Source of the DNA: Paraglaciecola sp. T6c
GTDB lineage: Bacteria; Pseudomonadota; Gammaproteobacteria; Enterobacterales; Alteromonadaceae
Direction: 5' to 3'
Length of the DNA: 64,000 nucleotides
Assembly: GCF_000014225.1 (NCBI RefSeq)
Contig: NC_008228.1
Location: 4,526,001-4,590,000, forward strand
The notes under the pieces were generated by a model. The model worked only from the letters and a program-made list of their open reading frames with translations. It was not told where the DNA came from and made no database searches. Each line of letters opens with the position of its first letter. Position 1 is the first letter of the stretch. Shown here one piece after another: positions 1 through 64,000 of the stretch. The translations under genes were made by a program, and so were the position numbers.

Positions 1-447
1 GCGGTTTTTTTCCATTGTTTGCATGACGAGCAATTGATTTCGCCTTGCAACTAAATCACTCATAGCCTGCATAGTATCTGGTTTTAGTTGAGATAACTTA
101 GGCTGAATAGCTTCACCATAATGAGCAATCAATTGAGCATCTAGTTTGTCTGTTTTAGCTCGCTGACCTATCGCCCCAGCAAAGCGTTTAATGTGAATGG
201 GATTGGCGACAACGAAGGGTAAATTAGCATTTGCACACGCGATAATAAACGGCATTTCTAATCGGCCAGTTGCTTCAATGACGATACGCCCAGGCGAATG
301 CTGTTGGATTTTTTTAATGGCTTCTTTGATACCCTTTTCATCGTTAGAAACAGTGAAATAAATATCGTGAGGGCGGATATAAATATCCAATTGAAACTTG
401 CCCGTATCGACACCGACGTTAACGCTTTGATTTGTTTTTGGATTCAT
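1..447 (-). CDS. IS110-family transposase, N-terminal part (cut by window edge)
   Basis: This is the first 149 codons of an IS110-family (DEDD) transposase; the rest lies beyond the left edge. The reading frame starts at the ATG at 447 and stays open to base 1. The translation shows the RuvC-like DEDD signatures: VGVDTGK near residue 11 (first Asp), VIEATGR near residue 55 (Glu), and KTDKLDA near residue 95 (Asp). IS110 enzymes recombine a circular intermediate guided by an RNA from the element's non-coding end. About 200 bases of non-coding, hairpin-rich DNA lie upstream of the start, as expected for an IS110-group left end. IS492, an IS110-family element known from Pseudoalteromonas atlantica, is a plausible relative, but identity cannot be checked here. 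The family call is confident; the exact element is unknown. Confidence 0.9.
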   Translation of the reverse strand, partial: MNPKTNQSVNVGVDTGKFQLDIYIRPHDIYFTVSNDEKGIKEAIKKIQQHSPGRIVIEATGRLEMPFIIACANANLPFVVANPIHIKRFAGAIGQRAKTDKLDAQLIAHYGEAIQPKLSQLKPDTMQAMSDLVARRNQLLVMQTMEKNR

Positions 448-640
448 AATAAGCTAACTCTTGCTTGCATAATGCGGGTTGAGACCCAGTAGACTATTCG
501 AGTGTTTTGCTTGGAGTCCTTTGTGGTGTTCTTTCTTGTTATCGGTCTCTCAACTGAGGAGCCATCGCTCAATCGAACTACCACAAAAGAAGGCTTTAGT
601 TGCTGCTAAAGCTTGGGTCTCACTTTACCTCACCCCGATT
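448..640 (-). ncRNA. Candidate IS110 bridge RNA / structured left end
   Basis: This is the non-coding end upstream of the IS110 transposase. A 9-bp inverted repeat TGAGACCCA (480-488) and TGGGTCTCA (614-622) brackets the region. Inside it lie a second long-range pairing, CTTTGTGGT (519-527) with ACCACAAAAG (580-589), and a clean hairpin GCTTTAG (593-599) with CTAAAGC (606-612) around a 6-nt loop. IS110-group elements are known to express a target-choosing bridge RNA (seekRNA) of roughly 150-200 nt from this position. The nested pairings over about 140 nt fit that layout. The RNA itself, its ends and its guide loops are inferred, and the element boundary was not located. Confidence 0.45.
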
Positions 641-672
641 AAAATCAGGATGATTTACCTGAGTTATTATCC

Positions 673-766
673 ATACAAGCGCTTTAAACGGAACTAAAGC
701 AGTTCGCTCAGTTTCGCTTCGCCACAAATTATAGCCAACAATTTTAGTCCGCTTAAGCCGGCGTTA
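673..766 (+). other. Integron attC-like recombination site
   Basis: A roughly 94-bp imperfect palindrome with attC layout. The outer L''-like arm GCTTTAAACGGAACT (681-695) pairs with the L'-like arm AGTCCGCTTAAGC (746-758) except for extra unpaired bases in the left arm, as expected for the extrahelical bases of attC. The right end reads GCGTTAGC (761-768), matching the GTTRRRY-type R' box where integron integrase cuts after G. The left end (ATACAAGCGC) is a weaker R'' match. The overall look resembles Vibrio/Pseudoalteromonas-type attC sites. An open frame from the left runs into the site and stops inside it (stop codon 695-697), a habit of cassette genes. No intI is visible in the window. 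Confidence 0.6.
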
Positions 767-785
767 GCTCCTACAAGGAAGTTCT

Positions 786-860
786 ATGGATATACAGGAA
801 ACATTGTTCTGGGGAGTAATTTCAGGTGTTATAATAATAGGGGTCAGAGTCGAATTATGA
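786..860 (+). pseudogene. Truncated cassette ORF, start of a small membrane protein
   Basis: Just after the attC-like site a good ribosome binding site (AAGGAAG, 776-782) precedes an ATG at 786. The frame encodes 24 residues, beginning MDIQETLFWGVISGVIII, a short acidic start followed by a hydrophobic stretch. It then runs into the repeat motif ATAATAGGGGTCAGAGTCGAATTA and stops at 858-860. This looks like the first gene of an integron cassette cut off after its first membrane segment by the REP/RAYT-type repeat. Truncation is inferred from the repeat junction; the full-length parent is not known. Confidence 0.4.
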
Positions 861-890
861 ATAATAATAGGGGTCAGAGTCGAATTAAGC
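831..890 (+). repeat. 30-bp tandem duplication of a REP-like motif
   Basis: Two adjacent 30-bp units (831-860 and 861-890) are identical in the first 27 positions. Each contains AATAGGGGTCAGAGTCGAATTA. This GGGGTCAGAGTCGAATTA motif is remembered as recurring beside REP-associated tyrosine transposases (RAYTs) in marine gammaproteobacteria, and a decayed RAYT follows at 1109-1866. A variant (GGGGTCACAGCTAAATTA) occurs at 7654. Confidence 0.7.
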
Positions 891-1120
891 GGTATGTGGC
901 CAGTCGTTAACATCAATTAATAGGGTTGAGTCGCTGAAAGGCAGATATAGCGACTTTGTCTCCAGCACATACCCTTCGCTTATCCTCTAAAAGTTGGCTT
1001 GGGTATGGCTAATATCAGTTTTAGCATCTCTGACAACTAGGATTGATCACCGTCCAAGATAATACTCATTGTAATCCCCGCCACTTGAGTAGAAGCGTGT
1101 TGCGCTATGCGCTGTATAGA
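871..1120. repeat. Dispersed ~250-bp repeat, copy A
   Basis: This block aligns without large gaps to 7655-7912: GGGTCAnAGnnnAATTAAGC at the start, TCTAAAAGTTnGCTTnGG with GGCTAATAnCAG in the middle, and GCGnGTTGCGCnATnCGC at the end. Read on the minus strand, both copies share a frame remnant ending NDWPHTA-stop in copy A and ND-stop-PQTA-stop in copy B. That suggests the tail of a dead gene, or a conserved non-coding block. The family was not recognised. The two copies flank the oxidoreductase operon in direct orientation. Confidence 0.6.
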
Positions 1121-1866
1121 GGTACGTTGCTGACTCAGAAATTTATGAGAGGTGGCTAAGCAAGGCGAGCTAACTACCTTTGATGAGACTGTTGAAACGT
1201 ATTGGCAACGTTTGTACGACATAAGCTGGTTTATGCACGACGTAAATGAGTACATTGCCAGCGAAGCCAATAAAGAGGACGGCTGCATTGGCTTTTTTCA
1301 TTCGCCGCCGCCCTTGCCGCTCACCCTGCGGGCCAGCTAAAGCTGTTCTAATTTATACCCGATAAATTAGTGGAAGAGGGCAATTTAAATCACAGGCATT
1401 GTTAGATGAAATTGTCGTATTAGCCTGTTTAGCCTAGGTGGATTTAAACCCCCATTCGTCCGAAAAGGGCAAAAACGCTTGAAACATCAAAGCACACCAG
1501 TATTAAAAAACGTATTTTCGCCGCCAGAAAGCAACAGTCTCACCTCTGCGTTTCATGCCCTTTGTAAGAAATCCCCTTTAAAATATGTCTCGAGGTATCG
1601 CTTAGTCACTAAAGAACTATTGTGAGCTCGTAGATACAACAGGTCGTTGTATTCGTGATGACAAAGCTAGCCATATTGATAATACTCGCAGCCCCATTCT
1701 AGAAAGATTCTGTTTGCATTCTGCTCAGTGGTTAACCTTGACCACTGATTTTTATATGCACTTCTGCTACGGGGCTGGTTCAGAACAATTGATTAAAGCG
1801 TTAAACGATAATACCCATCGTCAACGACTGAGAGGAATGACTAAAGCCAGAGAGGGTTTCAACTAA
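1109..1866 (+). pseudogene. Decayed REP-associated (Y1) transposase
   Basis: Fragments in more than one frame follow the order of an Alteromonadales RAYT/IS200-like transposase. First comes a GTLLTQKFMRG-like piece (from 1109), then RLYDISWFMHDVNEYIA with ANKEDGC (about 1206-1287). An insertion of roughly 80 bp follows, then pieces resembling KSQALLDE and VDLNP (about 1385-1455). The tail has LVDTTGRCIRDDK and SPILERFCLHSAQWL (about 1627-1740) and ends near RLRGMTKARE. Frameshifts and stops (for example at 1338) show it is dead. The catalytic His-x-His and Tyr region cannot be seen. REP-like repeats lie just upstream, as is usual for this family. Confidence 0.75.
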
Positions 1867-2252
1867 TAAACTTCAAGCATAATTTATAGCGTAGATGTTT
1901 GCCTAAAAAAAGACCTTGCTCGCCATTTCTATTTTCAACACTTACTATTCCAACCAAATCATCAATTCATCGGATTAAAAAAACACTCACTATTCTTGAG
2001 GGTAATTCTTTCTTGAAACTGTGAGATTATTTATTCAGTTTTTAAAAATGGGGTCTATGTGAGCTTGTTCCTATGTAAGCCTGGAACGATGACCACTAAT
2101 ATCTTAAATACAACCAACAATCTTTCATATGTTAAGGCGCTTTCAAAAAAAAATTGAAAGTGTTTTTGGCTGGGGCTGATGTTTCGATAGCAATAATGTC
2201 ATTACTATACTTGCAACTAAAGTCTGACCCTACCCTTACAAGGAACACCCCT
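1867..2252. other. Intergenic stretch before the oxidoreductase operon
   Basis: No gene is supported here. A short perfect hairpin (CTTTCAA, A-rich loop, TTGAAAG) lies at 2140-2160. A motif AAAGTCTGACCCTA at 2218-2231 resembles the REP-like repeat seen at 841, so the mobile-element debris appears to continue up to the start of the operon. The operon promoter should lie here, but no confident -35/-10 pair was picked. Confidence 0.5.
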
Positions 2253-3266
2253 ATGAAAGCTGTTGGATTCAAAACGCCTGGAAAAATCACACGCAAAGAT
2301 GCACTAATAGACATCACTCTGGACAAGCCTGTAGCATCTGGGCGAGATTTACTGGTGAAAATTCACGCAGTTTCCGTTAATCCAGCGGACTCGGCAGCTC
2401 GAAAGATGATGGCAGACCCCGAAGGCGGCTATACCGTAATCGGCTATGATGGCGCAGGCGTCGTTGAAGCCATTGGCGATGACGTTACATTATTCGAAGT
2501 CGGAGATGAGGTTTATTATTCGGGCACCATTGATCGTCTCGGCACCAATGCTGAATTCCATTTGGTTGATGAGCGTATCGTTGGGCATAAACCGACCAGC
2601 ATAAGCCACGCAGAAGCAGCTGCTTTACCTTTAACAACACTTGCTGCTTGGGAAGGAATCTTTGACCGTCTTGACGTAAACCGTCCTGTACCGGAAGGCA
2701 ATAATCTTATACTGGTCATTGGCGGGTCCGGCGGTGTTGGCACAATCGCGATTCAAATGCTTCGCGCGATAACTAACCTAACCATTATCTCAACAGCCTC
2801 CACGCCCGAGACAACTGCTTGGGTTAAAAAACTAGGTGCGCACCACGTGATCAATCACCACGAACCGATTGCCGCTCAGGTTACTGCCCTTGGATTTGGA
2901 GCGCCAGGATTTGTTCTTTCAACAAATGGCACTGCCGGACATATTCCACAAATTGCAGAACTGATCGCACCACAAGGTCGCTTCACCCCAGTAGATGCTG
3001 CAGGGGCGGTAGATCTGCAACCTTTCGGTATGAAATCTGTATCGATCAACAATTTCACGATGTTCACGCGACCTTTATTCCATACCCCAGATATGCGTGT
3101 TCAGGGTGAAATACTGAATGAAGTTGCCAAGCTGGTCGATGCCGGAAAGATTAAATCAACGGTAACAAACGTGCTTGGCAAAATCGATGCTAAAACCTTG
3201 ATAGAGGCGCATACCCAGATCGAAAGCGGCAAAACACGTGGGAAAATTGTACTCGAAGGATTTTAG
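2253..3266 (+). CDS. Zinc-type alcohol dehydrogenase-like / quinone oxidoreductase
   Basis: A 337-residue medium-chain dehydrogenase/reductase of the zinc-binding alcohol dehydrogenase-like family (TIGR02817 type), close to NADPH:quinone oxidoreductases. It carries a GroES-like N-terminal half (PVASGRDLLVKIHAVSVNP, near residues 24-42) and a Rossmann half with the nucleotide motif GGSGGVGTIAIQ near residue 155. Catalytic zinc cysteines of true ADHs are not evident. The ATG at 2253 is chosen because AAGGA sits 8 bases upstream; the longer open frame from 2154 has no such site and its extra N-terminus is not MDR-like. It is the first gene of a five-gene same-strand cluster. It probably reduces an enone or quinone; the substrate is unknown. 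Confidence 0.88.
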   Translation: MKAVGFKTPGKITRKDALIDITLDKPVASGRDLLVKIHAVSVNPADSAARKMMADPEGGYTVIGYDGAGVVEAIGDDVTLFEVGDEVYYSGTIDRLGTNAEFHLVDERIVGHKPTSISHAEAAALPLTTLAAWEGIFDRLDVNRPVPEGNNLILVIGGSGGVGTIAIQMLRAITNLTIISTASTPETTAWVKKLGAHHVINHHEPIAAQVTALGFGAPGFVLSTNGTAGHIPQIAELIAPQGRFTPVDAAGAVDLQPFGMKSVSINNFTMFTRPLFHTPDMRVQGEILNEVAKLVDAGKIKSTVTNVLGKIDAKTLIEAHTQIESGKTRGKIVLEGF

Positions 3267-3365
3267 AACGCGTTTGATAATTCGCAGGCTCAGTACTTAT
3301 AAATAGCTACTTATTTTCCTAATCCAACTCAACTCACGGCATTTTTTTCGAATAGGATATTTATT

Positions 3366-4841
3366 ATGAAAGATATTACAAACCACTACGATGATTTTCA
3401 CTTGCAATATATCGCTGGTGAATGGCGAGAAGGCTCTACAAGCCGATACTTTGACAGCATTGATCCCTACACAGGTAAAACTCTTGCAACTATAAAGATG
3501 GCGGATAAGAACGATCTTGATGCTGCATTTGTAAAAGCTAAAGAAGCACAGATTACATGGTCCGCTGCAATGCCTTCTGAACGCGCTGCTGTCATGCGCC
3601 GCGCTGTTGAAATATTTGATGCGCGCCACGACGAAATCATTGATTGGCTCATTCACGAGTCAGGTAGCACACGCATCAAAGCTGAGATTGAACTTGGTTC
3701 GGCACGCAATATCACGGAAGAAGCCGCAACGTTCCCAAACCGTGTGCAAGGACGTATTTTAGCCTCTAACCTGCCTGGTATGGAGAGCCGTGTTTATCGC
3801 AAAGCGCTGGGGGTAGTAGGTGTGATTAGCCCATGGAATTTCCCCCTTCATCTGTCGCAGCGTTCTGTTGCGCCCGCGCTCGCACTTGGCAATGCTGTCG
3901 TTTTGAAACCTGCTAGCGATACGCCAGTTACCGGTGGTCTTATCATCGCCAAAATATTTGAAGAGGCCGGTTTACCCGCAGGTGTATTGAGTGTTGTTAT
4001 CGGTGCAGGCTCAGATATTGGCGATGCCTTTGTTGAACACGCTGTTCCCTCTATGATCTCCTTTACTGGCTCAACACCCGTAGGCCGTGGCATTGGCCGC
4101 ATTGCTGGTGGCGGTGAGCATTTAAAACGGGTTGCACTGGAGCTAGGTGGCAATAATGCATTTGTCGCCTTAGCAGACGCTAATGTAGACGATGCTGTCA
4201 GTGCTGCCATCATGGGTAAGTTCTTACATCAAGGACAGATCTGTATGGCGATTAATCGCATCATCGTCGAAGCACCGATTTATGATGAATTTGTTGAAAA
4301 ATTTGTTGCTCATGCAAAAACGCTTAAGTATGGCAACCCTTCAGATAGCGATACAGTAATTGGGCCCATTATCAACGCCAAACAATTAGATGGCCTGAAG
4401 AAAAAGATTGAGTTGGCAAAGGTTGAAGGCGCCGCTGTCTTGCTTGAAGGAAACGCCGAAGGTAATGTTTTACCGCCACATATTTTTTCCGATGTGAAGC
4501 CTGACATGGAAATTGCTCATGAAGAGATATTTGGCCCCCTCGTTGGTATCCAAAAAGCACGTGATGAAGCGCACGCCTTAGAGTTAGCAAATGCCAGCAC
4601 TTTTGGATTGTCGGGTGCCGTTTACTCTGGTGACTTGGAACGCGGCGTTGAGTTTGCAAAACGCATTGTAACGGGTATGACGCACGTCAACGATAGCTCC
4701 ATTGCAGATGATGCCAATGCGCCTTTTGGCGGCGAACAAAACTCAGGTTTGGGCCGGTTCAATGGAGAATGGGCTATCGAGGAGTTCACAACCGATCATT
4801 GGATCACCGTACAGCGCACCCCGCGCCAATATCCGTTTTAA
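3366..4841 (+). CDS. NAD(P)-dependent aldehyde dehydrogenase (aromatic-aldehyde type)
   Basis: A 491-residue class I-like aldehyde dehydrogenase oxidising an aldehyde to the acid. It shows the full catalytic set: [12 protein letters not shown] near 152, [12 protein letters not shown] near 233, general base Glu259 in LELGGNN, nucleophile Cys293 in [10 protein letters not shown], and the EEIFGPLVG segment near 390. The GGNNAFVAL and [11 protein letters not shown] wording is closest to benzaldehyde/vanillin-type dehydrogenases. It lies 99 bases after the first ADH and 51 before the ABM-domain gene, so it is probably co-transcribed. The paired Zn-ADH at 6443 is also of aryl-alcohol type, which fits an alcohol-aldehyde-acid route. 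The exact substrate is inferred only. Confidence 0.92.
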
Positions 4842-4892
4842 ACTAACATCTACTCTACCCCGGCACTTTTTGTAGACCAACAGGAGAAGATT

Positions 4893-5510
4893 ATGCTCAC
4901 GCGCATTATCACATTCGACGTAACACCTGAACACACGTCAGCCTTTCGCACAGCCTTTCTTAAAGCGAAAGCGGGCACCGAAAAAGAAGCTCGATTTGAA
5001 GAAGCCAAGCTTTTTGTCGATAACAGCAATCCCAATAGATTCTTTGCCTACGAGCGGCTTCAGGATGACGCAGAAGCATTTCACAACGCGCAACCTTATG
5101 TAAAACAACTGTTCGAATTTTTGGAAACGTCAAACACAGCCGTCATGGTAAGGAACGTTACTGATACCAAGCCTGCCCCCGATCATTCCAAAACAGCGAA
5201 CGCTGAAGATAACGTTTTTGTTATTTTCTTTATATTTAAAATAAAACCTGAATATAAAGATCAGCTGGTTGCTCAATTTGAAAAGCATATCTCTCATACC
5301 AAAGATGAGCCGGGCAACATTTTGTTCGATCTTTACACGGTCAATGGTGCTGAGGATGAGTTGGTTGTTTACGAACACTGGCGTAAAGAGTCAGATGTTT
5401 GGGATATTCATTTTCATCAGCCCTATGCCGAAGAAACTGGTGCTCTTATGGAAAAAGCAGTAGTCGGTGACATGAATCAATACATGAACTTTGTCACTGA
5501 AGTGATTTGA
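4893..5510 (+). CDS. Tandem ABM-domain (antibiotic biosynthesis monooxygenase-like) protein
   Basis: A 205-residue protein made of two ferredoxin-like ABM domains. The first (about 1-95) starts MLTRIITFDVTPEHTSAFR and contains NPNRFFAYERLQDDAEAFHN. The second (about 107-200) has IFKIKPEYKDQLVAQFEKH, GNILFDLYTV and VVYEHWRKESDVWDIHFHQP. ABM domains act as cofactor-free monooxygenases or small-molecule-binding dimers; fusing two in one chain mimics the usual homodimer. A ribosome binding site (CAGGAGAAG) precedes the ATG. It sits mid-operon between the aldehyde dehydrogenase and the acetolactate decarboxylase-like gene. The fold is clear; whether it is an enzyme is not. Confidence 0.85.
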   Translation: MLTRIITFDVTPEHTSAFRTAFLKAKAGTEKEARFEEAKLFVDNSNPNRFFAYERLQDDAEAFHNAQPYVKQLFEFLETSNTAVMVRNVTDTKPAPDHSKTANAEDNVFVIFFIFKIKPEYKDQLVAQFEKHISHTKDEPGNILFDLYTVNGAEDELVVYEHWRKESDVWDIHFHQPYAEETGALMEKAVVGDMNQYMNFVTEVI

Positions 5511-5556
5511 TAATGTGCCGTAGTGGCTGTTAACTACTATTAAAGGAGAAACCAAT

Positions 5557-6375
5557 ATGACTTTTCAAAGCGTTTTTTTTAACCTTGTAACTGCAATTAC
5601 GTTAACCAGTTTATCGCAAGCAGCTCTAGCTCATGAAGGTGCGCACGATCAAGATGTACCCAAAGCGATTCAACAATACGGCTTACCACTGACACTGATG
5701 AATACGATTTATGAGGGTACAATCACCGCCGAGCAAATGAGTGAGCTTGGCGATATAGGCGTCGGGGTCAGTAATCATCTAAATGGGGAGCTGACCGCTG
5801 TTGACGGTGTGATCTACTCAATCGCCGCAGATGGTACGGCGACGGTTGCGCCAGATGATCTGCAAGCACCTTATATGTCGATGCTTAAATTTGAGCCGAC
5901 TAAGACCATTACTCTCAAAAATATCAGGTCGTTTAAGGAGCTTCAAGATGCCATTACGTCTCAAATCACATCGGTTAATAGCTTTTATGCATTTAAAGCT
6001 AAAGGCAGATTTGACTACGCCCATCTGGCATCAGCTCACGGTGTAGAGGATGAGGACGTCGATTTTTTCGAATATTTAGCCAGTCGACAGATGTACGATC
6101 TCACAAATACTACGGGTACCGTCGTCGGTATCTATACGCCAGAATACCTAGGCGATATTAGTATACCAGGACTGCATTTTCACTTTCAAAACGGTAACAA
6201 CACAGTCGGTGGTCACCTTGAAGACATTCGCTTCAATAGTATGGATTTTGAGATGCAAGAATTTGACAAAATCAATCTAGTCCTACCCAACGGACCCAAG
6301 TTCCGTAGCAAAAAAATGCAGATAATCGCGCCGCCATCAGGAGCCGGGACTGGTGGGACGGACGCTGATAAGTAG
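5557..6375 (+). CDS. Exported alpha-acetolactate decarboxylase-like protein
   Basis: A 272-residue protein with a signal peptide (about residues 1-25, ending QAALA) and an acetolactate decarboxylase fold. It shows the family landmarks: GDIGVGVSNHLNGELTAVDG near 66-85, VNSFYAFKAKGRFDYAH near 140-156, GTVVGIYTPEYLGDI near 187-201, and the zinc site His207-x-His209 with His220 in GGHLED. That HxH-x10-H spacing matches characterised enzymes. The family converts (S)-acetolactate to (R)-acetoin and CO2. Here export to the periplasm and a neighbourhood of aryl-type ADH/ALDH genes, with no acetolactate synthase, suggest another beta-keto-acid or acyloin substrate. AAAGGAGAAACC precedes the ATG. The C-terminus is Gly/Pro rich. 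Confidence 0.85.
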   Translation: MTFQSVFFNLVTAITLTSLSQAALAHEGAHDQDVPKAIQQYGLPLTLMNTIYEGTITAEQMSELGDIGVGVSNHLNGELTAVDGVIYSIAADGTATVAPDDLQAPYMSMLKFEPTKTITLKNIRSFKELQDAITSQITSVNSFYAFKAKGRFDYAHLASAHGVEDEDVDFFEYLASRQMYDLTNTTGTVVGIYTPEYLGDISIPGLHFHFQNGNNTVGGHLEDIRFNSMDFEMQEFDKINLVLPNGPKFRSKKMQIIAPPSGAGTGGTDADK

Positions 6376-6442
6376 TAAAAAACTTTGGTCGTAACTGATG
6401 CGGCCATAGAACACCTCAATTCATAATTTGAAAGGGTTTACC

Positions 6443-7573
6443 ATGACACAGAAATCTCCTGAGACTTATACCGCAGCCGTCATCCGCCAAAAGGGTGGTC
6501 CATTTCAGATCGAACAAGTAAAGCGTGTTTCAATGCATGACGATGAGGTGCTCGTGCGTGTTGTCGCAACGGGCATGTGCCACACAGACATGATAGCTCG
6601 TGATCAGGTGTTCCCTGTTCCCCACCCGATTGTTTTGGGTCATGAGGGATCTGGCGTTGTCACTGCTGTGGGCGAAGACGTGCGCAACATCGAGATGGGT
6701 GATCACGTTGTTATGACTTTTCTTAATTGTAACGAATGCCGTTCATGCCATGAGGGACATCCAGCCTATTGTGAAAACTTCAACCCCTATAACTTTTCAG
6801 GTCAGCGCATTGATGGCACCCATGCACTCGTCGCAGGTGATGGTGACACACTGAACGATCGATTCTTCGGTCAATCATCGTTTGGTGAATATGCCGTCGC
6901 CAATGCACGTAATGTAATCAAAGTACGAAAGGACGCGCCACTTGAGCTATTAGGCCCGCTTGGCTGCGGCATTCAAACAGGTGCTGGCGTGGTAATGAAT
7001 GCTCTAAAAGTTACACCGGGCTCAAGTTTTGTTGCCTTTGGTGGCGGGGCTGTTGGTCTATCTGGAGTCATGGCAGCTGCAGCGCTCGGCGCCACAATTA
7101 TCATCTCGGTCGATATTGTACCTTCACGATTGGAGTTGGCGCTCAAAGTCGGGGCGACACATGTGATTAACAGCAAAGATGAAGATCCTGTTGCTCGTAT
7201 TCAGGAAATTACGGGCGGCGGTGCGCAATATGCTATGGATTCAACTGGTATAGGGTCGCTTATCTCAAACATGGTCACCGCATTGCGTCCTCGCGGCATT
7301 GGCGCAATTGTTGGCGCCTCAAAGCCAGGTTCAACGGCAGATATTGATCTAACCGATTTTATGCAGAACTGCAAAAAACTAGTCGGCGTGGTTGAAGGTG
7401 ATAGTGTGCCTAGTACACTAATTCCAGCGCTTGTAGACCTCTATATGGCGGGGAAGTTTCCCTTCGATAAACTCGTTAAGTTCTACGATCTAAAGGATAT
7501 TAATCAGGCCGCAGAGGATAGTGAGAAAGGCATAACCCTCAAACCTATAGTACGTATGCAACCTGCTGATTAA
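6443..7573 (+). CDS. Zn-dependent aryl-alcohol (benzyl-alcohol-type) dehydrogenase
   Basis: A 376-residue zinc MDR alcohol dehydrogenase. Catalytic zinc ligands are visible as Cys46 (GMCHTD), His67 (LGHEGSG) and the Cys of LGCGIQTG near 175. The structural zinc lobe is Cys96, Cys99, Cys102 and Cys110. The Rossmann motif FGGGAVGLSG is near 198 and is followed by a cofactor-binding Asp (SVDIVPSRLE), which suggests NAD+. The wording resembles XylB/AreB-type benzyl alcohol dehydrogenases. The ATG at 6443 is used because AAAGGG lies just upstream; a TTG at 6428 is possible but would place that site inside the gene. It is the last gene of the five-gene cluster and likely works with the aldehyde dehydrogenase. 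Confidence 0.9.
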   Translation: MTQKSPETYTAAVIRQKGGPFQIEQVKRVSMHDDEVLVRVVATGMCHTDMIARDQVFPVPHPIVLGHEGSGVVTAVGEDVRNIEMGDHVVMTFLNCNECRSCHEGHPAYCENFNPYNFSGQRIDGTHALVAGDGDTLNDRFFGQSSFGEYAVANARNVIKVRKDAPLELLGPLGCGIQTGAGVVMNALKVTPGSSFVAFGGGAVGLSGVMAAAALGATIIISVDIVPSRLELALKVGATHVINSKDEDPVARIQEITGGGAQYAMDSTGIGSLISNMVTALRPRGIGAIVGASKPGSTADIDLTDFMQNCKKLVGVVEGDSVPSTLIPALVDLYMAGKFPFDKLVKFYDLKDINQAAEDSEKGITLKPIVRMQPAD

Positions 7574-7592
7574 GACAATATGACTATTAGAT

Positions 7593-7620
7593 GTGGGGTT
7601 AAAGCCTGAAGTATCCCCAC
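7593..7620 (+). terminator. Hairpin after the oxidoreductase operon
   Basis: GTGGGG (7593-7598) and CCCCAC (7615-7620) can form a 6-bp GC-rich stem with a 16-nt loop 20 bases after the last operon gene. There is no proper T tract after it, only an AT-rich run, so it is a weak or factor-assisted terminator at best. Confidence 0.3.
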
Positions 7621-7654
7621 AAATAATATATAAAAATCATAAAGATAATTAAAG

Positions 7655-7912
7655 GGGTCACAGCTAAATTAAGCAGTTTGTGGCTAGTCATTAACAGTAA
7701 TTATCAGGGCGGTGCCGCTGAAAATATAAAGCAGCGACGATGCTGTCAATGTATTCGCTCGGCTCATAGTCTAAAAGTTAGCTTTGGATTGGCTAATACC
7801 AGCTTAAACGCCTCCCCATCAAAGAATTGATAACAATTCAAAATAACGCTGGTTGTCGCTGTAATACCGCCACAAAGTTGAAGCGCGTTGCGCAATACGC
7901 CAGACTTGGGTG
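7655..7912. repeat. Dispersed ~250-bp repeat, copy B
   Basis: This is the second copy of the block at 871-1120, same orientation, beginning GGGTCACAGCTAAATTAAGC. It covers the whole space between the oxidoreductase operon and the broken higB gene. By eye about 70 percent of positions match copy A. Both copies read as decayed minus-strand sequence with stops. No intact gene was found in it. Confidence 0.6.
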
Positions 7913-8184
7913 ATGATCAAGTCATTTAAACACAAAGGTCTGTAGTCGAGAAAGGGAAAACATCAGGCATTCAAGCAAAGCACGCGAAGAAACTTCGTAT
8001 GCAGTTAGCTGCTGTCCATACCGCACAAAACATAGATGACGTTAATCTTCCTAGCTTTTCACTTCACCAACTGAAAGGGGGAAGGGCCAACATTTGGTCT
8101 ATATCAGTTAACGGTAATTGGAGAGTGACGTTCGAATTCAAGGACGGTAATGCTTACATCTTAAATTACGAGGATTATCACTAA
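7913..8184 (+). pseudogene. higB: higB toxin (RelE/HigB family), frameshifted
   Basis: The 3' two-thirds of a HigB mRNA-interferase-type toxin is intact: from about 7950 the frame gives KTSGIQAKHAKKLRMQLAAV, then LHQLKGGRANIWSISVNGNW and AYILNYEDYH. The expected start, ATG at 7913 giving MIKSFKHKGL, is in a different frame and hits TAG at 7943. The gene has therefore lost a few bases between the N-terminal piece and EKGKTSG. A shortened product from the internal ATG at 7999 (61 residues) remains possible but would lack the first strands of the toxin fold. The stop overlaps the higA start by one base, as in intact higBA operons. Confidence 0.8.
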
Positions 8185-8477
8185 TGAATATGCATAACCC
8201 ACCCCATCCTGGTGAATTTATTGAATCCATCTATATGGAGCTACATGGCATCAGCTGCAGAACACTTACTACGCATCTTGGCGTTGCAGCTTCTACGCTT
8301 AATCGTGTGGTAAAAGGTAAAAGTGCATTATCGCCTGAAATGGCACTGCGACTATCTAAGGTACTAGGTCGAAGCCCTGAGAGTTGGCTTAGCATGCAAG
8401 ATAATTATGAGCTTTGGCAAGCTAAGCAAAACATCAACCTAGATAACGTTCAGCCCATAGACCTGCATGCCGCTTAA
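8184..8477 (+). CDS. higA: HigA-type antitoxin, XRE-family helix-turn-helix
   Basis: A 97-residue HigA/VapI-type antitoxin. It has the family opening HPGEFIESIYMEL (residues 7-19), a helix-turn-helix (TLTTHLGVAASTLNRVVKGK, about 28-47) and the signature ALSPEMALRLSKVLGRSPES followed by WLSMQDNYELWQA. HigA neutralises HigB and represses the operon by binding its promoter. The ATG overlaps the toxin stop (TAATG), so translation is coupled. Its toxin is frameshifted here, so the antitoxin may be an orphan retained for regulation or on its way out. The location among attC, RAYT and repeat debris fits a mobile toxin-antitoxin cassette. Confidence 0.92.
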   Translation: MNMHNPPHPGEFIESIYMELHGISCRTLTTHLGVAASTLNRVVKGKSALSPEMALRLSKVLGRSPESWLSMQDNYELWQAKQNINLDNVQPIDLHAA

Positions 8478-8539
8478 CAATCGCATTGTCTGGCTCCGAG
8501 ACTAATTACACTAAAAAATTACATGGACACCAAAAAATC

Positions 8540-8898
8540 ACATGGACACCCATGATAAAAATGCTTACCACTAAGCCTTTGGTGATGCTGTGCTGGGGCT
8601 TTCGGGGTTCTAAACGCGGCAAGTTTTAAGTTGCGCAGGGTTAATCGCTTGATCGGTGTTTGTATAAGCGTCTAGATGTATAAGGAACCCTTCATTTCGG
8701 AGGGTTCCTTGTTTACAAGATTACATGGACACCCATGATAAAAATGCTTACCACTAAGCCTTTGGTGATGGTGTGCTGGGGCTTGTGGGGTTCTAAACGC
8801 CGCAAGTTTTAAGCTGCGCAGGTTTAATGGCTCGATAGGTATTTATATAAGCAGCTAGATGCAAAAGCCCCCTCATTTCGGAGGGTTTCTTGTTTATA
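8540..8898 (+). repeat. Tandem ~183-bp direct repeats
   Basis: Two head-to-tail copies (about 8540-8717 and 8723-8898) begin ACATGGACACCCATGATA and share AAATGCTTACCACTAAGCCT, GTGCTGGGGCTT and TTTCGGAGGGTT. An extra ACATGGACACC lies just upstream at 8521. Each copy ends in a hairpin with loop core ATTTCG and a T-rich run. The 3' end of the second copy continues into sequence also found at 11768-11820. The internal sequence does not read as protein. It resembles a duplicated gene-downstream/REP-type element. Confidence 0.75.
8682..8714 (+). terminator. Rho-independent terminator in the first 183-bp repeat
   Basis: A perfect 10-bp stem AAGGAACCCT (8682-8691) and AGGGTTCCTT (8701-8710), loop TCATTTCGG, then GTTT. 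It could end transcripts from higA about 200 bases upstream. The matching hairpins in copy 2 (about 8873-8893) and near 11777-11792 keep the loop but have weaker outer pairs. Confidence 0.65.
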
Positions 8899-8918
8899 CG
8901 TGAAATAACTTTACTCAC

Positions 8919-9138
8919 TTAATTTACTAATAGCTCTGCTACGTCTTTTCTTGTCATCTGACAAGTCGCTATCGTCACCATGAAGTGTGAGTCGCGTGAA
9001 ATACAAAAGCAGCTACTGCGTAGCTAAAGCATGCGCTTCGCTTTTGGCATACATGCCTATTTTCAAAACCAGTCTAGGCTGCTCGTCGCGCGGGTTCGAG
9101 TAACTTCTTTTCAACAGCTAAAAGAAGTCACCAATACA
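8919..9138 (-). pseudogene. Remnant of a second CadC-like gene (ends only)
   Basis: Two short pieces match the ends of the intact regulator gene at 11842-14112. On the minus strand 8919-8955 reads RKDVAELLVN-stop against RKDVVELSIE-stop, and 9119-9136 contains ATTGGTGACTTCTTT, identical to the codons for IGDFF near that gene's start. Only about 170 bases separate them, against over 2 kb in the intact gene. This looks like a paralogue with nearly everything deleted. The matches are short, so confidence is limited. Confidence 0.4.
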
Positions 9139-9352
9139 AAATGGTAGGGAACCATATTTTTATATCAACTTTAATGCCAGAACAGCATGTGGAAACATCA
9201 ATGTGATCTTCCCCTAACTGTGTTGACACTTTTACTTAGAAACTGAAATAAGTTAAAAAGTGTTATGAATGAAAATATCCCGATGAATATTAAGCCAACC
9301 AGAACTGGACTTGTCTTAGCACATCCCCTTAAATAGCAGTTACATTACTTTT

Positions 9353-10000
9353 CTATCGTTTGTTCACCTTGACGATTGTCTCAAAACTTTGATTAAATTC
9401 TGTCCAGTTTAACTTCAGCCATAGCACTATAGGAGCGACCAGAACCAACAAATGTCCACTTGCATCTAATAAAGGTTTTAAGCTTTTGAATAGCCATTGG
9501 GGAGGCTTATCCGGCACAAAGATATATCCTGATTGTAACACCCTAACCATATCACTGCTCTCGCTCAATAGTTTGGTCAGTTGGTAGAATATATTTAGGC
9601 CTACCGAGAAGGTGATGAAAAGAAATAAGTAGACGCTGCCGTAAAAAAGAACTTTAGGCTTCGGTTTAAACGCGAGCACTAACAGCCAAAATATTGGCAA
9701 ACAAAATGTTAATGATTTGTAGTCTCCCAACTTTATAGATGTGACACCATTCACTTTTAATTTTGGGTGATAACTATTGTGCTTATAGGGTTTAGTGGCT
9801 AGAAAAAGCTCAGTATCAACGCGCCAATTTTGATCCTCTGTTTGTATCAATTCTAAACCGTAACGTTCGTAGGTGGGCACGACCCACAGTTCATTGACAC
9901 TTACGGCAATGGGGACAATCAATTTTGCGTATAAAAAGAACCAAGTTAAGAAAACCGGCACTAGCAGAGCCAACAGTTTAATATAAAATGATCTGCTCAA
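9353..10000 (-). CDS. Exosortase H-associated-type membrane protein
   Basis: A 215-residue membrane protein. It has an N-terminal membrane helix (about 7-27), a roughly 75-residue hydrophilic segment likely facing the periplasm (WVVPTYERYGLEL to KLGDYKS), two helices around 97-135, a short loop, and a last helix near 180-195 before a basic tail. It follows the exosortase gene by 4 bases. The layout and position match the companion membrane protein usually found beside XrtH-type exosortases. No catalytic motif is visible and its role is unknown; it probably assists sorting or substrate processing. The assignment rests on context and topology, not on a strong sequence motif. Confidence 0.6.
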   Translation of the reverse strand: MSRSFYIKLLALLVPVFLTWFFLYAKLIVPIAVSVNELWVVPTYERYGLELIQTEDQNWRVDTELFLATKPYKHNSYHPKLKVNGVTSIKLGDYKSLTFCLPIFWLLVLAFKPKPKVLFYGSVYLFLFITFSVGLNIFYQLTKLLSESSDMVRVLQSGYIFVPDKPPQWLFKSLKPLLDASGHLLVLVAPIVLWLKLNWTEFNQSFETIVKVNKR

Positions 10001-10004
10001 ACTT

Positions 10005-10514
10005 TTAGCCTTGTATTACTGATTTTTGTTTCGAGCATAAAAAGTTGAAACGGCCAGCATAGGCAATAAAAAAAAGAATGGAGAAAAGGGAAAGTAAAAA
10101 CGGGAAAACGTGATAATGCAAAATATTAAACCCCTCTGGAGCAAACAAAACTCTTCCATAAAGCAAGGTGCTAAGCCTGAATATATTGATCCCTTGTATG
10201 AATATAAAAGCTAAAAATACTGTTTGTATACGAATCTTCCAGTTTGCTGGAAAAAGTAAAATAGCCACAATAAGGGTCATGGTGGTCCCTAATGCGCTGC
10301 ACTCCTTCGTTACTTCAATTGCATAGGTATAGCTCCCCCAATAATATACAGACTCATTAATCATTACGTTTGCATCAAAAGGGGAAATTAATTGATAGGT
10401 TATTTGAGCAAGAAGCAAACAAAAGTTATCGATAGTCGGCCCCATAAAAGGGGCCTTAAGTAGTGTGAAACCTAAAATAAGCGCTAGAGAAAGTTTAAGT
10501 AAATAGAGTTTCAT
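10005..10514 (-). CDS. xrtH: Exosortase/archaeosortase family protein (XrtH-like)
   Basis: A 169-residue polytopic membrane transpeptidase candidate with the exosortase catalytic triad: Cys72 in TKECSALG, Arg113 in GINIFRLS, and a histidine in ILHYHVFPF (His133 or His135). Exosortases cut a C-terminal sorting signal and attach the substrate to the envelope or release it. The short length, the lack of extra domains and the adjacent companion gene resemble the XrtH class, known to act on IPTLxxWG-CTERM signals. No polysaccharide or PEP-CTERM genes are nearby, so this is a small dedicated system. It is apparently co-transcribed with the genes on either side. The family call is firm; the subclass is inferred. 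Confidence 0.82.
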   Translation of the reverse strand: MKLYLLKLSLALILGFTLLKAPFMGPTIDNFCLLLAQITYQLISPFDANVMINESVYYWGSYTYAIEVTKECSALGTTMTLIVAILLFPANWKIRIQTVFLAFIFIQGINIFRLSTLLYGRVLFAPEGFNILHYHVFPFLLSLFSILFFIAYAGRFNFLCSKQKSVIQG

Positions 10515-10614
10515 TCTTAATAAAGGGCTTAGAGTAACAATAGTAGGCAGCAGTTGCTTTAATTAGACTGTTTTATCATTAAAAAGTATCACCTCAGCCT
10601 TATTTATAATCCAC

Positions 10615-11367
10615 TTACCACTCAGTCAGGCTGGTAGAAGCTGATACTGCTGCAGGAATCTGTAATAAGGGCGAAAGTACAAATACGCTGCGAGACGCTG
10701 CTGAGGGTCCTGCACCAGCCCAATTCGCATCTGATTGATCTGGGTCACCTACCATACAACCTGTTAGGTTATTCCTTGCACCCAGGGGGGGAACATTTGC
10801 GCCAACGCCGTTTTGATCGGTATCGTTACCTAATGGTCCAAATCCCGTATATGTGAAATCTCCTCCAGCAAAAGCGTTGCCATCTTCATCAAAGTTAATC
10901 AAATTGTTCAAAGCAGTGGAACCTGGAAAGGCGGGGGCGCCTGCGCCGTCAAAAAGATCGTCTCGGTCATTGGCAACTAGTTGGCCCAGCGTATTGTAAA
11001 TGGGGCGGTCTGTCACATTATTAAAGGCTACTCCAGCGGCTGCAACAGTGTCTGTAGTCGTGACTCCATCATTGTGAATGTAAAGGCTATTCCAACCTGC
11101 AACGCCGCTGGTTATTGTCCCAGCTGCAGCTGCATTAGTGCCATGGGTATTAATTGAGGTAGGAGTCGTGGCTGCTATTTCTCCGGCAGTAGCTGTAAGA
11201 TCATCAGCACATGCATCAAGTGTTGTACTAGTCGTAAAAATCACAAAAAACGTGTCTCCTGGGGTGAGACCTGCAGGTTGAAGTGCAGCCGGCGCACTCA
11301 CTTGCGCATTTGAAATAGAGGTATAAAGAAATATTGAAATATAAATTAGATTTCTGATATAAAACAC
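10615..11367 (-). CDS. Exported protein, probable exosortase substrate lacking its anchor
   Basis: A 250-residue secreted protein with a signal peptide (about 1-22, ending SISNA) and a low-complexity Ala/Thr/Asp/Gly-rich body with few charged residues. Two cysteines are visible, in TLDACADDL and LTGCMVGDP. GTG at 11367 is chosen as start because AAGGAGT lies 6 bases upstream; the open frame reaches 11415. It lies directly upstream of the exosortase. The C-terminus ends PAAVSASTSLTEW-stop. TSLTEW resembles the first part of the IPTLxxWG signal, but the stop falls right after Trp, so the membrane helix and basic tail are missing. No membrane-helix coding sequence continues in any frame. Function unknown. 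Confidence 0.7.
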   Translation of the reverse strand: MFYIRNLIYISIFLYTSISNAQVSAPAALQPAGLTPGDTFFVIFTTSTTLDACADDLTATAGEIAATTPTSINTHGTNAAAAGTITSGVAGWNSLYIHNDGVTTTDTVAAAGVAFNNVTDRPIYNTLGQLVANDRDDLFDGAGAPAFPGSTALNNLINFDEDGNAFAGGDFTYTGFGPLGNDTDQNGVGANVPPLGARNNLTGCMVGDPDQSDANWAGAGPSAASRSVFVLSPLLQIPAAVSASTSLTEW

Positions 11368-11841
11368 TAAAGCACTCCTTAAGATATTATTTAACGTAAC
11401 TTGAACCACATTCACAATTACTTTAAATACGATTGGTTACGGTTTTGAAGTCTCCACTAGGCTATCAGTTACATGACCGCAGTGATAAAAACACTTTATT
11501 TGAGTCACTAATGTATCTTATCTCTGTTAGATAGATGAATTATACTTCTGTCTCAAATGAGTTTAATTCTTTTCATCGATTTATCCTCTTTTATTTCCAA
11601 TAGTATATTGTTCGCCTCTTCTAGATCAGCCATCGTTGGCCAAATTTACACCCGTTATAAACTACATAAGCATTTTTGAGATAAGTGTTCTTGTTAGCTT
11701 TGTTGAAAAATACTTACATAACCCGTTTGATGACCTTCCTGTGGAGATTGCAGGTTTGTATATGCGGCATGATGCCCCCTCATTTCGGAGGGTTTCTTGT
11801 TTATAGGTGAAATTCTGCTAGTTAATGACGACCCCAGCCAC
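11368..11841. other. Intergenic region with a partial repeat copy
   Basis: No gene is supported. The promoter of the exosortase operon should lie at its left end. At 11768-11820 it carries a third, partial copy of the 183-bp repeat tail (CCCTCATTTCGGAGGG with TTTCTTGTTTATA), including a 5-bp stem CCCTC/GAGGG (11777-11781 with 11788-11792). This copy continues into the 3' end of the regulator gene, which is the same junction seen at 8862-8955. Confidence 0.55.
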
Positions 11842-14112
11842 CTACTCTATTGATAGCTCTACCACGTCTTTTCTTGCTGCCACTCTAAGTGTTATTAGTA
11901 TGGCGTTGTCGTTTATATCGGTAATGTAATCCACCGTATCGGGTAATTGGCCAAGTACCTCGAACGAGGCGGTTTCGAGCATGTACTTCCAAAGCTGATA
12001 TTGGTCATTTATGCCGTAAATAACGTCATTTTTTACGATGAAGTGTTGATGGCTGCCTTGTGTTGCCAGTTCGGGTATAAGTGTATTTTCAATTGCGCCG
12101 GATAGCCAAAACCTATCTGCATTGTCTTTATAAATCAGTTCGCCACGATCGGTTTTTGTAGCCCACGTGACTTCGTGATTGGTTAAAATACTAAAGTCAC
12201 TGTTACTGAGATTCAGCTCTACCAAAGTACTGACTCCCCGATAGAGAATATTGGCGATAATCGTTTTATTCACGCTGTCCCAGTGGAATAAGCTTTTCAC
12301 TGGGTAACTCAGTGAAATGCTTTCTTCTGCGCCGTTTAAATAAAGGCGTGTTAGTTGGGATGACGCATTCACAAGTAAGCTTTGGCCATCTGCGTCCCAC
12401 AGTATGTTTCGCACATAGGTATTAGCAGGAAATTGGCTACGCTGTTTTGTGTAATCGTTGTCTGCGGCATTGTGTGCGCCATTGTGGGGAAAGTCGTTGT
12501 ATGAAGCGGTGCTGGCTAAACCTTCCTGGCGTGAAGCAGTACTGCCCTGCGCTAAGTTGCTTGTCCATACCTGTGATGTGCCATCCCCCTCAGAGTAGTA
12601 GGCAATAAGGTTTCCATTGGGTTGGTACTTTGCTCGGTCTTCTTCCTGCATAGAGCGCACGACTGTTTCATACTCAACAGTGGCACCTAAAGTGTCAGTC
12701 TGTTGCATACGAGAGTAAGAGAATTGTGATAACGGGACAGATACGATGTCGCTGTCATAATGCCCCTTAATGGCTAACATCTTTTTACCGTTGGGGTGAA
12801 ATAAGGGCGTACCTATAGCATCGGTAAGTGGCATGCTTATAGCGCTAATATCACCGTCAAACGATACCGTGAACAGTTGCTTGCCAGTGCTAAATATTAG
12901 GCGCCCCTCTATCGGGGAAAAGTTGGGGTAAATAGTGCCATATTGCGGGATCTCGCCGCGAAAATTAATCGGGTTACTAGAGAGCAGAGCTCCCTCTGGC
13001 GTCAGTTTTTCGATATAGAGTTTACCGCTTTCGTGCACGGAGGTAAGCGCAATGACGTTATATTTTTTTGAGAAGTCGTAAGACACCACGCTGCCATTAT
13101 TCACCTCATACAGTAATGCGCTTTTGTCTGCTTTCACAGAATAGCGAATTAACTTCCAGCGCCCCTGCTCCTTTTGCAAAAGCGCAATATCATTTGCACT
13201 CAACCATGTTGGGCTTTTAATGTCAGTGTGCTTACATTCCATTAAAGTGGTCGGTGTTTGTGGCGATAGCAATGCTTGCTCAAAATCTAGCTGTTGTAAT
13301 AGAAAGCACTTTTTCTGCAAGGCGGGCGCTGAACAGTTGTTCTGTTTTACAAAAATGAGTGAAGTGCCATCTTCAGAAAAAGCGAGATTACCATACGAGC
13401 CTAAATCACGAGTCAGTTGGAACTCTTGTTGAGTCTCGATGTTTTTTGCCCATAAATGGCTTGTGCACATCACCTCGGGAAAGCGCTGAAATACGATGAA
13501 TTTCCCATCAGGTGAATACGCACTGGCCAGCTCTCTGTTATCGGTTGATGTAAGCAATCGAATATCGTCAATGAGCAGTGGGCTAGCAGGCGAAGGATTA
13601 TGTACGGAGGAAGGCCATAGAGTACTGGTGATACTAATCACTAGCGCAAACACAAGCACAGTAAATAAGCTTAATACGAAGATGTGCTTGGCGCTAAACC
13701 CTGCTTTTACGACTTTATTGGTGCCGAGCTTCGCGTGTTGATTAGGAGGGCTTTTATCCAATGTCACACTATCACCAACATTCCTTTTTTGATGATCTTC
13801 CCAGCGAATAGCAGCCTCTAAACTGTAGCCCTTTTTAGCATGGGTTTTAATCAGGCCTTGTGCCTTGCCATCATCGCCGAAGGCTTTTCTTAGCTGCGCA
13901 ATACAACGCTGTAGAGAATTGGGCGAGACGACTGTGTCTTTCCATACCTGATTCAGTAAATCTTCTTGGCTTACCACATCGCCTTGATGCTTAGCGAGGT
14001 AGGTTAAAACGGCGAGGGCTTTAGGTGGCAGTGTTTGGGTATGTTCGTTGTGCGTTATTTGGTTTCTTGGCAAGTTAACAAAGAAGTCACCAATCCAATA
14101 TTGTTCGGTCAT
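11842..14112 (-). CDS. CadC/ToxR-like transmembrane transcriptional regulator with beta-propeller sensor
   Basis: A 756-residue one-component regulator. Residues about 5-100 form a winged-helix OmpR/CadC-type DNA-binding domain (LPPKALAVLTYLAKHQGDVV, then SPNSLQRCIAQLRKAFGDD and THAKKGYSLEA). A single membrane helix (about 143-165) follows. The periplasmic part is a TolB/PD40-like propeller with repeated motifs such as SPDGKFIVFQRFP, SEDGTSLIF and PNGNLIAYYSEGD. ATG at 14112 has GAGGG just upstream; the longer frame to 14193 adds a non-domain N-terminus. It lies divergent from the serine hydrolase gene, a natural target. The signal sensed is unknown. Its 3' end shares sequence with debris at 8.9 kb. 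Confidence 0.85.
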   Translation of the reverse strand: MTEQYWIGDFFVNLPRNQITHNEHTQTLPPKALAVLTYLAKHQGDVVSQEDLLNQVWKDTVVSPNSLQRCIAQLRKAFGDDGKAQGLIKTHAKKGYSLEAAIRWEDHQKRNVGDSVTLDKSPPNQHAKLGTNKVVKAGFSAKHIFVLSLFTVLVFALVISITSTLWPSSVHNPSPASPLLIDDIRLLTSTDNRELASAYSPDGKFIVFQRFPEVMCTSHLWAKNIETQQEFQLTRDLGSYGNLAFSEDGTSLIFVKQNNCSAPALQKKCFLLQQLDFEQALLSPQTPTTLMECKHTDIKSPTWLSANDIALLQKEQGRWKLIRYSVKADKSALLYEVNNGSVVSYDFSKKYNVIALTSVHESGKLYIEKLTPEGALLSSNPINFRGEIPQYGTIYPNFSPIEGRLIFSTGKQLFTVSFDGDISAISMPLTDAIGTPLFHPNGKKMLAIKGHYDSDIVSVPLSQFSYSRMQQTDTLGATVEYETVVRSMQEEDRAKYQPNGNLIAYYSEGDGTSQVWTSNLAQGSTASRQEGLASTASYNDFPHNGAHNAADNDYTKQRSQFPANTYVRNILWDADGQSLLVNASSQLTRLYLNGAEESISLSYPVKSLFHWDSVNKTIIANILYRGVSTLVELNLSNSDFSILTNHEVTWATKTDRGELIYKDNADRFWLSGAIENTLIPELATQGSHQHFIVKNDVIYGINDQYQLWKYMLETASFEVLGQLPDTVDYITDINDNAILITLRVAARKDVVELSIE

Positions 14113-14392
14113 ATACCCTCTAACCCGTAAATAAACATGAAACAGGCATGCAAAAGCCTGATTAATTTTTATTACCGTACCACTATAAATCATTGATAAA
14201 AATAAGGTGTTTGCCGAACACGCAGAAATCAGCGAAAAATCAGACTTTTATCATGCATATCTTGTTCAGTTCGTTAGCGTGGTGACTAACAGCGTTTATG
14301 TGCCACTGACACCGTGCGCTTTTGCGCGTTTTGCGCTCCCTCAGGTGTCGCCTTGCACATTATCGCGGCAACGAAAACAACAAGGAAATAGT

Positions 14393-15679
14393 ATGACCAT
14401 GACAATAAAAGCAACCGCTTTACTCGCAATTGTATGCTGCTTTGGAGTCGCAAATGTTTCAACGGTATGGGCCGGGGAAGAACGTACGCTCCCCCCAAAA
14501 GCGACTCCCGATGAAGCTCTGATTACCCATTGGCGAATGCCCGAAATAGAAAAACGGTTTATGGATATCCCTGAGTTAGATTCCCCTTACATAGATACAT
14601 CGCCCGTTGATTTAGGTGACGGTATCGCCGTAGGCCAATTCAGCCATAAAGCTACCCATGCAATTACCGATGAAGGCGATGAAGGTAACAAATCTATCGA
14701 AGAAGCGGCAATAATAACACTCGCCAAAGAGCTGGCAGCAGGTGATCACGGTAAATACGACAGTCTGTTGATTGCTAAAGGTGGCACTTTGGTGTTTGAG
14801 TCATACTACAAAAGGGGCAGAGTCGATTTGCCTCATCCTCAATCTTCGGCCACCAAGAGTTATACCTCATTAGCCCTAGGCCGAGCGATTCAAATGGGAT
14901 ATTTATCCATGGACGATTTAGATAAACCGGTAATTAGTTTTCTAAACGATATCGACAGCACCAAGCTTGTTAAAGGCGCAGAAACCATCACGCTACACCA
15001 CGCATTGACTATGACCACAGGTATCGATATTTCTGAGGAGGGGTGGGATACCATGGCGACGAACCTAAAGCGAGTTAAAGGGCAAGGTGAAATACAAGCT
15101 ATTTTAGAAGACAGTGCGCCTGTCACCGAACAAACACAGGTTTTTAAATACGGTACAGGCCCTCAATTTGTAATGCAGGTGATTGAGGCTGTAGTGCCTG
15201 GTTCAGCTGAAGCGTTTATCCGCACTGAGTTGTTTGGCAAGCTAGGTATTACAAACTACGATTGGCGCTTAGCGCCCAGTGGTTTGCCTGAGTCTGGATG
15301 GAAGGTAAGCGTGACCGCCCGAGATATGCTTAAAGTGGGGCTGCTCATTGACAACAACGGTAAATGGAATGGGGAACAACTTCTCCCTGAAGCGTATTTG
15401 CAACGCGCCACCAGCAGGCAAATATTGACCGGAGATGACGATATTTACGGCGGCGGTGAGTTAGTATCAAATCAAGGTTATGGCTATTTTTTCTGGGGAA
15501 CCGACTTGGCACTAAAAGGTAAAAAGCACCATGCTTTTTCAGCCCAAGGAGGCGGCGGTATGTATATTCTGTTAGTGCCAGACTTTGATCTTGTGGTGGT
15601 GGTCACTGCCCACGAGCGAGAAGATGTTACGCAGCAATTAATAGCCGAGCGCATTTTGCCTTTACTTTCCAAGCCTTAA
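14393..15679 (+). CDS. Exported serine hydrolase of the beta-lactamase (class C/esterase) fold
   Basis: A 428-residue protein with a signal peptide (about 1-27, ending TVWA) and a penicillin-binding/beta-lactamase-type domain. The nucleophile motif SxxK is Ser152-Ala-Thr-Lys155 (SSATKSYTSLALG). Other landmarks are LTMTTGIDISE near 204-214, GTGPQFVMQVIE near 250, and a C-terminal GGGGMYILLVPDFDLVVVVT. Homologues include esterases, D-aminopeptidases and penicillin-recognising enzymes, so beta-lactam resistance should not be assumed. ATG at 14393 is preceded by AAGGAAAT; the open frame begins earlier but that part is not signal-peptide-like. It is divergent from the CadC-like regulator, with a shared 280-bp control region. 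Confidence 0.85.
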   Translation: MTMTIKATALLAIVCCFGVANVSTVWAGEERTLPPKATPDEALITHWRMPEIEKRFMDIPELDSPYIDTSPVDLGDGIAVGQFSHKATHAITDEGDEGNKSIEEAAIITLAKELAAGDHGKYDSLLIAKGGTLVFESYYKRGRVDLPHPQSSATKSYTSLALGRAIQMGYLSMDDLDKPVISFLNDIDSTKLVKGAETITLHHALTMTTGIDISEEGWDTMATNLKRVKGQGEIQAILEDSAPVTEQTQVFKYGTGPQFVMQVIEAVVPGSAEAFIRTELFGKLGITNYDWRLAPSGLPESGWKVSVTARDMLKVGLLIDNNGKWNGEQLLPEAYLQRATSRQILTGDDDIYGGGELVSNQGYGYFFWGTDLALKGKKHHAFSAQGGGGMYILLVPDFDLVVVVTAHEREDVTQQLIAERILPLLSKP

Positions 15680-15891
15680 TGTAAATTAAAACGTCAAAGA
15701 ATCTAGCACTTCAAGTAGCTTTTACGAACGACGCTGAGTTGAACCCTCAGCGAAAGGTGCAAATGGCGCCTGGTCAAAATTAAGTGACCTGCGCCCTCGG
15801 CGTCTCTGCCCCTTGATGATATTAAGCTCATTAGCGGTCTTCAGTATATTGCCCTCCTGGTATTTAGCTGAGCTCTTATCAGGTTGCTCAG

Positions 15892-16488
15892 TTATAAATC
15901 TATATCTTTGATACCAGCAGCTCGTTCGACAAATCCCCATACTGATTGTTGGGCTGTAGCAACTGGCAGAGGGGGTTTGGTGGTGAGTGCAATTCTAACA
16001 CCTGACATCACACCAGAAAGCAGCATTGACGCTAACATTAATGGGTTGTACGTTTCATCGATTTCGCCTTTGCGCTGTGCATCGGCGATGTTTCTTGCGC
16101 CTAATTGCTCTAGCCTGTCATTGCGCTGCCATTCTTCTTTGGTAAACGCAGGGTCGGTTCGTAGCCGCGTTGCTGCAATCATTGCAACGGGATCATCATA
16201 AAATAACGAGACCATGGCATGAACCCGTGCTTTTTCTCTCTCTTTCCAAGTGTCACCATCAAAGGGGACACCTGCAACTTTGTCGTCAAAATCGTGGTAA
16301 AATTCATTTACGATGGCGTTGATAAGCCCAGCTTTATTACCGAAATGATAGTATGTCAGTCCGTCAGAGACCCCTGCCCGTTTGGCTACATTCGCAACGT
16401 CTAAATCCCCATTGCCGATAACAATTTCAACCCTAGCCGCTTCTAATAAGCGCATTCTAGTGGACTTTTTCGCTGCTTTGCCTTCCAT
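15892..16488 (-). CDS. TetR/AcrR-family transcriptional regulator
   Basis: A 198-residue TetR-type repressor. The N-terminal helix-turn-helix (about 9-55) contains TRMRLLEAARVEI, VANVAKRAGVSDGLTYYHF and GNKAGLINAIV. The rest is an all-helical ligand-binding domain. ATG at 16488 overlaps the TGA of the upstream dioxygenase gene by one base; a GTG one codon earlier is also possible. The coupling makes it likely that the repressor controls its own operon, probably through the palindrome at 17373-17387. The ligand may be the dioxygenase substrate or product; that is inference. Confidence 0.9.
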   Translation of the reverse strand: MEGKAAKKSTRMRLLEAARVEIVIGNGDLDVANVAKRAGVSDGLTYYHFGNKAGLINAIVNEFYHDFDDKVAGVPFDGDTWKEREKARVHAMVSLFYDDPVAMIAATRLRTDPAFTKEEWQRNDRLEQLGARNIADAQRKGEIDETYNPLMLASMLLSGVMSGVRIALTTKPPLPVATAQQSVWGFVERAAGIKDIDL

Positions 16489-17345
16489 CACATATTCTCT
16501 AATAGTCTTTTAGGGTGCATGCCATTGACCATTCCAATAAACGGAGGGTGAATGGAAAACCCTAACATTCTGCGTATATCCTCTGACAAATCCGCGACTA
16601 CGTTTAATGGCGTACCCAAAAAGTAGTTTTCTTGGGTACGCAACCATGGCTCACAGTACTGGCAAGTAACCGCAAGGCGGTTACCACTTGAATGGTTTGC
16701 ACCACCACCATGCCAAAACGTTCCGGGATAAAAGAGTACAGACCCAGCTTTCATGACTGCTGATTTCGCTTGTTCTGCTGTGGGCTTTTGGTTGTCGTCC
16801 CATGTGTGGCTATTTGGCACGATCACAGTTGCCCCATTGGACTGTGTGAAATCATCAATTGCCCAAATGGTAGCGGCGCCTAACGGTGCCCTAGGCCGAG
16901 AGATAGGGTAAAAGCCATCATCGAAGTGCAGTGGCTGCCCAGATTCGCCCGGCAACAAATTTATGACCTGCAATTGGGACAAGAGATAATTTGGCATAAA
17001 TAATTTGTCGAGTAAGGCAAGAATTCGCGGATGATCAACCAAGCGGTCCAGTGCTCTGGTTTTGTTCAGAACGCCGTACAATCTTTGTGTTTTGTATCCT
17101 TCGAATGAATTCCTACCCGTTTCATTTAGCAAAGGCAAAATTGCATTTTTAACCGTCGTAATTTCGTCACTCGACAACACGTTCTCGATGACAATATAGC
17201 CGTTTTTTTCCACCTGTTTTAGATCAGCTCGTGTCACATGTTCCGGTATCAACTTGACCTTCTCACTCTGGGTCTGTCGATATTTACCAGCATTGTCCCC
17301 TGCAGCATATGCGTTATCGATATTCTTTGTTTTAAGCGTTGACAT
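16488..17345 (-). CDS. PhyH-family Fe(II)/2-oxoglutarate dioxygenase
   Basis: A 285-residue phytanoyl-CoA dioxygenase-family oxygenase. It has the metal-binding HxD motif His140-Phe-Asp142 (PLHFDDGFYP) and a distal His212 in GTFWHGGGANHS, with the 2-oxoglutarate-binding Arg probably in SGNRLAV. The N-terminal half has VEKNGYIVIENVLSSDEI, typical of the family. ATG at 17345 is chosen because AGGGG lies 5 bases upstream; six further codons are open. It is translationally coupled to the downstream TetR gene. PhyH enzymes hydroxylate varied small molecules or natural products, and the substrate cannot be told from sequence. Confidence 0.87.
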   Translation of the reverse strand: MSTLKTKNIDNAYAAGDNAGKYRQTQSEKVKLIPEHVTRADLKQVEKNGYIVIENVLSSDEITTVKNAILPLLNETGRNSFEGYKTQRLYGVLNKTRALDRLVDHPRILALLDKLFMPNYLLSQLQVINLLPGESGQPLHFDDGFYPISRPRAPLGAATIWAIDDFTQSNGATVIVPNSHTWDDNQKPTAEQAKSAVMKAGSVLFYPGTFWHGGGANHSSGNRLAVTCQYCEPWLRTQENYFLGTPLNVVADLSEDIRRMLGFSIHPPFIGMVNGMHPKRLLENM

Positions 17346-17372
17346 AAGTCCCCTTGAATCCATTCTACTGAG

Positions 17373-17387
17373 TTGAGTTCAACTCAA
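17373..17387. promoter_or_regulatory. Palindromic operator candidate for the TetR protein
   Basis: TTGAGTT-C-AACTCAA is a perfect 7-1-7 palindrome about 28 bases upstream of the dioxygenase start. TetR repressors typically bind such sites at their own promoters. The first gene of the operon starts right here and its second gene encodes a TetR protein, so autoregulation is the simplest reading. Confidence 0.55.
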
Positions 17388-17751
17388 ATTTAAACACAAT
17401 TGATTTACTGGTCAAATTTTGAACATAAAAAGATGGGTGAGAATTTATGGGGGGGTGAAACGGGTCAGTGTAAAATAGCTGAAGCTGATTCAAATTCCGT
17501 CTTCAAACCTTTTTTAAATAAACCGACTACATGCGCTTCAAGAAATACAAAAACATTGAGCTACTCATTTAAAGGTTTTTAGCTTCAAGAAATGAGGCTT
17601 TCAAAAAGTCCACAAATTTAATGGTTTGTGAAATTTTGTCATGCCATCAGTTCGTTGGATTGTGATGCGAGACCACTTTGCACAAACCTAAGGGGTTTCC
17701 AATTAATGAGCTAGCATTGTCACTTGCCCTCATTTGTCAGTTGCAAATGCT
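17388..17751. other. Divergent intergenic region, no gene seen
   Basis: The region lies between the dioxygenase-TetR operon (minus) and the ABC exporter operon (plus). A 60-codon open frame at 17400-17582 has no recognisable domain or good ribosome binding site and is not called. The sequence is AT-rich. The Zur-like inverted repeat begins at its right end. Confidence 0.5.
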
Positions 17752-17802
17752 TATCGTTATAATATAACATAGCCACCTTTATTATGTTATATTATAACGA
17801 TA
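17752..17802. promoter_or_regulatory. Twin Zur-box-like operators in a perfect 20-bp inverted repeat
   Basis: Arms 17752-17771 and 17783-17802 are exact reverse complements with an 11-bp spacer. Each arm contains the near-palindrome GTTATA-A-TATAAC (17756-17768 and, inverted, 17786-17798). GTTATAATATAAC is the core of the Zur box known in gammaproteobacteria upstream of znu genes. Two boxes lie immediately before the GTG of the exporter operon, so binding would block transcription when zinc is sufficient. AT-rich promoter elements probably overlap the boxes. The same structure could also form a long DNA or RNA hairpin. Confidence 0.7.
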
Positions 17803-17812
17803 CGGATTCTGT

Positions 17813-18550
17813 GTGATAGAAATAGATCAGGCTAAGGCTGTCATTGAAGCAAGTTCGCTTTGCGTCAACATAAAAAATAACCCTATTTTGAAAAATTTAA
17901 ACTTCCAGGTTAAAGCGGGTGAAATATACGCTTTGCTTGGTGGCAATGGGGCGGGTAAATCAACCACACTGAAGACGCTTTTAGGGTTTAACGCCCCAAG
18001 CAGTGGCTCGGTACAAGTAGATGGTAAAGAGGTGGTCAAAGCCCTGAACCATGTACGCGAAAAAACGGCTTACTTACCAGAATCTGCGACCTTATACACT
18101 CACCTCACCGCTAGAGAAAACGTCAATTATTTCTTATCATTAGCAGATATTGAAAAAACAGATGCAGAGGTTGAGCAAGCGTTTGATCGCGTTGCTTTAC
18201 AAACGAACGCGCGGGATCGTCACATGCAAACCTACTCAAAAGGCATGCGACAAAAAACGGCCATCGCGCTGGCCTTGCTGCGTGAAGCCCCCATTTTTTT
18301 ATTAGATGAACCCACTTCGGGCCTCGACCCTGTGGCTATCGATGAATTTAACCAACTGGTCCGTGAGCTTGCCTCTGGCGGCGCTACCATATTAATGGTG
18401 ACTCACGACGTTTACGGTGCTTGCCAAGTTGCAGATCGTATCGGCTTATTGCGCGATGGCGAACTTGTTGGGGAATTTTCGGCCCCGCAAGGCGGGCAGA
18501 TCGAAACCGAACAAGTACACGCGGCATTTGCCCAACGAGGCGCAGCGTGA
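17813..18550 (+). CDS. ABC transporter ATP-binding protein (NosF/CcmA-like)
   Basis: A 245-residue ABC ATPase with Walker A GGNGAGKSTTLKTLLG (about 43-58), Q-loop/LPES segment near 86, signature YSKGMRQK near 142, Walker B IFLLDEPTSGLDP near 161 and switch His in VTHDVYGACQ. It resembles ATPases that pair with ABC-2 permeases such as NosY. The frame starts with GTG only 11 bases after the inverted repeat, with no clear Shine-Dalgarno site, so the transcript may be nearly leaderless. The stop overlaps the next gene's GTG by 4 bases (GTGA). It powers the two permeases encoded downstream; the direction of transport is probably export or extraction. Confidence 0.92.
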   Translation: MIEIDQAKAVIEASSLCVNIKNNPILKNLNFQVKAGEIYALLGGNGAGKSTTLKTLLGFNAPSSGSVQVDGKEVVKALNHVREKTAYLPESATLYTHLTARENVNYFLSLADIEKTDAEVEQAFDRVALQTNARDRHMQTYSKGMRQKTAIALALLREAPIFLLDEPTSGLDPVAIDEFNQLVRELASGGATILMVTHDVYGACQVADRIGLLRDGELVGEFSAPQGGQIETEQVHAAFAQRGAA

Positions 18551-20010
18551 GCGGCCATTCATCTTCAATGGCACCTTTTGCAAAAATGATGATTGTCGCC
18601 AAAGACGAGTGGCGATATTGGTTGCGCTCTAAATTGGCCATATCCGTGTTGGCCATCGGCTTACTGCTCACATTATCTTCTGTGATCGTTACCGCCATTA
18701 ATACCATGGAGTTGAGCCATACTCGCCATGAATTACAAAACGATGCAGATCAAACTTTTGTTGACCAACCCGACAGACACCCTCACAGAATGGTGCATTA
18801 TGGGCACTATGCTTTTAGAGCCCCATCGCCACTGAGTGTGTTAGACCCTGGGGTTGATGCCTACACTGGAAATTCTATCTTTCTGGAAGGACACCGACAA
18901 AACAGCGCCATGTTCGCTGACCAAAAACAGGGCACAGCATTAACTCAGCTGGGTAGCCTGACACCTGCATTTATCGTACAAACCTTAGCCCCACTACTCC
19001 TCATACTTATTGGGTATAGTTCGGTCAGTCGTGAGCGCGAGTCACACACACTTACCTATCTGTTATCACAAGGCACTTCAGGGTTTACCCTCATTGCTGG
19101 CAAGGGCTTGGCGTTAATGTCGGTCATTGGCCTTATTTTAGTGCCGCTAACCATTTCAGCGCTTTTTAGCCTGCATGAAGGGGAAAGCATCGCCGCTATT
19201 TTAGGCTTCATTCTGGGTTATGCCCTTTATCTAACAGTATGGGCGTTGTTGGTTTTGCTATTTTCTAGCGCGCTTTCAAAAAACAGTGAAAGCTTCACCG
19301 CTTTAGCGCTCACTTGGATTTTACTCTGTGTGGTTATGCCGCGAGTTGCTAGCTCAACGGCAATCACAACAGTGCCTGCGGCAGGAAAACTAGAAACAGA
19401 TTTCGCTGTTATCGCCGAACTGCGAAAACTGGGTGATGGTCACAATGCCAACGACCCTGCATTTGCGCAAATAAAAGCGTCCCTTTTAGAAAAATACAAT
19501 GTGGACTCAATTGAGCAACTGCCAGTTAATTATAGAGGTGTCATCGCCATGACATCAGAAGCAAAATTAACAGAGGTGTTAAACGAGTTTGCCGAGCAAC
19601 GCATGCAAACTGAGGTAAACCAAACCCAGGTATCTAGATATTTCGGTTGGTTATCACCTATGGTTGCCATTCGCTCACTATCAATGCTTACAGCGGGTAC
19701 AAGCATAGAAACCCATCATAAGTTTTTACGTGAAGCTGAGGACCTCAGATTTAACTTTGTTCAAAGCCTAAATAAAGTGCATGCAGAGCGGCTAACTTAC
19801 CAAGATGACATGAATCGCAACAAAGACCTTGATTCGTCAGACAAAGCTCGAGTTGCAGCAACAAACTGGCAAGTGTTAGACGATTTCTCGTTCGCTGTTG
19901 ATAAGCCTAGCCTTCGATTACAACGCAGTGCACCTGCATTTTTACAACTGCTGGCCTGGGTAGCAGCGCTCATTATAGTCATTCGTTGGGTAGGGAAACG
20001 CTTAGTATGA
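18547..20010 (+). CDS. ABC-2-type permease with DUF3526-like architecture (first subunit)
   Basis: A 487-residue membrane protein. There is one N-terminal helix (about 28-50), a roughly 110-residue extracytoplasmic domain, four or five helices (about 135-300), a large second extracytoplasmic region and a final helix (about 463-483). This long-loop layout is typical of DUF3526 ABC permeases that accompany NosF-like ATPases. GTG at 18547 overlaps the ATPase stop (GTGA) and is preferred over an ATG at 18568. The stop overlaps the next gene by 4 bases. With the second permease it probably forms a heterodimeric transporter. Substrate unknown; context suggests a zinc-related compound. Confidence 0.82.
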   Translation: MSGHSSSMAPFAKMMIVAKDEWRYWLRSKLAISVLAIGLLLTLSSVIVTAINTMELSHTRHELQNDADQTFVDQPDRHPHRMVHYGHYAFRAPSPLSVLDPGVDAYTGNSIFLEGHRQNSAMFADQKQGTALTQLGSLTPAFIVQTLAPLLLILIGYSSVSRERESHTLTYLLSQGTSGFTLIAGKGLALMSVIGLILVPLTISALFSLHEGESIAAILGFILGYALYLTVWALLVLLFSSALSKNSESFTALALTWILLCVVMPRVASSTAITTVPAAGKLETDFAVIAELRKLGDGHNANDPAFAQIKASLLEKYNVDSIEQLPVNYRGVIAMTSEAKLTEVLNEFAEQRMQTEVNQTQVSRYFGWLSPMVAIRSLSMLTAGTSIETHHKFLREAEDLRFNFVQSLNKVHAERLTYQDDMNRNKDLDSSDKARVAATNWQVLDDFSFAVDKPSLRLQRSAPAFLQLLAWVAALIIVIRWVGKRLV

Positions 20011-21317
20011 GTTATATGTTTAAACAACTTAGCCGTGAATGGCGATTTATGCTGCGCCAAAAGTACTTACTGGTGCTACTGGGCTGCGCTATCTTGATCT
20101 CTGGGTTTTCAGTCCAAAGTGGCTTAAATGAAATTGAGCAACAGCAGCAAACCATTGAGCGCTTAACAGCAGCCGATGCGGCTGACCGCACAGACGCACA
20201 GCATAAGCATGATGAAATTGGGATGTTAGCCTATTACACCTTCCATCTTACATATTCAGCCCCTTCGAATTTAGCCTTTGCGGCCTTGGGGGAGCGCGAT
20301 ATTTACCCTTGGAAGCACCGTATTAAAATGCTCGCCATCGAAGGGCAAATATACGAAAGCGATACCCAAAACGCGGAGCTGACCCAAGCGGGTAAAATTG
20401 ATTTTTTGTTTGTGATCAGTGCGCTTTCGCCGCTGATTATTATCCTGCTGTTCCATGACTTATTCGCGAATGAACGCAGCAGCGGTAGGCACGACCTGCT
20501 CGTCACCACGGCAAAATCCCCGTGGGCGTTGTGGGGAGCGCGGGGCGCGATACGTTTCATAGCTATTTTCTTGTGCTTAATGCTGCCGTTTTATGTCGGC
20601 ACTTGGGTCAGTGGCTCGTCATTGGCTGCGATAGGGTTAGTTTCGTTCTACTGCTTTATCTACTTAGCGTTTTGGGCTTTGTTAAGCGTTTACTGGGGCA
20701 GGAACGCAAGCAGCGCCCCAAAAGTGGCATCTGGGTTAATAGGCATATGGGTATTGTTCGCTTTTATTACTCCAATTTTAGGTGACTTAAGCATTAATAA
20801 ACTTGTTCACTCTCCTAAGGGTGGCGATATCGTGTTTACCCAGCGTGAAGCCGTTAATGATGCGTGGGATCTGCCTAAAGAAGTCACTATGGATGCGTTC
20901 ACCGCTACCTACCCTGAATGGAAAGACCATGTCGCCATGCAAAGCATGTTTGAATGGAAATGGTATTACGCCTTTCAACAAGTCGGTGACCAGATCGCAG
21001 CTCCAATGTCGCAAGAGTATCGCGCTGCGGCAAAGAAAAAATATGAATTAGCAGGGTATGCATCTTTACTTTCGCCGCCTTTGTTATTGCAGCGCATGTT
21101 AACTCGTCTTGCAAAAACGGACGCTGTTGCCGCGTTTAAATACGAGCAACACTTACGGGACTTTCACCAAGAGCTTCGTTTGTATCACTACCCTTTCCTA
21201 TTTGCTCAAGGCGAATTCGACAAAGGGGAACTTGATAACATGCCAAATTTTGAAAAATTTGTTACTGAACAACAAAACGATCGCAAAACAGATAGCGTTC
21301 AGTCGACCAATAAATAA
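20007..21317 (+). CDS. ABC-2-type permease with DUF3526-like architecture (second subunit)
   Basis: A 436-residue membrane protein with the same topology as its neighbour: a first helix (about 20-38), a helical extracytoplasmic domain rich in Gln and Asp (QQQQTIERLTAADAADR), a cluster of four helices (about 120-255) and a long C-terminal soluble part ending in a hydrophilic tail. No C-terminal anchoring helix is evident, unlike the first subunit. ATG at 20007 overlaps the preceding stop (ATGA), showing translational coupling. It is probably the partner half-transporter of the 18547 gene. Confidence 0.8.
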   Translation: MSYMFKQLSREWRFMLRQKYLLVLLGCAILISGFSVQSGLNEIEQQQQTIERLTAADAADRTDAQHKHDEIGMLAYYTFHLTYSAPSNLAFAALGERDIYPWKHRIKMLAIEGQIYESDTQNAELTQAGKIDFLFVISALSPLIIILLFHDLFANERSSGRHDLLVTTAKSPWALWGARGAIRFIAIFLCLMLPFYVGTWVSGSSLAAIGLVSFYCFIYLAFWALLSVYWGRNASSAPKVASGLIGIWVLFAFITPILGDLSINKLVHSPKGGDIVFTQREAVNDAWDLPKEVTMDAFTATYPEWKDHVAMQSMFEWKWYYAFQQVGDQIAAPMSQEYRAAAKKKYELAGYASLLSPPLLLQRMLTRLAKTDAVAAFKYEQHLRDFHQELRLYHYPFLFAQGEFDKGELDNMPNFEKFVTEQQNDRKTDSVQSTNK

Positions 21318-21344
21318 CACTCAAACTATAAAAAAGGTTTTACC

Positions 21345-23468
21345 ATGAACTCTGGAACACACGGGCTAAAGCTCACTCATCTCAGTGCTTGCTTAGCTAG
21401 CCTGTTTATTCATCACGGCGTTGCAGCAGATGAACAAGTTGCGTCACAAAACGTCGACCAAGAAAATGCTATCGAAACCTTGAGTATCGTAGGGTCACGA
21501 CAAGCATATCAAGGTAACTTTAGTCCTCTAGAAACCCCCCAATCAGAATTAAAAATAAATTCTGAAGCGCTAGCAAATGCAGGGGCAATTGATTTAAACC
21601 AAGCATTAGATTTGTCGGCCTCTGTTGCCCGTCAAAATAATTTTGGTGGACTGTGGAACAGCTTTGCGTTGCGGGGATTTGTGGGTGATGAAAACCTACC
21701 CAGTAACTATTTGGTAAATGGCTTTAATGCAGGCAGAGGCTTTGGCGGCTCTCGCGATTTATCAGGCATAGAATCAGTTGAAGTGTTAAAAGGCCCACGT
21801 GCCGCACTATTTGGTCGCGGTGAGCCAGGGGGCACGGTTAACCTTGTTACTAAGCGCCCAACTTTTGATACTGCAGGAGAAATAAAGGTATCCGCAGGAA
21901 GCTACGATACATACCGAGCTGATTTAGATTACACCACCCCGTTGAGCGACGATGTAGCGGTGCGTTTTGTCGGCTTCTATGAAGATGCTGGCAGCTTTCG
22001 TGACACGATAAAAAGCAAGAAAGAAGGCTTTAGCCCATCAATTGCGTGGGAAATTAGCGAGCAAAGCACGCTTGTTTACGAATTAGAATACGCTCATCAA
22101 GAAGTACCTTTCGACCGAGGTGTGTTAGCGATAGACAACAAGCTTGGGGTCATTCCACAAAGCCGCTTTCTCGGTGAGCCCGCCGACGGCCCGATTAAAA
22201 CTGATACGCTGGGGCATCAGGTAGAGTTTCAACACGACTTCGACGATAACTGGAGTGTATTACTCGGCGCTAACTACCGTGATACCTCATTAGAGGGCTT
22301 CGCGACGGAAACAGGTTTTTCTGGCGTCGTTGACGATGAAGTAAATCGTTTTCGCCGTTACCGTGACTATGATGCCAAATACCAAGTCTTTCGCGCTGAG
22401 CTAACCGGTAATTTAGAAATAGCAGGTGTAGAGCACCGTTTAATCGTGGGTGTTGATTCAGACAAGTTTGAGAATGACCAATTTGCTCTACGTGACCGTA
22501 CCACAGAGCAATACATCAACGTATTTTCCCCGGTTTATACTGCTGCAAATGCGTTAGCAAATGACTTTTCTACTCAAATTGATCGCGTTGAAACACAAGA
22601 ATCTCTTGGTGTGTTTATACAAGATCAAATCAGCATAACCGACAAGCTCGATGTGCGTATCGGCGCACGGTTTGACGACTATCAACAAACAATGAATAAC
22701 CGCTTATCTGAAAGTCAGTCAAAACAAACAGAATCACGGGTTAGCCCTCAATTTGGCATAGTGTATGAAGCATCAGATACGCTTTCATTGTACGCCGCTT
22801 ATGGCGAAAACTTCCGCCCATTATCTGGCACCGACAGCAATGGTGACGGCTTTGAGCCAAACCAGTCGACCTCTGCCGAGGCGGGTATTAAGTTCACGCT
22901 AAACGATGGTGCGTTGTTTGGAACGGTCTCCATATTCAAAGTCGAACAAGACAATCTTCTCGTGGTTGACGACCCGACTAGTTTTACTTACGCAGCGATT
23001 GGCGAAGCCGAAAGTCAAGGCATAGAAATAGACATCAACGGTGAAATAGCTGACGGATTAACCCTTTGGGCCTCTTATGCTTATGTGGACGCGAAAACCA
23101 AAAACGCTTTCTTTGATGGCAATTTTGGTTACACCATTGAAGCTGGGACAGACTTACTCAATGTGCCTGAGCAGCAACTCAGTCTGCAACTGGTTCAATT
23201 GCTTGAACTAGATGGTAAAGACCTCGAAGTCGGTGGTGGCTTAGTTTACGTAGACAAAAGAAATGGTTACTTTGGTACCGATTTCACTCTACCTAGCTAT
23301 ACCACTGCCAGAGCGTTCATCGCTTATGACATAACGAAGTCGATTTCGTTACGGGCTGAAGTTGATAATTTATTTGATAAAGATTATTACACCAACTCAT
23401 TTGCAGACGCTTGGGTACAACCGGGTACTCCCCGTAGCTTTAGAGTGTCTGCCTCATACCACTTCTAG
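21345..23468 (+). CDS. TonB-dependent siderophore-type receptor
   Basis: A 707-residue outer-membrane receptor. It has a signal peptide (about 1-28, ending GVAADE), TonB-box-like ETLSIVGS near 44-51, a plug with ALRGFVGDENLPSNYLVNG and IESVEVLKGPRAALFGRGEP near 135-160, and a beta-barrel ending in Phe (FRVSASYHF). Wording is of the TIGR01783 siderophore class. It follows the exporter by 27 bases with AAAAAAGG upstream, so it belongs to the same Zur-box-preceded operon. That argues for uptake of a zinc-bound chelator rather than a ferric siderophore, though the regulation is inferred from operator sequence alone. Confidence 0.9.
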   Translation: MNSGTHGLKLTHLSACLASLFIHHGVAADEQVASQNVDQENAIETLSIVGSRQAYQGNFSPLETPQSELKINSEALANAGAIDLNQALDLSASVARQNNFGGLWNSFALRGFVGDENLPSNYLVNGFNAGRGFGGSRDLSGIESVEVLKGPRAALFGRGEPGGTVNLVTKRPTFDTAGEIKVSAGSYDTYRADLDYTTPLSDDVAVRFVGFYEDAGSFRDTIKSKKEGFSPSIAWEISEQSTLVYELEYAHQEVPFDRGVLAIDNKLGVIPQSRFLGEPADGPIKTDTLGHQVEFQHDFDDNWSVLLGANYRDTSLEGFATETGFSGVVDDEVNRFRRYRDYDAKYQVFRAELTGNLEIAGVEHRLIVGVDSDKFENDQFALRDRTTEQYINVFSPVYTAANALANDFSTQIDRVETQESLGVFIQDQISITDKLDVRIGARFDDYQQTMNNRLSESQSKQTESRVSPQFGIVYEASDTLSLYAAYGENFRPLSGTDSNGDGFEPNQSTSAEAGIKFTLNDGALFGTVSIFKVEQDNLLVVDDPTSFTYAAIGEAESQGIEIDINGEIADGLTLWASYAYVDAKTKNAFFDGNFGYTIEAGTDLLNVPEQQLSLQLVQLLELDGKDLEVGGGLVYVDKRNGYFGTDFTLPSYTTARAFIAYDITKSISLRAEVDNLFDKDYYTNSFADAWVQPGTPRSFRVSASYHF

Positions 23469-23559
23469 TATTGTGATAGTCAATTGGTCATTCACCTCGG
23501 GTAAATCGAAGTAAGTTTACCCGTCGCGCTGCCAGTTCGAACTATTCTGAATGCCTAAA

Positions 23560-23595
23560 AAAAAGCCCGCAGATCCAAAGGTCTGCGGGCTTTTT
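23560..23595. terminator. Strong bidirectional rho-independent terminator
   Basis: AAAAAGCCCGCAGA (23560-23573) pairs with TCTGCGGGCTTTTT (23582-23595): a GC-rich stem flanked by A and T runs, so it works in both directions. It ends the receptor operon on the plus strand and the M24 peptidase gene on the minus strand. Confidence 0.93.
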
Positions 23596-23619
23596 GTTGC
23601 TTGATAGAACACGCTGGAG

Positions 23620-24882
23620 TTATTGCGCCGCCGTTTCTCTCAGCCCAAACGGGTTATCTATACTCTCGCTTGGCTCGGTAAACCAGCGTGGGCCATCGTC
23701 TGTAATGTAAAAATGATCTTCTAAGCGAATGCCAAATTCATCGGGTATCACTAGCATTGGCTCATTGCTAAAACACATACCTCTGGCCAAAGGCGTTTTA
23801 TTGCCGCCAACTAAGTAAGGCCACTCGTGTATATCTAAACCAATGCCATGGCCGGTGCGATGTGGGCAACCTGGTGTTTGGTACTCTGGGCCTAAACCTT
23901 GTGAGGCTAAATAGTGACGCGCCGCGGCATCGACCTCTTCACATGGCGCACCGATTTGGGCGGCATTAAAGGCAGCAAGTTGTGCGGCTTTTTCATCGTT
24001 CCAGCACTGTCGCTGGCGACGCGTTGGTTCACCAAATACATACGTTCGGGTAATGTCGGATATATAGTCGTGCACTTTGCACCCGGTATCGATTAACACG
24101 ACATCCCCTGCCTTGAGAATTTGCGGATCCTTAACACCATGTGGGAATGACGTTGCAACGCCAAACAACACGATACAAAAATAATTGCCCTGCGCACCGA
24201 CCTTTTGGTGTGCTTTTTCAATGAAGGCTTCCACCTCTGTAGTGCTTATTCCTGGGCGCAACATACTTGCGGTTGCTTGATGCACAGCCAGTGTCATATT
24301 CATGGCCCCTTGCATCAACGCCAACTCATTATCAGACTTGTGCATTCTACAGTGGGCAGTCACCTCTTGGGCATTGATGAGGGTTAAGCCCGTTTGGGCT
24401 TTATTGATGCCGTCGAATATAAAAAACTGCGCGCTTTCATCTATGCCAACTGTTGCGGTAGTCGCTATGTTTAATTGCTCTAACACATCAACAAATAAGC
24501 GATAAGGGTTCTCGTGCTCTTGCCAACCATGAATGGGGCCGTCTATGACTTTAAAACCATTTAGACTGCCAATTTCAAAGTGCGGCGCGATATATTGCAC
24601 AGCGCCGTTTGCTGGTAAAATTGCCCCGACCATGCGCTCACTGGCATACCATTTCATGCCGGTAAAATACGTTAGATTTGTACCTGCATTCAGATAAATC
24701 GCGTCAATATTATGGGCTCGCATATACGCTTGGGCTTTAGTGATGCGCTGCAAGTATTCCTCAGACTGAATAGGCACAAGGTGTTGAGTCATATCGCTTA
24801 ATGTAGCTAATGCCTGCTCGGATGTTTGCGTGCCAATTCCTGTGCCGGTGCCTGCAGTGGTGCCATTATCAAAAGTCCCCAT
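23620..24882 (-). CDS. Xaa-Pro aminopeptidase, M24 family
   Basis: A 420-residue pita-bread metallopeptidase. The creatinase-like N-terminal domain (about 40-175) precedes the catalytic domain, where the metal ligands are visible: Asp in VLIDTGCKVHD, Asp in ISDITRTYVF, His in HRTGHGIGLDIHEWP, Glu in SNEPMLVIPDEFG and Glu in IRLEDHFYI. Family members release an N-terminal residue before proline, or act as X-Pro dipeptidases. The first 20 residues are an unusual Gly/Thr run (TTAGTGTGIGTQ), probably disordered. AGGAG precedes the ATG. The gene stands alone, ending at the shared terminator. Confidence 0.92.
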   Translation of the reverse strand: MGTFDNGTTAGTGTGIGTQTSEQALATLSDMTQHLVPIQSEEYLQRITKAQAYMRAHNIDAIYLNAGTNLTYFTGMKWYASERMVGAILPANGAVQYIAPHFEIGSLNGFKVIDGPIHGWQEHENPYRLFVDVLEQLNIATTATVGIDESAQFFIFDGINKAQTGLTLINAQEVTAHCRMHKSDNELALMQGAMNMTLAVHQATASMLRPGISTTEVEAFIEKAHQKVGAQGNYFCIVLFGVATSFPHGVKDPQILKAGDVVLIDTGCKVHDYISDITRTYVFGEPTRRQRQCWNDEKAAQLAAFNAAQIGAPCEEVDAAARHYLASQGLGPEYQTPGCPHRTGHGIGLDIHEWPYLVGGNKTPLARGMCFSNEPMLVIPDEFGIRLEDHFYITDDGPRWFTEPSESIDNPFGLRETAAQ

Positions 24883-25125
24883 TTTTTCTCCTATTGCTAG
24901 GCGCTGACAAAAAGCATAGTCGAGCGACCTATTAAATACTTAATGAATGTGTCATGCAGGCGATGATAGCACTGACATTGTTTAAAATGAGCAGTGATAG
25001 CTTACTTATTGTTTTGTCTCAAATTGTGAGGTTAGCGAGTTCACCATGTTCGCTTATCTTCTTTTTCTCAACGGTATTTTTACGCCTTACTGACAAAAGC
25101 ACACAGCGTTAACAACAAAGCTGTT

Positions 25126-26115
25126 TCAATCAGCAGTAAATAACTTAGCGCGAACGGTTGCTCGGTATTCCCTTGGTGAGGTGGCCAGTAACTTCACAAA
25201 TAAAGAGGTAAAATAGCCCACATCTTGATAGCCAATTTTATCTGCTACTTCGCTTACGTTTAAATTACTTGTTTGTAGTAAATCTTTGGCGATTTCAATC
25301 CGGATTTTTTGTAAATACTGCAGCGGTGTTTGGCCAGTGGCATTTTTAAAACGGCGATTAAATGTGCGTACGCTCATTTCAAAGCGCCCTGCTACCTCGC
25401 CCAGGCTAATCTGTCGGTTGTAATTGTCTTGCAGCCAAATTTGCGCTTGTACTATTTCCTCATCAGGGTGCTGTTTTGTGCTGCCTTCAAAATAACTGGT
25501 TTTCTCGTACGGACGGCGAATTTCATGCGAAAAATTTCGCTCAACCACACTGGCTATTGCTTCGCCATAGAGTCGTTTTACAAAATGCACGGTAAGATCG
25601 GCCATTGCATTCACGCTAGCCGAACAATACAGATTGCTAGCTTGGGTAATAAAGTATTGACGCTTTAATTTGACCCTTGGGTAGTCTCGTTGAAACTGAT
25701 CAAAATAATGCCAGTGAGTGGTAGCAGGTTTGTCATTCAGCAATCCTGCTTCAGCCAAGAAGCAACAGCCTGTGCCTACCGCAGAGAGCATCGCACCATT
25801 TTCATAAGCCTTGCGTAACCAGGCTAAAATTTCGGGGTGTTTTTTTACAATTGTCCGGGGGTTTCGCCATAAAGCAGGTAAATAAATAATATCGCTGTCA
25901 CCCACATCTGCCAGTTCGGTATCGGGTAACAATGAAAAACCAATACTGGTTTTAATCGGCAATTTGTCTATCGACGTTGTTTGAATGAGCACGGGTTCAA
26001 CTTGGCTACCTTCCTTTGCCCGAGCAGCACTTTCGGCGGCACGCAACATTTCAAAAGGCAAAGTAGCGCTAGTGGCCAGCATATTATCGCAAAGTAAAAA
26101 GGTAATTTTATGCAT
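25126..26115 (-). CDS. GlxA-family transcriptional regulator (DJ-1/PfpI domain plus AraC HTH)
   Basis: A 329-residue regulator with an N-terminal DJ-1/PfpI-like domain (about 3-180), including the Cys-containing nucleophile-elbow-like VGTGCCFLAEAGLL, and a C-terminal AraC-type double helix-turn-helix (about 225-320: ISLGEVAGRFEMSVRTFNRR, then LNVSEVADKIGYQDVGYFTS). GlxA-type proteins sense small molecules through the DJ-1-like domain. It is divergent from the FabY gene with a 143-bp shared control region, so control of that gene is possible but unproven. Confidence 0.9.
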   Translation of the reverse strand: MHKITFLLCDNMLATSATLPFEMLRAAESAARAKEGSQVEPVLIQTTSIDKLPIKTSIGFSLLPDTELADVGDSDIIYLPALWRNPRTIVKKHPEILAWLRKAYENGAMLSAVGTGCCFLAEAGLLNDKPATTHWHYFDQFQRDYPRVKLKRQYFITQASNLYCSASVNAMADLTVHFVKRLYGEAIASVVERNFSHEIRRPYEKTSYFEGSTKQHPDEEIVQAQIWLQDNYNRQISLGEVAGRFEMSVRTFNRRFKNATGQTPLQYLQKIRIEIAKDLLQTSNLNVSEVADKIGYQDVGYFTSLFVKLLATSPREYRATVRAKLFTAD

Positions 26116-26258
26116 AAGTCGGCTTATTCAATTTTGTGGATATTGGCAAAGATAGCGAACAAGTGGCCTAAACACCACGTTTTATGGCCAATATGACCCT
26201 GCCAGAAGCTAAACCTAGGCAGTAAACTGCTGGCACTCAAACAATTGGTATCTTAAAT

Positions 26259-28175
26259 ATGTCTTCATTACCGGTCATCGTTGGATTTGGTGGTTTTAAT
26301 GCCGCTGGTCGCAGTTCGTTTCATCATGCTTATAAAAGAATGGTAATAGAAAGCTTGCCTGCGAGTGAACAAGAAGAAACCCTGCTTGGTTTGGCCACAA
26401 TGATGAAGTTGGTGCGTTTTGAAAACGGACGCTTTTTTGATAACGCGCGTGAGAATAATCAACAAACTTTAACACCAGAAGAAGTCGTTGAACGTTTCTC
26501 AGAACAAATTTTAAATTCGACGCTGATTCGTACCATCGAAAAAAGCCATTTCGATGTTAATGCCGTGCATTGGCAAAAAAACGTCACTATGCACTCAGCA
26601 GACAAAGCCGGTATCTGTTTTGAACTAACGCGTAAACAATTACCTGAGCCAATACCATCAAATTGGCAGTTAACTGATATTGATAAAGACCGAGTGAAGG
26701 TTAACATAATCGGCGAAGTCGATTTCAAAGTAGACACTTATCGTGAATGCCCAGTAAAAGTAGCAGGGCAATTACCCAGCGGATTTAACCCCGAAGATCA
26801 CTACAATGCCCGCTTTCATCCTCGCGCCTTACAAATGGCGATTATGGGTGCATCAGATGCCATTCGATCATTAGGCATGGAATGGAAAACAATCGCCGAT
26901 GCGGTCAAACCAGACGAAATAGGTGTATACGCCAGTAATGCTATGTCACAACTGGATGAAAATGGTTTTGGTGGCATGTTGCAATCTCGCTTGAAAGGCG
27001 GCCGGGTCAGTACTAAGCAGTGCCCACTAGGTTTAAACACTATGCCTGCTGACTTTGTGAATGCTTATGTATTAGGGAATGTAGGTCATACGAGTGCAAT
27101 TGTTGGGGCCTGTGCCAGTTTCCTTTATAACCTCAGTGCGGCCATTGAAGATATAAAAAGTGGTAAACGCCGGGTGGCCGTCGTTGGCAATGCCGAAGCC
27201 CCTATATTGCCAGAGGTCATTGATGGTTATGCCACCATGGGCGCACTTGCCAGCGAAGACAATTTAAAACGTTTAGATCAATCTGATACCGTTGACCATC
27301 GCCGCGCTAGTCGTCCTTTTGGCGAAAATTGTGGTTTCACCATAGCAGAATCAACCCAATACGTGGTGTTGATGGACGATGCATTGGCGTTAGAACTAGG
27401 GGCGGATATTCATGGCGCAGTAAGCGATGTATTTATTAACGCTGACGGTTATAAAAAATCCATATCAGCACCGGGTCCAGGTAACTACATCACCATGGCT
27501 AAGGCTGTCGCTGCGGCCCGTGCGATTGTGGGTGATGAGTCTGTTCGTGAGCGCTCGTTTATTCAAGCTCACGGTTCAAGTACGCCAGCTAATCGCACCA
27601 CAGAATCACGTATTTTTCATGATGTTGCTAAGATTTTTGATATTCAAAACTGGCCAGTCACTGCGGCAAAAGCCTATTTAGGCCATCCGTTGTCACCCGC
27701 AAGTGCCGAACAGTTAGTGGTGAGTCTTGGGGTGTTTAAACATGGATTTATCCCGGGTATTAAAACCATTGATAAAGTGGCAGATGACGTGTTTGATGAG
27801 CGCTTAAATATCTCAATAACAGATATCGATAAAGGTGCAGGAAATATCGACGTCGCCTTTTTGAACTCCAAAGGATTTGGCGGTAACAATGCCACTGCGA
27901 CGTTATTATCGCCTCACGTTGTTGATAGCATGCTCGCTAAGCGATACAGCAGTGAAGATATCGCCGCTTATGAGTCTCGCCGTGAACAAGTACGTGAAAA
28001 AGCCATGGCTTATGACCTATCTGCCAACCAAGGCAACTTTGACACTATTTACCATTTTGGTCAGGATCTTATCAAAGAGGATGACATTCAAATGACCAGC
28101 CAAGAAATTCGGATTGCTGGATTTGCTAACCCTATCGACTTAAGAATGAAAAACCCTTTTGAAGATATGATTTAG
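26259..28175 (+). CDS. fabY: Beta-ketoacyl synthase of the FabY type
   Basis: A 638-residue thiolase-fold condensing enzyme. The triad is Cys285 (IVGACASFL), His438 (QAHGSSTPANR) and His476 (YLGHPLSPAS), the Cys-His-His set of chain-elongating ketosynthases. The length and the long N-terminal part before the catalytic Cys match FabY, the acetyl-CoA:malonyl-ACP synthase that starts fatty acid synthesis in Pseudomonas aeruginosa in place of FabH. Domains are KS N-terminal (about 190-365) and KS C-terminal (about 370-555), followed by a helical tail. It stands alone, with a strong terminator downstream. The FabY assignment is by resemblance; other single ketosynthases are less likely. Confidence 0.85.
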   Translation: MSSLPVIVGFGGFNAAGRSSFHHAYKRMVIESLPASEQEETLLGLATMMKLVRFENGRFFDNARENNQQTLTPEEVVERFSEQILNSTLIRTIEKSHFDVNAVHWQKNVTMHSADKAGICFELTRKQLPEPIPSNWQLTDIDKDRVKVNIIGEVDFKVDTYRECPVKVAGQLPSGFNPEDHYNARFHPRALQMAIMGASDAIRSLGMEWKTIADAVKPDEIGVYASNAMSQLDENGFGGMLQSRLKGGRVSTKQCPLGLNTMPADFVNAYVLGNVGHTSAIVGACASFLYNLSAAIEDIKSGKRRVAVVGNAEAPILPEVIDGYATMGALASEDNLKRLDQSDTVDHRRASRPFGENCGFTIAESTQYVVLMDDALALELGADIHGAVSDVFINADGYKKSISAPGPGNYITMAKAVAAARAIVGDESVRERSFIQAHGSSTPANRTTESRIFHDVAKIFDIQNWPVTAAKAYLGHPLSPASAEQLVVSLGVFKHGFIPGIKTIDKVADDVFDERLNISITDIDKGAGNIDVAFLNSKGFGGNNATATLLSPHVVDSMLAKRYSSEDIAAYESRREQVREKAMAYDLSANQGNFDTIYHFGQDLIKEDDIQMTSQEIRIAGFANPIDLRMKNPFEDMI

Positions 28176-28203
28176 ACAAAATAGAAAGTCATAGCAAGCA
28201 CAG

Positions 28204-28234
28204 AAAAAATCCGGCTAATTTAGCCGGATTTTTT
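28204..28234 (+). terminator. Rho-independent terminator after the ketosynthase gene
   Basis: AAAAAATCCGGCTA and TAGCCGGATTTTTT form a perfect stem with a 3-nt loop 28 bases after the stop. The T run follows on the plus strand and the A run allows weak activity on the other. Confidence 0.93.
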
Positions 28235-28396
28235 ATGAAAATGCTTAATATGAACAGACCAATGCATACCAGCAAAATGCAGGGAGATAACCTGTAGCCA
28301 ATTGATTCTCATTGGAAGTTAGCTGTTAACTTGGTTTATCATCGATGAATATCCCTACCTCCCCTTGTCACTTCTAACAATCATGGAAAACCAAAA

Positions 28397-29062
28397 ATGA
28401 CTGATTCGGAAAAGGCGCTATCAATTACGCCAGTCGCACGCACTGAACCGTGGTGGCAGGAGCGTCACTTACAAAAAATGGATGAGAAAAAGGCCTTGAA
28501 TGACGATGTGGATTTGTTGTTCTTAGGTGACTCCATTACCCACTCTTGGGAGGACACTGGCGCGGCCACTTGGAAAAAACATTACGCCCATTTAAAGCCT
28601 TTAAATTTAGGTTATTCGGGGGACTGTACTGAGCATTTGCTATGGCGCTTACAAAACGGTGAAATCGACAACCTAACGCCTAAACTCACTGTGATATTAA
28701 TTGGCACCAATAACGCCGGGCATAGAGTGGAATCAGCCCAAGACACCGCCGCTGGGGTCAAGGCTATTCTAAATGAGGTACAAAGCCGATTACCTAAGAG
28801 CAAAATACTTATATTAGCCACCTTCCCTCGCAGCAAAAGTAAAAATGCGCCCATGCGAAAAAGAGTGAATGCCATCAATGATCTAGTGCAACACCTCACC
28901 GACAATAAAAACACATTCTGGTTAGACATAGGCCATGTCTTTTTAACCGAAGATGGAACAGTGTTAGACACCGTCATGCCGGATTTTTTACATTTAACCA
29001 GCGAACAATACCAAGTCTGGGCAGACGCCATGCAAAATACTATTGCCAGGTTAATGCGCTAG
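28397..29062 (+). CDS. SGNH/GDSL-type hydrolase
   Basis: A 221-residue cytosolic esterase/lipase-like protein of the SGNH fold (PAF-acetylhydrolase-like). Block I is LFLGDSITHSWED with nucleophile Ser46; block II Gly is in NLGYSGDCTEHL; block III Asn is in LIGTNNAGH; block V is PDFLHLT with Asp196 and His199. All catalytic residues are present. No signal peptide is visible. Substrates in this subfamily are often acetylated sugars or short acyl esters; none can be named here. It is apparently a single-gene unit. Confidence 0.9.
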   Translation: MTDSEKALSITPVARTEPWWQERHLQKMDEKKALNDDVDLLFLGDSITHSWEDTGAATWKKHYAHLKPLNLGYSGDCTEHLLWRLQNGEIDNLTPKLTVILIGTNNAGHRVESAQDTAAGVKAILNEVQSRLPKSKILILATFPRSKSKNAPMRKRVNAINDLVQHLTDNKNTFWLDIGHVFLTEDGTVLDTVMPDFLHLTSEQYQVWADAMQNTIARLMR

Positions 29063-29449
29063 TTAAAGCACGCTTGGCTAACCCCTCTTTTCAACGTTGT
29101 ATAGCCAGAGTTTCTGACGCTTTATGTTATTTAACATCGAAGTGTACTTTGCCAAAAATAAAGAAATCAGATCTCATGAATCGTGCTTAATCGTGGCGTC
29201 CAAAGTTGAAGTACGGGCAATTATCTCCTTTCAAAAGCAGTGATTTTGGCCATTAAACCTCGGTGAGACCGAAGATAACACTGTGTTTCTTTCATGATAA
29301 ACATTAGCCTATACAATGGGTTAAGCCTTATGCTAGAAATATGTAAAGTGAGTACTTATCCGTTAGCGGATGAATGCAAGGCTCGAACTTTTTAGGAAGC
29401 GCCCCCAAACAGGATATGCGGTGATGTGTTCTTAATTAAGGATAATTAA
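29063..29449. other. Intergenic region, no gene recognised
   Basis: There is no supported reading frame. It holds only a small perfect hairpin ATCCG-TTAG-CGGAT (29358-29371). No riboswitch pattern or tRNA was found on reading. The downstream gene has AAGGA at 29438-29442. Confidence 0.5.
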
Positions 29450-29827
29450 GTGGAAATTTTGCGATTCAAGTGTTGTACAAAAGTAATCAAATTCAATATT
29501 AAAGGATCGGTTAGTTTTCTCGACTTGTTCGGGCTGATGATTTTATTATCTTTTTATCTACTTGTTATTTGGTTTGTCACTTACGCCATTGTTTCCATTT
29601 TCACCTGGCTAATAGCGTCATTTATTCAATCAGATCATATTGGTTTGACCATCGAATTTGGTATACACCTATTTGCATTCGGAATATTTTTCATAAAATC
29701 AGTAGTGAAATTCCTGAAGGCATGTAGTTTTTTACTTAATTATAAACTTCAAATAAATGGCCAATGCGTCGTTTGCTTTTCGAAAAAAAATTATCTCAAC
29801 ATCCCCAAAAACGCAGATCCATTCTGA
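29450..29827 (+). CDS. Small membrane protein of unknown function
   Basis: A 125-residue protein starting with GTG at 29450, supported by AAGGA 7 bases upstream. It has a basic Cys-containing N-terminus (FKCCTKVIKF), then two or three strongly hydrophobic helices (about 22-56 and 65-85) and a hydrophilic tail with CVVCF. No family was recognised. The next gene, a zinc-ribbon protein, starts 38 bases on. The two may be one unit, since zf-TFIIB proteins often accompany small membrane proteins. Confidence 0.6.
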   Translation: MEILRFKCCTKVIKFNIKGSVSFLDLFGLMILLSFYLLVIWFVTYAIVSIFTWLIASFIQSDHIGLTIEFGIHLFAFGIFFIKSVVKFLKACSFLLNYKLQINGQCVVCFSKKNYLNIPKNADPF

Positions 29828-29865
29828 TAAAAATGAGTAGATTATCATTCAAAGGAAACGTAAAC

Positions 29866-30369
29866 ATGATGCTATGCCCTCGAACTAAATCACCGTTAAA
29901 GAAGGGGAATGTTGGAAAAGTGCCGGTCTTTATCAGCGAAGCTTGTGGTGGGGTTTTCTTTGATAACTCAACCATCCAGCAATTCGAAAAGCCCACTGGA
30001 AAGCGCGGCGCTGCCTTGGCTTCACACCTTGATAAATTTCATTGCGCGCTTTTAGATTTGAATGAGCGAATTAACTGTCCTACCTGCACAGATACTGTCA
30101 TGCTTCGTCGTTTTTATAGTCTCACCCATGCTGTTGAGATAGATGAATGCCCCGGCTGCGGTGGGATTTGGTTAGATACCGGCGAACTAGCAAAACTGCA
30201 GTCACTATTGCTGAACGAAAAAGAGCGCGCGATACTTGTTGCTCAACTAATCGAATCACATAAACCAGTGGAGATAACAGGGCTCCCCCACATTCACGAC
30301 AACTGGCTTCACCGAAACAATAAAATCAGCAACTTGGTCGACCTAACTTTCTATATAATCGGCGATTAA
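29866..30369 (+). CDS. Zinc-ribbon protein (zf-TFIIB type)
   Basis: A 167-residue protein. The N-terminal segment has CPRTKSPL and a degenerate EACGGVFFDNSTIQQF. The middle carries a complete TFIIB-like zinc ribbon: INCPTCTDTVML, then ECPGCGGIWLDTGEL (about 70-105), in which two CxxC pairs bind zinc. ATG at 29866 is preferred because AAAGGA lies upstream. The frame is open from 29764, but that part overlaps the preceding gene and does not read as a domain. Function unknown; the ribbon probably mediates protein or nucleic-acid contacts. Confidence 0.8.
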   Translation: MMLCPRTKSPLKKGNVGKVPVFISEACGGVFFDNSTIQQFEKPTGKRGAALASHLDKFHCALLDLNERINCPTCTDTVMLRRFYSLTHAVEIDECPGCGGIWLDTGELAKLQSLLLNEKERAILVAQLIESHKPVEITGLPHIHDNWLHRNNKISNLVDLTFYIIGD

Positions 30370-30524
30370 ATCACCACACTACATTTCATTAGAATGTACA
30401 TGACTAAAATAAACCTAAGTCCTCATCCCGAATCAGCAACTCAGTCGTGCGTCTTAGCTAAATTCTGCCAATGATGTATAAGGCGTCTTTTAGATACTTA
30501 TATCTGCTGATTTACGATAAGTTT

Positions 30525-30743
30525 CTATCTCGCCCTTAAAAAGTCTTTGTCCAGCGCGCCTGATATATTACGTAGCTCGTAATCAATTATCTCGGCTGTG
30601 CGCTTTGCTCCAGCAGTGTTGGTTATCTGAGCTATAGCACTAATGATCAACGCTTCTAATGCGTCGCTGTCGTTAATGTTTTCCTCGCTCGCTGCTGCTA
30701 ATGCATCGGCTATACATTGTTTGGCAATACTGTATTTACTCAT
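30525..30743 (-). CDS. Conserved-looking small protein of unknown function
   Basis: A 72-residue mostly helical soluble protein, MSKYSIAKQCIADALAAASE onward, with many Ala, Ile and Asp/Glu. ATG at 30743 is chosen because AAGGAG lies 9 bases upstream; the open frame extends to 30797 but adds a hydrophobic segment without a ribosome binding site. It sits 95 bases downstream of the acyl-CoA dehydrogenase gene on the same strand and may share its transcript. No domain recognised. Confidence 0.6.
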   Translation of the reverse strand: MSKYSIAKQCIADALAAASEENINDSDALEALIISAIAQITNTAGAKRTAEIIDYELRNISGALDKDFLRAR

Positions 30744-30838
30744 TTTGGCTCTCCTTAAAAAAAGCCCTCGAATGAAAAAGATAAGGGCCAGAATCACCGA
30801 CCCTTGTTGATGTTGCGCTCTTAAAAAAATGGTTTTAG

Positions 30839-32086
30839 TTAACCCTTGTTGCGCTCATATTCACGTACTTCATTTCGCCCCACCACCATATGATGTACCT
30901 CATCTGGGCCGTCAGCGTAACGCAAGGTGCGCTGGCCTGCGTACATGGCAGAAAGCGGTGACCACTGCGAAATACCGGTAGCCCCGTGCATTTGCATGGA
31001 TTGGTCGATAATTTCACATACACGCTCTGGTACCATCGCTTTGATCATGTGGATCCAAATACGGGCTTCTTGGTTACCCAATACATCCATGGCTTTAGCA
31101 GCTTTAAGTACCATCATGCGCATGGCTTCAATGTCGATTCGCATCTTCGAGATGACTTCAACATTTTTACCCAATTGATATATCTTTTTACCGAAGGCTT
31201 CTCTTGTTGTTGAGCGCTCAAGTGCGAGTTGTAACGCTTCTTCCGCTTGGCCAATTGAACGCATGCAATGGTGAATACGACCTGGGCCTAAACGTACTTG
31301 AGATATTTCAAAACCACGGCCCTCACCTAGCAACATATTGGTTTTAGGCACCCGTACGTTTTCAAGCTTGATGTGCATGTGCCCATGAGGAGCATGGTCA
31401 TGCCCAAAGACATGCATTGGGCCAACAATCGTGACACCTGGGGTGTCTAGTGGCACAAGAATTTGTGATTGTTGTTTGTGTGCAGGGGCATCAGGGCTGC
31501 TTTTCACCATGCAGATCATGACTTTACAACGCGGGTCACCGGCACCAGAGATATAGTACTTCTCACCGTTGATGACCCAGTCATCGCCATCTTCAACCGC
31601 CAATGTTGAAATGTTTTTCGCATCAGAAGAGGCAACATTAGGCTCTGTCATACCAAAGCAAGAGCGTATTTCACCTCGTAGCAATGGCTTTAACCATTTT
31701 TCTTTCTGCTCAGGTGTACCGACACGCTCTAACACTTCCATGTTGCCCGTGTCAGGCGCTGAACAGTTTAACGTTTCAGAGGCGAGTGGAGCTTTACCCA
31801 GTTCAACCGCAATATAGGCATAATCCAAATTCGTTAGGCCTTGCCCTGTTTCCGCATCAGGCAGAAAGAAATTCCAAAGACCAGCCTCTTTGGCTTTATT
31901 TTTGGCCCCTTCTAATAACTCCATTTGACGATCAGAGTAACTCCAACGATCAGCAAGCTTCTCACCAATTGAGTAAAACTCTTCTTGGATCGGGATAACA
32001 TTCTCTTCAATGTGTTTCTTTACAGCGAGGTAAAGTGGACGCACATCTTCTGACATACGCAAATCGTTTAAATCTTCAGTCGACAT
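30839..32086 (-). CDS. Acyl-CoA dehydrogenase family protein (ACAD10/11-like)
   Basis: A 415-residue flavoprotein of the acyl-CoA dehydrogenase fold. An N-terminal helical domain (about 10-130) is followed by the beta domain with CFGMTEPNVASSDAKNI, GDDWVINGEKYYISGAGDPR and GHMHIKLENVRVPKTN. The C-terminal helical domain carries REAFGKKIYQLGKNVE, MHGATGISQWSPLSAMY and TLRYADGPDEVHHMVVGR, as in the ACAD10/11 branch. It oxidises an acyl-CoA at the alpha-beta bond using FAD and passes electrons to ETF. ATG at 32086 has AAGGAAG upstream; the open frame to 32134 is less likely. Chain-length preference is unknown. Confidence 0.9.
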   Translation of the reverse strand: MSTEDLNDLRMSEDVRPLYLAVKKHIEENVIPIQEEFYSIGEKLADRWSYSDRQMELLEGAKNKAKEAGLWNFFLPDAETGQGLTNLDYAYIAVELGKAPLASETLNCSAPDTGNMEVLERVGTPEQKEKWLKPLLRGEIRSCFGMTEPNVASSDAKNISTLAVEDGDDWVINGEKYYISGAGDPRCKVMICMVKSSPDAPAHKQQSQILVPLDTPGVTIVGPMHVFGHDHAPHGHMHIKLENVRVPKTNMLLGEGRGFEISQVRLGPGRIHHCMRSIGQAEEALQLALERSTTREAFGKKIYQLGKNVEVISKMRIDIEAMRMMVLKAAKAMDVLGNQEARIWIHMIKAMVPERVCEIIDQSMQMHGATGISQWSPLSAMYAGQRTLRYADGPDEVHHMVVGRNEVREYERNKG

Positions 32087-32710
32087 ATTTACTTCCTTAA
32101 ATTTGAGTGAAATCTGCCGTGTTTTATTAACCATTCACGACATGAGTATTGCAGGGTAGAAACCCAAAAAAATCAGTCAAAATATAATATGTAAACAAAG
32201 TGTAAATGGCCAACTAAATCGCTTCAAGAATATGAAATTATTGATATTTTTAAAATTTAAGGTGTTTAAAAGCGACTTTATAAAAGTGAATTATAGAGGT
32301 GTATCACTCTTAGTTTTTGAAACGCACTTTTGAGCGAGTAACGTGCAAAATATAAACAAATAAAAATTTAAACATTGCCGCCATTTTTTCAAAAAAATAA
32401 CGGTACCACGAATTTTATTCTGCACTTCTCATGCAATCAAGTTTTGCAAGCGCCCTGATGAGAGCGTTTGATTTAAGCCTTAATGACTTCAATATTTTCT
32501 TGACTTATACTAAGAATCAGGAGTATCTTGGCGCCGAGCTTGAGAAGAAGCTTATTTTTTGAATCCCACGATGTTAGTTATTTGTAGTACTCTAGTTATT
32601 AGTTTATTTGTAATTCTTCGCGTTATCCTCAGTAAAATATTCGTTTTCCTCACATGCTTTATCGCCGCAATTTTTTGGCGCACTTATTAATTATTTCTAG
32701 GATATCTATT
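32087..32710. other. Long AT-rich region with the cold-shock gene leader
   Basis: A 620-bp stretch with no gene. The left part holds the acyl-CoA dehydrogenase promoter and AT-rich DNA. The right part probably encodes a long 5' untranslated leader of the cold-shock gene, as is usual for cspA-type genes whose leader RNA refolds in the cold. No exact cold-box match was found. Confidence 0.45.
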
Positions 32711-32920
32711 ATGTCTACTAAAACTACTGGTTCTGTAAAATGGTTCAACGAAGATAAAGGTTTTGGCTTTATCGAGCAAGAATCTGGTCCTGACGTTTTC
32801 GCTCATTTCAGCGCAATCGTTAGCGAAGGCTTTAAAACATTGGCTGAAGGCCAACGTGTAGAGTTTACCGTGACTCAAGGCCAAAAAGGCCCTCAAGCTG
32901 AAAACATCGTTTGTATCTAA
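32711..32920 (+). CDS. Cold-shock protein, CspA family
   Basis: A 69-residue single cold-shock domain. RNA-binding motifs RNP1 (KGFGFIEQE) and RNP2 (DVFAHFSAI) are intact, opening [20 protein letters not shown] and ending [23 protein letters not shown] at 32711 matches the family start; the open frame from 32654 would add a non-family extension. It acts as an RNA chaperone, melting mRNA structure. It is followed by hairpins and then an RNase R-like gene, a functional pair in cold RNA handling. Confidence 0.96.
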
Positions 32921-32933
32921 ACCTTGTTAAGCT

Positions 32934-32986
32934 GCGCAGTCAAATGCTGCGCTATCGTTTCACTCATACTCAGTGATGAGTGAAAC
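32934..32986 (+). terminator. Two adjacent hairpins after the cold-shock gene
   Basis: GCGCAG/CTGCGC (32934-32939 with 32947-32952, loop TCAAATG) is followed by a perfect 11-bp stem GTTTCACTCAT/ATGAGTGAAAC (32957-32967 with 32976-32986, 8-nt loop). There is no clear T tract, so these may stabilise the 3' end of the csp mRNA or act as an imperfect terminator. Confidence 0.5.
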
Positions 32987-33192
32987 AAATATTATGTTTA
33001 TCTCAAACAACTATTGAATACCCCGTCAAACGAGTTTAAAACAAACCTCGTTTTTCTATTCCGGCTCATACTCCGAGTCATCCCGCCTTATGCTTTAACC
33101 CGTATTCCTTTTCCTACATTAAGAATTTTATATCCCTAATTTGAAAATACCCAGTACAAAGCAACCGGCGGCTCAAAGAGAATTTTATTAAT

Positions 33193-35439
33193 TTGAATCA
33201 AACCGCACAATTATCCACTATCCGTACGTATGCCAACCCCATCCCTGGCCGTGAGTTCATTCTTAGTCTTTTTAGTAGCCTAAAAAAACACTTAAATCGC
33301 GAGCAAATAGCAGATGCTTTAGCTCTCAATTCCCCTCAAGAAAAAGAAGCGCTTAGAAGACGTTTGCGCGCAATGGAGCGTGACGGGCAACTATCATTTC
33401 AACGCAAGGGTTATCAATTAATTGATCCTGATTCGCTGGTTAGCGGCCCTATCAGTATTCACCCTGAGGGTTTTGGTTTTGTTACCTATAGCGATGTCGA
33501 AAGAGACTTGTTTCTGCCAAAGAGCCAACTGAACCATGTATTTGATGGTGATGTGGTACAAGTGCTAGTAGAGCCTGGGAAAAACGCAAAACGTGCCTAC
33601 AGTAACCTGATTAAAGTACAAAAGCGCAATACCACCCACGTTGTGGGTATGTTGCAACGCAAAGGTAAGCATTACTTTTTACTGCCCGATGACGTTAAAG
33701 TTTCACACACAATTCATGTTGAGCACAGCGCCTTAAACCAAGCGCGCGTCGGCCAATATGTGAGTGGCAAAATTACCCACTACCCTGACTTTCGCCAAGA
33801 AACACACGTTGAAATTACTGAAGTATTAGGCAATGCAACCGATGCTGGCATAGAAAGCACATTGGCGCTTTATCGCCACGGTATTTCTGACCAGTGGGAT
33901 AAAACATTGCTCGACAAGGCAAATACACATGGCACGCGAGTATCACAAGCGGACAAAGCACAGCGCACAGATTATCGCAGTTTGCCGTTTGTCACTATCG
34001 ATGGGGCTGATGCGAAGGACTTTGATGACGCCGTTTATTGTGAGAAAACTCAAGCAGGAAATTGGCGTTTATTGGTAGCAATAGCTGATGTGTCGCATTA
34101 TGTATTACCCAATGACGCATTGGATATTGAAGCGCAAGCGCGCGCCACATCGATTTATCTGCCAGATCAAGTTGTCCCAATGCTACCCGAGGCATTGTCT
34201 AACGGCTTGTGCTCGTTGAATCCGCATGAAGACCGCTTGGTGATGATGTGTGAGATGACTATCAACGCAACAGGGCTCGTTACTCAAGCAGCTTTTAGCG
34301 AAGGCGTGATTCAATCTCATGCACGACTAACCTACAATCAAGCGAATGCGCTCGTCACTCAGCCAAACAGTAAGCTTGGCAAAACCACCGCCGCTTCTAG
34401 CCCAGCCATCGTTCCCCATGTTAAGGATTTACATGCTCTTTTTCAGGTGCTAATTAAGCAGCGTAAGCAACGCGGTGCGATTGATTTTGAAACGCGAGAA
34501 CTTGCACTCAAGCTGAACAAACACAAAAATATTGCGAGTATTTCTCCCGTAAAGCGAAATGACGCTCACCGCATGATTGAAGAATTTATGTTATGCGCGA
34601 ATGTCGCTACGGCACAATTTTTACAACGTCATAAAATTCCTAGTTTATTTAGAGTGCACTTAGGTCCACAGCAAAAGAAACTCACGGCATTACGTGCATT
34701 TTTGACTGAGAAAGGCTTAACCCTTGGCGGCGGAGATAGTCCAAGCCCGCAACATTACAATGACTTGTTGAAAAAAGTGAACCACAGGGCTGATGCAAAA
34801 CTTATTCAAATGTTGTTACTACGCTCGCAAAGCCAGGCGGAATACTCCCCCGAGAATCAAGGGCACTTTGGTTTAGCCTATGAGGCGTATGCACATTTCA
34901 CCTCGCCCATAAGACGCTACCCAGATTTGTTAACCCATCGCGCGATAAGAGCAACGCTACGAAGCAATAAATCCGCTAATAACGCCAGCAAGTCTGAATC
35001 CGGTTTCAAACGGTTATTGCGTCAATTAAAGCTCGGCGTATCAATCGGTAAGGCTGTGCCGAATAATGCATCCCCCTACACGGCTGAAGAGGTAGCGCTT
35101 TTAAGTCACCATTGTTCTGGGCAATCGCGTTTAGCTGATACGGTTAGCCGAGAAGTCGAAAGTGCACTTATGTGTAAATACATGCAACCTTTTATCGGTG
35201 ACACTTTTGGTGCCTCTATATCAGGAATGAATAATGCTGGTTTGTTTGTGACGCTTGAAAATACAGGAGCAGAAGGTTTAGTCAGTATGATGAGTCTACC
35301 AGGCGAGACATATACGTTTGATGCCCAAAAACAGCAAGTCACCAACGGACAGAACACTCACCGCATAGGCGATCATTTAACGGTCGTGTTAAAAAGTGTT
35401 GATATACGCGCTCGAAAAATGAGCTTTGAACTGGCATAA
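33193..35439 (+). CDS. RNase R/RNase II-family 3'-5' exoribonuclease
   Basis: A 748-residue RNB-family exonuclease. It has an N-terminal winged helix (LNREQIADALAL and EKEALRRRLRAMERDGQL), cold-shock-like OB domains (SIHPEGFGFVTY and DLFLPKSQL), the RNB catalytic core with metal-binding aspartates in VTIDGADAKDFDDAVYC near 265-281, and SPIRRYPDLLTHRAI near 580. A C-terminal S1 domain (GASISGMNNAGLFVTL) ends the protein. It lacks the long Lys-rich tail of typical RNase R. The start is TTG at 33193; no upstream ATG fits. A classic rnr lies beside rlmB, not seen here, so this may be a second, cold-linked copy. Confidence 0.9.
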   Translation: MNQTAQLSTIRTYANPIPGREFILSLFSSLKKHLNREQIADALALNSPQEKEALRRRLRAMERDGQLSFQRKGYQLIDPDSLVSGPISIHPEGFGFVTYSDVERDLFLPKSQLNHVFDGDVVQVLVEPGKNAKRAYSNLIKVQKRNTTHVVGMLQRKGKHYFLLPDDVKVSHTIHVEHSALNQARVGQYVSGKITHYPDFRQETHVEITEVLGNATDAGIESTLALYRHGISDQWDKTLLDKANTHGTRVSQADKAQRTDYRSLPFVTIDGADAKDFDDAVYCEKTQAGNWRLLVAIADVSHYVLPNDALDIEAQARATSIYLPDQVVPMLPEALSNGLCSLNPHEDRLVMMCEMTINATGLVTQAAFSEGVIQSHARLTYNQANALVTQPNSKLGKTTAASSPAIVPHVKDLHALFQVLIKQRKQRGAIDFETRELALKLNKHKNIASISPVKRNDAHRMIEEFMLCANVATAQFLQRHKIPSLFRVHLGPQQKKLTALRAFLTEKGLTLGGGDSPSPQHYNDLLKKVNHRADAKLIQMLLLRSQSQAEYSPENQGHFGLAYEAYAHFTSPIRRYPDLLTHRAIRATLRSNKSANNASKSESGFKRLLRQLKLGVSIGKAVPNNASPYTAEEVALLSHHCSGQSRLADTVSREVESALMCKYMQPFIGDTFGASISGMNNAGLFVTLENTGAEGLVSMMSLPGETYTFDAQKQQVTNGQNTHRIGDHLTVVLKSVDIRARKMSFELA

Positions 35440-35483
35440 AGCAGGTGGTTATCCCTTGATTAGGGTAAAGCCTAAGGTCGATA

Positions 35484-35551
35484 AATACTAACTCCAGTAA
35501 ATAATTAACCACTCAGCGACAGCTTATTGGAGTTGGTATTAACTGTTTTTT
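35484..35551 (+). terminator. Long-stem terminator after the exoribonuclease gene
   Basis: AATACTAACTCCAGTAA (35484-35500) pairs with TTATTGGAGTTGGTATT (35524-35540) with only two G-T pairs; AACTGTTTTTT follows. It lies between convergent genes. Confidence 0.65.
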
Positions 35552-35556
35552 ACTCG

Positions 35557-36192
35557 CTATGGCTCTTTGACGTTCGGCTGGCGGAATAACCTAAATAGAT
35601 AGAAAAACAAAGCGGCTATGCACGACCCAACAAACGCAATACCCATATCTTTTTGCGCATCCCATATGTCTCCCTGCGTGCCCAAGTACGAATCCCCCTC
35701 TGCAGGGAAGAAAATGTCGGCAACCAGCCACTCTAAAATTTCATAAAGGGCACTGATTGAAAGTATAAGAGTGATGGGCAAAAAGAAGGCAATTCGCGGT
35801 GGGTATTTTGTCCATACTGAAAAGCACTCTTTCATGGGATAGTAGAGCAAAAGGCCGAAGCTAAAATGGACGAGACGATCATATTGGTTTCTAGGCGAAT
35901 GAAAAATATCTTGAAAATAAAACCCTAAAGGGTTCGCGGCATAAGTAAATTTTGAACCATATACATGCAAGCATAAAAACACACAGAGTAAAAAATAACT
36001 CACAATACTGAACTTGTATTTTCTGTAGGTAATGATTAAAAATAGCAGCGAAATAACCGTCAGCGTATTTTCAATAAGCCAATTTGCAACGTCGGTTGTA
36101 CCAATGATTGAATTAGTCCATACGGCGATAAACACCAATATGAACAGCAGCAACCAACCCAAATCTGTTGTTTTATTGCCGCCGTTTACCAT
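35557..36192 (-). CDS. DUF2238 (YjdF-like) integral membrane protein
   Basis: A 211-residue protein with about six membrane helices. It has the conserved DUF2238 stretch NQYDRLVHFSFGLLLYYP near 100-118 and ALYEILEWLVADIFFP followed by LGTQGDIWDAQKDMGIAFVG near 150-192. The Asp/His/Glu residues within helices look like a membrane-embedded active or metal site, but no function is established for the family. It is a single gene on the minus strand. Confidence 0.85.
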   Translation of the reverse strand: MVNGGNKTTDLGWLLLFILVFIAVWTNSIIGTTDVANWLIENTLTVISLLFLIITYRKYKFSIVSYFLLCVFLCLHVYGSKFTYAANPLGFYFQDIFHSPRNQYDRLVHFSFGLLLYYPMKECFSVWTKYPPRIAFFLPITLILSISALYEILEWLVADIFFPAEGDSYLGTQGDIWDAQKDMGIAFVGSCIAALFFYLFRLFRQPNVKEP

Positions 36193-36261
36193 TTACTTTC
36201 CACACCCTTATCCACTTGAGCTCAGTGCTTAACCCAACCCGTTAGTTGACAAAAAAACCTG

Positions 36262-36735
36262 TTATCTGTTGATCTTGTGGCAGTTCGTGCACCCGCCTGA
36301 CACTTTCCCTGCGGCAAAATAGCGAGGTTGCTCTAACGATGCGGCAATTCTGGCTTCGTCTATTTGGCTGACGAAACCTTGCATATAGTCTTGCATAAAC
36401 GGGTGATTGGCGCCCATGTCACCTGCTTTTAAATTCGACGCTATTTTGCTCATATTGCCTAGCGCTTTGAGCACCTTTTCCCGTTGCAATTCAGGCGCAC
36501 TTTCAGCCCCTGCACTCGGCATATCGAGAGCGACTTCGAGCAAAGCCATCTGCGCTGCGAGACGATGCATATCAGAACTCAAATCCGCTTTCTCAGTATA
36601 TTTGAATTCTGGCGGGTAGGTCACTTTGCGCAGGTTCGAGTTGAATTGACTACTACACCCTACCAACGCAATAGTACATATCGTCAAGACGCTGACTAGT
36701 TTACTTAATGTCACTGATAATCGTTTCATTGGCAT
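36262..36735 (-). CDS. Lipoprotein with a single C-terminal c-type haem motif
   Basis: A 157-residue protein with a lipoprotein signal (LVGC, lipid-bearing Cys at about 27), a helical middle, and the haem-binding motif CTNCH only six residues from the C-terminus. The body with an end-placed CxxCH resembles class-II/cytochrome-c'-like four-helix cytochromes, so it is probably a periplasmic membrane-attached electron carrier or sensor. Starts at 36735 or 36729 are both possible. A better Shine-Dalgarno (AAGGAAG) actually precedes a six-codon leader frame (36746, MKKLCQ-stop) whose TGA overlaps the 36729 ATG, pointing to coupled translation from 36729. Confidence 0.78.
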   Translation of the reverse strand: MPMKRLSVTLSKLVSVLTICTIALVGCSSQFNSNLRKVTYPPEFKYTEKADLSSDMHRLAAQMALLEVALDMPSAGAESAPELQREKVLKALGNMSKIASNLKAGDMGANHPFMQDYMQGFVSQIDEARIAASLEQPRYFAAGKVSGGCTNCHKINR

Positions 36736-36780
36736 AGCTTCTTCATAGGGGTAGCTTCCTTATTCAACTCGACGTTTCAA

Positions 36781-37035
36781 CTACAGCGCTTGCTCTGTTT
36801 TTTGGATGATATTCAGCAATTCATCTTTGAGATGAACACGTTTTACTTTGAGTGACTCAATATAGTCATCTTTCACTGGGGTATTTCGACTTTCCAGATC
36901 ATGTACTTCGCTTTCCAGTGCATGATATGCAGTAAATAACTTAGCAAAATGACTGTCATTCATTTTAAGGTGACGAATGGTGTGATGATGCTCAGGAAGA
37001 TCTTTTACCAATGAGTGTTTCTCAAGTTCTTGCAT
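36781..37035 (-). CDS. DUF465 (YdcH-like) small protein
   Basis: An 84-residue coiled-coil-prone protein with the DUF465 pattern: LPEHHHTIRHLKMNDSHFAK, then YHALESEVHDLE and VKRVHLKDELLNII. Family members are small cytosolic proteins of unknown role. The gene lies 46 bases upstream of the cytochrome lipoprotein on the same strand and may be co-transcribed. Confidence 0.85.
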   Translation of the reverse strand: MQELEKHSLVKDLPEHHHTIRHLKMNDSHFAKLFTAYHALESEVHDLESRNTPVKDDYIESLKVKRVHLKDELLNIIQKTEQAL

Positions 37036-37404
37036 AAATATCCTAGGTTGTTAAAGCTTAATCCCATATTAGCCAGATGCTTGTTAAACATATTGATCCC
37101 CATCATTTTTCAGCCTGATATACATTAAGAGCAACAGGCTTATCGTGTCATTTCTAAACACTGAACCTTAACGTATCTTTTGTCAGAAGTGACTGCCTGA
37201 CGTGAATGATCAGCTATATAAGCGGGGATACTGGTAAGCGAATCGCCCACCCTATGCACAATGTGTTTAACTAAGCTGTGTATAATTGAGCTGTGCATAG
37301 CTGAGCGACGCATTAGTAAGCGGCGCATAATATTTGACTCCCCTACCCACTGCGGCGATGATGTGCCTTCTTCTAAAAATGGGGTTAAAAGGAGCTTCTA
37401 GATT
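37036..37404. other. Divergent intergenic region, no gene recognised
   Basis: A 62-codon open frame (37140-37328, minus) has no domain and no good ribosome binding site and is not called. The region separates the DUF465-cytochrome unit from the LEA-like lipoprotein gene and should hold both promoters. Confidence 0.5.
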
Positions 37405-37908
37405 ATGCAGGCAAACCTTCAAGGACGTGCAGTGGTACTTACACGGCAGATCGTCAAGCTAATATTCATCACCATGCTGCTGTCATCTTGCGCCACCCTT
37501 ACCCCTGATTTTGAGAAGCCTGAATTGCAGTTAACCAACTTGAGTATGCTGCCGGCTCAGGGGCTAGAGCAGCGATTTCGTCTGACGTTTCGAGTGACCA
37601 ATCCGAATAATATCTCTTTCCCGGTAGACGGCATGAACTTTAAACTGAGTTTGCGTGGTTTGCAGGTTGCTACAGGTGTGAGTGATAAAAAGTTTGTACT
37701 TGAGCCTTTAAGCGACAATACCTTTGATGTTGACGTAAGCGCTAGCCTATTCAATTCCGGTCGGGTAATACTTGATATTATGAATTCTAAGCCTCAAGCA
37801 TTGGCCTACGAGATCAACGCTAAAATATTCACTAGCAAGGGATTATGGGGAAACATTCCTGTTACCCGCAGCGGAGTTATTCCGTTTGGCTTAACCCAGC
37901 CCCAGTAA
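37405..37908 (+). CDS. LEA type 2 (WHy-domain) lipoprotein
   Basis: A 167-residue lipoprotein: hydrophobic signal ending LLSSC (lipidation Cys near 29), then a WHy/LEA14-like beta-sandwich with RLTFRVTNPNNISFPVDGMN (about 57-76) and RSGVIPFGL at the end. LEA14-type domains are linked to desiccation or stress protection in plants; in bacteria these periplasmic lipoproteins have no settled function. AAAGGAGC precedes the ATG. Confidence 0.85.
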   Translation: MQANLQGRAVVLTRQIVKLIFITMLLSSCATLTPDFEKPELQLTNLSMLPAQGLEQRFRLTFRVTNPNNISFPVDGMNFKLSLRGLQVATGVSDKKFVLEPLSDNTFDVDVSASLFNSGRVILDIMNSKPQALAYEINAKIFTSKGLWGNIPVTRSGVIPFGLTQPQ

Positions 37909-38026
37909 ATCAATCTGGTACCTGATAGGTTTACACTTACCGCTCACTTTCAATTCCTTTTAAGTCAAAACTAAAGCCCTGCCCATCTGTGCTAGACTGC
38001 GCTCGATTTTATTTTATTGAGTAGAA

Positions 38027-38464
38027 ATGATGATGTTAAAGCACCTAAGCCTAACGCTATTCGTTTTGTGTGGCCCTTTGTTGCTGGCCAAACAAGCGGT
38101 TGCCCAAGAGCCCATAGAAGCAGTTACGCAGAGCAAAGATGTAGAAGCAACAATGAAGTCGATGTCTTTGAACTACAAGCAAGCTATGCGCGCAACTGAG
38201 TCAGACTCCATGCTCGGCAACGTGAGTGAACTGCAACGCTTAGTGGCATCAGTACAATTAGTTGAATTTGATAAAAAACGCCAAGCCATTTTGCAGCAAG
38301 GCTTGAGTGAGGTGCAGTCACAGCTGAGTCTGGTTCATAACAGTTTGACGCACAACGATATCACGGCTGCCAAAGCTCAATTGGAAAAAGTGGCAGAACT
38401 GAGAAAGCGTTATCATAAAGAGCGAAGCCCCAATATCTGGCAACTCATTTTCGGCAATGAATAA
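38027..38464 (+). CDS. Cytochrome b562-family protein
   Basis: A 145-residue periplasmic four-helix protein with a signal peptide (about 1-27, ending AVAQ). The first helix carries a candidate haem Met (VEATMKSMSLNYKQAMR) and the last helix ends ELRKRYHKERSP, where the His matches the axial His of the b562 RxxxYH pattern. Length and layout fit cytochrome b562, a small electron carrier without covalent haem. Three in-frame ATGs at 38027, 38030 and 38033 are possible starts. Confidence 0.75.
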   Translation: MMMLKHLSLTLFVLCGPLLLAKQAVAQEPIEAVTQSKDVEATMKSMSLNYKQAMRATESDSMLGNVSELQRLVASVQLVEFDKKRQAILQQGLSEVQSQLSLVHNSLTHNDITAAKAQLEKVAELRKRYHKERSPNIWQLIFGNE

Positions 38465-38670
38465 CGATTTACATTAGCTAGCATTCATCAACTTAACTCA
38501 ATAAGAATTAAAATTTAACCTTAATTAAACATATGAAAAACATAGTGTTATCAAAAATTACCAACCGTTACATTTTACAGCTCATCTAAGACCCAGGTCT
38601 TATATCCACTTCTTTTTACGTCAGTAAAGTACGAGTTAACTATCGTTTTATGCTGTTTTTAGGAGTGCGC

Positions 38671-40182
38671 ATGTTGCCTTTATCACGTGTTGAGTGTCCC
38701 ATTTTACGCAAAAAAATCATGTCGGCTGAAGAAGCTGTTGCTTTTATCGAAGACCAGCAAACCATCGGCATGAGTGGTTTTACCGGCGCTGGCTACCCCA
38801 AGTCGATCCCCGCTTCGTTGGCAGAAAAAGCCAAAGCATTGCACAGCAACGGCCAGCCCTTCAAAATTAATTTGTGGACGGGTGCATCTACTGCCCCTGA
38901 ACTTGACGGTGTACTCGCAGCCGTAGACGGCATCAATATGCGGCTACCCTATCAATCTGATCCTATTTGCCGTCAACAAATTAACGACGGCATAATGGAT
39001 TACGTTGATATTCATTTATCTGAAGTATCTCAGTACGCTTGGTCAGGCTTTTTAGGCAAGATGGATGTCGCCGTTATTGAAGTTGCCGGCATATTAGCAG
39101 ATGGGCGGATTATTCCTTCATCTTCGGTTGGCAATAATAAAACCTGGGTCGAGCAAGCAGATAAGGTAATTTTAGAGGTCAACACTCAGCAAAACATGAA
39201 GTTAGAAGGAATGCACGATATATACTATGGCACAGCGTTACCACCTCACCGCAAGCCTATTGATTTGAATTCTCCGTCTGACCGCATTGGCGAAAAGTAC
39301 TTGTCGATCCCTGTGGAAAAAATTGTCGCCATCGTTGAAACTTCAGCACCAGATCGTAATAGTCCTTTTACCCCGCCGGATAAGGTCTCGAACCAAATCG
39401 CTGAACACATTCTTGATTTCTTCTCCCATGAGATTAAAAAAGGACGCCTACCCAAGGAGTTACTTCCTATTCAATCGGGTGTGGGCAATATCCCAAATGC
39501 GGTGTTGAGTGGACTAGAGCAAGGCGGTTATCGCAATTTAACCGCCTACACTGAAGTTATTCAAGATGGCATGCTAGGAATGCTGAAATCTGGCTCATTG
39601 TCTGTGGTGTCCGCCACGGCATTTTCACTTAGCCCCCAGGCACTGGATGAATTTAATGACAATATCGACTTCTATCGCGACAAAATTATCCTAAGGCAAC
39701 AAGACATTAGTAACCACCCTGAAATCGCTAGGCGACTCGGCATTATCGCCATGAATGGCTTAATCGAAGCAGACATATATGGCAATGTGAATTCGACACA
39801 TGTAATGGGTTCACGCATTATGAACGGTATTGGCGGGTCGGGGGATTTTGCGCGTAATGGTTACTTATCGATATTTATGACGCCCTCTATCGCCAAAGGC
39901 GGGGCAATTTCTGCCATTGTGCCTATGGTATCCCATGTTGATCATACTGAACATGATGTGAAAGTCATTGTGACCGAGCAAGGCCTTGCCGATTTGAGGG
40001 GCTTGTCGCCAAGACAACGGGCAAAAGTCGTCATTGAAAAATGTGCTCACCCGCAGTTCAAAGACCGACTGCATGACTATTATGAGCGGGCCTGTGCGAC
40101 AAAACGCGGTATGCACACGCCGCATAATTTAGATGAGGCATTAAGCTGGCATCATAACTTTGAAACCAAAGGCCAAATGTAA
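38671..40182 (+). CDS. Acetyl-CoA hydrolase/transferase family (succinate-CoA transferase-like)
   Basis: A 503-residue class I CoA-transferase. The N-terminal half has TIGMSGFTGAGYPKSIP. The C-terminal half has the active Glu in AYTEVIQDGMLGM (near 288), CoA-contact GIGGSGDFARNG near 390 and VIVTEQGLADLRGLSPRQRA near 432. The family exchanges CoA between acetyl-CoA and succinate or propionate, or hydrolyses acetyl-CoA. ATG at 38671 is chosen because AGGAG lies 5 bases upstream; the frame is open from 38650. It is a single gene. Confidence 0.9.
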   Translation: MLPLSRVECPILRKKIMSAEEAVAFIEDQQTIGMSGFTGAGYPKSIPASLAEKAKALHSNGQPFKINLWTGASTAPELDGVLAAVDGINMRLPYQSDPICRQQINDGIMDYVDIHLSEVSQYAWSGFLGKMDVAVIEVAGILADGRIIPSSSVGNNKTWVEQADKVILEVNTQQNMKLEGMHDIYYGTALPPHRKPIDLNSPSDRIGEKYLSIPVEKIVAIVETSAPDRNSPFTPPDKVSNQIAEHILDFFSHEIKKGRLPKELLPIQSGVGNIPNAVLSGLEQGGYRNLTAYTEVIQDGMLGMLKSGSLSVVSATAFSLSPQALDEFNDNIDFYRDKIILRQQDISNHPEIARRLGIIAMNGLIEADIYGNVNSTHVMGSRIMNGIGGSGDFARNGYLSIFMTPSIAKGGAISAIVPMVSHVDHTEHDVKVIVTEQGLADLRGLSPRQRAKVVIEKCAHPQFKDRLHDYYERACATKRGMHTPHNLDEALSWHHNFETKGQM

Positions 40183-40349
40183 CGAATTCATCAGGCATTT
40201 GATTTTAGTGTTTTAAATTTTTGCGAAGTGGTTAATTTATTTATTGGCATTGATTTTATTCATTAGGTACTAGCGTGTTTGTTTATCTTATTGCTGGCAA
40301 TATACTGTCGGCAATAGGCTTAACCATATTCACAAAACGTAAGATATTA

Positions 40350-40601
40350 ATGGCAAAACCAAATTCAAAAGCCCCCAGTAAAAGCGTCGATATTTTTTGT
40401 GCTGGCTGTCAGCAGCAACTTTTTCGCTATAAAAAGGGCGGTAAAGGGGCCTTAGTAAAATGCTTTAAAGAGAGAATAAGCAAAGATTTCACCAGCGTTG
40501 AAGGGACATGCCCCAAGTGTGAAACCATTTTTGCCAGAGATACGTTAGTACGTGGCACACCCGCACTGAAAATAATCGGCGGTAAGGTGCGCTTCAGATA
40601 A
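40350..40601 (+). CDS. Small zinc-binding conserved protein
   Basis: An 83-residue basic protein with two cysteine pairs, FCAGCQQQLFRYKKGG and GTCPKCETIFARD, which can bind one zinc. It ends ALKIIGGKVRFR. The MAKPNSKAPSKSVDIFCAGC opening is familiar from conserved gammaproteobacterial small proteins without a known role. ATG at 40350 fits that opening; the open frame from 40275 adds a hydrophobic stretch. Confidence 0.75.
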   Translation: MAKPNSKAPSKSVDIFCAGCQQQLFRYKKGGKGALVKCFKERISKDFTSVEGTCPKCETIFARDTLVRGTPALKIIGGKVRFR

Positions 40602-40653
40602 ACTGCGCATTACTTAGACTTCGCTCCAAAAGATTGTGTTTTACCTAAGCTTG

Positions 40654-40692
40654 GTTATATCCTAGCTATAAAACAGATAGCAAGGATACAAC
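40654..40692. terminator. Inverted repeat between convergent genes
   Basis: GTTATATCCTAGCTAT (40654-40669) and ATAGCAAGGATACAAC (40677-40692) pair over 16 bases with two mismatches and a 7-nt loop. It sits midway between the convergent zinc-binding protein and dGTPase genes. There is no T tract on either side, so it may mark transcript ends without being a classic terminator. Confidence 0.45.
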
Positions 40693-40704
40693 CCGCCGCG
40701 GTGC

Positions 40705-42153
40705 TTAATCCACCACCATGAGTGCGCGGTACTCATCATACGCATATTGGTCTGTCATGCCGCTAATATAGTCTTGTAACAATCGGCAACGGTAGTAAAA
40801 CTCTAGCTCCTCACTGGCATCATGATGGATGGCGTGCAAATAGGCTCGCAAATGCTTACCTGGCAGCTTTTTCACTAACCTTTTCGCTAACAGTGGTGCG
40901 TCTTTTTCTTGCTGATATACCCTAGAAAATTGTGCTTTCGTCAGCCTCAATAGTGGCTGATAGCAATCAAGCAAACCACTAATGATTTTGTAACCTTGCA
41001 ACTCCCTTGCTTCAACCTCTTTGTTGCAAAACGCGTACTTCAGAGCGACTTTTTTAAATGCTTCAGATAGCGCATGGGCTGTACTTCTATCTTCTAACAG
41101 CGCTTGATTAAACGACCCATGAAATATGCCGTCGATATTATTGATAAAGCGTTCAACAGCATGAGTCACTAAGGGGTGAAGTACGCCCACTCTTAAAGAA
41201 ATAAAGAACTGACTGTCTTTTGATATATCATCCGCCTGCGCGGCTTTATAGGCTTTTGAGGTTAAACTTTGCATGGTATTTTTGCTGGTATCCAAGCCGA
41301 ATTCAGTCAGCAGTAACAGAAATTCTTCACACAAAGACGCTTGCAACTGTTCAATACCCAAGATGCCTTTTTCAACGGCATCTTCAAGGTCAGCGATACA
41401 GTAGGAGATATCATCGGCAGCTTCCATGATGTATGACGCAGGGTGACGATGCCCAACCTTTATGCCTAAGGTGTCACACAGGGTTTCGACATACTCTTTT
41501 TCACTGAAATAAAAGCCGACCTTTTTTTGTAAATAGCCAAGCTTATCGCTTTTATCAGGTTTTACATCAGTACCGCAGCGGGTGTATTTGAGTATGCCTG
41601 CCACTTGACTAAAAGTGAGATTCAATTGTAATAGCGAGTGTATAAGCCTTATCGCTTGAGCGTTACCTTCAAAGTTGCAAATGTCTCGTTGTAAGGCCGG
41701 ATTGAACGTGAATTCACCGTCGCTGTTTGTGGGAAATGAATCTTTCAGCTTGAGAGCAAACCAGTCATTAATTGCCTGCTCACCGAAATGGCCGAACGGC
41801 GGGTTGCCTATGTCGTGCATGAGACACGCCATTTCCACCACGCTTTCTAAATGTCGTTCGAATTCAGATAGGTTGTATTCCGCCTGCTTAGCGCTATCTA
41901 ATTTATTGAATATGCTCTGAACAATAAATCGCCCAACTTGCTGCACTTCTAATGAATGAGTCAGCCGGCTTCTCACCGCGGCGTTTCGTTCTAGGGGGAA
42001 TACTTGGGTCTTCTGCTGCAACCTGCGCACCGCTGCCGAATTGATAATACGCCCGCGATCACTTTCAAAATCGAACAGAATCGATTTGATGGACTCTCTG
42101 TTTCTCGTATTGTGAAGTCGATGACTCGTTAGCTTTTTAGAAAAATCAATCAT
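40705..42153 (-). CDS. dgt: dGTPase-like HD-domain triphosphohydrolase
   Basis: A 482-residue HD-domain enzyme of the deoxyguanosine triphosphate triphosphohydrolase family. The metal site is visible: His in RLTHSLEVQQVGR near 65, the HD pair in CLMHDIGNPPFGHFGEQ near 117, and the distal Asp in ADDISYCIADLEDAVEKG near 235. The opening RRLQQKTQVFPLERN is also family-typical. It hydrolyses dNTPs to nucleoside and tripolyphosphate, affecting dNTP pools and phage defence. The length is close to that of E. coli Dgt. Confidence 0.9.
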   Translation of the reverse strand: MIDFSKKLTSHRLHNTRNRESIKSILFDFESDRGRIINSAAVRRLQQKTQVFPLERNAAVRSRLTHSLEVQQVGRFIVQSIFNKLDSAKQAEYNLSEFERHLESVVEMACLMHDIGNPPFGHFGEQAINDWFALKLKDSFPTNSDGEFTFNPALQRDICNFEGNAQAIRLIHSLLQLNLTFSQVAGILKYTRCGTDVKPDKSDKLGYLQKKVGFYFSEKEYVETLCDTLGIKVGHRHPASYIMEAADDISYCIADLEDAVEKGILGIEQLQASLCEEFLLLLTEFGLDTSKNTMQSLTSKAYKAAQADDISKDSQFFISLRVGVLHPLVTHAVERFINNIDGIFHGSFNQALLEDRSTAHALSEAFKKVALKYAFCNKEVEARELQGYKIISGLLDCYQPLLRLTKAQFSRVYQQEKDAPLLAKRLVKKLPGKHLRAYLHAIHHDASEELEFYYRCRLLQDYISGMTDQYAYDEYRALMVVD

Positions 42154-42309
42154 GGATACGTCTTGCAGTATTAATGTTCATCGACAATACAACAGTGGTT
42201 CACTACATGACACTTTTTTACACGAAATAAAACAACGGCTTAGGCCCAACTTAATTCAAACTAATGCTTTGCAGGTACCCTAAAAAATACGTCCCGTGAA
42301 CTAACTATC

Positions 42310-43122
42310 TTACGCCTTACTGGACTGAAGATATCGCAAGCGAAATTTCTGCACCCGTTTATCAAATTTGTGCACTATCCGACCAATGCGCCCGCTGTAC
42401 ACGTGAATAAGCTCAACATTTCTAGCCATTAACACCGCACTTAAATATTTCTCATGCAAAATGGCGACACTTTTATTTCGAATAACGTCGTTATCACTTG
42501 AATGAGCACGATACCAGCCTTTTCCTGTTGGCCTGAGCCAACTATTGATATGTTCTTGCATGGGAGTATCGACAACGGTTTGATCAAAATAAATCGATTC
42601 GTCAGTGACTTCTTTCACTGCGGTGCACAGCCGTGTATTGAGAAAAACCAGCGCTTGGAACGCAGTATAATCCAACACGAAAAAGTAAGATGAAATCCAT
42701 TTAGATAAGGGTAACTTATCCACTTTATATTCTATATTACGGCTATCAACCCGCCCTAAAATGAATCCCTTTTGGCGCTTTGCAGCCTGTTTCGATTTTA
42801 AATTATACAGCCATGCTGTTAAGGGAGAAAAATAGTGGTTTTTGTCGAAGGTGTCATTTGCGAAGCAAAATAGATCGCCATCTTGCAAGGTATAATTCTC
42901 TTCTAAATATTGCTTACCAGCTTGCCAGCCAGAGAACTCAAAATAGCGGTTATCCCCAGGAATAAATTCAATATTATTTAACGATGAGCTATGTATCTGC
43001 TCGCCATTATTGATGACCAGAATTTTGGCTTTTGTTCCGCTTGAGGTGAGAAACCGATGGAGACGTAATAGCGATTTTTCTAAATTAACGGGGTCATATA
43101 TCAAGAAAAGGCAATATATCAT
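42310..43122 (-). CDS. Glycosyltransferase-like protein of unknown specificity
   Basis: A 270-residue soluble protein. The N-terminus looks like a GT-A fold (MIYCLFLIYDPVNLEKSLLR, AKILVINNGE, then GWQAGKQYLEE and GDLFCFANDTFDKNHYF, where FANDTF may be a DxD-like site). The C-terminal half is basic (GRIVHKFDKRVQKFRLRY). It has no clear membrane segment. No adjacent sugar-biosynthesis genes were found, so the acceptor is unknown. The fold call is tentative. Confidence 0.55.
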   Translation of the reverse strand: MIYCLFLIYDPVNLEKSLLRLHRFLTSSGTKAKILVINNGEQIHSSSLNNIEFIPGDNRYFEFSGWQAGKQYLEENYTLQDGDLFCFANDTFDKNHYFSPLTAWLYNLKSKQAAKRQKGFILGRVDSRNIEYKVDKLPLSKWISSYFFVLDYTAFQALVFLNTRLCTAVKEVTDESIYFDQTVVDTPMQEHINSWLRPTGKGWYRAHSSDNDVIRNKSVAILHEKYLSAVLMARNVELIHVYSGRIGRIVHKFDKRVQKFRLRYLQSSKA

Positions 43123-43679
43123 GTGTCACTAACTTCGTTAATGGGTTTTAGGTAGTGCTGCTCTACTGTACATCTAATGGCTAAGTAAGGTTATTTGCTT
43201 TGCTGATCATTAATCAGAAAAGAAATAACAACAGCTTGCTGTGATGCCTACATAATTCACAATGTCTGTTCAAATGTCGCCTGAACATCCGTGTTTGGCA
43301 TATTTATAGCGCCATAATGACACATTAATCTGCGCCTGTTGAGAGGCAGAGCAACCAGATGATTGATTGAAGAGCAAAGACCCTCACACACAAATGTCAC
43401 GCAGCCCAATAAAATTGGAACGTTAACTATATCAATGGGTAAGTTAAACACTCATAAAAAATATTCATGTTTAATGTGTCAAATCATGACAGGTAAAAAT
43501 CGATTGGCGATGCTATTTTTCGACAACTATAGTTGCTCTATCCCCATGATTATAAAGCGGGGTTTCCAATAAAAACGATAACGAAATACTGGTCAGCAAA
43601 TCTCTAGTTGTGCACCTGTTAACCAGAAAAAATGTTCACCAAACATGGATAAAATCGACGAACAAAAGGACACGCACAT
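43123..43679. other. Divergent intergenic region, no gene recognised
   Basis: A 557-bp AT-rich stretch between the glycosyltransferase-like gene and the 880-aa receptor gene. Open frames at 43257-43451 (minus) and 43363-43572 (plus) show no domain or good ribosome binding site. It should hold the receptor promoter; no convincing Fur or Zur box was found. Confidence 0.5.
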
Positions 43680-46322
43680 ATGGATAAAACTAACACCTGC
43701 CAGTTTAAAAAGAACCCCATCGCACTCTTAATTTCGCTCACCTTGGGTTTTCCCATTCCCATCGTTAGCGCACAAGAAATCGAAGAAGAAGTAGAAACAC
43801 TTCGCCTAGAAACCATAACTGTTGAAGCGCAAAAGCGTCGTCAAAGTATGCAGACGGTGCCTGTTTCAGTTAGCGCCTTTTCCGGTAAGCAACTTAACCA
43901 AGCTGTGCTCAAAGATATTTTTGATGTCGCTAGTATGGTGCCTGCCTCCTCTGCGTTTCAAACCCAGAATGTGACCAACACCAGCTTCTCGATACGCGGT
44001 ATAGGCACCTCGTCACAAAATTTTGGTTTGGACCCATCGGTGGGGCTTTACGTTGATGGTATTTATCGCGCGCGCCAAAGCTCTATGGTCAACAATTTAG
44101 TGGATATTGAAGCTGTGGAAGTTCTTCGCGGCCCTCAAGGGACACTGTTTGGAAAAAATACGCCTTCAGGCGCAATACTGATCCGTTCTGTTGCACCAAG
44201 CCACGATGGCGCGAATAATTTTATCGAAGGTACAGTCGGAAATTACGGTTTAATTAATTATTCCGCTGCGGCGTCCCTGTCTGCGATTGACAATGTACTG
44301 GCATTGCGCGTGACAGGTTTTGGTAGTCAACGTGATGGTTTCGTTAGCGAAGTCAACTCAGGAAGTGACGTCCTAAATGATCGAGATCGCTGGGGTGCGA
44401 GACTTCAAGCCTTATATACCCCGAGTGACGATGTCACTCTGCGCATTATTGCTGATTATGCAAAAATTGATGAAATTTGCTGCGCCGCCCCAGTACAAGT
44501 CAGTAATGCTCAAGCCACTGGTATAGAAGGTAAATTTGGCACTGACCGTCTCCTATCTCAAGCGCCGTTTAATGCCACTATATTTGATGGCAGTGACTTT
44601 TTTGATCACAAAGTCGCGCTGTCATTCTTACCTGAGTCACAGGTAGAAGATAGCGGGTTGTCAGCTGAGTTAAATTGGAATATCAATGAGCAATTTACCT
44701 TGGTGTCTATTTCCGCTTATCGTAATTTCGACTCCTATGACAACATAGACAGTGACTTTACGGATGTTCATTTGTTTGGTACCCGAAATGACTCACAGCA
44801 AAATTCGTTCTCCCAAGAATTACGAATCGATTACACCAGTGACCTCGTCACAGGGATACTCGGTGCTTACTATTTTAGGCAAGACCTGGATCTCGATTAC
44901 AGCTTGTACACGGGCGAACAATTCAATGACTTTTTTCTGGCAGGCTTCGCACAAGGAGCATTTAATGATCTGCTCGCTGGCATTGATGCCTTGAGCATTG
45001 CAACCAATGGCCTTGTTGCAGCGTCGGCATCACCCGCCCCTGCATCGACCAGCTTTGATCACCGCGCAGAGCAAAAACATGAAAGCTACGCTATTTTTGG
45101 TCAAATCGACTACCAACTTTCCGAAACGCTCACCCTAACCACAGGTTTACGTTATACCGATGAAAGTAAAGATCTCTCGACTATTTTTAGTGAAGTGTTA
45201 CCCGCAGATTCGGTCTTTCCAACCTTCTTTACCTCGGTTGGTGATCCAGCAGACCCTGAGTCAATTGTGCCTGGGTCACTACTTTACGGTGCAGGTTTAG
45301 CCGGTAACGTCTTGGCGGGCATTCAAGCCAATACGATTGATATTACAACGGCTAACGGCCAGGCAGCACTGGCTGCTCTGGCCCCGTTTCAAACGCTGGG
45401 TTGGGGGTTCAATCCTCTTGGCGCCATTACCGCTGCTCGCTCAGATATTTCTGATACCTTAGATGATGACCAAATAACCGGCACGCTGAAACTCAGCTAC
45501 ACCCCAAATAGAGACACGCTCATGTATGTTTCATACGGTACTGGTTATAAGTCTGGGGGGACCAACACTGATCGAATTACAGAAGGTTTCGACCCTATAT
45601 TCGCTGCTGAGAAATCCAGATCGCTGGAAATTGGTATCAAGAAAGACTTTCCGGAACAAGATCTTAGGGTTAACGCCGCAGTACACTCAACCAACGTTGA
45701 TGACATTCAAGCGAATACATTTACCGGCACAGGTTTTAACCTACAAAATGCAGGGGATTACAAAACCTCTGGTTTAGAAGTAGAGCTAACGTGGCTGCCA
45801 ACAGATACCATTGAAGTCGGTTTTGTGTATGCCAGAGTCAACGCAGAGTATGACAACTTTATGCGCGGCAATTGTTGGATAGCCTACACGTGGCACACAG
45901 GTATTACCGATCCTGGGCAAGAAGTTTCGGAATCGGGTGCGCCAAATCCTTATTGCGATCGCTCTGGTGACCGCCCAACTGGCGAGCCAGAAGACTATGC
46001 CATGTTAAGAGTGAAAAAGGATTTCACCATTAGTGATGGCATCGATGCCCATATCGTAGCTGAATACTCTTACACGGGGGATGTCGTTTTAGATGGCAGT
46101 AATGACCCGTTCGCCGTGCAAGACTCATACAACTTGCTTAACTTGCGTTTCTTTATGAATTTCGCGAAATACGATATGGATTTGGTTTTCTGGGGTCGCA
46201 ATGTGTTGGATGAAGAATATATTAACCATGTGAATTTTAATACGCCTCTGCAAGAGGGTAAATTTAACGCTTATATTTCTGACCCTGCTACATTTGGCAT
46301 CACACTGAGAAAGCGCTTTTAA
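43680..46322 (+). CDS. TonB-dependent outer-membrane receptor
   Basis: An 880-residue receptor with a signal peptide (about 1-31, ending IVSA), a TonB-box-like LETITVEAQKR near 42-52, a plug with FSIRGIGTSSQN and VEVLRGPQGTLFGKNTPSG, and a large barrel ending in Phe (ITLRKRF). It resembles the generic marine receptors for nutrients (CirA/Fiu-like or glycan/aromatic uptake). An Ala/Gly/Leu-rich insertion (about 420-465 and 515-580) suggests an extended extracellular loop, and a CC pair lies in EICCAAPVQ. It is monocistronic, closed by a strong terminator. The substrate is not predictable from context. Confidence 0.9.
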   Translation: MDKTNTCQFKKNPIALLISLTLGFPIPIVSAQEIEEEVETLRLETITVEAQKRRQSMQTVPVSVSAFSGKQLNQAVLKDIFDVASMVPASSAFQTQNVTNTSFSIRGIGTSSQNFGLDPSVGLYVDGIYRARQSSMVNNLVDIEAVEVLRGPQGTLFGKNTPSGAILIRSVAPSHDGANNFIEGTVGNYGLINYSAAASLSAIDNVLALRVTGFGSQRDGFVSEVNSGSDVLNDRDRWGARLQALYTPSDDVTLRIIADYAKIDEICCAAPVQVSNAQATGIEGKFGTDRLLSQAPFNATIFDGSDFFDHKVALSFLPESQVEDSGLSAELNWNINEQFTLVSISAYRNFDSYDNIDSDFTDVHLFGTRNDSQQNSFSQELRIDYTSDLVTGILGAYYFRQDLDLDYSLYTGEQFNDFFLAGFAQGAFNDLLAGIDALSIATNGLVAASASPAPASTSFDHRAEQKHESYAIFGQIDYQLSETLTLTTGLRYTDESKDLSTIFSEVLPADSVFPTFFTSVGDPADPESIVPGSLLYGAGLAGNVLAGIQANTIDITTANGQAALAALAPFQTLGWGFNPLGAITAARSDISDTLDDDQITGTLKLSYTPNRDTLMYVSYGTGYKSGGTNTDRITEGFDPIFAAEKSRSLEIGIKKDFPEQDLRVNAAVHSTNVDDIQANTFTGTGFNLQNAGDYKTSGLEVELTWLPTDTIEVGFVYARVNAEYDNFMRGNCWIAYTWHTGITDPGQEVSESGAPNPYCDRSGDRPTGEPEDYAMLRVKKDFTISDGIDAHIVAEYSYTGDVVLDGSNDPFAVQDSYNLLNLRFFMNFAKYDMDLVFWGRNVLDEEYINHVNFNTPLQEGKFNAYISDPATFGITLRKRF

Positions 46323-46362
46323 GGACAATACCTAATACCGTTCCACGGTAATTGGTATAAGC

Positions 46363-46390
46363 AAAGAAACCGGTACATGCCGGTTTCTTT
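46363..46390. terminator. Bidirectional terminator between receptor and TPR genes
   Basis: AAAGAAACCGG (46363-46373) and CCGGTTTCTTT (46380-46390) form a perfect 11-bp stem with loop TACATG. The T-rich arm and flanks allow activity in both directions. The TPR gene's stop codon begins at 46390. Confidence 0.88.
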
Positions 46391-49300
46391 TATTGCCAAC
46401 GAGCATCCCTAGCATTGTCTATATTACTGCGCATGGCACTAACGAATGGGTGGTCTTTGTTGTAAATTGCTAGTCCCGTGGCTAACGCCAATTCATAATA
46501 TTCAATCGCCTTTTTAAACTCTGCTTTCGCGTACCATGCGCTACCAAGGTTGCTTCGCGTCGCGGCCACATTCGGATGATTTTCGCCGAGGGTTTGCACG
46601 TAGATCGACAGCGCCTTCTCATAATACGCGATAGCTTTGTCGTGCTGCCCTTTTGCTTGCCAGCAACTGGCTAAACTGTTCTGGCGGATCGCGACTGACG
46701 GATGGTTTTCCCCCAACACGCGGATCCCGCTTTTCAGTGCTAATTCATAGTAACTAATCGCTTTGTCATATTGCTTAAGTGCTTTAAAAACGCTCCCTAG
46801 ATTACTGCGCCTTTTGGCCACTGCTGGGTGATCTTCACCAAAGTGTTTAATCCCCCCTTGTAGTGCTAACTCATAATATTGTATCGCTTTGTCGTAGTCT
46901 CCCAACGATTCCCAAGCACTGCCTAGATTACTTTGTCTGATGGCCACCGCAGGGTGGTCTTGACCAAAGGTGTTGATCCCACTGTTAAGTGCCAATTGAT
47001 AGTATTTAATCGCCTTTTCATGTTGTCCCTTCGCTGACCACAAACTGCCTAAATTACTCCACCTTATAGCTACCGACGGATGGTCTTCTTTGAAGGTTGC
47101 AATGCCGCTGCGAAGGGCCAATTCGTAATATTCTATTGCTCGGTCGTATTGGCCTTTTCCCTTGAATATTCTGCCCAAACTACTGCGTATCTCGGCAACA
47201 TCTGGGTGCTCTTCCCCCAAGCTTTTAATCGTGCTAGCTAAGGCCAGCTCATATAAGCCTAAGGCTTTGTCGTACTGGCCCTTAGCCAGCCAGAGACTGC
47301 CCATATGGCTTTGCGTTGTAGCCACTACAGGATGCTGTTCACCGAGAGATTGCTGCCCCCCCATTAAGGCCAGTTGATAGTATTCATTGGCCTTATCAAA
47401 CTGCCCTTGCGCTTGCCATGCACTGCCCAATTGATTATATGTTTTAGTGACTTCTGGGTGTGCGTTGCCGTATTTTTTAAGCGTGTGTTGCAGGGCCAAT
47501 TCGTAATATTCAATTGCCTTGTCGTAATCACCTTGAATTTGCCACAGGCTTCCTAAAAGCCTGCGCGTGACGGCGACGTTAGGGTGGTTATCCCCAAAGG
47601 TTTTTGTATCACTGGCAAGCGCCGAGGCATAAAACGCCATTGCTTTGTCGTACTGACCTTTCTCCTGCCACACACTGCCAAGCTGCCTGCGCGTATCAGC
47701 CACTTCGGGATGACTCTCAGTAAAAGTTAACAAGCTACTGCTAAGAGCAAGTTGATAGTACTTGATAGCCTTATCGTATCGACCTTTAGCTTGCCAAAGA
47801 CCGCCTAACAGGCGATGTGTAACGGCCACATCTGGGTGCCCGTCACCAAAGGTTTTTATATCACTGGTTAACGCCAACTCGAAAAACCCTAAGGCTTTGT
47901 CGTATTGCCCTTTCTCCTGCCAAACCCGGCCGAGCTGACGCCGAGTTTTGGCCACGCTTGGGTGACTCTCACCAAATTTGAGCAGATGGCTCTGATAGGC
48001 TAAATCATAAAAGCCGATTGCCTTGTCATATTGCCCCTTTGCCTCCCATAGGCTGCCAAGTAGTGCATGGGTTAACGCCACATTTGGGTGATCTTCACCA
48101 AATGTATTTATCTCGCTTTCTAACGCTTGCTCATAGTAATTTTGCGACTTCGTGTATTGGCCTTTGGCTTGCCATACGCTCCCTAGTTGACGATAAATAC
48201 TGGCAACTTCTGGATGGCTGGTGCTAAAAATCGCCAAACTACTGGTAAGCGCGAGCTCATACAGTTTTGTTGCTTCATCAAACTGACCTCTGGCTTGTAA
48301 AAGACTGCCCAAACGCTTGCGCGTGTCCGCAACACTGGGATGGTCACCTCCGAACGTCTTAATGTCACTCGCCAACGCTTGTTTGTAATACAACAACGAT
48401 TTGTCGTATTGACCCTTTTTATGCCACGCGCTGCCCAATTGCCTGCGCGTGCTAGCAACGTCAGGGTGGCTTTCACCAAAGATTAGTCTGTTGATTTGCA
48501 GCGCTTTTTCATATTGCTCGATCGCTTTTGTATATTGACCTTTGGCTTCCCAAGCGCTACCTAAACTGTTCAGCATCACCGCTACAAAAGGGTGGTCTTT
48601 TCCAACTGAATTTAAACTGCTTGTTAAGGCAAGCGTGTAGTATTCAATCGCTTTACCGTACTGCCCTTGAATTTGCCAAACATTACCCAGCTTATTGCGT
48701 CTAGTAGCCACAGTAGGATGATTTTCACCCAGTTGACGTATGCCACTTTCTAAGGCTAATTCGTAAAGCGCTACCGCTTTTTTATACTGTCCTTTTGCTT
48801 CCCATGCACTGCCTAGATTACTGCGCCGAATTGCCACCGAGGGGTGGTCGTCACCCAAAGTGGCAATGCCGTTTTCCAGTGCCTGCGTGTAATATCGAAT
48901 AGCCTCGTCGTAGGCGCCTTTGGCTTGAAATACTAATCCGATATTGCTTCTTAACGTTGCAATAAAAGCGGAGTCCTTGTGCAAGTTTTTAACGCTACTG
49001 GCCAGCGCTAATTCATAGTACTCGAGGGCTTTATCGTATTGCCCCTTGGCATACCAAACTAATCCCAAATTGCTACGCACAGAAGCGATTTCCTGATGCC
49101 CATCACCGTAGTTTTCTATGCTGCTAGCAAGTGCCAACTGATAATAAGAGATTGCCTTGTCGTATTGACCTTTTGCTTTGTACGCGAGCGCTAAATTATT
49201 GTGTGCTGTCGCCACATTAGGATGTGCTTCGCCAAAGTGATTAATGTCATCTTCAAGAGCTTGCCGAAAAGCTTCTATCGCTTTGTCATATTCGCCTTTA

Positions 49301-49512
49301 CTGTACCAAGACGCCCCTAACTGGCTGTATGTCATCGTGCTAGTGGTCTGGCTGTTTTGACCGTTGGCAGTGATGAGGATTGCTGGCAAAAAAACAACAA
49401 TGAGTAAAAGAAGTATTTTATTTAAAAAGTGTGCTGCGTAACCTGATGATGTCTTTGTTTGGCGGGGCTGCTTAACAAAGGATTTAAAGTGACAGTGGTG
49501 TTTTCCGTTCAT
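46390..49512 (-). CDS. Exported protein of 23 uniform 42-residue TPR repeats
   Basis: A 1,040-residue protein. A basic N-terminus and one hydrophobic segment (about 34-51, LLLLIVVFLPAILI) act as signal anchor or signal peptide. Then 23 contiguous kinesin-light-chain-type TPRs of exactly 42 residues follow, with consensus LGSxWxAKGQYDKAIxYYEL and ALxSxIxTFGxDHPxVAxxR. A ten-residue tail follows. No enzymatic or signalling domain is fused. Such solenoids bind peptides or scaffold complexes; export makes a periplasmic or surface role likely. ATG at 49512 is used; a GTG two codons earlier is possible. It is a single gene with a terminator. Confidence 0.88.
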   Translation of the reverse strand: MNGKHHCHFKSFVKQPRQTKTSSGYAAHFLNKILLLLIVVFLPAILITANGQNSQTTSTMTYSQLGASWYSKGEYDKAIEAFRQALEDDINHFGEAHPNVATAHNNLALAYKAKGQYDKAISYYQLALASSIENYGDGHQEIASVRSNLGLVWYAKGQYDKALEYYELALASSVKNLHKDSAFIATLRSNIGLVFQAKGAYDEAIRYYTQALENGIATLGDDHPSVAIRRSNLGSAWEAKGQYKKAVALYELALESGIRQLGENHPTVATRRNKLGNVWQIQGQYGKAIEYYTLALTSSLNSVGKDHPFVAVMLNSLGSAWEAKGQYTKAIEQYEKALQINRLIFGESHPDVASTRRQLGSAWHKKGQYDKSLLYYKQALASDIKTFGGDHPSVADTRKRLGSLLQARGQFDEATKLYELALTSSLAIFSTSHPEVASIYRQLGSVWQAKGQYTKSQNYYEQALESEINTFGEDHPNVALTHALLGSLWEAKGQYDKAIGFYDLAYQSHLLKFGESHPSVAKTRRQLGRVWQEKGQYDKALGFFELALTSDIKTFGDGHPDVAVTHRLLGGLWQAKGRYDKAIKYYQLALSSSLLTFTESHPEVADTRRQLGSVWQEKGQYDKAMAFYASALASDTKTFGDNHPNVAVTRRLLGSLWQIQGDYDKAIEYYELALQHTLKKYGNAHPEVTKTYNQLGSAWQAQGQFDKANEYYQLALMGGQQSLGEQHPVVATTQSHMGSLWLAKGQYDKALGLYELALASTIKSLGEEHPDVAEIRSSLGRIFKGKGQYDRAIEYYELALRSGIATFKEDHPSVAIRWSNLGSLWSAKGQHEKAIKYYQLALNSGINTFGQDHPAVAIRQSNLGSAWESLGDYDKAIQYYELALQGGIKHFGEDHPAVAKRRSNLGSVFKALKQYDKAISYYELALKSGIRVLGENHPSVAIRQNSLASCWQAKGQHDKAIAYYEKALSIYVQTLGENHPNVAATRSNLGSAWYAKAEFKKAIEYYELALATGLAIYNKDHPFVSAMRSNIDNARDARWQ

Positions 49513-49911
49513 ACGCACTCAACTACCCAGTTCGAATCTAACCAATATTGAGATCAAATGATAATTAGCTGACACGATGAAAGTGGAGTGATGAACCTTG
49601 CTTACCTAACTTTACTTGGTCAGTTTATATCGTCGTTTTTTTGAGTTCTTCAAGAAAGAAAAGATTCAATATACGAGGTATAAGAAACACAGCATCCTAG
49701 CTCTTCACTTTATAGTAGTAAGTCTGAGTTAAATGTCTATCAATCAGCGCGATTAGTCAGCTTGTCATACCAATCACTTCTCATTTTTCAGTAGGTTAGT
49801 GCCTTATCACTGTTGGAATAACCAGGTTTCATGCTCGGCTTAAATAGATAAGGGAATTTTATTACACCTAATTACATGGTGAGTATTTCAGCTGATGTTG
49901 ACCCTTATATC
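49513..49911. other. Intergenic region, no gene recognised
   Basis: A 399-bp stretch between two minus-strand genes. It must hold the promoter of the TPR gene and the 3' end of the GGDEF-EAL transcript. No terminator hairpin, operator palindrome or small gene was convincing. Confidence 0.5.
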
Positions 49912-51534
49912 TTATTGAGTAATGGGCCTATGTGACTCAGCAAATTGAATGAAAGATTCTATTTTTAATGGCTTGCTGTAATAGTAACCTTGGGCGTGAT
50001 CACAGCCCAGAGATTTAAGAAGCTGACCGGTTTGAGCATCCTCCACCCCCTCAGCGACAATGTTACAGCCTAAATGTTTCGCCAGATAAATGGTTGACTT
50101 AACGATTGCCAAATCATCTTCACTTTTTAGAATATTACTCACAAAAGAGCGGTCTATTTTTATCTGATTCACAGGTAGGTCGCGCAATAACGCTAAGGAA
50201 GAATAGCCTGTGCCAAAGTCATCAATACTAAAGGCCAACCCTGTGTTTGCAATCTGTGCCATGGTAATTTTGACCCTAGCGACATCTGTCATCATCGCGC
50301 TTTCTGTGACTTCTAGCATCAGAGCATGCTTACTCCAATCGCATTGACTGAATATTGAGTTAATATTATCTACCAAGTGAGGACTTTGCAGGTCCTTAAC
50401 AGACAAGTTGAGGTGCACGCATAAGCTCAATTTTGATTGATTGAATAACTGAATATCTTCTTTGACGATATTCATCACCCGTTGGGTTATTTGGGTTATC
50501 AGTAGGCTTTGTTCTGCGATTTTTATGAACTTATCTGGCGCAATATAACTTCCATCTAATTGAGGCCAGCGAATTAACGCCTCCGCCCCATTCACGCTGC
50601 CATCGGATAAGTCGATAATAGGTTGATACCAAAGTTCAAACTCTTCCAAAGCAACAGCTTGCTTTAAACGCGTCGCAATACTTAAGTTATCAGCGGCACC
50701 CGTTTCAAATGCTGATGAATAATGGCTAAAAGAGCTGGTGTTTTTCTTACATTCATACAAGGCCAAATTCGCTTGGCCAAGCAGTATTTCGGCAGAACGG
50801 CCAAGCTCAGGAAACCCCGTACCTCCAATACATGCGCTAACACTTAGCTCGTAGCTTTCTATCTCGAAATTTTCGTCCATAGTGCTGTGAATCAATCGTG
50901 CGATATCATCGATTCTGTTTGCTGATTCATTTTCCTTTTGGCTTGTATTTTCGCTTACCATTGCTGTCGATACTATGGCAAATTCATCCCCCCCTAAACG
51001 ATACAAAGTACACGTATTTGGCAGAGTTTGGCCAATTTTTAGTCCAACCTGACAAAGCAGTACATCACCGAAATAGTGGCCTAACGCATCGTTAATTTGC
51101 TTGAACTGATTTAAGTCGAGGATCAATAAGTCAAATTGCTCTTCATTTGCAATAAGCGCCTGCATGTCTTGCATCAAATACGCTCGATTCGCCAAACCCG
51201 TTAGGGGATCGTGTAACAAATTACTGCGTTCTTGGGCAGCAAGTTGATTCAATTTCACCATGCTTTTTAAACTAAGACGTGTCACCAGAAATACAAAAAA
51301 ACCACCCGCCATCATGATCGCTGAGACAATCACATCCGCGGTATTAATCGTCATTTTTTGCACGAAATAATAAAAAACGCCAAAGTAACCGAATACAAAA
51401 AATACGACCAGGCTGCGCAGCACTAACCATCCTAAATTGCTATCCGTTTTATAAATGTGATTAACAGGGCGAACACTGATCAGCAGAAACACGCAGCCAC
51501 AAGCAATCATCAACACAGAGAAAAGATACAACAC
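49912..51534 (-). CDS. Membrane-bound GGDEF-EAL cyclic-di-GMP protein
   Basis: A 540-residue protein with three N-terminal membrane helices (about 2-20, 33-60, 66-88), then a GGDEF domain (DPLTGLANRAYL, active-site GGDEF intact in YRLGGDEFAIV near 180), then an EAL domain (GAEALIRWPQ near 310, TESAMM, DDFGTGYSSLALL, KIDRSFV, AEGVEDAQT). Both domains keep their main catalytic motifs, so synthesis, breakdown or both of c-di-GMP are possible. There is no sensor domain beyond the membrane part. It stands alone. Confidence 0.93.
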   Translation of the reverse strand: MLYLFSVLMIACGCVFLLISVRPVNHIYKTDSNLGWLVLRSLVVFFVFGYFGVFYYFVQKMTINTADVIVSAIMMAGGFFVFLVTRLSLKSMVKLNQLAAQERSNLLHDPLTGLANRAYLMQDMQALIANEEQFDLLILDLNQFKQINDALGHYFGDVLLCQVGLKIGQTLPNTCTLYRLGGDEFAIVSTAMVSENTSQKENESANRIDDIARLIHSTMDENFEIESYELSVSACIGGTGFPELGRSAEILLGQANLALYECKKNTSSFSHYSSAFETGAADNLSIATRLKQAVALEEFELWYQPIIDLSDGSVNGAEALIRWPQLDGSYIAPDKFIKIAEQSLLITQITQRVMNIVKEDIQLFNQSKLSLCVHLNLSVKDLQSPHLVDNINSIFSQCDWSKHALMLEVTESAMMTDVARVKITMAQIANTGLAFSIDDFGTGYSSLALLRDLPVNQIKIDRSFVSNILKSEDDLAIVKSTIYLAKHLGCNIVAEGVEDAQTGQLLKSLGCDHAQGYYYSKPLKIESFIQFAESHRPITQ

Positions 51535-51789
51535 TGCTGGTTCCTAGTAGCGAAATGGTATTGAGACGAGTTGGCGATTAGATTCACCGAATGACGCGCT
51601 TATTAGCGCGTCTTATATCAGAATAATGTAGTCGATATTTAAGTAAAAAATATAAATAAATTTAAAAAATTAGAATATTTAATTTGTCTTAATCGCCAAA
51701 TTCGGGTTATTAACTTCCCCTAACTCAGCAAAAAAGACTGGGGTCGCCGTCATACTTTGCCACACCAAGCTAGATTAAGCCTATTTACT

Positions 51790-53265
51790 TTAAGGATTAT
51801 AATCCGCGTTATTGGCCACAACATCAGCGTTGCCAGTATCAGCTAAGCCACCACCTAATACGCGATATAGAGTAACCCTGTTGACGAGATCTGTTTGGCG
51901 AGTACTAATCAATGTTTGGCTCGCACTGTACATAGTACGCTGCGCCTCTAGTGCATTTTGGAAACTGTCCACGCCACCTTTATACCGCGCAAGTGATAAG
52001 TCATAGCTGCGTGTTGCTGCTGCAACCAATGCCTCTTGTGCATCGAGTTGTTCCTGAATGGTCGCTTTACGCGCTAAGGCATCAGCCACTTCTGAAAACG
52101 CACTTTGAATCGTATATTCATAAGCCGCTAAGAATTTCTGTTTTTGAGCCTGGGTAAACGCCAATTGGGCATCGTTCGCACCGCCAGTGAAAATAGGAAT
52201 GTTCAAACTCGGCGCCAATGTCCAGATTGAGCTTGCGCCACCACTGAAGATATCCGCTAACACCGAGCTTGCTAACCCACCTGTAGCTGTTAACGATAAA
52301 GACGGGAAAAATGCGGCTCTAGCGGCACCGATATCTGCATTTGCTGATTTCAAATCGTGCTCTGCTGAAAGTACATCGGGTCGTTGTAATAACACATCAG
52401 ACGATAGCCCAGCTGGAACATCACTCACGAAATCGGCATCATCCGGTAACGCACTGGGCAACACTGTGGCATCAATTTGCTGACCAACCAATAAGCGCAA
52501 AGCATTGATATCTTGTTCTACTTGGGTGTTGAAACTGGCAATATCAGAGCGAGCTGTATGATATACGGTCTGTGCACTGGCCAAATCAATCTTAGAATCA
52601 ACTCCTAACTCCAAGCGTTTTTGGGTGATCTCCATTGTTTTTTGCGCGTTGGCCGCTGTTTCTTTTGCAAGGCTGAGCAAACTGCTGTCAGATGCAAGCG
52701 TCAACCAAGCATTAGCCACTTCCCCAATTAAGGCAATCTGTGCTGCCTTAGCGGTTTCAGCACTGGCTAAGTAACTTTGCATATCCGCTTCGCTCAAGCT
52801 GCGGTTTTTACCGAATAAGTCAATCTCGTAACCACTCAGACCCGCTTCTGCCTGATACAAGGTTGAAATGTCACCATCAGATGATTTCGCTCGTGTACCA
52901 CTTAATCCTGCAGTTATCTGCGGGTATAGATCTGCTTTTTGAATACGATAGGTAGCACGAGCTGATTCAACGTCAGCCAAAGTTTCACGTAAACTTCTGT
53001 TGCTGCTAAGCGCCAGCTCTATCACTTGGGTTAAGCGAGGCTCGTGAATAAATTGCCTCCAAGGTAACTCAGCCGCTTTTTGCGATGTTAACCCTGACGT
53101 TTGCTCCAGTGTTTTGCTTTGCTGTTGCGCCCAATCGCTCGCTATGGGTAATTCCGAGCGTTCGTAGTCTGGTGCCATCGAGCTACACCCTGCCAATACG
53201 ATGGCACACACCACTGATAATAATGCTTGGCGTATAGTGCCAGAGGTTAACTTAATCACGGGCAT
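51790..53265 (-). CDS. RND efflux outer-membrane factor, NodT/OprM-like lipoprotein
   Basis: A 491-residue TolC-fold outer-membrane lipoprotein with lipobox IVLAGC (Cys near 27), then YERSELPIASDWAQQ and the two OEP repeats (LIGEVANAWLTLASDSSLLS and SAFSEVADALARKATIQEQL). The start is ambiguous. ATG at 53265 overlaps the end of the pump gene by 14 bases; GTG at 53257-53259, with GGAG spaced correctly upstream, is a strong alternative. It is the last gene of the adaptor-pump-channel operon and completes a tripartite efflux system. Confidence 0.9.
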   Translation of the reverse strand: MPVIKLTSGTIRQALLSVVCAIVLAGCSSMAPDYERSELPIASDWAQQQSKTLEQTSGLTSQKAAELPWRQFIHEPRLTQVIELALSSNRSLRETLADVESARATYRIQKADLYPQITAGLSGTRAKSSDGDISTLYQAEAGLSGYEIDLFGKNRSLSEADMQSYLASAETAKAAQIALIGEVANAWLTLASDSSLLSLAKETAANAQKTMEITQKRLELGVDSKIDLASAQTVYHTARSDIASFNTQVEQDINALRLLVGQQIDATVLPSALPDDADFVSDVPAGLSSDVLLQRPDVLSAEHDLKSANADIGAARAAFFPSLSLTATGGLASSVLADIFSGGASSIWTLAPSLNIPIFTGGANDAQLAFTQAQKQKFLAAYEYTIQSAFSEVADALARKATIQEQLDAQEALVAAATRSYDLSLARYKGGVDSFQNALEAQRTMYSASQTLISTRQTDLVNRVTLYRVLGGGLADTGNADVVANNADYNP

Positions 53266-56200
53266 TCTCCATTTTTTTAGTCTCATCATGATAAACAGGG
53301 CGTCTTTTTGAGAAGATCCCGCGAATGATCACAAAGAATAAAGGGACAAAGAAAATCCCGAAAATCGTCGCCGTAAGCGTGCCGCCTAAAATACCGGTAC
53401 CGATTGAAATTCGACTGTTCGCGCCAGCACCAGATGAAATTGCCAACGGCAAAATACCAAACATAAAGGCCAGCGAAGTCATGATGATCGGGCGTAAGCG
53501 AAGCTTAGCGGCTTCAACAGCAGAACCTACTAACGACATACCTTTTTGATAAGACGCTTCAGCAAACTCAACTATGAGTATGGCGTTTTTAGAGGCCAAC
53601 CCTATGGTGGTCAACAAGGCCACTTGAAAGTAAATATCGTTTTCAAGCCCGCGCAGGGTTGAAGCCAGCGCAGCACCCACCACCCCAAGTGGAATAACCA
53701 ATATGACTGATAAAGGCACAGACCAGCTTTCATAGAGTGCAGCAAGGGCTAAGAACACCACCAAAATCGATATCGCATATAACATAGTGGACTGACCGCT
53801 TGAGAGCTTTTCTTGATAAGACAAACCACTCCAAGCGAAGCTTAACTTCCCTTGTCCCACTTCTTGAACTAGTCGCTCTAATTCAGTCATTGCCTGACCT
53901 GAGCTTACGCCGCTGGCGGCTGAGCCTTGTATTTGATACGAAGCAATACCGTTAAAACGTGACAAACTTTGTGGTGCACTAGACCAAGACGAAGTGCTAA
54001 AGGCTGAAAATGACGTCATGGTGGTATCACCATCCGCGTTTTGCCCTCGCACATACCAGTCATTCAAATCTTCTGGTTTAGAGCGGTACTGCGCATCACT
54101 TTCGATATACACCTTTTTCACTCGGCCATCATCGATAAAATCATTTACGTAGGAGCCCGCCCACGCAGCAGTCAAGGTGTTAGACACATCCGCCAGCGAT
54201 AATCCAAGGGACGTCGCTTTGCCGTAATCTATGTCTATTTTTAGTTGAGGGGTGTTACTCAGTGCCCCTTCGCGCACCCCCATCAGCAGCTCACTTTGCC
54301 TTGCAGCGGCCATGAATTGGTCTTTCAAGGTCGTGAGTTCATCTCGACTTGTGCCAGGAGCCGCCTGCAATTCAAAGGTAAAACCATTACTTTGTCCTAA
54401 GCCTTGAATAACAGGCTGCGACAAAGCAAATATACTTGCGTCACGTATTGTGGATAGATTCTTATTCATGCGCCCAATCAGCGCATCAGCACTTTGGTCG
54501 TCTTCAGTTCTATCATCCCATGGTGTTAACGACACAAAGCCCATGCCGGCATTTTGGCCACTACCGGAGAAGTTAAAACCAGAAATACTAAAGACCCGTT
54601 GAATGTCCTCAGACTCATTTTCAAGCAAGTATTGCTCTACCTGCTCAGAGACATCCCGCGTTCTGGATATTGATGCGCCAACAGGCATGTTCACTTGGAA
54701 CATTATGCTGCCTTGGTCTTCTTGGGGTAAGAATCCTGTCGGCATACGTACCACTAATAACCCTAACACCACGATAATAACCCCATACCCTAATACCCAG
54801 CGCACTTTACGGGTAATTATCTTTCCTACCTGGCTGGTATACGACGCCGTTAACTTGTCGAACATACGATTGAAGCGCGCAAAGAAGCCTTTACCTTTAG
54901 AACTATGCTCTTTATGAGTCAGGAAACTGGCACACAACGTAGGGCTCAAGGTCAAGGCCACAATTACTGACAGGGTCATAGATGACACTATCGCGATGGA
55001 GAATTGCTTGTAAATGACCCCTGTTGAGCCGCCAAAAAAGGCCATGGGTAAGAATACCGCTGACAATACCACCGCGATCCCAATCAAAGCACCGCTAATT
55101 TCAGACATAGATTCGATGGTCGCGTCTCGGGGCGAAAGGTTTTTCTCACGCATTAGGCGCTCAACGTTTTCCACCACCACTATGGCATCATCTACCAGCA
55201 AGCCAATAGAGAGCACAATACCAAACATGGTTAAGGTGTTAATTGAAAAGCCAAACGCCGCCAACACGCCAAACGTGCCCAATAATACCACCGGCACTGC
55301 AATGGCGGGGATCAACGTGGCGCGCCAGTTTTGTAGGAACAACCACATAACCAGTACCACCAATACCACGGCTTCGGCCAATGTTTGCACCACTTCACTG
55401 ATAGAGATTTTTATGAAATCCGTACTGTCCCGGGGGAAAGTAACCTCATACCCTTCAGGTAAATTAAGAGCAAGTTCGGCAACTTTGTCTTTGACGCGTG
55501 TGGCGGTATCAAGTGCATTCGCACCGGGTGTTAGCATTACAGCGATACCTGATGCTGGGTGACCGTTTAAGCGCGGTATAGCATCGTAACTTTCACTGCC
55601 AATCTCAACACGTGCTACGTCACCTAAGCGCACACTGGCGCCACTGGCATCTGATTTTAAAATAATATCGCGAAACTGGTCAGGCGTTTCTAACATTGAT
55701 TGCGCAGTTACCGTGGCGTTTAGCTCTTGATTATCAAGGGATGGGACTGCGCCAATTTTACCCGCGGGCACTTGTATGTTTTGCGCTGCAAGTGCAGTGG
55801 TAATATCCGAGGGCATCAATTCATAGGCAGCCAATTTAGTTGGGTCTAGCCAGATACGCATGGCGTACTGTGAGCCAAATACACGGGTGTCTCCTACGCC
55901 ATCTATTCGGGCCAGCGAATCTTCCATACTAGAAGAAATATAATCAGAGATATCAAACGCCGACGCTTTGTCAGTGGTGTCGTATACCGCTGTAACCAAC
56001 AAGAAATCTGTATTGGACTTGGTTACTGTTACCCCTTGAGACTGCACCGATTCGGGCAAGCGCGAGGTCACTTGTTGTACCTTATTCTGTACCTGAACTT
56101 GGGCAAAATCAGCATCTGTGCCCTCTTCAAACGTGACATTTACTGACGCAGAGCCATCAGATGTACTCGAAGATGAGAAATATAGCAGCCCATCTAATCC

Positions 56201-56413
56201 TGTTAATTGCTGCTCTAAAATTTGCGTCACACTGTTTTCAACAGTTTCAGCATCCGCCCCAGTGTAAGTCGTACTTACCGAAATCACGGGGGGGGCTACA
56301 GTAGGATACTGTGCAATAGGCAGCGACATAATCGACGCGATACCCGTAAGCATGATGATAATCGATATAACCCAGGCAAAAACTGGGCGGTCAATAAAGA
56401 AACGTGCAAACAT
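53252..56413 (-). CDS. RND multidrug efflux pump, HAE1 (AcrB/MexB) family
   Basis: A 1,053-residue inner-membrane proton-driven pump. It starts MFARFFIDRPVFAWVISIII and carries the proton-relay Asp pair in IGLLVDDAIVVVENVERLM (near 405), the HAE1-typical LPIAQYPTVAPP near 30-41, and the C-terminal helices with PLAISSGAGANSRISIGTG. Length and motifs match AcrB-type drug pumps. It lies 3 bases after the adaptor gene and overlaps the channel gene, an efflux operon in the usual order. Substrate range is not predictable. Confidence 0.95.
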   Translation of the reverse strand: MFARFFIDRPVFAWVISIIIMLTGIASIMSLPIAQYPTVAPPVISVSTTYTGADAETVENSVTQILEQQLTGLDGLLYFSSSSTSDGSASVNVTFEEGTDADFAQVQVQNKVQQVTSRLPESVQSQGVTVTKSNTDFLLVTAVYDTTDKASAFDISDYISSSMEDSLARIDGVGDTRVFGSQYAMRIWLDPTKLAAYELMPSDITTALAAQNIQVPAGKIGAVPSLDNQELNATVTAQSMLETPDQFRDIILKSDASGASVRLGDVARVEIGSESYDAIPRLNGHPASGIAVMLTPGANALDTATRVKDKVAELALNLPEGYEVTFPRDSTDFIKISISEVVQTLAEAVVLVVLVMWLFLQNWRATLIPAIAVPVVLLGTFGVLAAFGFSINTLTMFGIVLSIGLLVDDAIVVVENVERLMREKNLSPRDATIESMSEISGALIGIAVVLSAVFLPMAFFGGSTGVIYKQFSIAIVSSMTLSVIVALTLSPTLCASFLTHKEHSSKGKGFFARFNRMFDKLTASYTSQVGKIITRKVRWVLGYGVIIVVLGLLVVRMPTGFLPQEDQGSIMFQVNMPVGASISRTRDVSEQVEQYLLENESEDIQRVFSISGFNFSGSGQNAGMGFVSLTPWDDRTEDDQSADALIGRMNKNLSTIRDASIFALSQPVIQGLGQSNGFTFELQAAPGTSRDELTTLKDQFMAAARQSELLMGVREGALSNTPQLKIDIDYGKATSLGLSLADVSNTLTAAWAGSYVNDFIDDGRVKKVYIESDAQYRSKPEDLNDWYVRGQNADGDTTMTSFSAFSTSSWSSAPQSLSRFNGIASYQIQGSAASGVSSGQAMTELERLVQEVGQGKLSFAWSGLSYQEKLSSGQSTMLYAISILVVFLALAALYESWSVPLSVILVIPLGVVGAALASTLRGLENDIYFQVALLTTIGLASKNAILIVEFAEASYQKGMSLVGSAVEAAKLRLRPIIMTSLAFMFGILPLAISSGAGANSRISIGTGILGGTLTATIFGIFFVPLFFVIIRGIFSKRRPVYHDETKKMENARD

Positions 56414-56416
56414 GTT

Positions 56417-57631
56417 TTACACGCCCCCTTTTATAGCAGAAGGTGCAGAAGACGGCGCAGCGGACGAATTTCCTGATTGAGCTGCAACAGCAACCATCTT
56501 ACCGTTACTTTGCATTTGCACTTCTACCGTTTTCACTTCACTGCCGGGGCCAACCTTGCTTGAGCCTTCTACCAATAGTTTGTCGCCCGCCTTCAAACCT
56601 GAGCTGATAAACCATTTGTTACCCACTGCACTGATGGTTTCCACCACGCGCGACTGTACCTTGTTGTCCTCGTCAATGACGTAAGCATAAGCTTCACCTG
56701 CAGGGTTATGGTAAACACCTTGCTGGGGCACGAGAATAGCGTTGTCGTCAACCGCTTCATTAACGCGAGTACGCACAAACATACCTGGCAATAACACACC
56801 GTCAGGGTTAGGGAATTCAGCTCTTAGCGTCACGGCACCTGTTGAAGCGTCAACCGCTACTTCTTGCATTTTCAGCTGGCCTTTTAGCTCGTACTCACTG
56901 CCATCTTCAAGAAGCAGAGAAACATCCGTAGAGCCTTTTTTAATATCTGCTTTGGCTAACAATTGACGTAATTTCAAAATTTCTGTGCTGCTTTTGATCA
57001 TGTCCACATAAATGGGGTCTAATGTACGAATTGTCGACAGGGCCGTCGTTTGTGATGCCGTGACCAATGATCCAGGGGTAACATTTGAAATACCAATCCG
57101 TCCTGAGATGGGTGCTTTTACTTTGCTAAACTCAAGGTTGATGCGCGCTGTTTCTAAAGCAGCTTCGAAACGTTCAATATCTGCTTTTGCTTCTAAATAC
57201 GTTGCATGAGCATCGTCTGCATCTTGTTGCGACACACCTTCAAATTTCAAAAGGTCAGCGAAACGCTGATCTTTGAGCTTGGCGGTTGCAACGGTTGCTT
57301 TAGCACTGTTTAAATTTGCCTTAGCTTCATTGACGGCAGCTTGAAAGGTCGCAGGCTCGATTTGGTATAGAACGTCACCTTCTTCTACGAACTCGCCTTC
57401 AGTAAATAGGCGCTCTTGCATAATACCACCAACCTGGGGACGCACTTCAGCCGTCAACGAGGCTACCACTCTACCTTGCATTTGGGTGTCAATTTTATAC
57501 TCGGTAGGGGTCACGGTGAGATAAGCAACTTCAGTGACACGCCCAGCCTGAGGCTGAGTTGTTTCTTGCTGGCATCCACTTAGCAAGACAGAGGCTAATA
57601 ACAGTCCCCCAATACACGTTAAGTATTTCAT
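56417..57631 (-). CDS. RND periplasmic adaptor lipoprotein (AcrA/MexA-like)
   Basis: A 404-residue membrane-fusion protein with lipobox LLSGC (Cys near 19). Lipoyl halves flank a coiled hairpin (ATFQAAVNEAKANLNSAK ... ADIERFEAALETARINLEFS), followed by beta-barrel and membrane-proximal domains (PISGRIGISNVTPGSLV, EFPNPDGVLLPGMFVRTRV). ATG at 57631 with GAGGAA upstream fits the lipoprotein signal; the open frame from 57730 does not. It is the first gene of the efflux operon. The C-terminus is Ser/Ala/Pro rich. Confidence 0.92.
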   Translation of the reverse strand: MKYLTCIGGLLLASVLLSGCQQETTQPQAGRVTEVAYLTVTPTEYKIDTQMQGRVVASLTAEVRPQVGGIMQERLFTEGEFVEEGDVLYQIEPATFQAAVNEAKANLNSAKATVATAKLKDQRFADLLKFEGVSQQDADDAHATYLEAKADIERFEAALETARINLEFSKVKAPISGRIGISNVTPGSLVTASQTTALSTIRTLDPIYVDMIKSSTEILKLRQLLAKADIKKGSTDVSLLLEDGSEYELKGQLKMQEVAVDASTGAVTLRAEFPNPDGVLLPGMFVRTRVNEAVDDNAILVPQQGVYHNPAGEAYAYVIDEDNKVQSRVVETISAVGNKWFISSGLKAGDKLLVEGSSKVGPGSEVKTVEVQMQSNGKMVAVAAQSGNSSAAPSSAPSAIKGGV

Positions 57632-57754
57632 GGTAAAGCGTTCCTCGTGATAAATTAAAAACGTGAGGCAAAAGACAAACGTTCCATCGATGGATAACCA
57701 TTGAATGTTGTCACTGCCTATAATGGCCAAAATAATAACAAACAGAGGGTTAAG

Positions 57755-57769
57755 GTAGGGTTAACCTAC
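57755..57769. promoter_or_regulatory. Near-palindrome upstream of the efflux operon
   Basis: GTAGG-GTTAA-CCTAC lies about 125 bases upstream of the adaptor start, with a direct repeat of AGGGTTAA beside it (57746 and 57757). It could be an operator, but no local regulator gene is present, so the binding protein is unknown. Confidence 0.3.
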
Positions 57770-57843
57770 ACCAATGAAACGCCCTAAGTGGCAGGAAATA
57801 CAGGGCCTAGAGCAAGGTTAAATGTAAGTAAGTATGTAAAACG

Positions 57844-58122
57844 TTAATGCGCTACACGTTTTGCTAAATAGACATGTAATAAAGCAGTTAAGAGTACATT
57901 AAGCGACAGATAGGCCAGCCAATTTACTACATTAATAGGAAGATTGTTTTGGATGAAAAATACCCAGCTAAGCGAGCAAAGCATGCTCACCCACCCTAGA
58001 ACTGACAGTCGAGTTTTCCCGTGTTTTTTAATTTTTTTCACCCACACAGGCTTCGCATGTTTGTCCATATTGAATGACAAGCACAGCAATGAAAATAACT
58101 GTAAAGCAAAGGCTAACAACAT
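57844..58122 (-). CDS. DUF3325-family small membrane protein
   Basis: A 92-residue protein with three membrane helices (MLLAFALQLFSLLCLSF; VLGWVSMLCSLSWVFFI; WLAYLSLNVLLTALLHVYL) and a basic loop with HAKPVW. It matches DUF3325, usually the last gene of TonB receptor-DUF3649-PepSY iron-uptake operons. ATG at 58122 overlaps the PepSY gene's end by 10 bases; the open frame to 58176 is less likely. Function unknown, presumably a helper of the PepSY protein. Confidence 0.8.
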   Translation of the reverse strand: MLLAFALQLFSLLCLSFNMDKHAKPVWVKKIKKHGKTRLSVLGWVSMLCSLSWVFFIQNNLPINVVNWLAYLSLNVLLTALLHVYLAKRVAH

Positions 58123-59702
58123 GTTTTCTGACCTAAGGTGGTTGCACTTAAACGCGTCTTTGCACGTAACCAACATGCTGTTTTAAGTGAAATAGCGCCA
58201 CAGGTAAGTGTGCACAAACAAAATCCTAAGTAGATGATATTGCCATTCATTAAGGCTTCAAGTAAGCGCGTATGCTCTTGATATACATCGACCAAAGGCA
58301 ATAACAAGCACAAGAAAGCGATGGTAAACAGTTGCTCCTCCCATGCCCTTCGTGAGTCGCGTATGAAACTGTGTAGCAAGCACCCCAACCAGACCCAAAG
58401 AAAAACGTGTACCTCAAGGGCGGCTCGATTTTCGATAGCAATAGGAATGAGCCGATTACCAAGAAAATAGGCACTGATAGCTAACGGCAGTCCGCAGAGC
58501 GTGGCAATATTGAGCCGCTCGACGATGGCATGCCCAGCATGACGTGTTTTTATCTTGGCTAGACGCTTGTTTAGCCAAATGACCAAACCAGTGCCAATAA
58601 GCGCAGTAGATAGAAGACCGAGCAGAAATAATAGCCAGCGCAAACCAATGCCTGCAAAGTGCGCTTCATGCAGACCGAAAAATACTCTTCGTACACTGGC
58701 CGCGGTGCTGACCGGCGGGTAGCCGGTTAAAGCATGACCGGTGAGGGCTGAAAAAACCAAGCGCTCAGTCTGATAAGACAGAGTATGTTCATTAACGCGC
58801 TGAACAATGACACGGCCATTTTCGTTATAAGGTTGCTCAAAGGTAATGACGTCAATTTGATGTTGCCCAGCCCATTGTTGATTCACCTGGGCTTGTATCG
58901 CTGAAAAATCTCGCAATGGCTGAAAACTTGACCCCAGATCAGAAGTGGAAGTTAATGACGACTGTGACGCAGATGCGGATGATACTGGGGCTGTTCGAAC
59001 AGCAGAAACTGGACTTAAACCAGGGCTAAGCGCACGGCTGAGCTGCCTTTCACCACCAGCGTAATGCTCTGCGGCCCAAGGCATGTACATGATCACATAT
59101 ATCATGATACCGCTGGCGCAAATCATGATGCAAAAGGGTATTGTGACAATCCCCGCAAGAGCGTGAAAATCCGTTAAGGTCTTTTGCAACTTGTTAGTAC
59201 GCAAGGTGAAAAAATCGCGAAAGAAGCGTCTGTGGGTAAAAATGCCACTGAACACGGCCACCAACATGAACATAGCCGCAACACCCGCTATGTATCGGCC
59301 GCCATAGCCTCGTAGATGCAGCGTATAGTGAAATACTCGAAAGAAGTTACCCCCTGCAGTTTCTCGGGGGGAAATGACAGATCCAACTTGCGCACCTAAA
59401 TCCAGGCTATGTCTATCACGCCCTTCGCTCCATTGTATGCTCCACTTCTGATTGCGTTCATTCGGCAAATAGATTCGCCATCTGTCGGCGTTTTCGCCTT
59501 TGTCGTGCAACATTGTCAGTGAACGATTAATGGTATTTTTGCTGGTCGCAACGTGCTGCAGTTCAGGCTGCATCCACTGGGTTATTTCCGGATTAAAGTA
59601 ACTTAAGGTACCCGTTAAAAAAATGGTAAATAACAGCCAACCTAAGACTAAACCAGAGTATGTATGTAGCCATATCATGGACTTTCTAAAATCAGGCTTC
59701 AT
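58113..59702 (-). CDS. PepSY-associated transmembrane protein (iron-uptake operon reductase-like)
   Basis: A 529-residue inner-membrane protein. The first helix is in MIWLHTYSGLVLGWLLFTIF, an intracellular-membrane His-bearing signature typical of PepSY-TM proteins (HTYSGL, FHYTLHLRG, HRRFFRDFF, FHALAGIV, HEAHFAGIGLR). There are about eight helices with a large periplasmic loop. These proteins reduce or release iron from siderophores at the inner membrane. ATG at 59702 overlaps the DUF3649 stop (ATGA), so the two are coupled. Confidence 0.87.
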   Translation of the reverse strand: MKPDFRKSMIWLHTYSGLVLGWLLFTIFLTGTLSYFNPEITQWMQPELQHVATSKNTINRSLTMLHDKGENADRWRIYLPNERNQKWSIQWSEGRDRHSLDLGAQVGSVISPRETAGGNFFRVFHYTLHLRGYGGRYIAGVAAMFMLVAVFSGIFTHRRFFRDFFTLRTNKLQKTLTDFHALAGIVTIPFCIMICASGIMIYVIMYMPWAAEHYAGGERQLSRALSPGLSPVSAVRTAPVSSASASQSSLTSTSDLGSSFQPLRDFSAIQAQVNQQWAGQHQIDVITFEQPYNENGRVIVQRVNEHTLSYQTERLVFSALTGHALTGYPPVSTAASVRRVFFGLHEAHFAGIGLRWLLFLLGLLSTALIGTGLVIWLNKRLAKIKTRHAGHAIVERLNIATLCGLPLAISAYFLGNRLIPIAIENRAALEVHVFLWVWLGCLLHSFIRDSRRAWEEQLFTIAFLCLLLPLVDVYQEHTRLLEALMNGNIIYLGFCLCTLTCGAISLKTACWLRAKTRLSATTLGQKTCC

Positions 59703-59980
59703 ACATCACCTAGGGCGTATATTATGACGCCGCACACACTCAAGATTAAACACACATCGCGGCACAGTAAGACACTACTGTTGCGACAAAAACTGATGAT
59801 AATCAACGCAAAATAAAACAAGTAGCTCAGCATAGTGCTAACCATTACCGCTTCATTTTTGTCACATAGGTGACTCAACACTAACAGCGGCACACACGCA
59901 AAACTAAAGGCCACTGAAGCAAGGTAGCCGCCAATAATGGCGACTATCATGCGAAGTGACACATCCAGTTGATGTTTCAT
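59699..59980 (-). CDS. DUF3649-family small membrane protein
   Basis: A 93-residue protein with three membrane helices (about 10-33, 46-64, 72-90). The opening LDVSLRMIVAIIGGYLASVA is the DUF3649 pattern. These proteins are found between TonB siderophore receptors and PepSY proteins and are sometimes called iron transporters without proof. It lies 22 bases after the receptor gene and overlaps the PepSY start by 4 bases. Confidence 0.82.
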   Translation of the reverse strand: MKHQLDVSLRMIVAIIGGYLASVAFSFACVPLLVLSHLCDKNEAVMVSTMLSYLFYFALIIISFCRNSSVLLCRDVCLILSVCGVIIYALGDV

Positions 59981-60002
59981 CAGTAGGGTCGCAACCAGTC
60001 TG

Positions 60003-62426
60003 TTAGAAACGATATGATGCGGTTAATTTGGCGTTGCGACTTTCACCTGGTAAACCACCTAAGTACAGAGCCTTACTGTAGTAAGTTTCGTCGGTAAGAT
60101 TGTTTAGGTTAAGCTGAATGTTCCACTTCTCGCCGACGTAAGTTACTGCACCACCCAATACGGCGTAGGCGTCAACAATCGCATAGTTAATACCAAATGC
60201 AGATGCCGCAATTGAGCGTTCATCTTCATAATTCACCCCAATGCTGAATTTGACTGGATAAGAAAGACCGTCAAACTGGTGGCTGTAACTTGTCCATAGA
60301 CTGGCAAATTTTTGTGCAATCCCCTTTGTTTGTTCTTCTACTTGGCTTAATGCATGACTGCCGGGGTTAGTGACTGCATCTTGATAGGTTGCGTTAAAAT
60401 TCATCGACCACTGGTCATTCAGCATTAGGTTGACGTCTAACTCGACACCTTGTGTTTCATCACGTTCGTCATAATAATATTCAGGTACGTCAATATTATA
60501 AAAGGCATCTTCTGGATCATCTTCGAAAAGCGGGTTCGAATAACGTAGGTTAGTTCTACTGGTTTTAAACCAGACTAAGGATGCTAATAGTTCTTCATCA
60601 AAGGCCGTAAACCTTGTGCCTAAATCAAAGGATTCAGATTCTGAGTCAGGACGGTCGTCATCTCCCGTCAAGCTACCTAACACACTGTAAGCAGTGCGAC
60701 CTTTAGATTGATTCACGAAAGCGGCAAATTGCTCAGTTACCTTGTAGTTCAGCCCCACATTGTAGGTCAAACCATTATCGTCGGCATCAAATTCAGGATT
60801 GCCATCACTGAATTGGTTTTGGTATGTCTGCTTGATACCACTGTAGGCGCCACCTACTCGCGCTGTCAGTGAGTTTGTAATATATAAAACCTCTTGTAGG
60901 CTCAATCCCCAAGCTTTTGCTGACTTGTCATATTTGCTGCGAAGCGACGGGTTATAATCATCAAACTCACCAGTAGGCCAATTAGGTTCACGTATATCTA
61001 ATATATACGGTACGGGATCGCTGCGAGTATCGTCTGCATCCCAAATTGAATATTGGGTATACGTCATATCACGATATTCGTAATTAGCGCTTATTAAGTG
61101 TTCACCACGTAAACTGCCTGCACTCCAAGTTTTCGATATATCAGCGAAATATTGCCACGTCGATTCCTCAGCAGAGATATTACGGTACTCTTGGCGGCGC
61201 GCAGCAAACGGGTACAGCACATCATCAATGATCAACGGCGCTCTCGGGTCAAGATTAATCACCCCGCTTCGGTTGTGATAAATATAGTTATAGGCAGAGG
61301 TTTGACGAATATAGTCAGTAGTGTAATTCCTATATTGAAATTGATGGGTTAGACGCCAATTGTTAGCAAACTCCAAATCTTGACGCACCTTTAACCTAAG
61401 CTCTTCGCCCTCATTAGGAGTCGACAATGGCGAAATTAATCCTGTGTCACCAAGGTCAATTGGCTGCCAGCCGTCTGTTGCACTAAGAGAATCAGCAAGA
61501 GTCTGGCGTTGCTCTTCCGTTAGCTGTAAGCCACCGTCAGCAACGTCGCCATTGGCTAGGTCGTCAGCGGTAATGCTACCCGGGTCGGAGTCGATTAAAC
61601 TCAAATCGATCAAACGTACAGGATGGCCAATCGAGTCAATCTGCACAGCATCATCGATGTACGCCGCTGAAAAAAGCACCGAGTTATCGGCAGAGAATTC
61701 ATGACTCAATGACGCGTATAATTCGCTACGTTCTGAGCTTAACCCGCGATAACCATCCGATGTTTCATAATTTGCCACTAAGCGGTAAGCCGTATCTTTT
61801 GCTAAGCCTCCGGTTGCGTCAAACATCACACCGTAGTTGTCCCACTGACCTACGACAAAGCGCATTTCATAGGCTTCTTTTTGTTGTGGCTTTTTCTCAA
61901 TCAGGTTGATCACGCCACCGGCAGCGCCCATGCCGTAAAGACCGGTTGCAGGGCCTTTGAGTACCTCAATGCTTTCAACATTGGTCATGGTACGCGTTGG
62001 GTTGTAGCTGTTTTCTAAATCTGCACCACCATACATTCCATCATAGGCATAATTAACACCTAAACCGCGAATGGCAAGGTTATCGCCCACCCCATAGTTA
62101 TTACCATCTTGAGATAAACCACTGACATTTCGCAGCGCTTCTTGCAAGGTAGTACCCGCTTGCTCGTTGATTAAGAGCTTATCAACCACTACGACTGCTG
62201 CAGGTGTTTGCATCAAACTCATATTCGATTTAGTCGCTGTGCCTGAGTCCATTATCAACTGGTTATGTTTACCGTAAACAGTGATCTTTTCCACATCGCT
62301 AACTGTCACTGCAGCCTTATTATCCGAAGCACTGGTTTCGTTCGCTAAGGTAGGAATAGAAGCGGCGGTCAATATGGTGGCAACAGCCGTTGATATTGGC
62401 CAGTGGTGTGTGCTTTTGGAATACAT
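60003..62426 (-). CDS. TonB-dependent siderophore receptor
   Basis: An 807-residue outer-membrane receptor: signal peptide (about 1-28, ending TLANE), TonB-box-like EKITVYGK near 46-53, plug with LAIRGLGVNYAYDG and VESIEVLKGPATGLYGMGAA, and a barrel ending in Phe (AKLTASYRF). It is of the TIGR01783 class. It is the first gene of a four-gene operon with DUF3649, PepSY and DUF3325 genes, and a Fur-box-like site lies 41 bases upstream. Together this points to ferric siderophore uptake under iron limitation. The siderophore is not known. Confidence 0.92.
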   Translation of the reverse strand: MYSKSTHHWPISTAVATILTAASIPTLANETSASDNKAAVTVSDVEKITVYGKHNQLIMDSGTATKSNMSLMQTPAAVVVVDKLLINEQAGTTLQEALRNVSGLSQDGNNYGVGDNLAIRGLGVNYAYDGMYGGADLENSYNPTRTMTNVESIEVLKGPATGLYGMGAAGGVINLIEKKPQQKEAYEMRFVVGQWDNYGVMFDATGGLAKDTAYRLVANYETSDGYRGLSSERSELYASLSHEFSADNSVLFSAAYIDDAVQIDSIGHPVRLIDLSLIDSDPGSITADDLANGDVADGGLQLTEEQRQTLADSLSATDGWQPIDLGDTGLISPLSTPNEGEELRLKVRQDLEFANNWRLTHQFQYRNYTTDYIRQTSAYNYIYHNRSGVINLDPRAPLIIDDVLYPFAARRQEYRNISAEESTWQYFADISKTWSAGSLRGEHLISANYEYRDMTYTQYSIWDADDTRSDPVPYILDIREPNWPTGEFDDYNPSLRSKYDKSAKAWGLSLQEVLYITNSLTARVGGAYSGIKQTYQNQFSDGNPEFDADDNGLTYNVGLNYKVTEQFAAFVNQSKGRTAYSVLGSLTGDDDRPDSESESFDLGTRFTAFDEELLASLVWFKTSRTNLRYSNPLFEDDPEDAFYNIDVPEYYYDERDETQGVELDVNLMLNDQWSMNFNATYQDAVTNPGSHALSQVEEQTKGIAQKFASLWTSYSHQFDGLSYPVKFSIGVNYEDERSIAASAFGINYAIVDAYAVLGGAVTYVGEKWNIQLNLNNLTDETYYSKALYLGGLPGESRNAKLTASYRF

Positions 62427-62466
62427 GGTGGGCCCTAATAAATGATGACAACTTCAAAGGCCGCGA

Positions 62467-62483
62467 ATGGTAATTAATATCAT
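62467..62483 (-). promoter_or_regulatory. Fur-box-like operator
   Basis: On the minus strand ATGATATTAATTACCAT matches the 17-base core ATGATAATNATTATCAT in all but two positions. It lies just upstream of the receptor gene start (62426), where Fur would repress when iron is plentiful. Confidence 0.65.
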
Positions 62484-62567
62484 TTAGATTAGCAATATTT
62501 AGTTACTAATTAACGCTATTTTGATACTTTATGATTATTTAATTTACCCGTTATAGCGCATCAGTTG

Positions 62568-63194
62568 CTAAAGCCAACGCCTAACGTTGAGTAAATAGTC
62601 GGTGTATGCCACAGGATAGGCTTGAGACAAATGCGCTTCTTCAACTCGGATTTGGCGGACCAATGAAAGTACACCAACGAGCAGGCAAATTAGCGAAAAA
62701 ACACTGGGCAGAGCCAGAAAAAAGCCTAATTGAGCCACCGCAATAGCAGTAAACATAGGATTGCGCGAAAAGCGGAAGAACCCCCGTGTAAGGAGTGTTC
62801 TAGGTCCTGTTGGGTCAACACCTGAGCGCCAATATTCGCCCATGCTCAAATGCACTATAATGGTTACAGTAAATCCAAGGGTCAGTAAAATATTGCCTGT
62901 CAGTAACACGCAAGGGACAAGCAAAAATGAGAATATGCCTAAGTAGTAATCAAGTGCGGGAAAACCCCACCTGAATAAGCAAACCATCCAAATAATGACT
63001 CGAAATAAACGAAAAAGTGTGTGATTCCACCAAGAAGTGCAAAACCGCTCTCCCGCAAACACTTGCTCGTTACCGCTTTTGTACTTTGCTATGGTGATCT
63101 TTACGGCATAAAAAAGGGCGACAAAGGTAAAGAAAACGGCAAGATAACCTCGCGTAAACTCAATTAGTATCAACGCCTGTCCAGATATTTCCAT
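62568..63194 (-). CDS. Isoprenylcysteine methyltransferase-like (ICMT/PEMT) membrane protein
   Basis: A 208-residue protein with about five membrane helices. The C-terminal conserved block is VDPTGPRTLLTRGFFRFSRN followed by EEAHLSQAYPVAYTDYLLNV, the cofactor-binding signature of the ICMT/PEMT methyltransferase family. Bacterial members have largely unknown substrates and may methylate lipids or act as small membrane enzymes. The gene stands alone between the iron operon and the partial gene at the right edge. Confidence 0.8.
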   Translation of the reverse strand: MEISGQALILIEFTRGYLAVFFTFVALFYAVKITIAKYKSGNEQVFAGERFCTSWWNHTLFRLFRVIIWMVCLFRWGFPALDYYLGIFSFLLVPCVLLTGNILLTLGFTVTIIVHLSMGEYWRSGVDPTGPRTLLTRGFFRFSRNPMFTAIAVAQLGFFLALPSVFSLICLLVGVLSLVRQIRVEEAHLSQAYPVAYTDYLLNVRRWL

Positions 63195-63279
63195 ACATGC
63201 TTACACACTAAAAAATAGACTAAAGTGACAATGGTAAAGACCTATGCAGGAGGAAGCGAGCACTCATTTGTTGTCTAGC

Positions 63280-64000
63280 TTAGAAATACCAACTGCCGCT
63301 TAAGGAAAGCTCTGTATTGTTATGATGACTGATACCGAAACGAATATCGGTTGTCTTGGATGCAAACGTACTGACCTCACAGGTACTTTTTATTCTTTTG
63401 CGATAAGCATTGCTGTCTATGCGGATCGGAAACACGATTTTACACAAGCCTTTGTACGCATCCGTTTGCCATAGAACACCCAAGGTCGGTAATATCATAA
63501 AGCGTGTATCCAGTGAGTCAGGTGTTTGCATTCTGCCAACGGCCAATGCATAAAGCGTAGTATCCCCCATCGCAATTCCTTTACCGAAGCCACTTTCTAG
63601 GAAAAATTCATTGCTGACATCTGCTGGCCCTAAATAGTCACGTTCGTTACCCAAGCGCAGCTGCCACGCAATGCCTATATCACCACGTAAACCAGTCGCA
63701 CCGGTGTCGACCGTTTCTATATTTAGCAAATCGAGTTTACTCAGCGCCAAATTGTCATCCGTTAAACGTACTGACAGCGCCGCCATTGATAATGCTGAGT
63801 TTGGTAAAATACCACCGCCCCGGGCTAGCATGTCGTAGTAAGCAGGGCGAAACATAATCTCTGCGAAGCCTCCGAGGCCATTATTGTGCCCTAATGTAGT
63901 TCGCACCGTCGTGGGGTTCTGTCCTGTGTGCGGCAATACTTCAGTATGTGTGCTCCACTGCACTTTTTTGGCTGGTAAAACGATACGTGCCCGCTGAACA
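63280..64000 (-). CDS. C-terminal part of a DUF4105/DUF7840-like envelope protein (cut by window edge)
   Basis: The last 240 codons of a larger gene that continues past the right edge; the frame is open through base 64000, so no start is visible. The sequence has beta-barrel character with alternating hydrophobic residues, FRPAYYDMLARGGGILPN, DIGIAWQLRLGNERD, and a terminal aromatic SLSGSWYF as in outer-membrane proteins. It resembles the C-terminal barrel (DUF7840) that follows a DUF4105 domain in Gram-negative envelope proteins. The family assignment is from memory of its wording and is moderate. Confidence 0.65.
   Translation of the reverse strand, partial: VQRARIVLPAKKVQWSTHTEVLPHTGQNPTTVRTTLGHNNGLGGFAEIMFRPAYYDMLARGGGILPNSALSMAALSVRLTDDNLALSKLDLLNIETVDTGATGLRGDIGIAWQLRLGNERDYLGPADVSNEFFLESGFGKGIAMGDTTLYALAVGRMQTPDSLDTRFMILPTLGVLWQTDAYKGLCKIVFPIRIDSNAYRKRIKSTCEVSTFASKTTDIRFGISHHNNTELSLSGSWYF

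Follow-up and report, generated by a model that had tools for sequence, protein, structure and literature searches.

The closest known relatives of the genes considered here are those of Caulobacter, in which znuGHI (CC1518-1520), encoding an ATPase and two permeases of the "ABC-2 type," is divergent from the receptor gene znuK (CC1517) and shares with it the operator ATTGTTATGATATAACATC (PMC4176598). As described there, Zur binds the shared znuK/znuGHI promoter, expression is zinc dependent, and loss of zur raises znuG, znuH, znuI, and znuK 29-, 38-, 12-, and 41-fold; on 850 μM EDTA, colonies of a znuK mutant appear only once zinc is supplied (PMC4176598). ZnuGHI is called a putative high-affinity uptake system in that paper (PMC4176598) and is listed as an ABC-type zinc uptake system in another (PMC6103462). 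Sections 8 and 9 of the first paper report no znuGHI mutant, and the parts of it considered here hold no discussion that we found of the fold or transport direction of ZnuGHI (PMC4176598); the passages of PMC13001252 considered contain nothing on the operon's genes. In P. aeruginosa, PA2911-2914 and PA4063-4066 likewise combine a Zur-regulated receptor with ABC genes, but they form two operons with a siderophore-type ABC importer and a MacB exporter and are not of the DUF3526 kind (PMC11481552).

Our locus lies within a 64,000-nt stretch of DNA (G000:C1:4526001-4590000; hereafter the window) that is part of the complete 5.19-Mb genome of a marine bacterium. As originally predicted, its ATPase, permease, permease, and receptor genes (Table 1) are tightly coupled, with two 4-base overlaps followed by a 27-base gap according to the ORF coordinates. 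A Pfam scan bore out DUF3526 in both permeases, together with ABC_tran, Plug, and TonB_dep_Rec domains; within the permeases it gave only ABC2_membrane and DUF3526, with no MacB or FtsX domain. The receptor is indeed of the siderophore type, scoring 342.3 bits against TIGR01783 (cut-off 223.5). A terminator-like hairpin is placed between the receptor gene and a convergent M24 peptidase gene.

Table 1. Features of the operon and its promoter region (positions within the window)
Feature	Position	Strand	Remarks
-35-like hexamer TTGTCA	17734..17739	+	18 bp from the -10
Perfect inverted repeat	17752..17802		20-bp arms 17752-17771 and 17783-17802, gap 11 bp
Predicted Zur box 1 GTTATAATATAAC	17756..17768		exact match; kept in relatives
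-10 TATAAT	17758..17763	+	inside Zur box 1
Predicted Zur box 2 GTTATATTATAAC	17786..17798		exact match; second box 22-30 bp away in 9/9 close orthologous operons
ABC ATPase (ZnuG-like)	17813..18550	+	GTG start; ABC_tran; 48% identical to the Caulobacter-locus ATPase
First ABC-2 permease with DUF3526 (ZnuH-like)	18547..20010	+	38% over 435 aa to Caulobacter
Second ABC-2 permease with DUF3526 (ZnuI-like)	20007..21317	+	39% over 412 aa to Caulobacter
TonB-dependent receptor, siderophore-receptor subfamily (ZnuK-like)	21345..23468	+	34% over 682 aa to Caulobacter
Terminator-like hairpin AAAAAGCCCGCAGATCCAAAGGTCTGCGGGCTTTTT	23560..23595		read by eye from the sequence; absent from the scan's list

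How close is the kinship with znuK-znuGHI? The exact 19-mer operator was found in 2 of 75 genomes of one genus, at loci that we took as Caulobacter from the exact operator and the gene order. At both loci it lies between a receptor gene and an ATPase gene, the latter followed by the permease genes, and all four genes of our operon have homologues there (identities in Table 1). In a permease tree (FastTree; 72 sampled sequences, with the second permease as root), our sequence and those of both Caulobacter loci fall into one 29-tip clade with a support of 1.00, which stands apart from other DUF3526 permeases and has L210 as its neighbor. Since the Caulobacter operator sits between four homologues and the permeases share one supported clade, the operon is, on sequence grounds, a gammaproteobacterial znuK-znuGHI, a real and widespread relative of a system known from Caulobacter. 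Both have an ATPase, two DUF3526 ABC-2 permeases, and a TonB receptor, and both operators have the same 13-bp core form and overlap the -10; they differ in that the Caulobacter receptor is divergent and a single box is shared, whereas here the receptor comes last in the operon and there are two boxes. The original view that this is not a textbook system thus needs qualification, as the homologous znuK/znuGHI genes were published in 2014, whereas their transport mechanism has not been published. In the open-licence literature, we found no paper containing the word DUF3526 and, among the matches listed, no title on the operon in Alteromonadales.

Both boxes are palindromic GTTATAWTATAAC boxes and lie, as predicted, in a perfect 20-bp inverted repeat, which ends 10 bases before the GTG at 17813 rather than the 11 first reported. 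No second inverted repeat with perfect 20-bp arms and a gap of ≤20 was found in the window. The exact GTTATAWTATAAC palindrome occurs at four sites in the 5.19-Mb genome, two of them at the operon, where the composition of the window predicts 0.25–0.40 sites genome-wide. At ≤3 mismatches, the pattern shows no excess over chance in the window (24 matches versus 25.2 expected), and a loose genome scan (one mismatch, middle two bases free) gave 97 matches versus 257 for the reversed control. As these loose scans are at or below chance, the weight rests on near-exact boxes only. Box 1 spans the -10 of a near-consensus promoter (TTGTCA-18-TATAAT, 17734-17763) that has 11 of 12 consensus bases and is the best within 17600-23700; promoter-like sites as a class show no excess (9 versus 8.9 in shuffles).

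The possibility that orthologous operons lack the boxes turned out to apply to most receptor-first operons but, in general, not to ATPase-first ones. A receptor search of 60 genomes, our own included, yielded nine orthologous operons besides that in the window, each of which has two boxes 22–30 bp apart, with no more than one mismatch per box. In one of these operons (L081), the second permease is split over two ORFs. With a profile of the first permease, 224 relatives were found in named genomes. For the best 80 of the 224 (62 ATPase-first and 18 receptor-first; overlapping the receptor-search set in six genomes, L099, L100, L101, L109, L112, and L120), we scored the best match to GTTATNNNATAAC within -200..+40 of the operon start. 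Exact matches precede 31 ATPase-first operons, with 20, 9, 1, and 1 showing one, two, three, and four mismatches; the receptor-first numbers are 2 exact and 1, 4, 2, and 9. A box with ≤1 mismatch is therefore present in 51 of 62 ATPase-first versus 3 of 18 receptor-first loci, compared with 3.0% and 1.6% of the respective shuffled regions and with 3/62 and 0/18 for the reversed pattern. These counts include L108 (scanned over too long a stretch, the operon being at a contig end), L177 (too short), and L120 (start mis-set) as 2, 3, and 4 mismatches, although L120 carries two exact boxes.

The boxed ATPase-first loci come from 16 named genera, such as Paraglaciecola, Pseudoalteromonas, Alteromonas, Colwellia, Shewanella, and Aliidiomarina. 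Of the 62 ATPase-first loci, 44 have a receptor like our own downstream; the rest have a contig edge, a receptor on the opposite strand, or none recognized near. ATPase-first loci with no box at ≤1 mismatch include those of Vibrio comitans, Shewanella saliphila, Aestuariibacter, and both Aliagarivorans. Among receptor-first loci, 15 of 18 have no such box within -200..+40; among the receptor-first loci sampled across the phylum, L212 and L220 lack a box even at two mismatches, and L227 and L228 have two-mismatch boxes only. A higher GC content or a different form of operator may account for this. Stand-alone receptors that are 40–46% identical to ours have an exact box in L083, L086, and L087, a one-mismatch box in L085, and none in L082 and L084. 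L210, the neighbor of the ZnuGHI clade, has paired boxes as well, together with a receptor of a different type.

If the operon serves zinc acquisition, what does its ABC half do? Most transporters of the ABC-2/NosY kind work as exporters or as mechanical machines, and to our knowledge import by this fold is known only for ABCA4. Although a permease-profile sequence search of solved structures gave no match, comparison of predicted folds matched the permease to NosY closely enough to be called NosY-like, so that the permeases are predicted, from fold comparison only, to have the NosY fold. Their first periplasmic loop carries a conserved His/Glu motif, a putative metal-binding site for which H80, H84, E114, and H116 are the candidate residues. 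DUF3526 (PF12040) occurs in 23, our own included, of 397 genomes sampled evenly across the phylum. In 21 of the other 22, BLAST with our receptor recognized a receptor-like gene next to the permeases, some of these matches being weak and that in L213 doubtful; L223 has none by this measure. Strong ABC-3 matches (E < 1e-30, counted by hand), present in 285 of the 397, occur in 5 of 23 DUF3526 holders versus 280 of 374 others (Fisher p 4e-7, kinship ignored) and in 1 of 10 genomes of the ZnuGHI clade. At E 0.001, which lets in weak cross-matches, the figures are 15 of 23 versus 318 of 374 (p 0.02, kinship ignored), and the co-occurrence pattern thus depends on the threshold. Caulobacter vibrioides is the sole one of 14 control genomes with DUF3526 and the sole one without ABC-3. 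In the host's own family, strong ABC-3 matches occur in 1 of 36 genomes, and most of these genomes are also without the operon. Since most lack strong ABC-3 matches, operon or not, the operon is no obligatory substitute. Our genome has no match to ZnuA (PF01297; 11 of 14 controls positive), and its one PF00950 match exceeds the cut-off (27.6 versus 20.1 bits) but lies in a 376-aa frame; to judge from sequence, the genome has no convincing ZnuB.

We propose, with about an even chance of being right, that the operon, as the gammaproteobacterial counterpart of Caulobacter znuK-znuGHI, serves zinc acquisition under Zur repression, with an ABC half that acts at the inner membrane. When zinc is plentiful, Zn-Zur on both boxes would block the -10; in zinc hunger, the operon would be read. 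The TonB receptor would bring zinc into the periplasm as a complex, and the ABC transporter with its predicted NosY fold, made of two unlike DUF3526 permeases and one ATPase, would perform the inner-membrane step, the His/Glu site of the first periplasmic loop capturing zinc or the complex and moving it or handing it on. In this scheme, we infer Zur binding at the locus, the ligand, the direction of ABC transport, and metal binding by the motif. The ABC half would stand in place of ZnuABC, with which the operon would share Zur control and a role in zinc hunger but from which it differs in having an ABC-2/NosY fold instead of an ABC-3 permease, in a genome with no ZnuA match. Because of the missing ZnuA match, the lack of a convincing ZnuB, the co-occurrence pattern, and the motif, we favor an inner-membrane acquisition step over zincophore export. 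A ZIP transporter is present in the genome, its gene without a box, and could provide the inner-membrane step instead of the ABC half.

Uptake of a zinc complex by the receptor is probable. Like the zinc receptors ZnuD and CbpA, it would be a Zur-regulated TonB receptor, but it belongs to the TIGR01783 siderophore subfamily, and the genome encodes two ZnuD-like receptors at other sites (L054 and L056). For the receptor of the operon, NF038289 (ZnuD) is not among the best 25 of 30 matching families. Since the molecule names of PDB entries are mixed (8b43, 8rm3, and 8rmi are both "CntO" and "FoxA"; 6i96-6i98 are "CntO"), we assign no ligand to the receptor.

One alternative, raised by the original prediction, is a zincophore cycle in which the ABC proteins export a zinc-binding small molecule and the receptor retakes its zinc complex. 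Exporter-type permeases do adjoin a siderophore-type receptor, Zur-regulated operons of P. aeruginosa import and export a metallophore complex (PMC11481552), and side genes of two kinds recur in relatives. Of the 105 loci compared, 10 have a gene for an AstE/AspA-like deacylase (PF24827) in the neighborhood of the operon, 5 of the 10 having been Pfam-scanned: it is divergent from the ATPase gene with a box of ≤1 mismatch in the shared gap (L124, L129, and L162), between permease and receptor (L147 and L174), after the permease (L170), or further off or convergent (L141, L149, L155, and L163). An HGSNAT-like membrane acyltransferase is encoded between receptor and ATPase in L155, L157, and L171 and beside receptors in L077, L086, and L087, with the calls in L157, L085, and L221 made by sequence likeness only. 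These side genes suggest ligand chemistry; the deacylase homologue of our own genome (47% identical) lies elsewhere, without a box. However, the genome has no NRPS condensation domain (4 of 14 controls positive), no biosynthetic gene is evident beside the boxes examined, the Pfam-scanned neighbors include no periplasmic adaptor or outer-membrane channel, and in some relatives boxed ABC genes have no receptor recognized nearby. A genome search for opine zincophore enzymes gave no match, but this carries no weight, the control genomes being equally silent. The missing NRPS and biosynthetic genes and the receptor-less boxed relatives speak against the predicted export and re-import, which we consider unlikely.

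Another possibility, to which we attach a similarly low probability, is that the ABC proteins resemble NosFY in working as a mechanical machine, in which ATP-driven movement of the permease's periplasmic domain would strip zinc from, or load it onto, a periplasmic carrier or enzyme with no translocation. The predicted likeness of the permease fold to NosY keeps the second original suggestion, extraction of metal at the membrane, a live option. With NosDFY(L) the operon would share the permease and ATPase fold and a periplasmic metal theme, but it has two unlike permeases with a long periplasmic insert and a TonB receptor as partner. Against such a machine, no gene for NosD, NosL, or a client protein lies beside the operon (a Pfam scan of the main ORFs of 11842-28175 found no NosD, NosL, or NosZ), and across the 105 loci the common parts are only the ATPase, the permeases, and, mostly, the receptor.

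The repeated side genes in relatives would also allow zincophore recycling, in which the receptor imports an acylated zinc ligand, the deacylase frees the zinc, the HGSNAT-like enzyme re-acylates the ligand, and the NosY-fold ABC complex re-exports it. We regard this as quite improbable; if true, zinc would be gained without new ligand synthesis for each ion.

Might the boxes belong to another Fur-family or an unrelated regulator, with the operon handling another metal? Across the whole genome, the exact palindrome outside the operon precedes only the gene for a receptor with ZnuD as its best NCBIfam model (409.9 bits, cut-off 950), 38 bp upstream, and a MerC gene, 28 bp upstream. A one-mismatch copy, GTTATATTGTAAC, lies between the gene for the second ZnuD-like receptor (269 bits, a cut-off piece) and a ZrgA-Zur-MerC-ZigA operon. 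The FUR-family protein beside it is closest to Zur (73.9 bits versus an NCBIfam equivalog cut-off of 167), and the ZigA-like GTPase scores 174 bits on a 110-aa piece (cut-off 600). NCBIfam scores for ZnuD, Zur, and ZigA are thus under the curated cut-offs, whereas the Pfam MerC, ZrgA, FUR, and receptor domains are above theirs, and what argues for Zur operators is the set of genes found together at these boxes. The gene for the likely regulator itself adjoins a copy of the box. No zinc gene was seen beside GTTATACTATAAC at 384515 (L055). Of the weaker boxes in 15 further regions (L058-L072), many fall within genes or precede seemingly unrelated ones, and none was used.

The low score of the genome's Zur and the siderophore type of the receptor could speak for another regulator and metal, but this is very improbable, as the box is shared with the ZnuD-like, ZrgA, Zur, MerC, and ZigA genes and agrees with the operator proven in Caulobacter, upstream of homologous genes. 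The boxes are very probably Zur operators, and their genomic context, their conservation before ATPase-first operons, and the Caulobacter operator argue that the operon is, as first suspected, almost surely under Zur control. That the operon encodes an efflux pump for excess zinc, as its predicted exporter-like fold might suggest, is scarcely credible, since a Zur box that covers the -10 implies that excess zinc would repress the operon.

Our findings tie the unnamed domain DUF3526 to zinc, in a widespread, often Zur-boxed ABC system with a predicted NosY fold. They also open the label of "ABC uptake system" to test for a Caulobacter transporter with a predicted exporter fold. The DUF3526 system occurs mainly in genomes that lack a strong match to ZnuB, and the way in which zinc crosses the inner membrane of these bacteria can now be addressed directly by genetics.

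The PhyH-family dioxygenase and TetR-type regulator genes beside the window operon (see table) also adjoin it in the close relative L073, and the M24 creatinase/prolidase-like peptidase is retained in L073–L076. Among relatives, an AstE/AspA-like (DoeB-like) deacylase gene is a recurrent neighbor (ten loci), three of these loci having a Zur-type box between it and the divergent operon. An HGSNAT-like membrane acyltransferase gene is either flanked by the receptor and ATPase genes or adjoins stand-alone homologous receptors. Among receptor structure records, PDB 6i96–6i98 and 8b43 mix 'CntO' and 'FoxA' in their molecule names.

Genes neighboring the operon or homologous receptors
Gene	Locus	Position	Placement
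PhyH-family dioxygenase + TetR-type regulator	window	15892–17363	divergent from operon; the two genes share a 4-base overlap
M24 creatinase/prolidase-like peptidase	window	23620–24882	downstream
DJ-1/AraC (FtrA-like) regulator	window	25126–26115	downstream
AstE/AspA-like deacylase	L124	4007–5116	
same	L129	4036–5103	
same	L147	8665–9777	
same	L155	8711–9808	
same	L162, L170, L174, three further loci		
HGSNAT-like acyltransferase	L155	4026–5195	receptor/ATPase interval
same	L157	4021–5190	receptor/ATPase interval
same	L171	4108–5268	receptor/ATPase interval
same	L077, L086, L087		adjoins stand-alone receptor

In two relatives, the second permease occupies two ORFs (L081, 4642–5959, from the same genome as L120; L104, 7443–8780), apparently through a frameshift or sequencing error.

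Elsewhere in the Paraglaciecola genome, the box GTTATATTATCAC (L057 3177–3189; genome 5139176) directly precedes an M1-peptidase/DUF6702 gene pair, a possible further Zur target. Another, GTTATACTATAAC (L055 3516–3528; genome 384515), is flanked by small unknown genes, and no zinc gene was seen nearby. At L054 (1101–3751), an HlyD-type adaptor gene, with neighbors on the opposite strand, adjoins the Zur-boxed ZnuD-like receptor.

Paired exact Zur-type boxes also precede a distant DUF3526 system in genome G050 (L210 2237–7943), in which the gene order is ATPase, a different receptor, permeases. Judging from these boxes, the link between DUF3526 systems and Zur may extend beyond the znuGHI clade.
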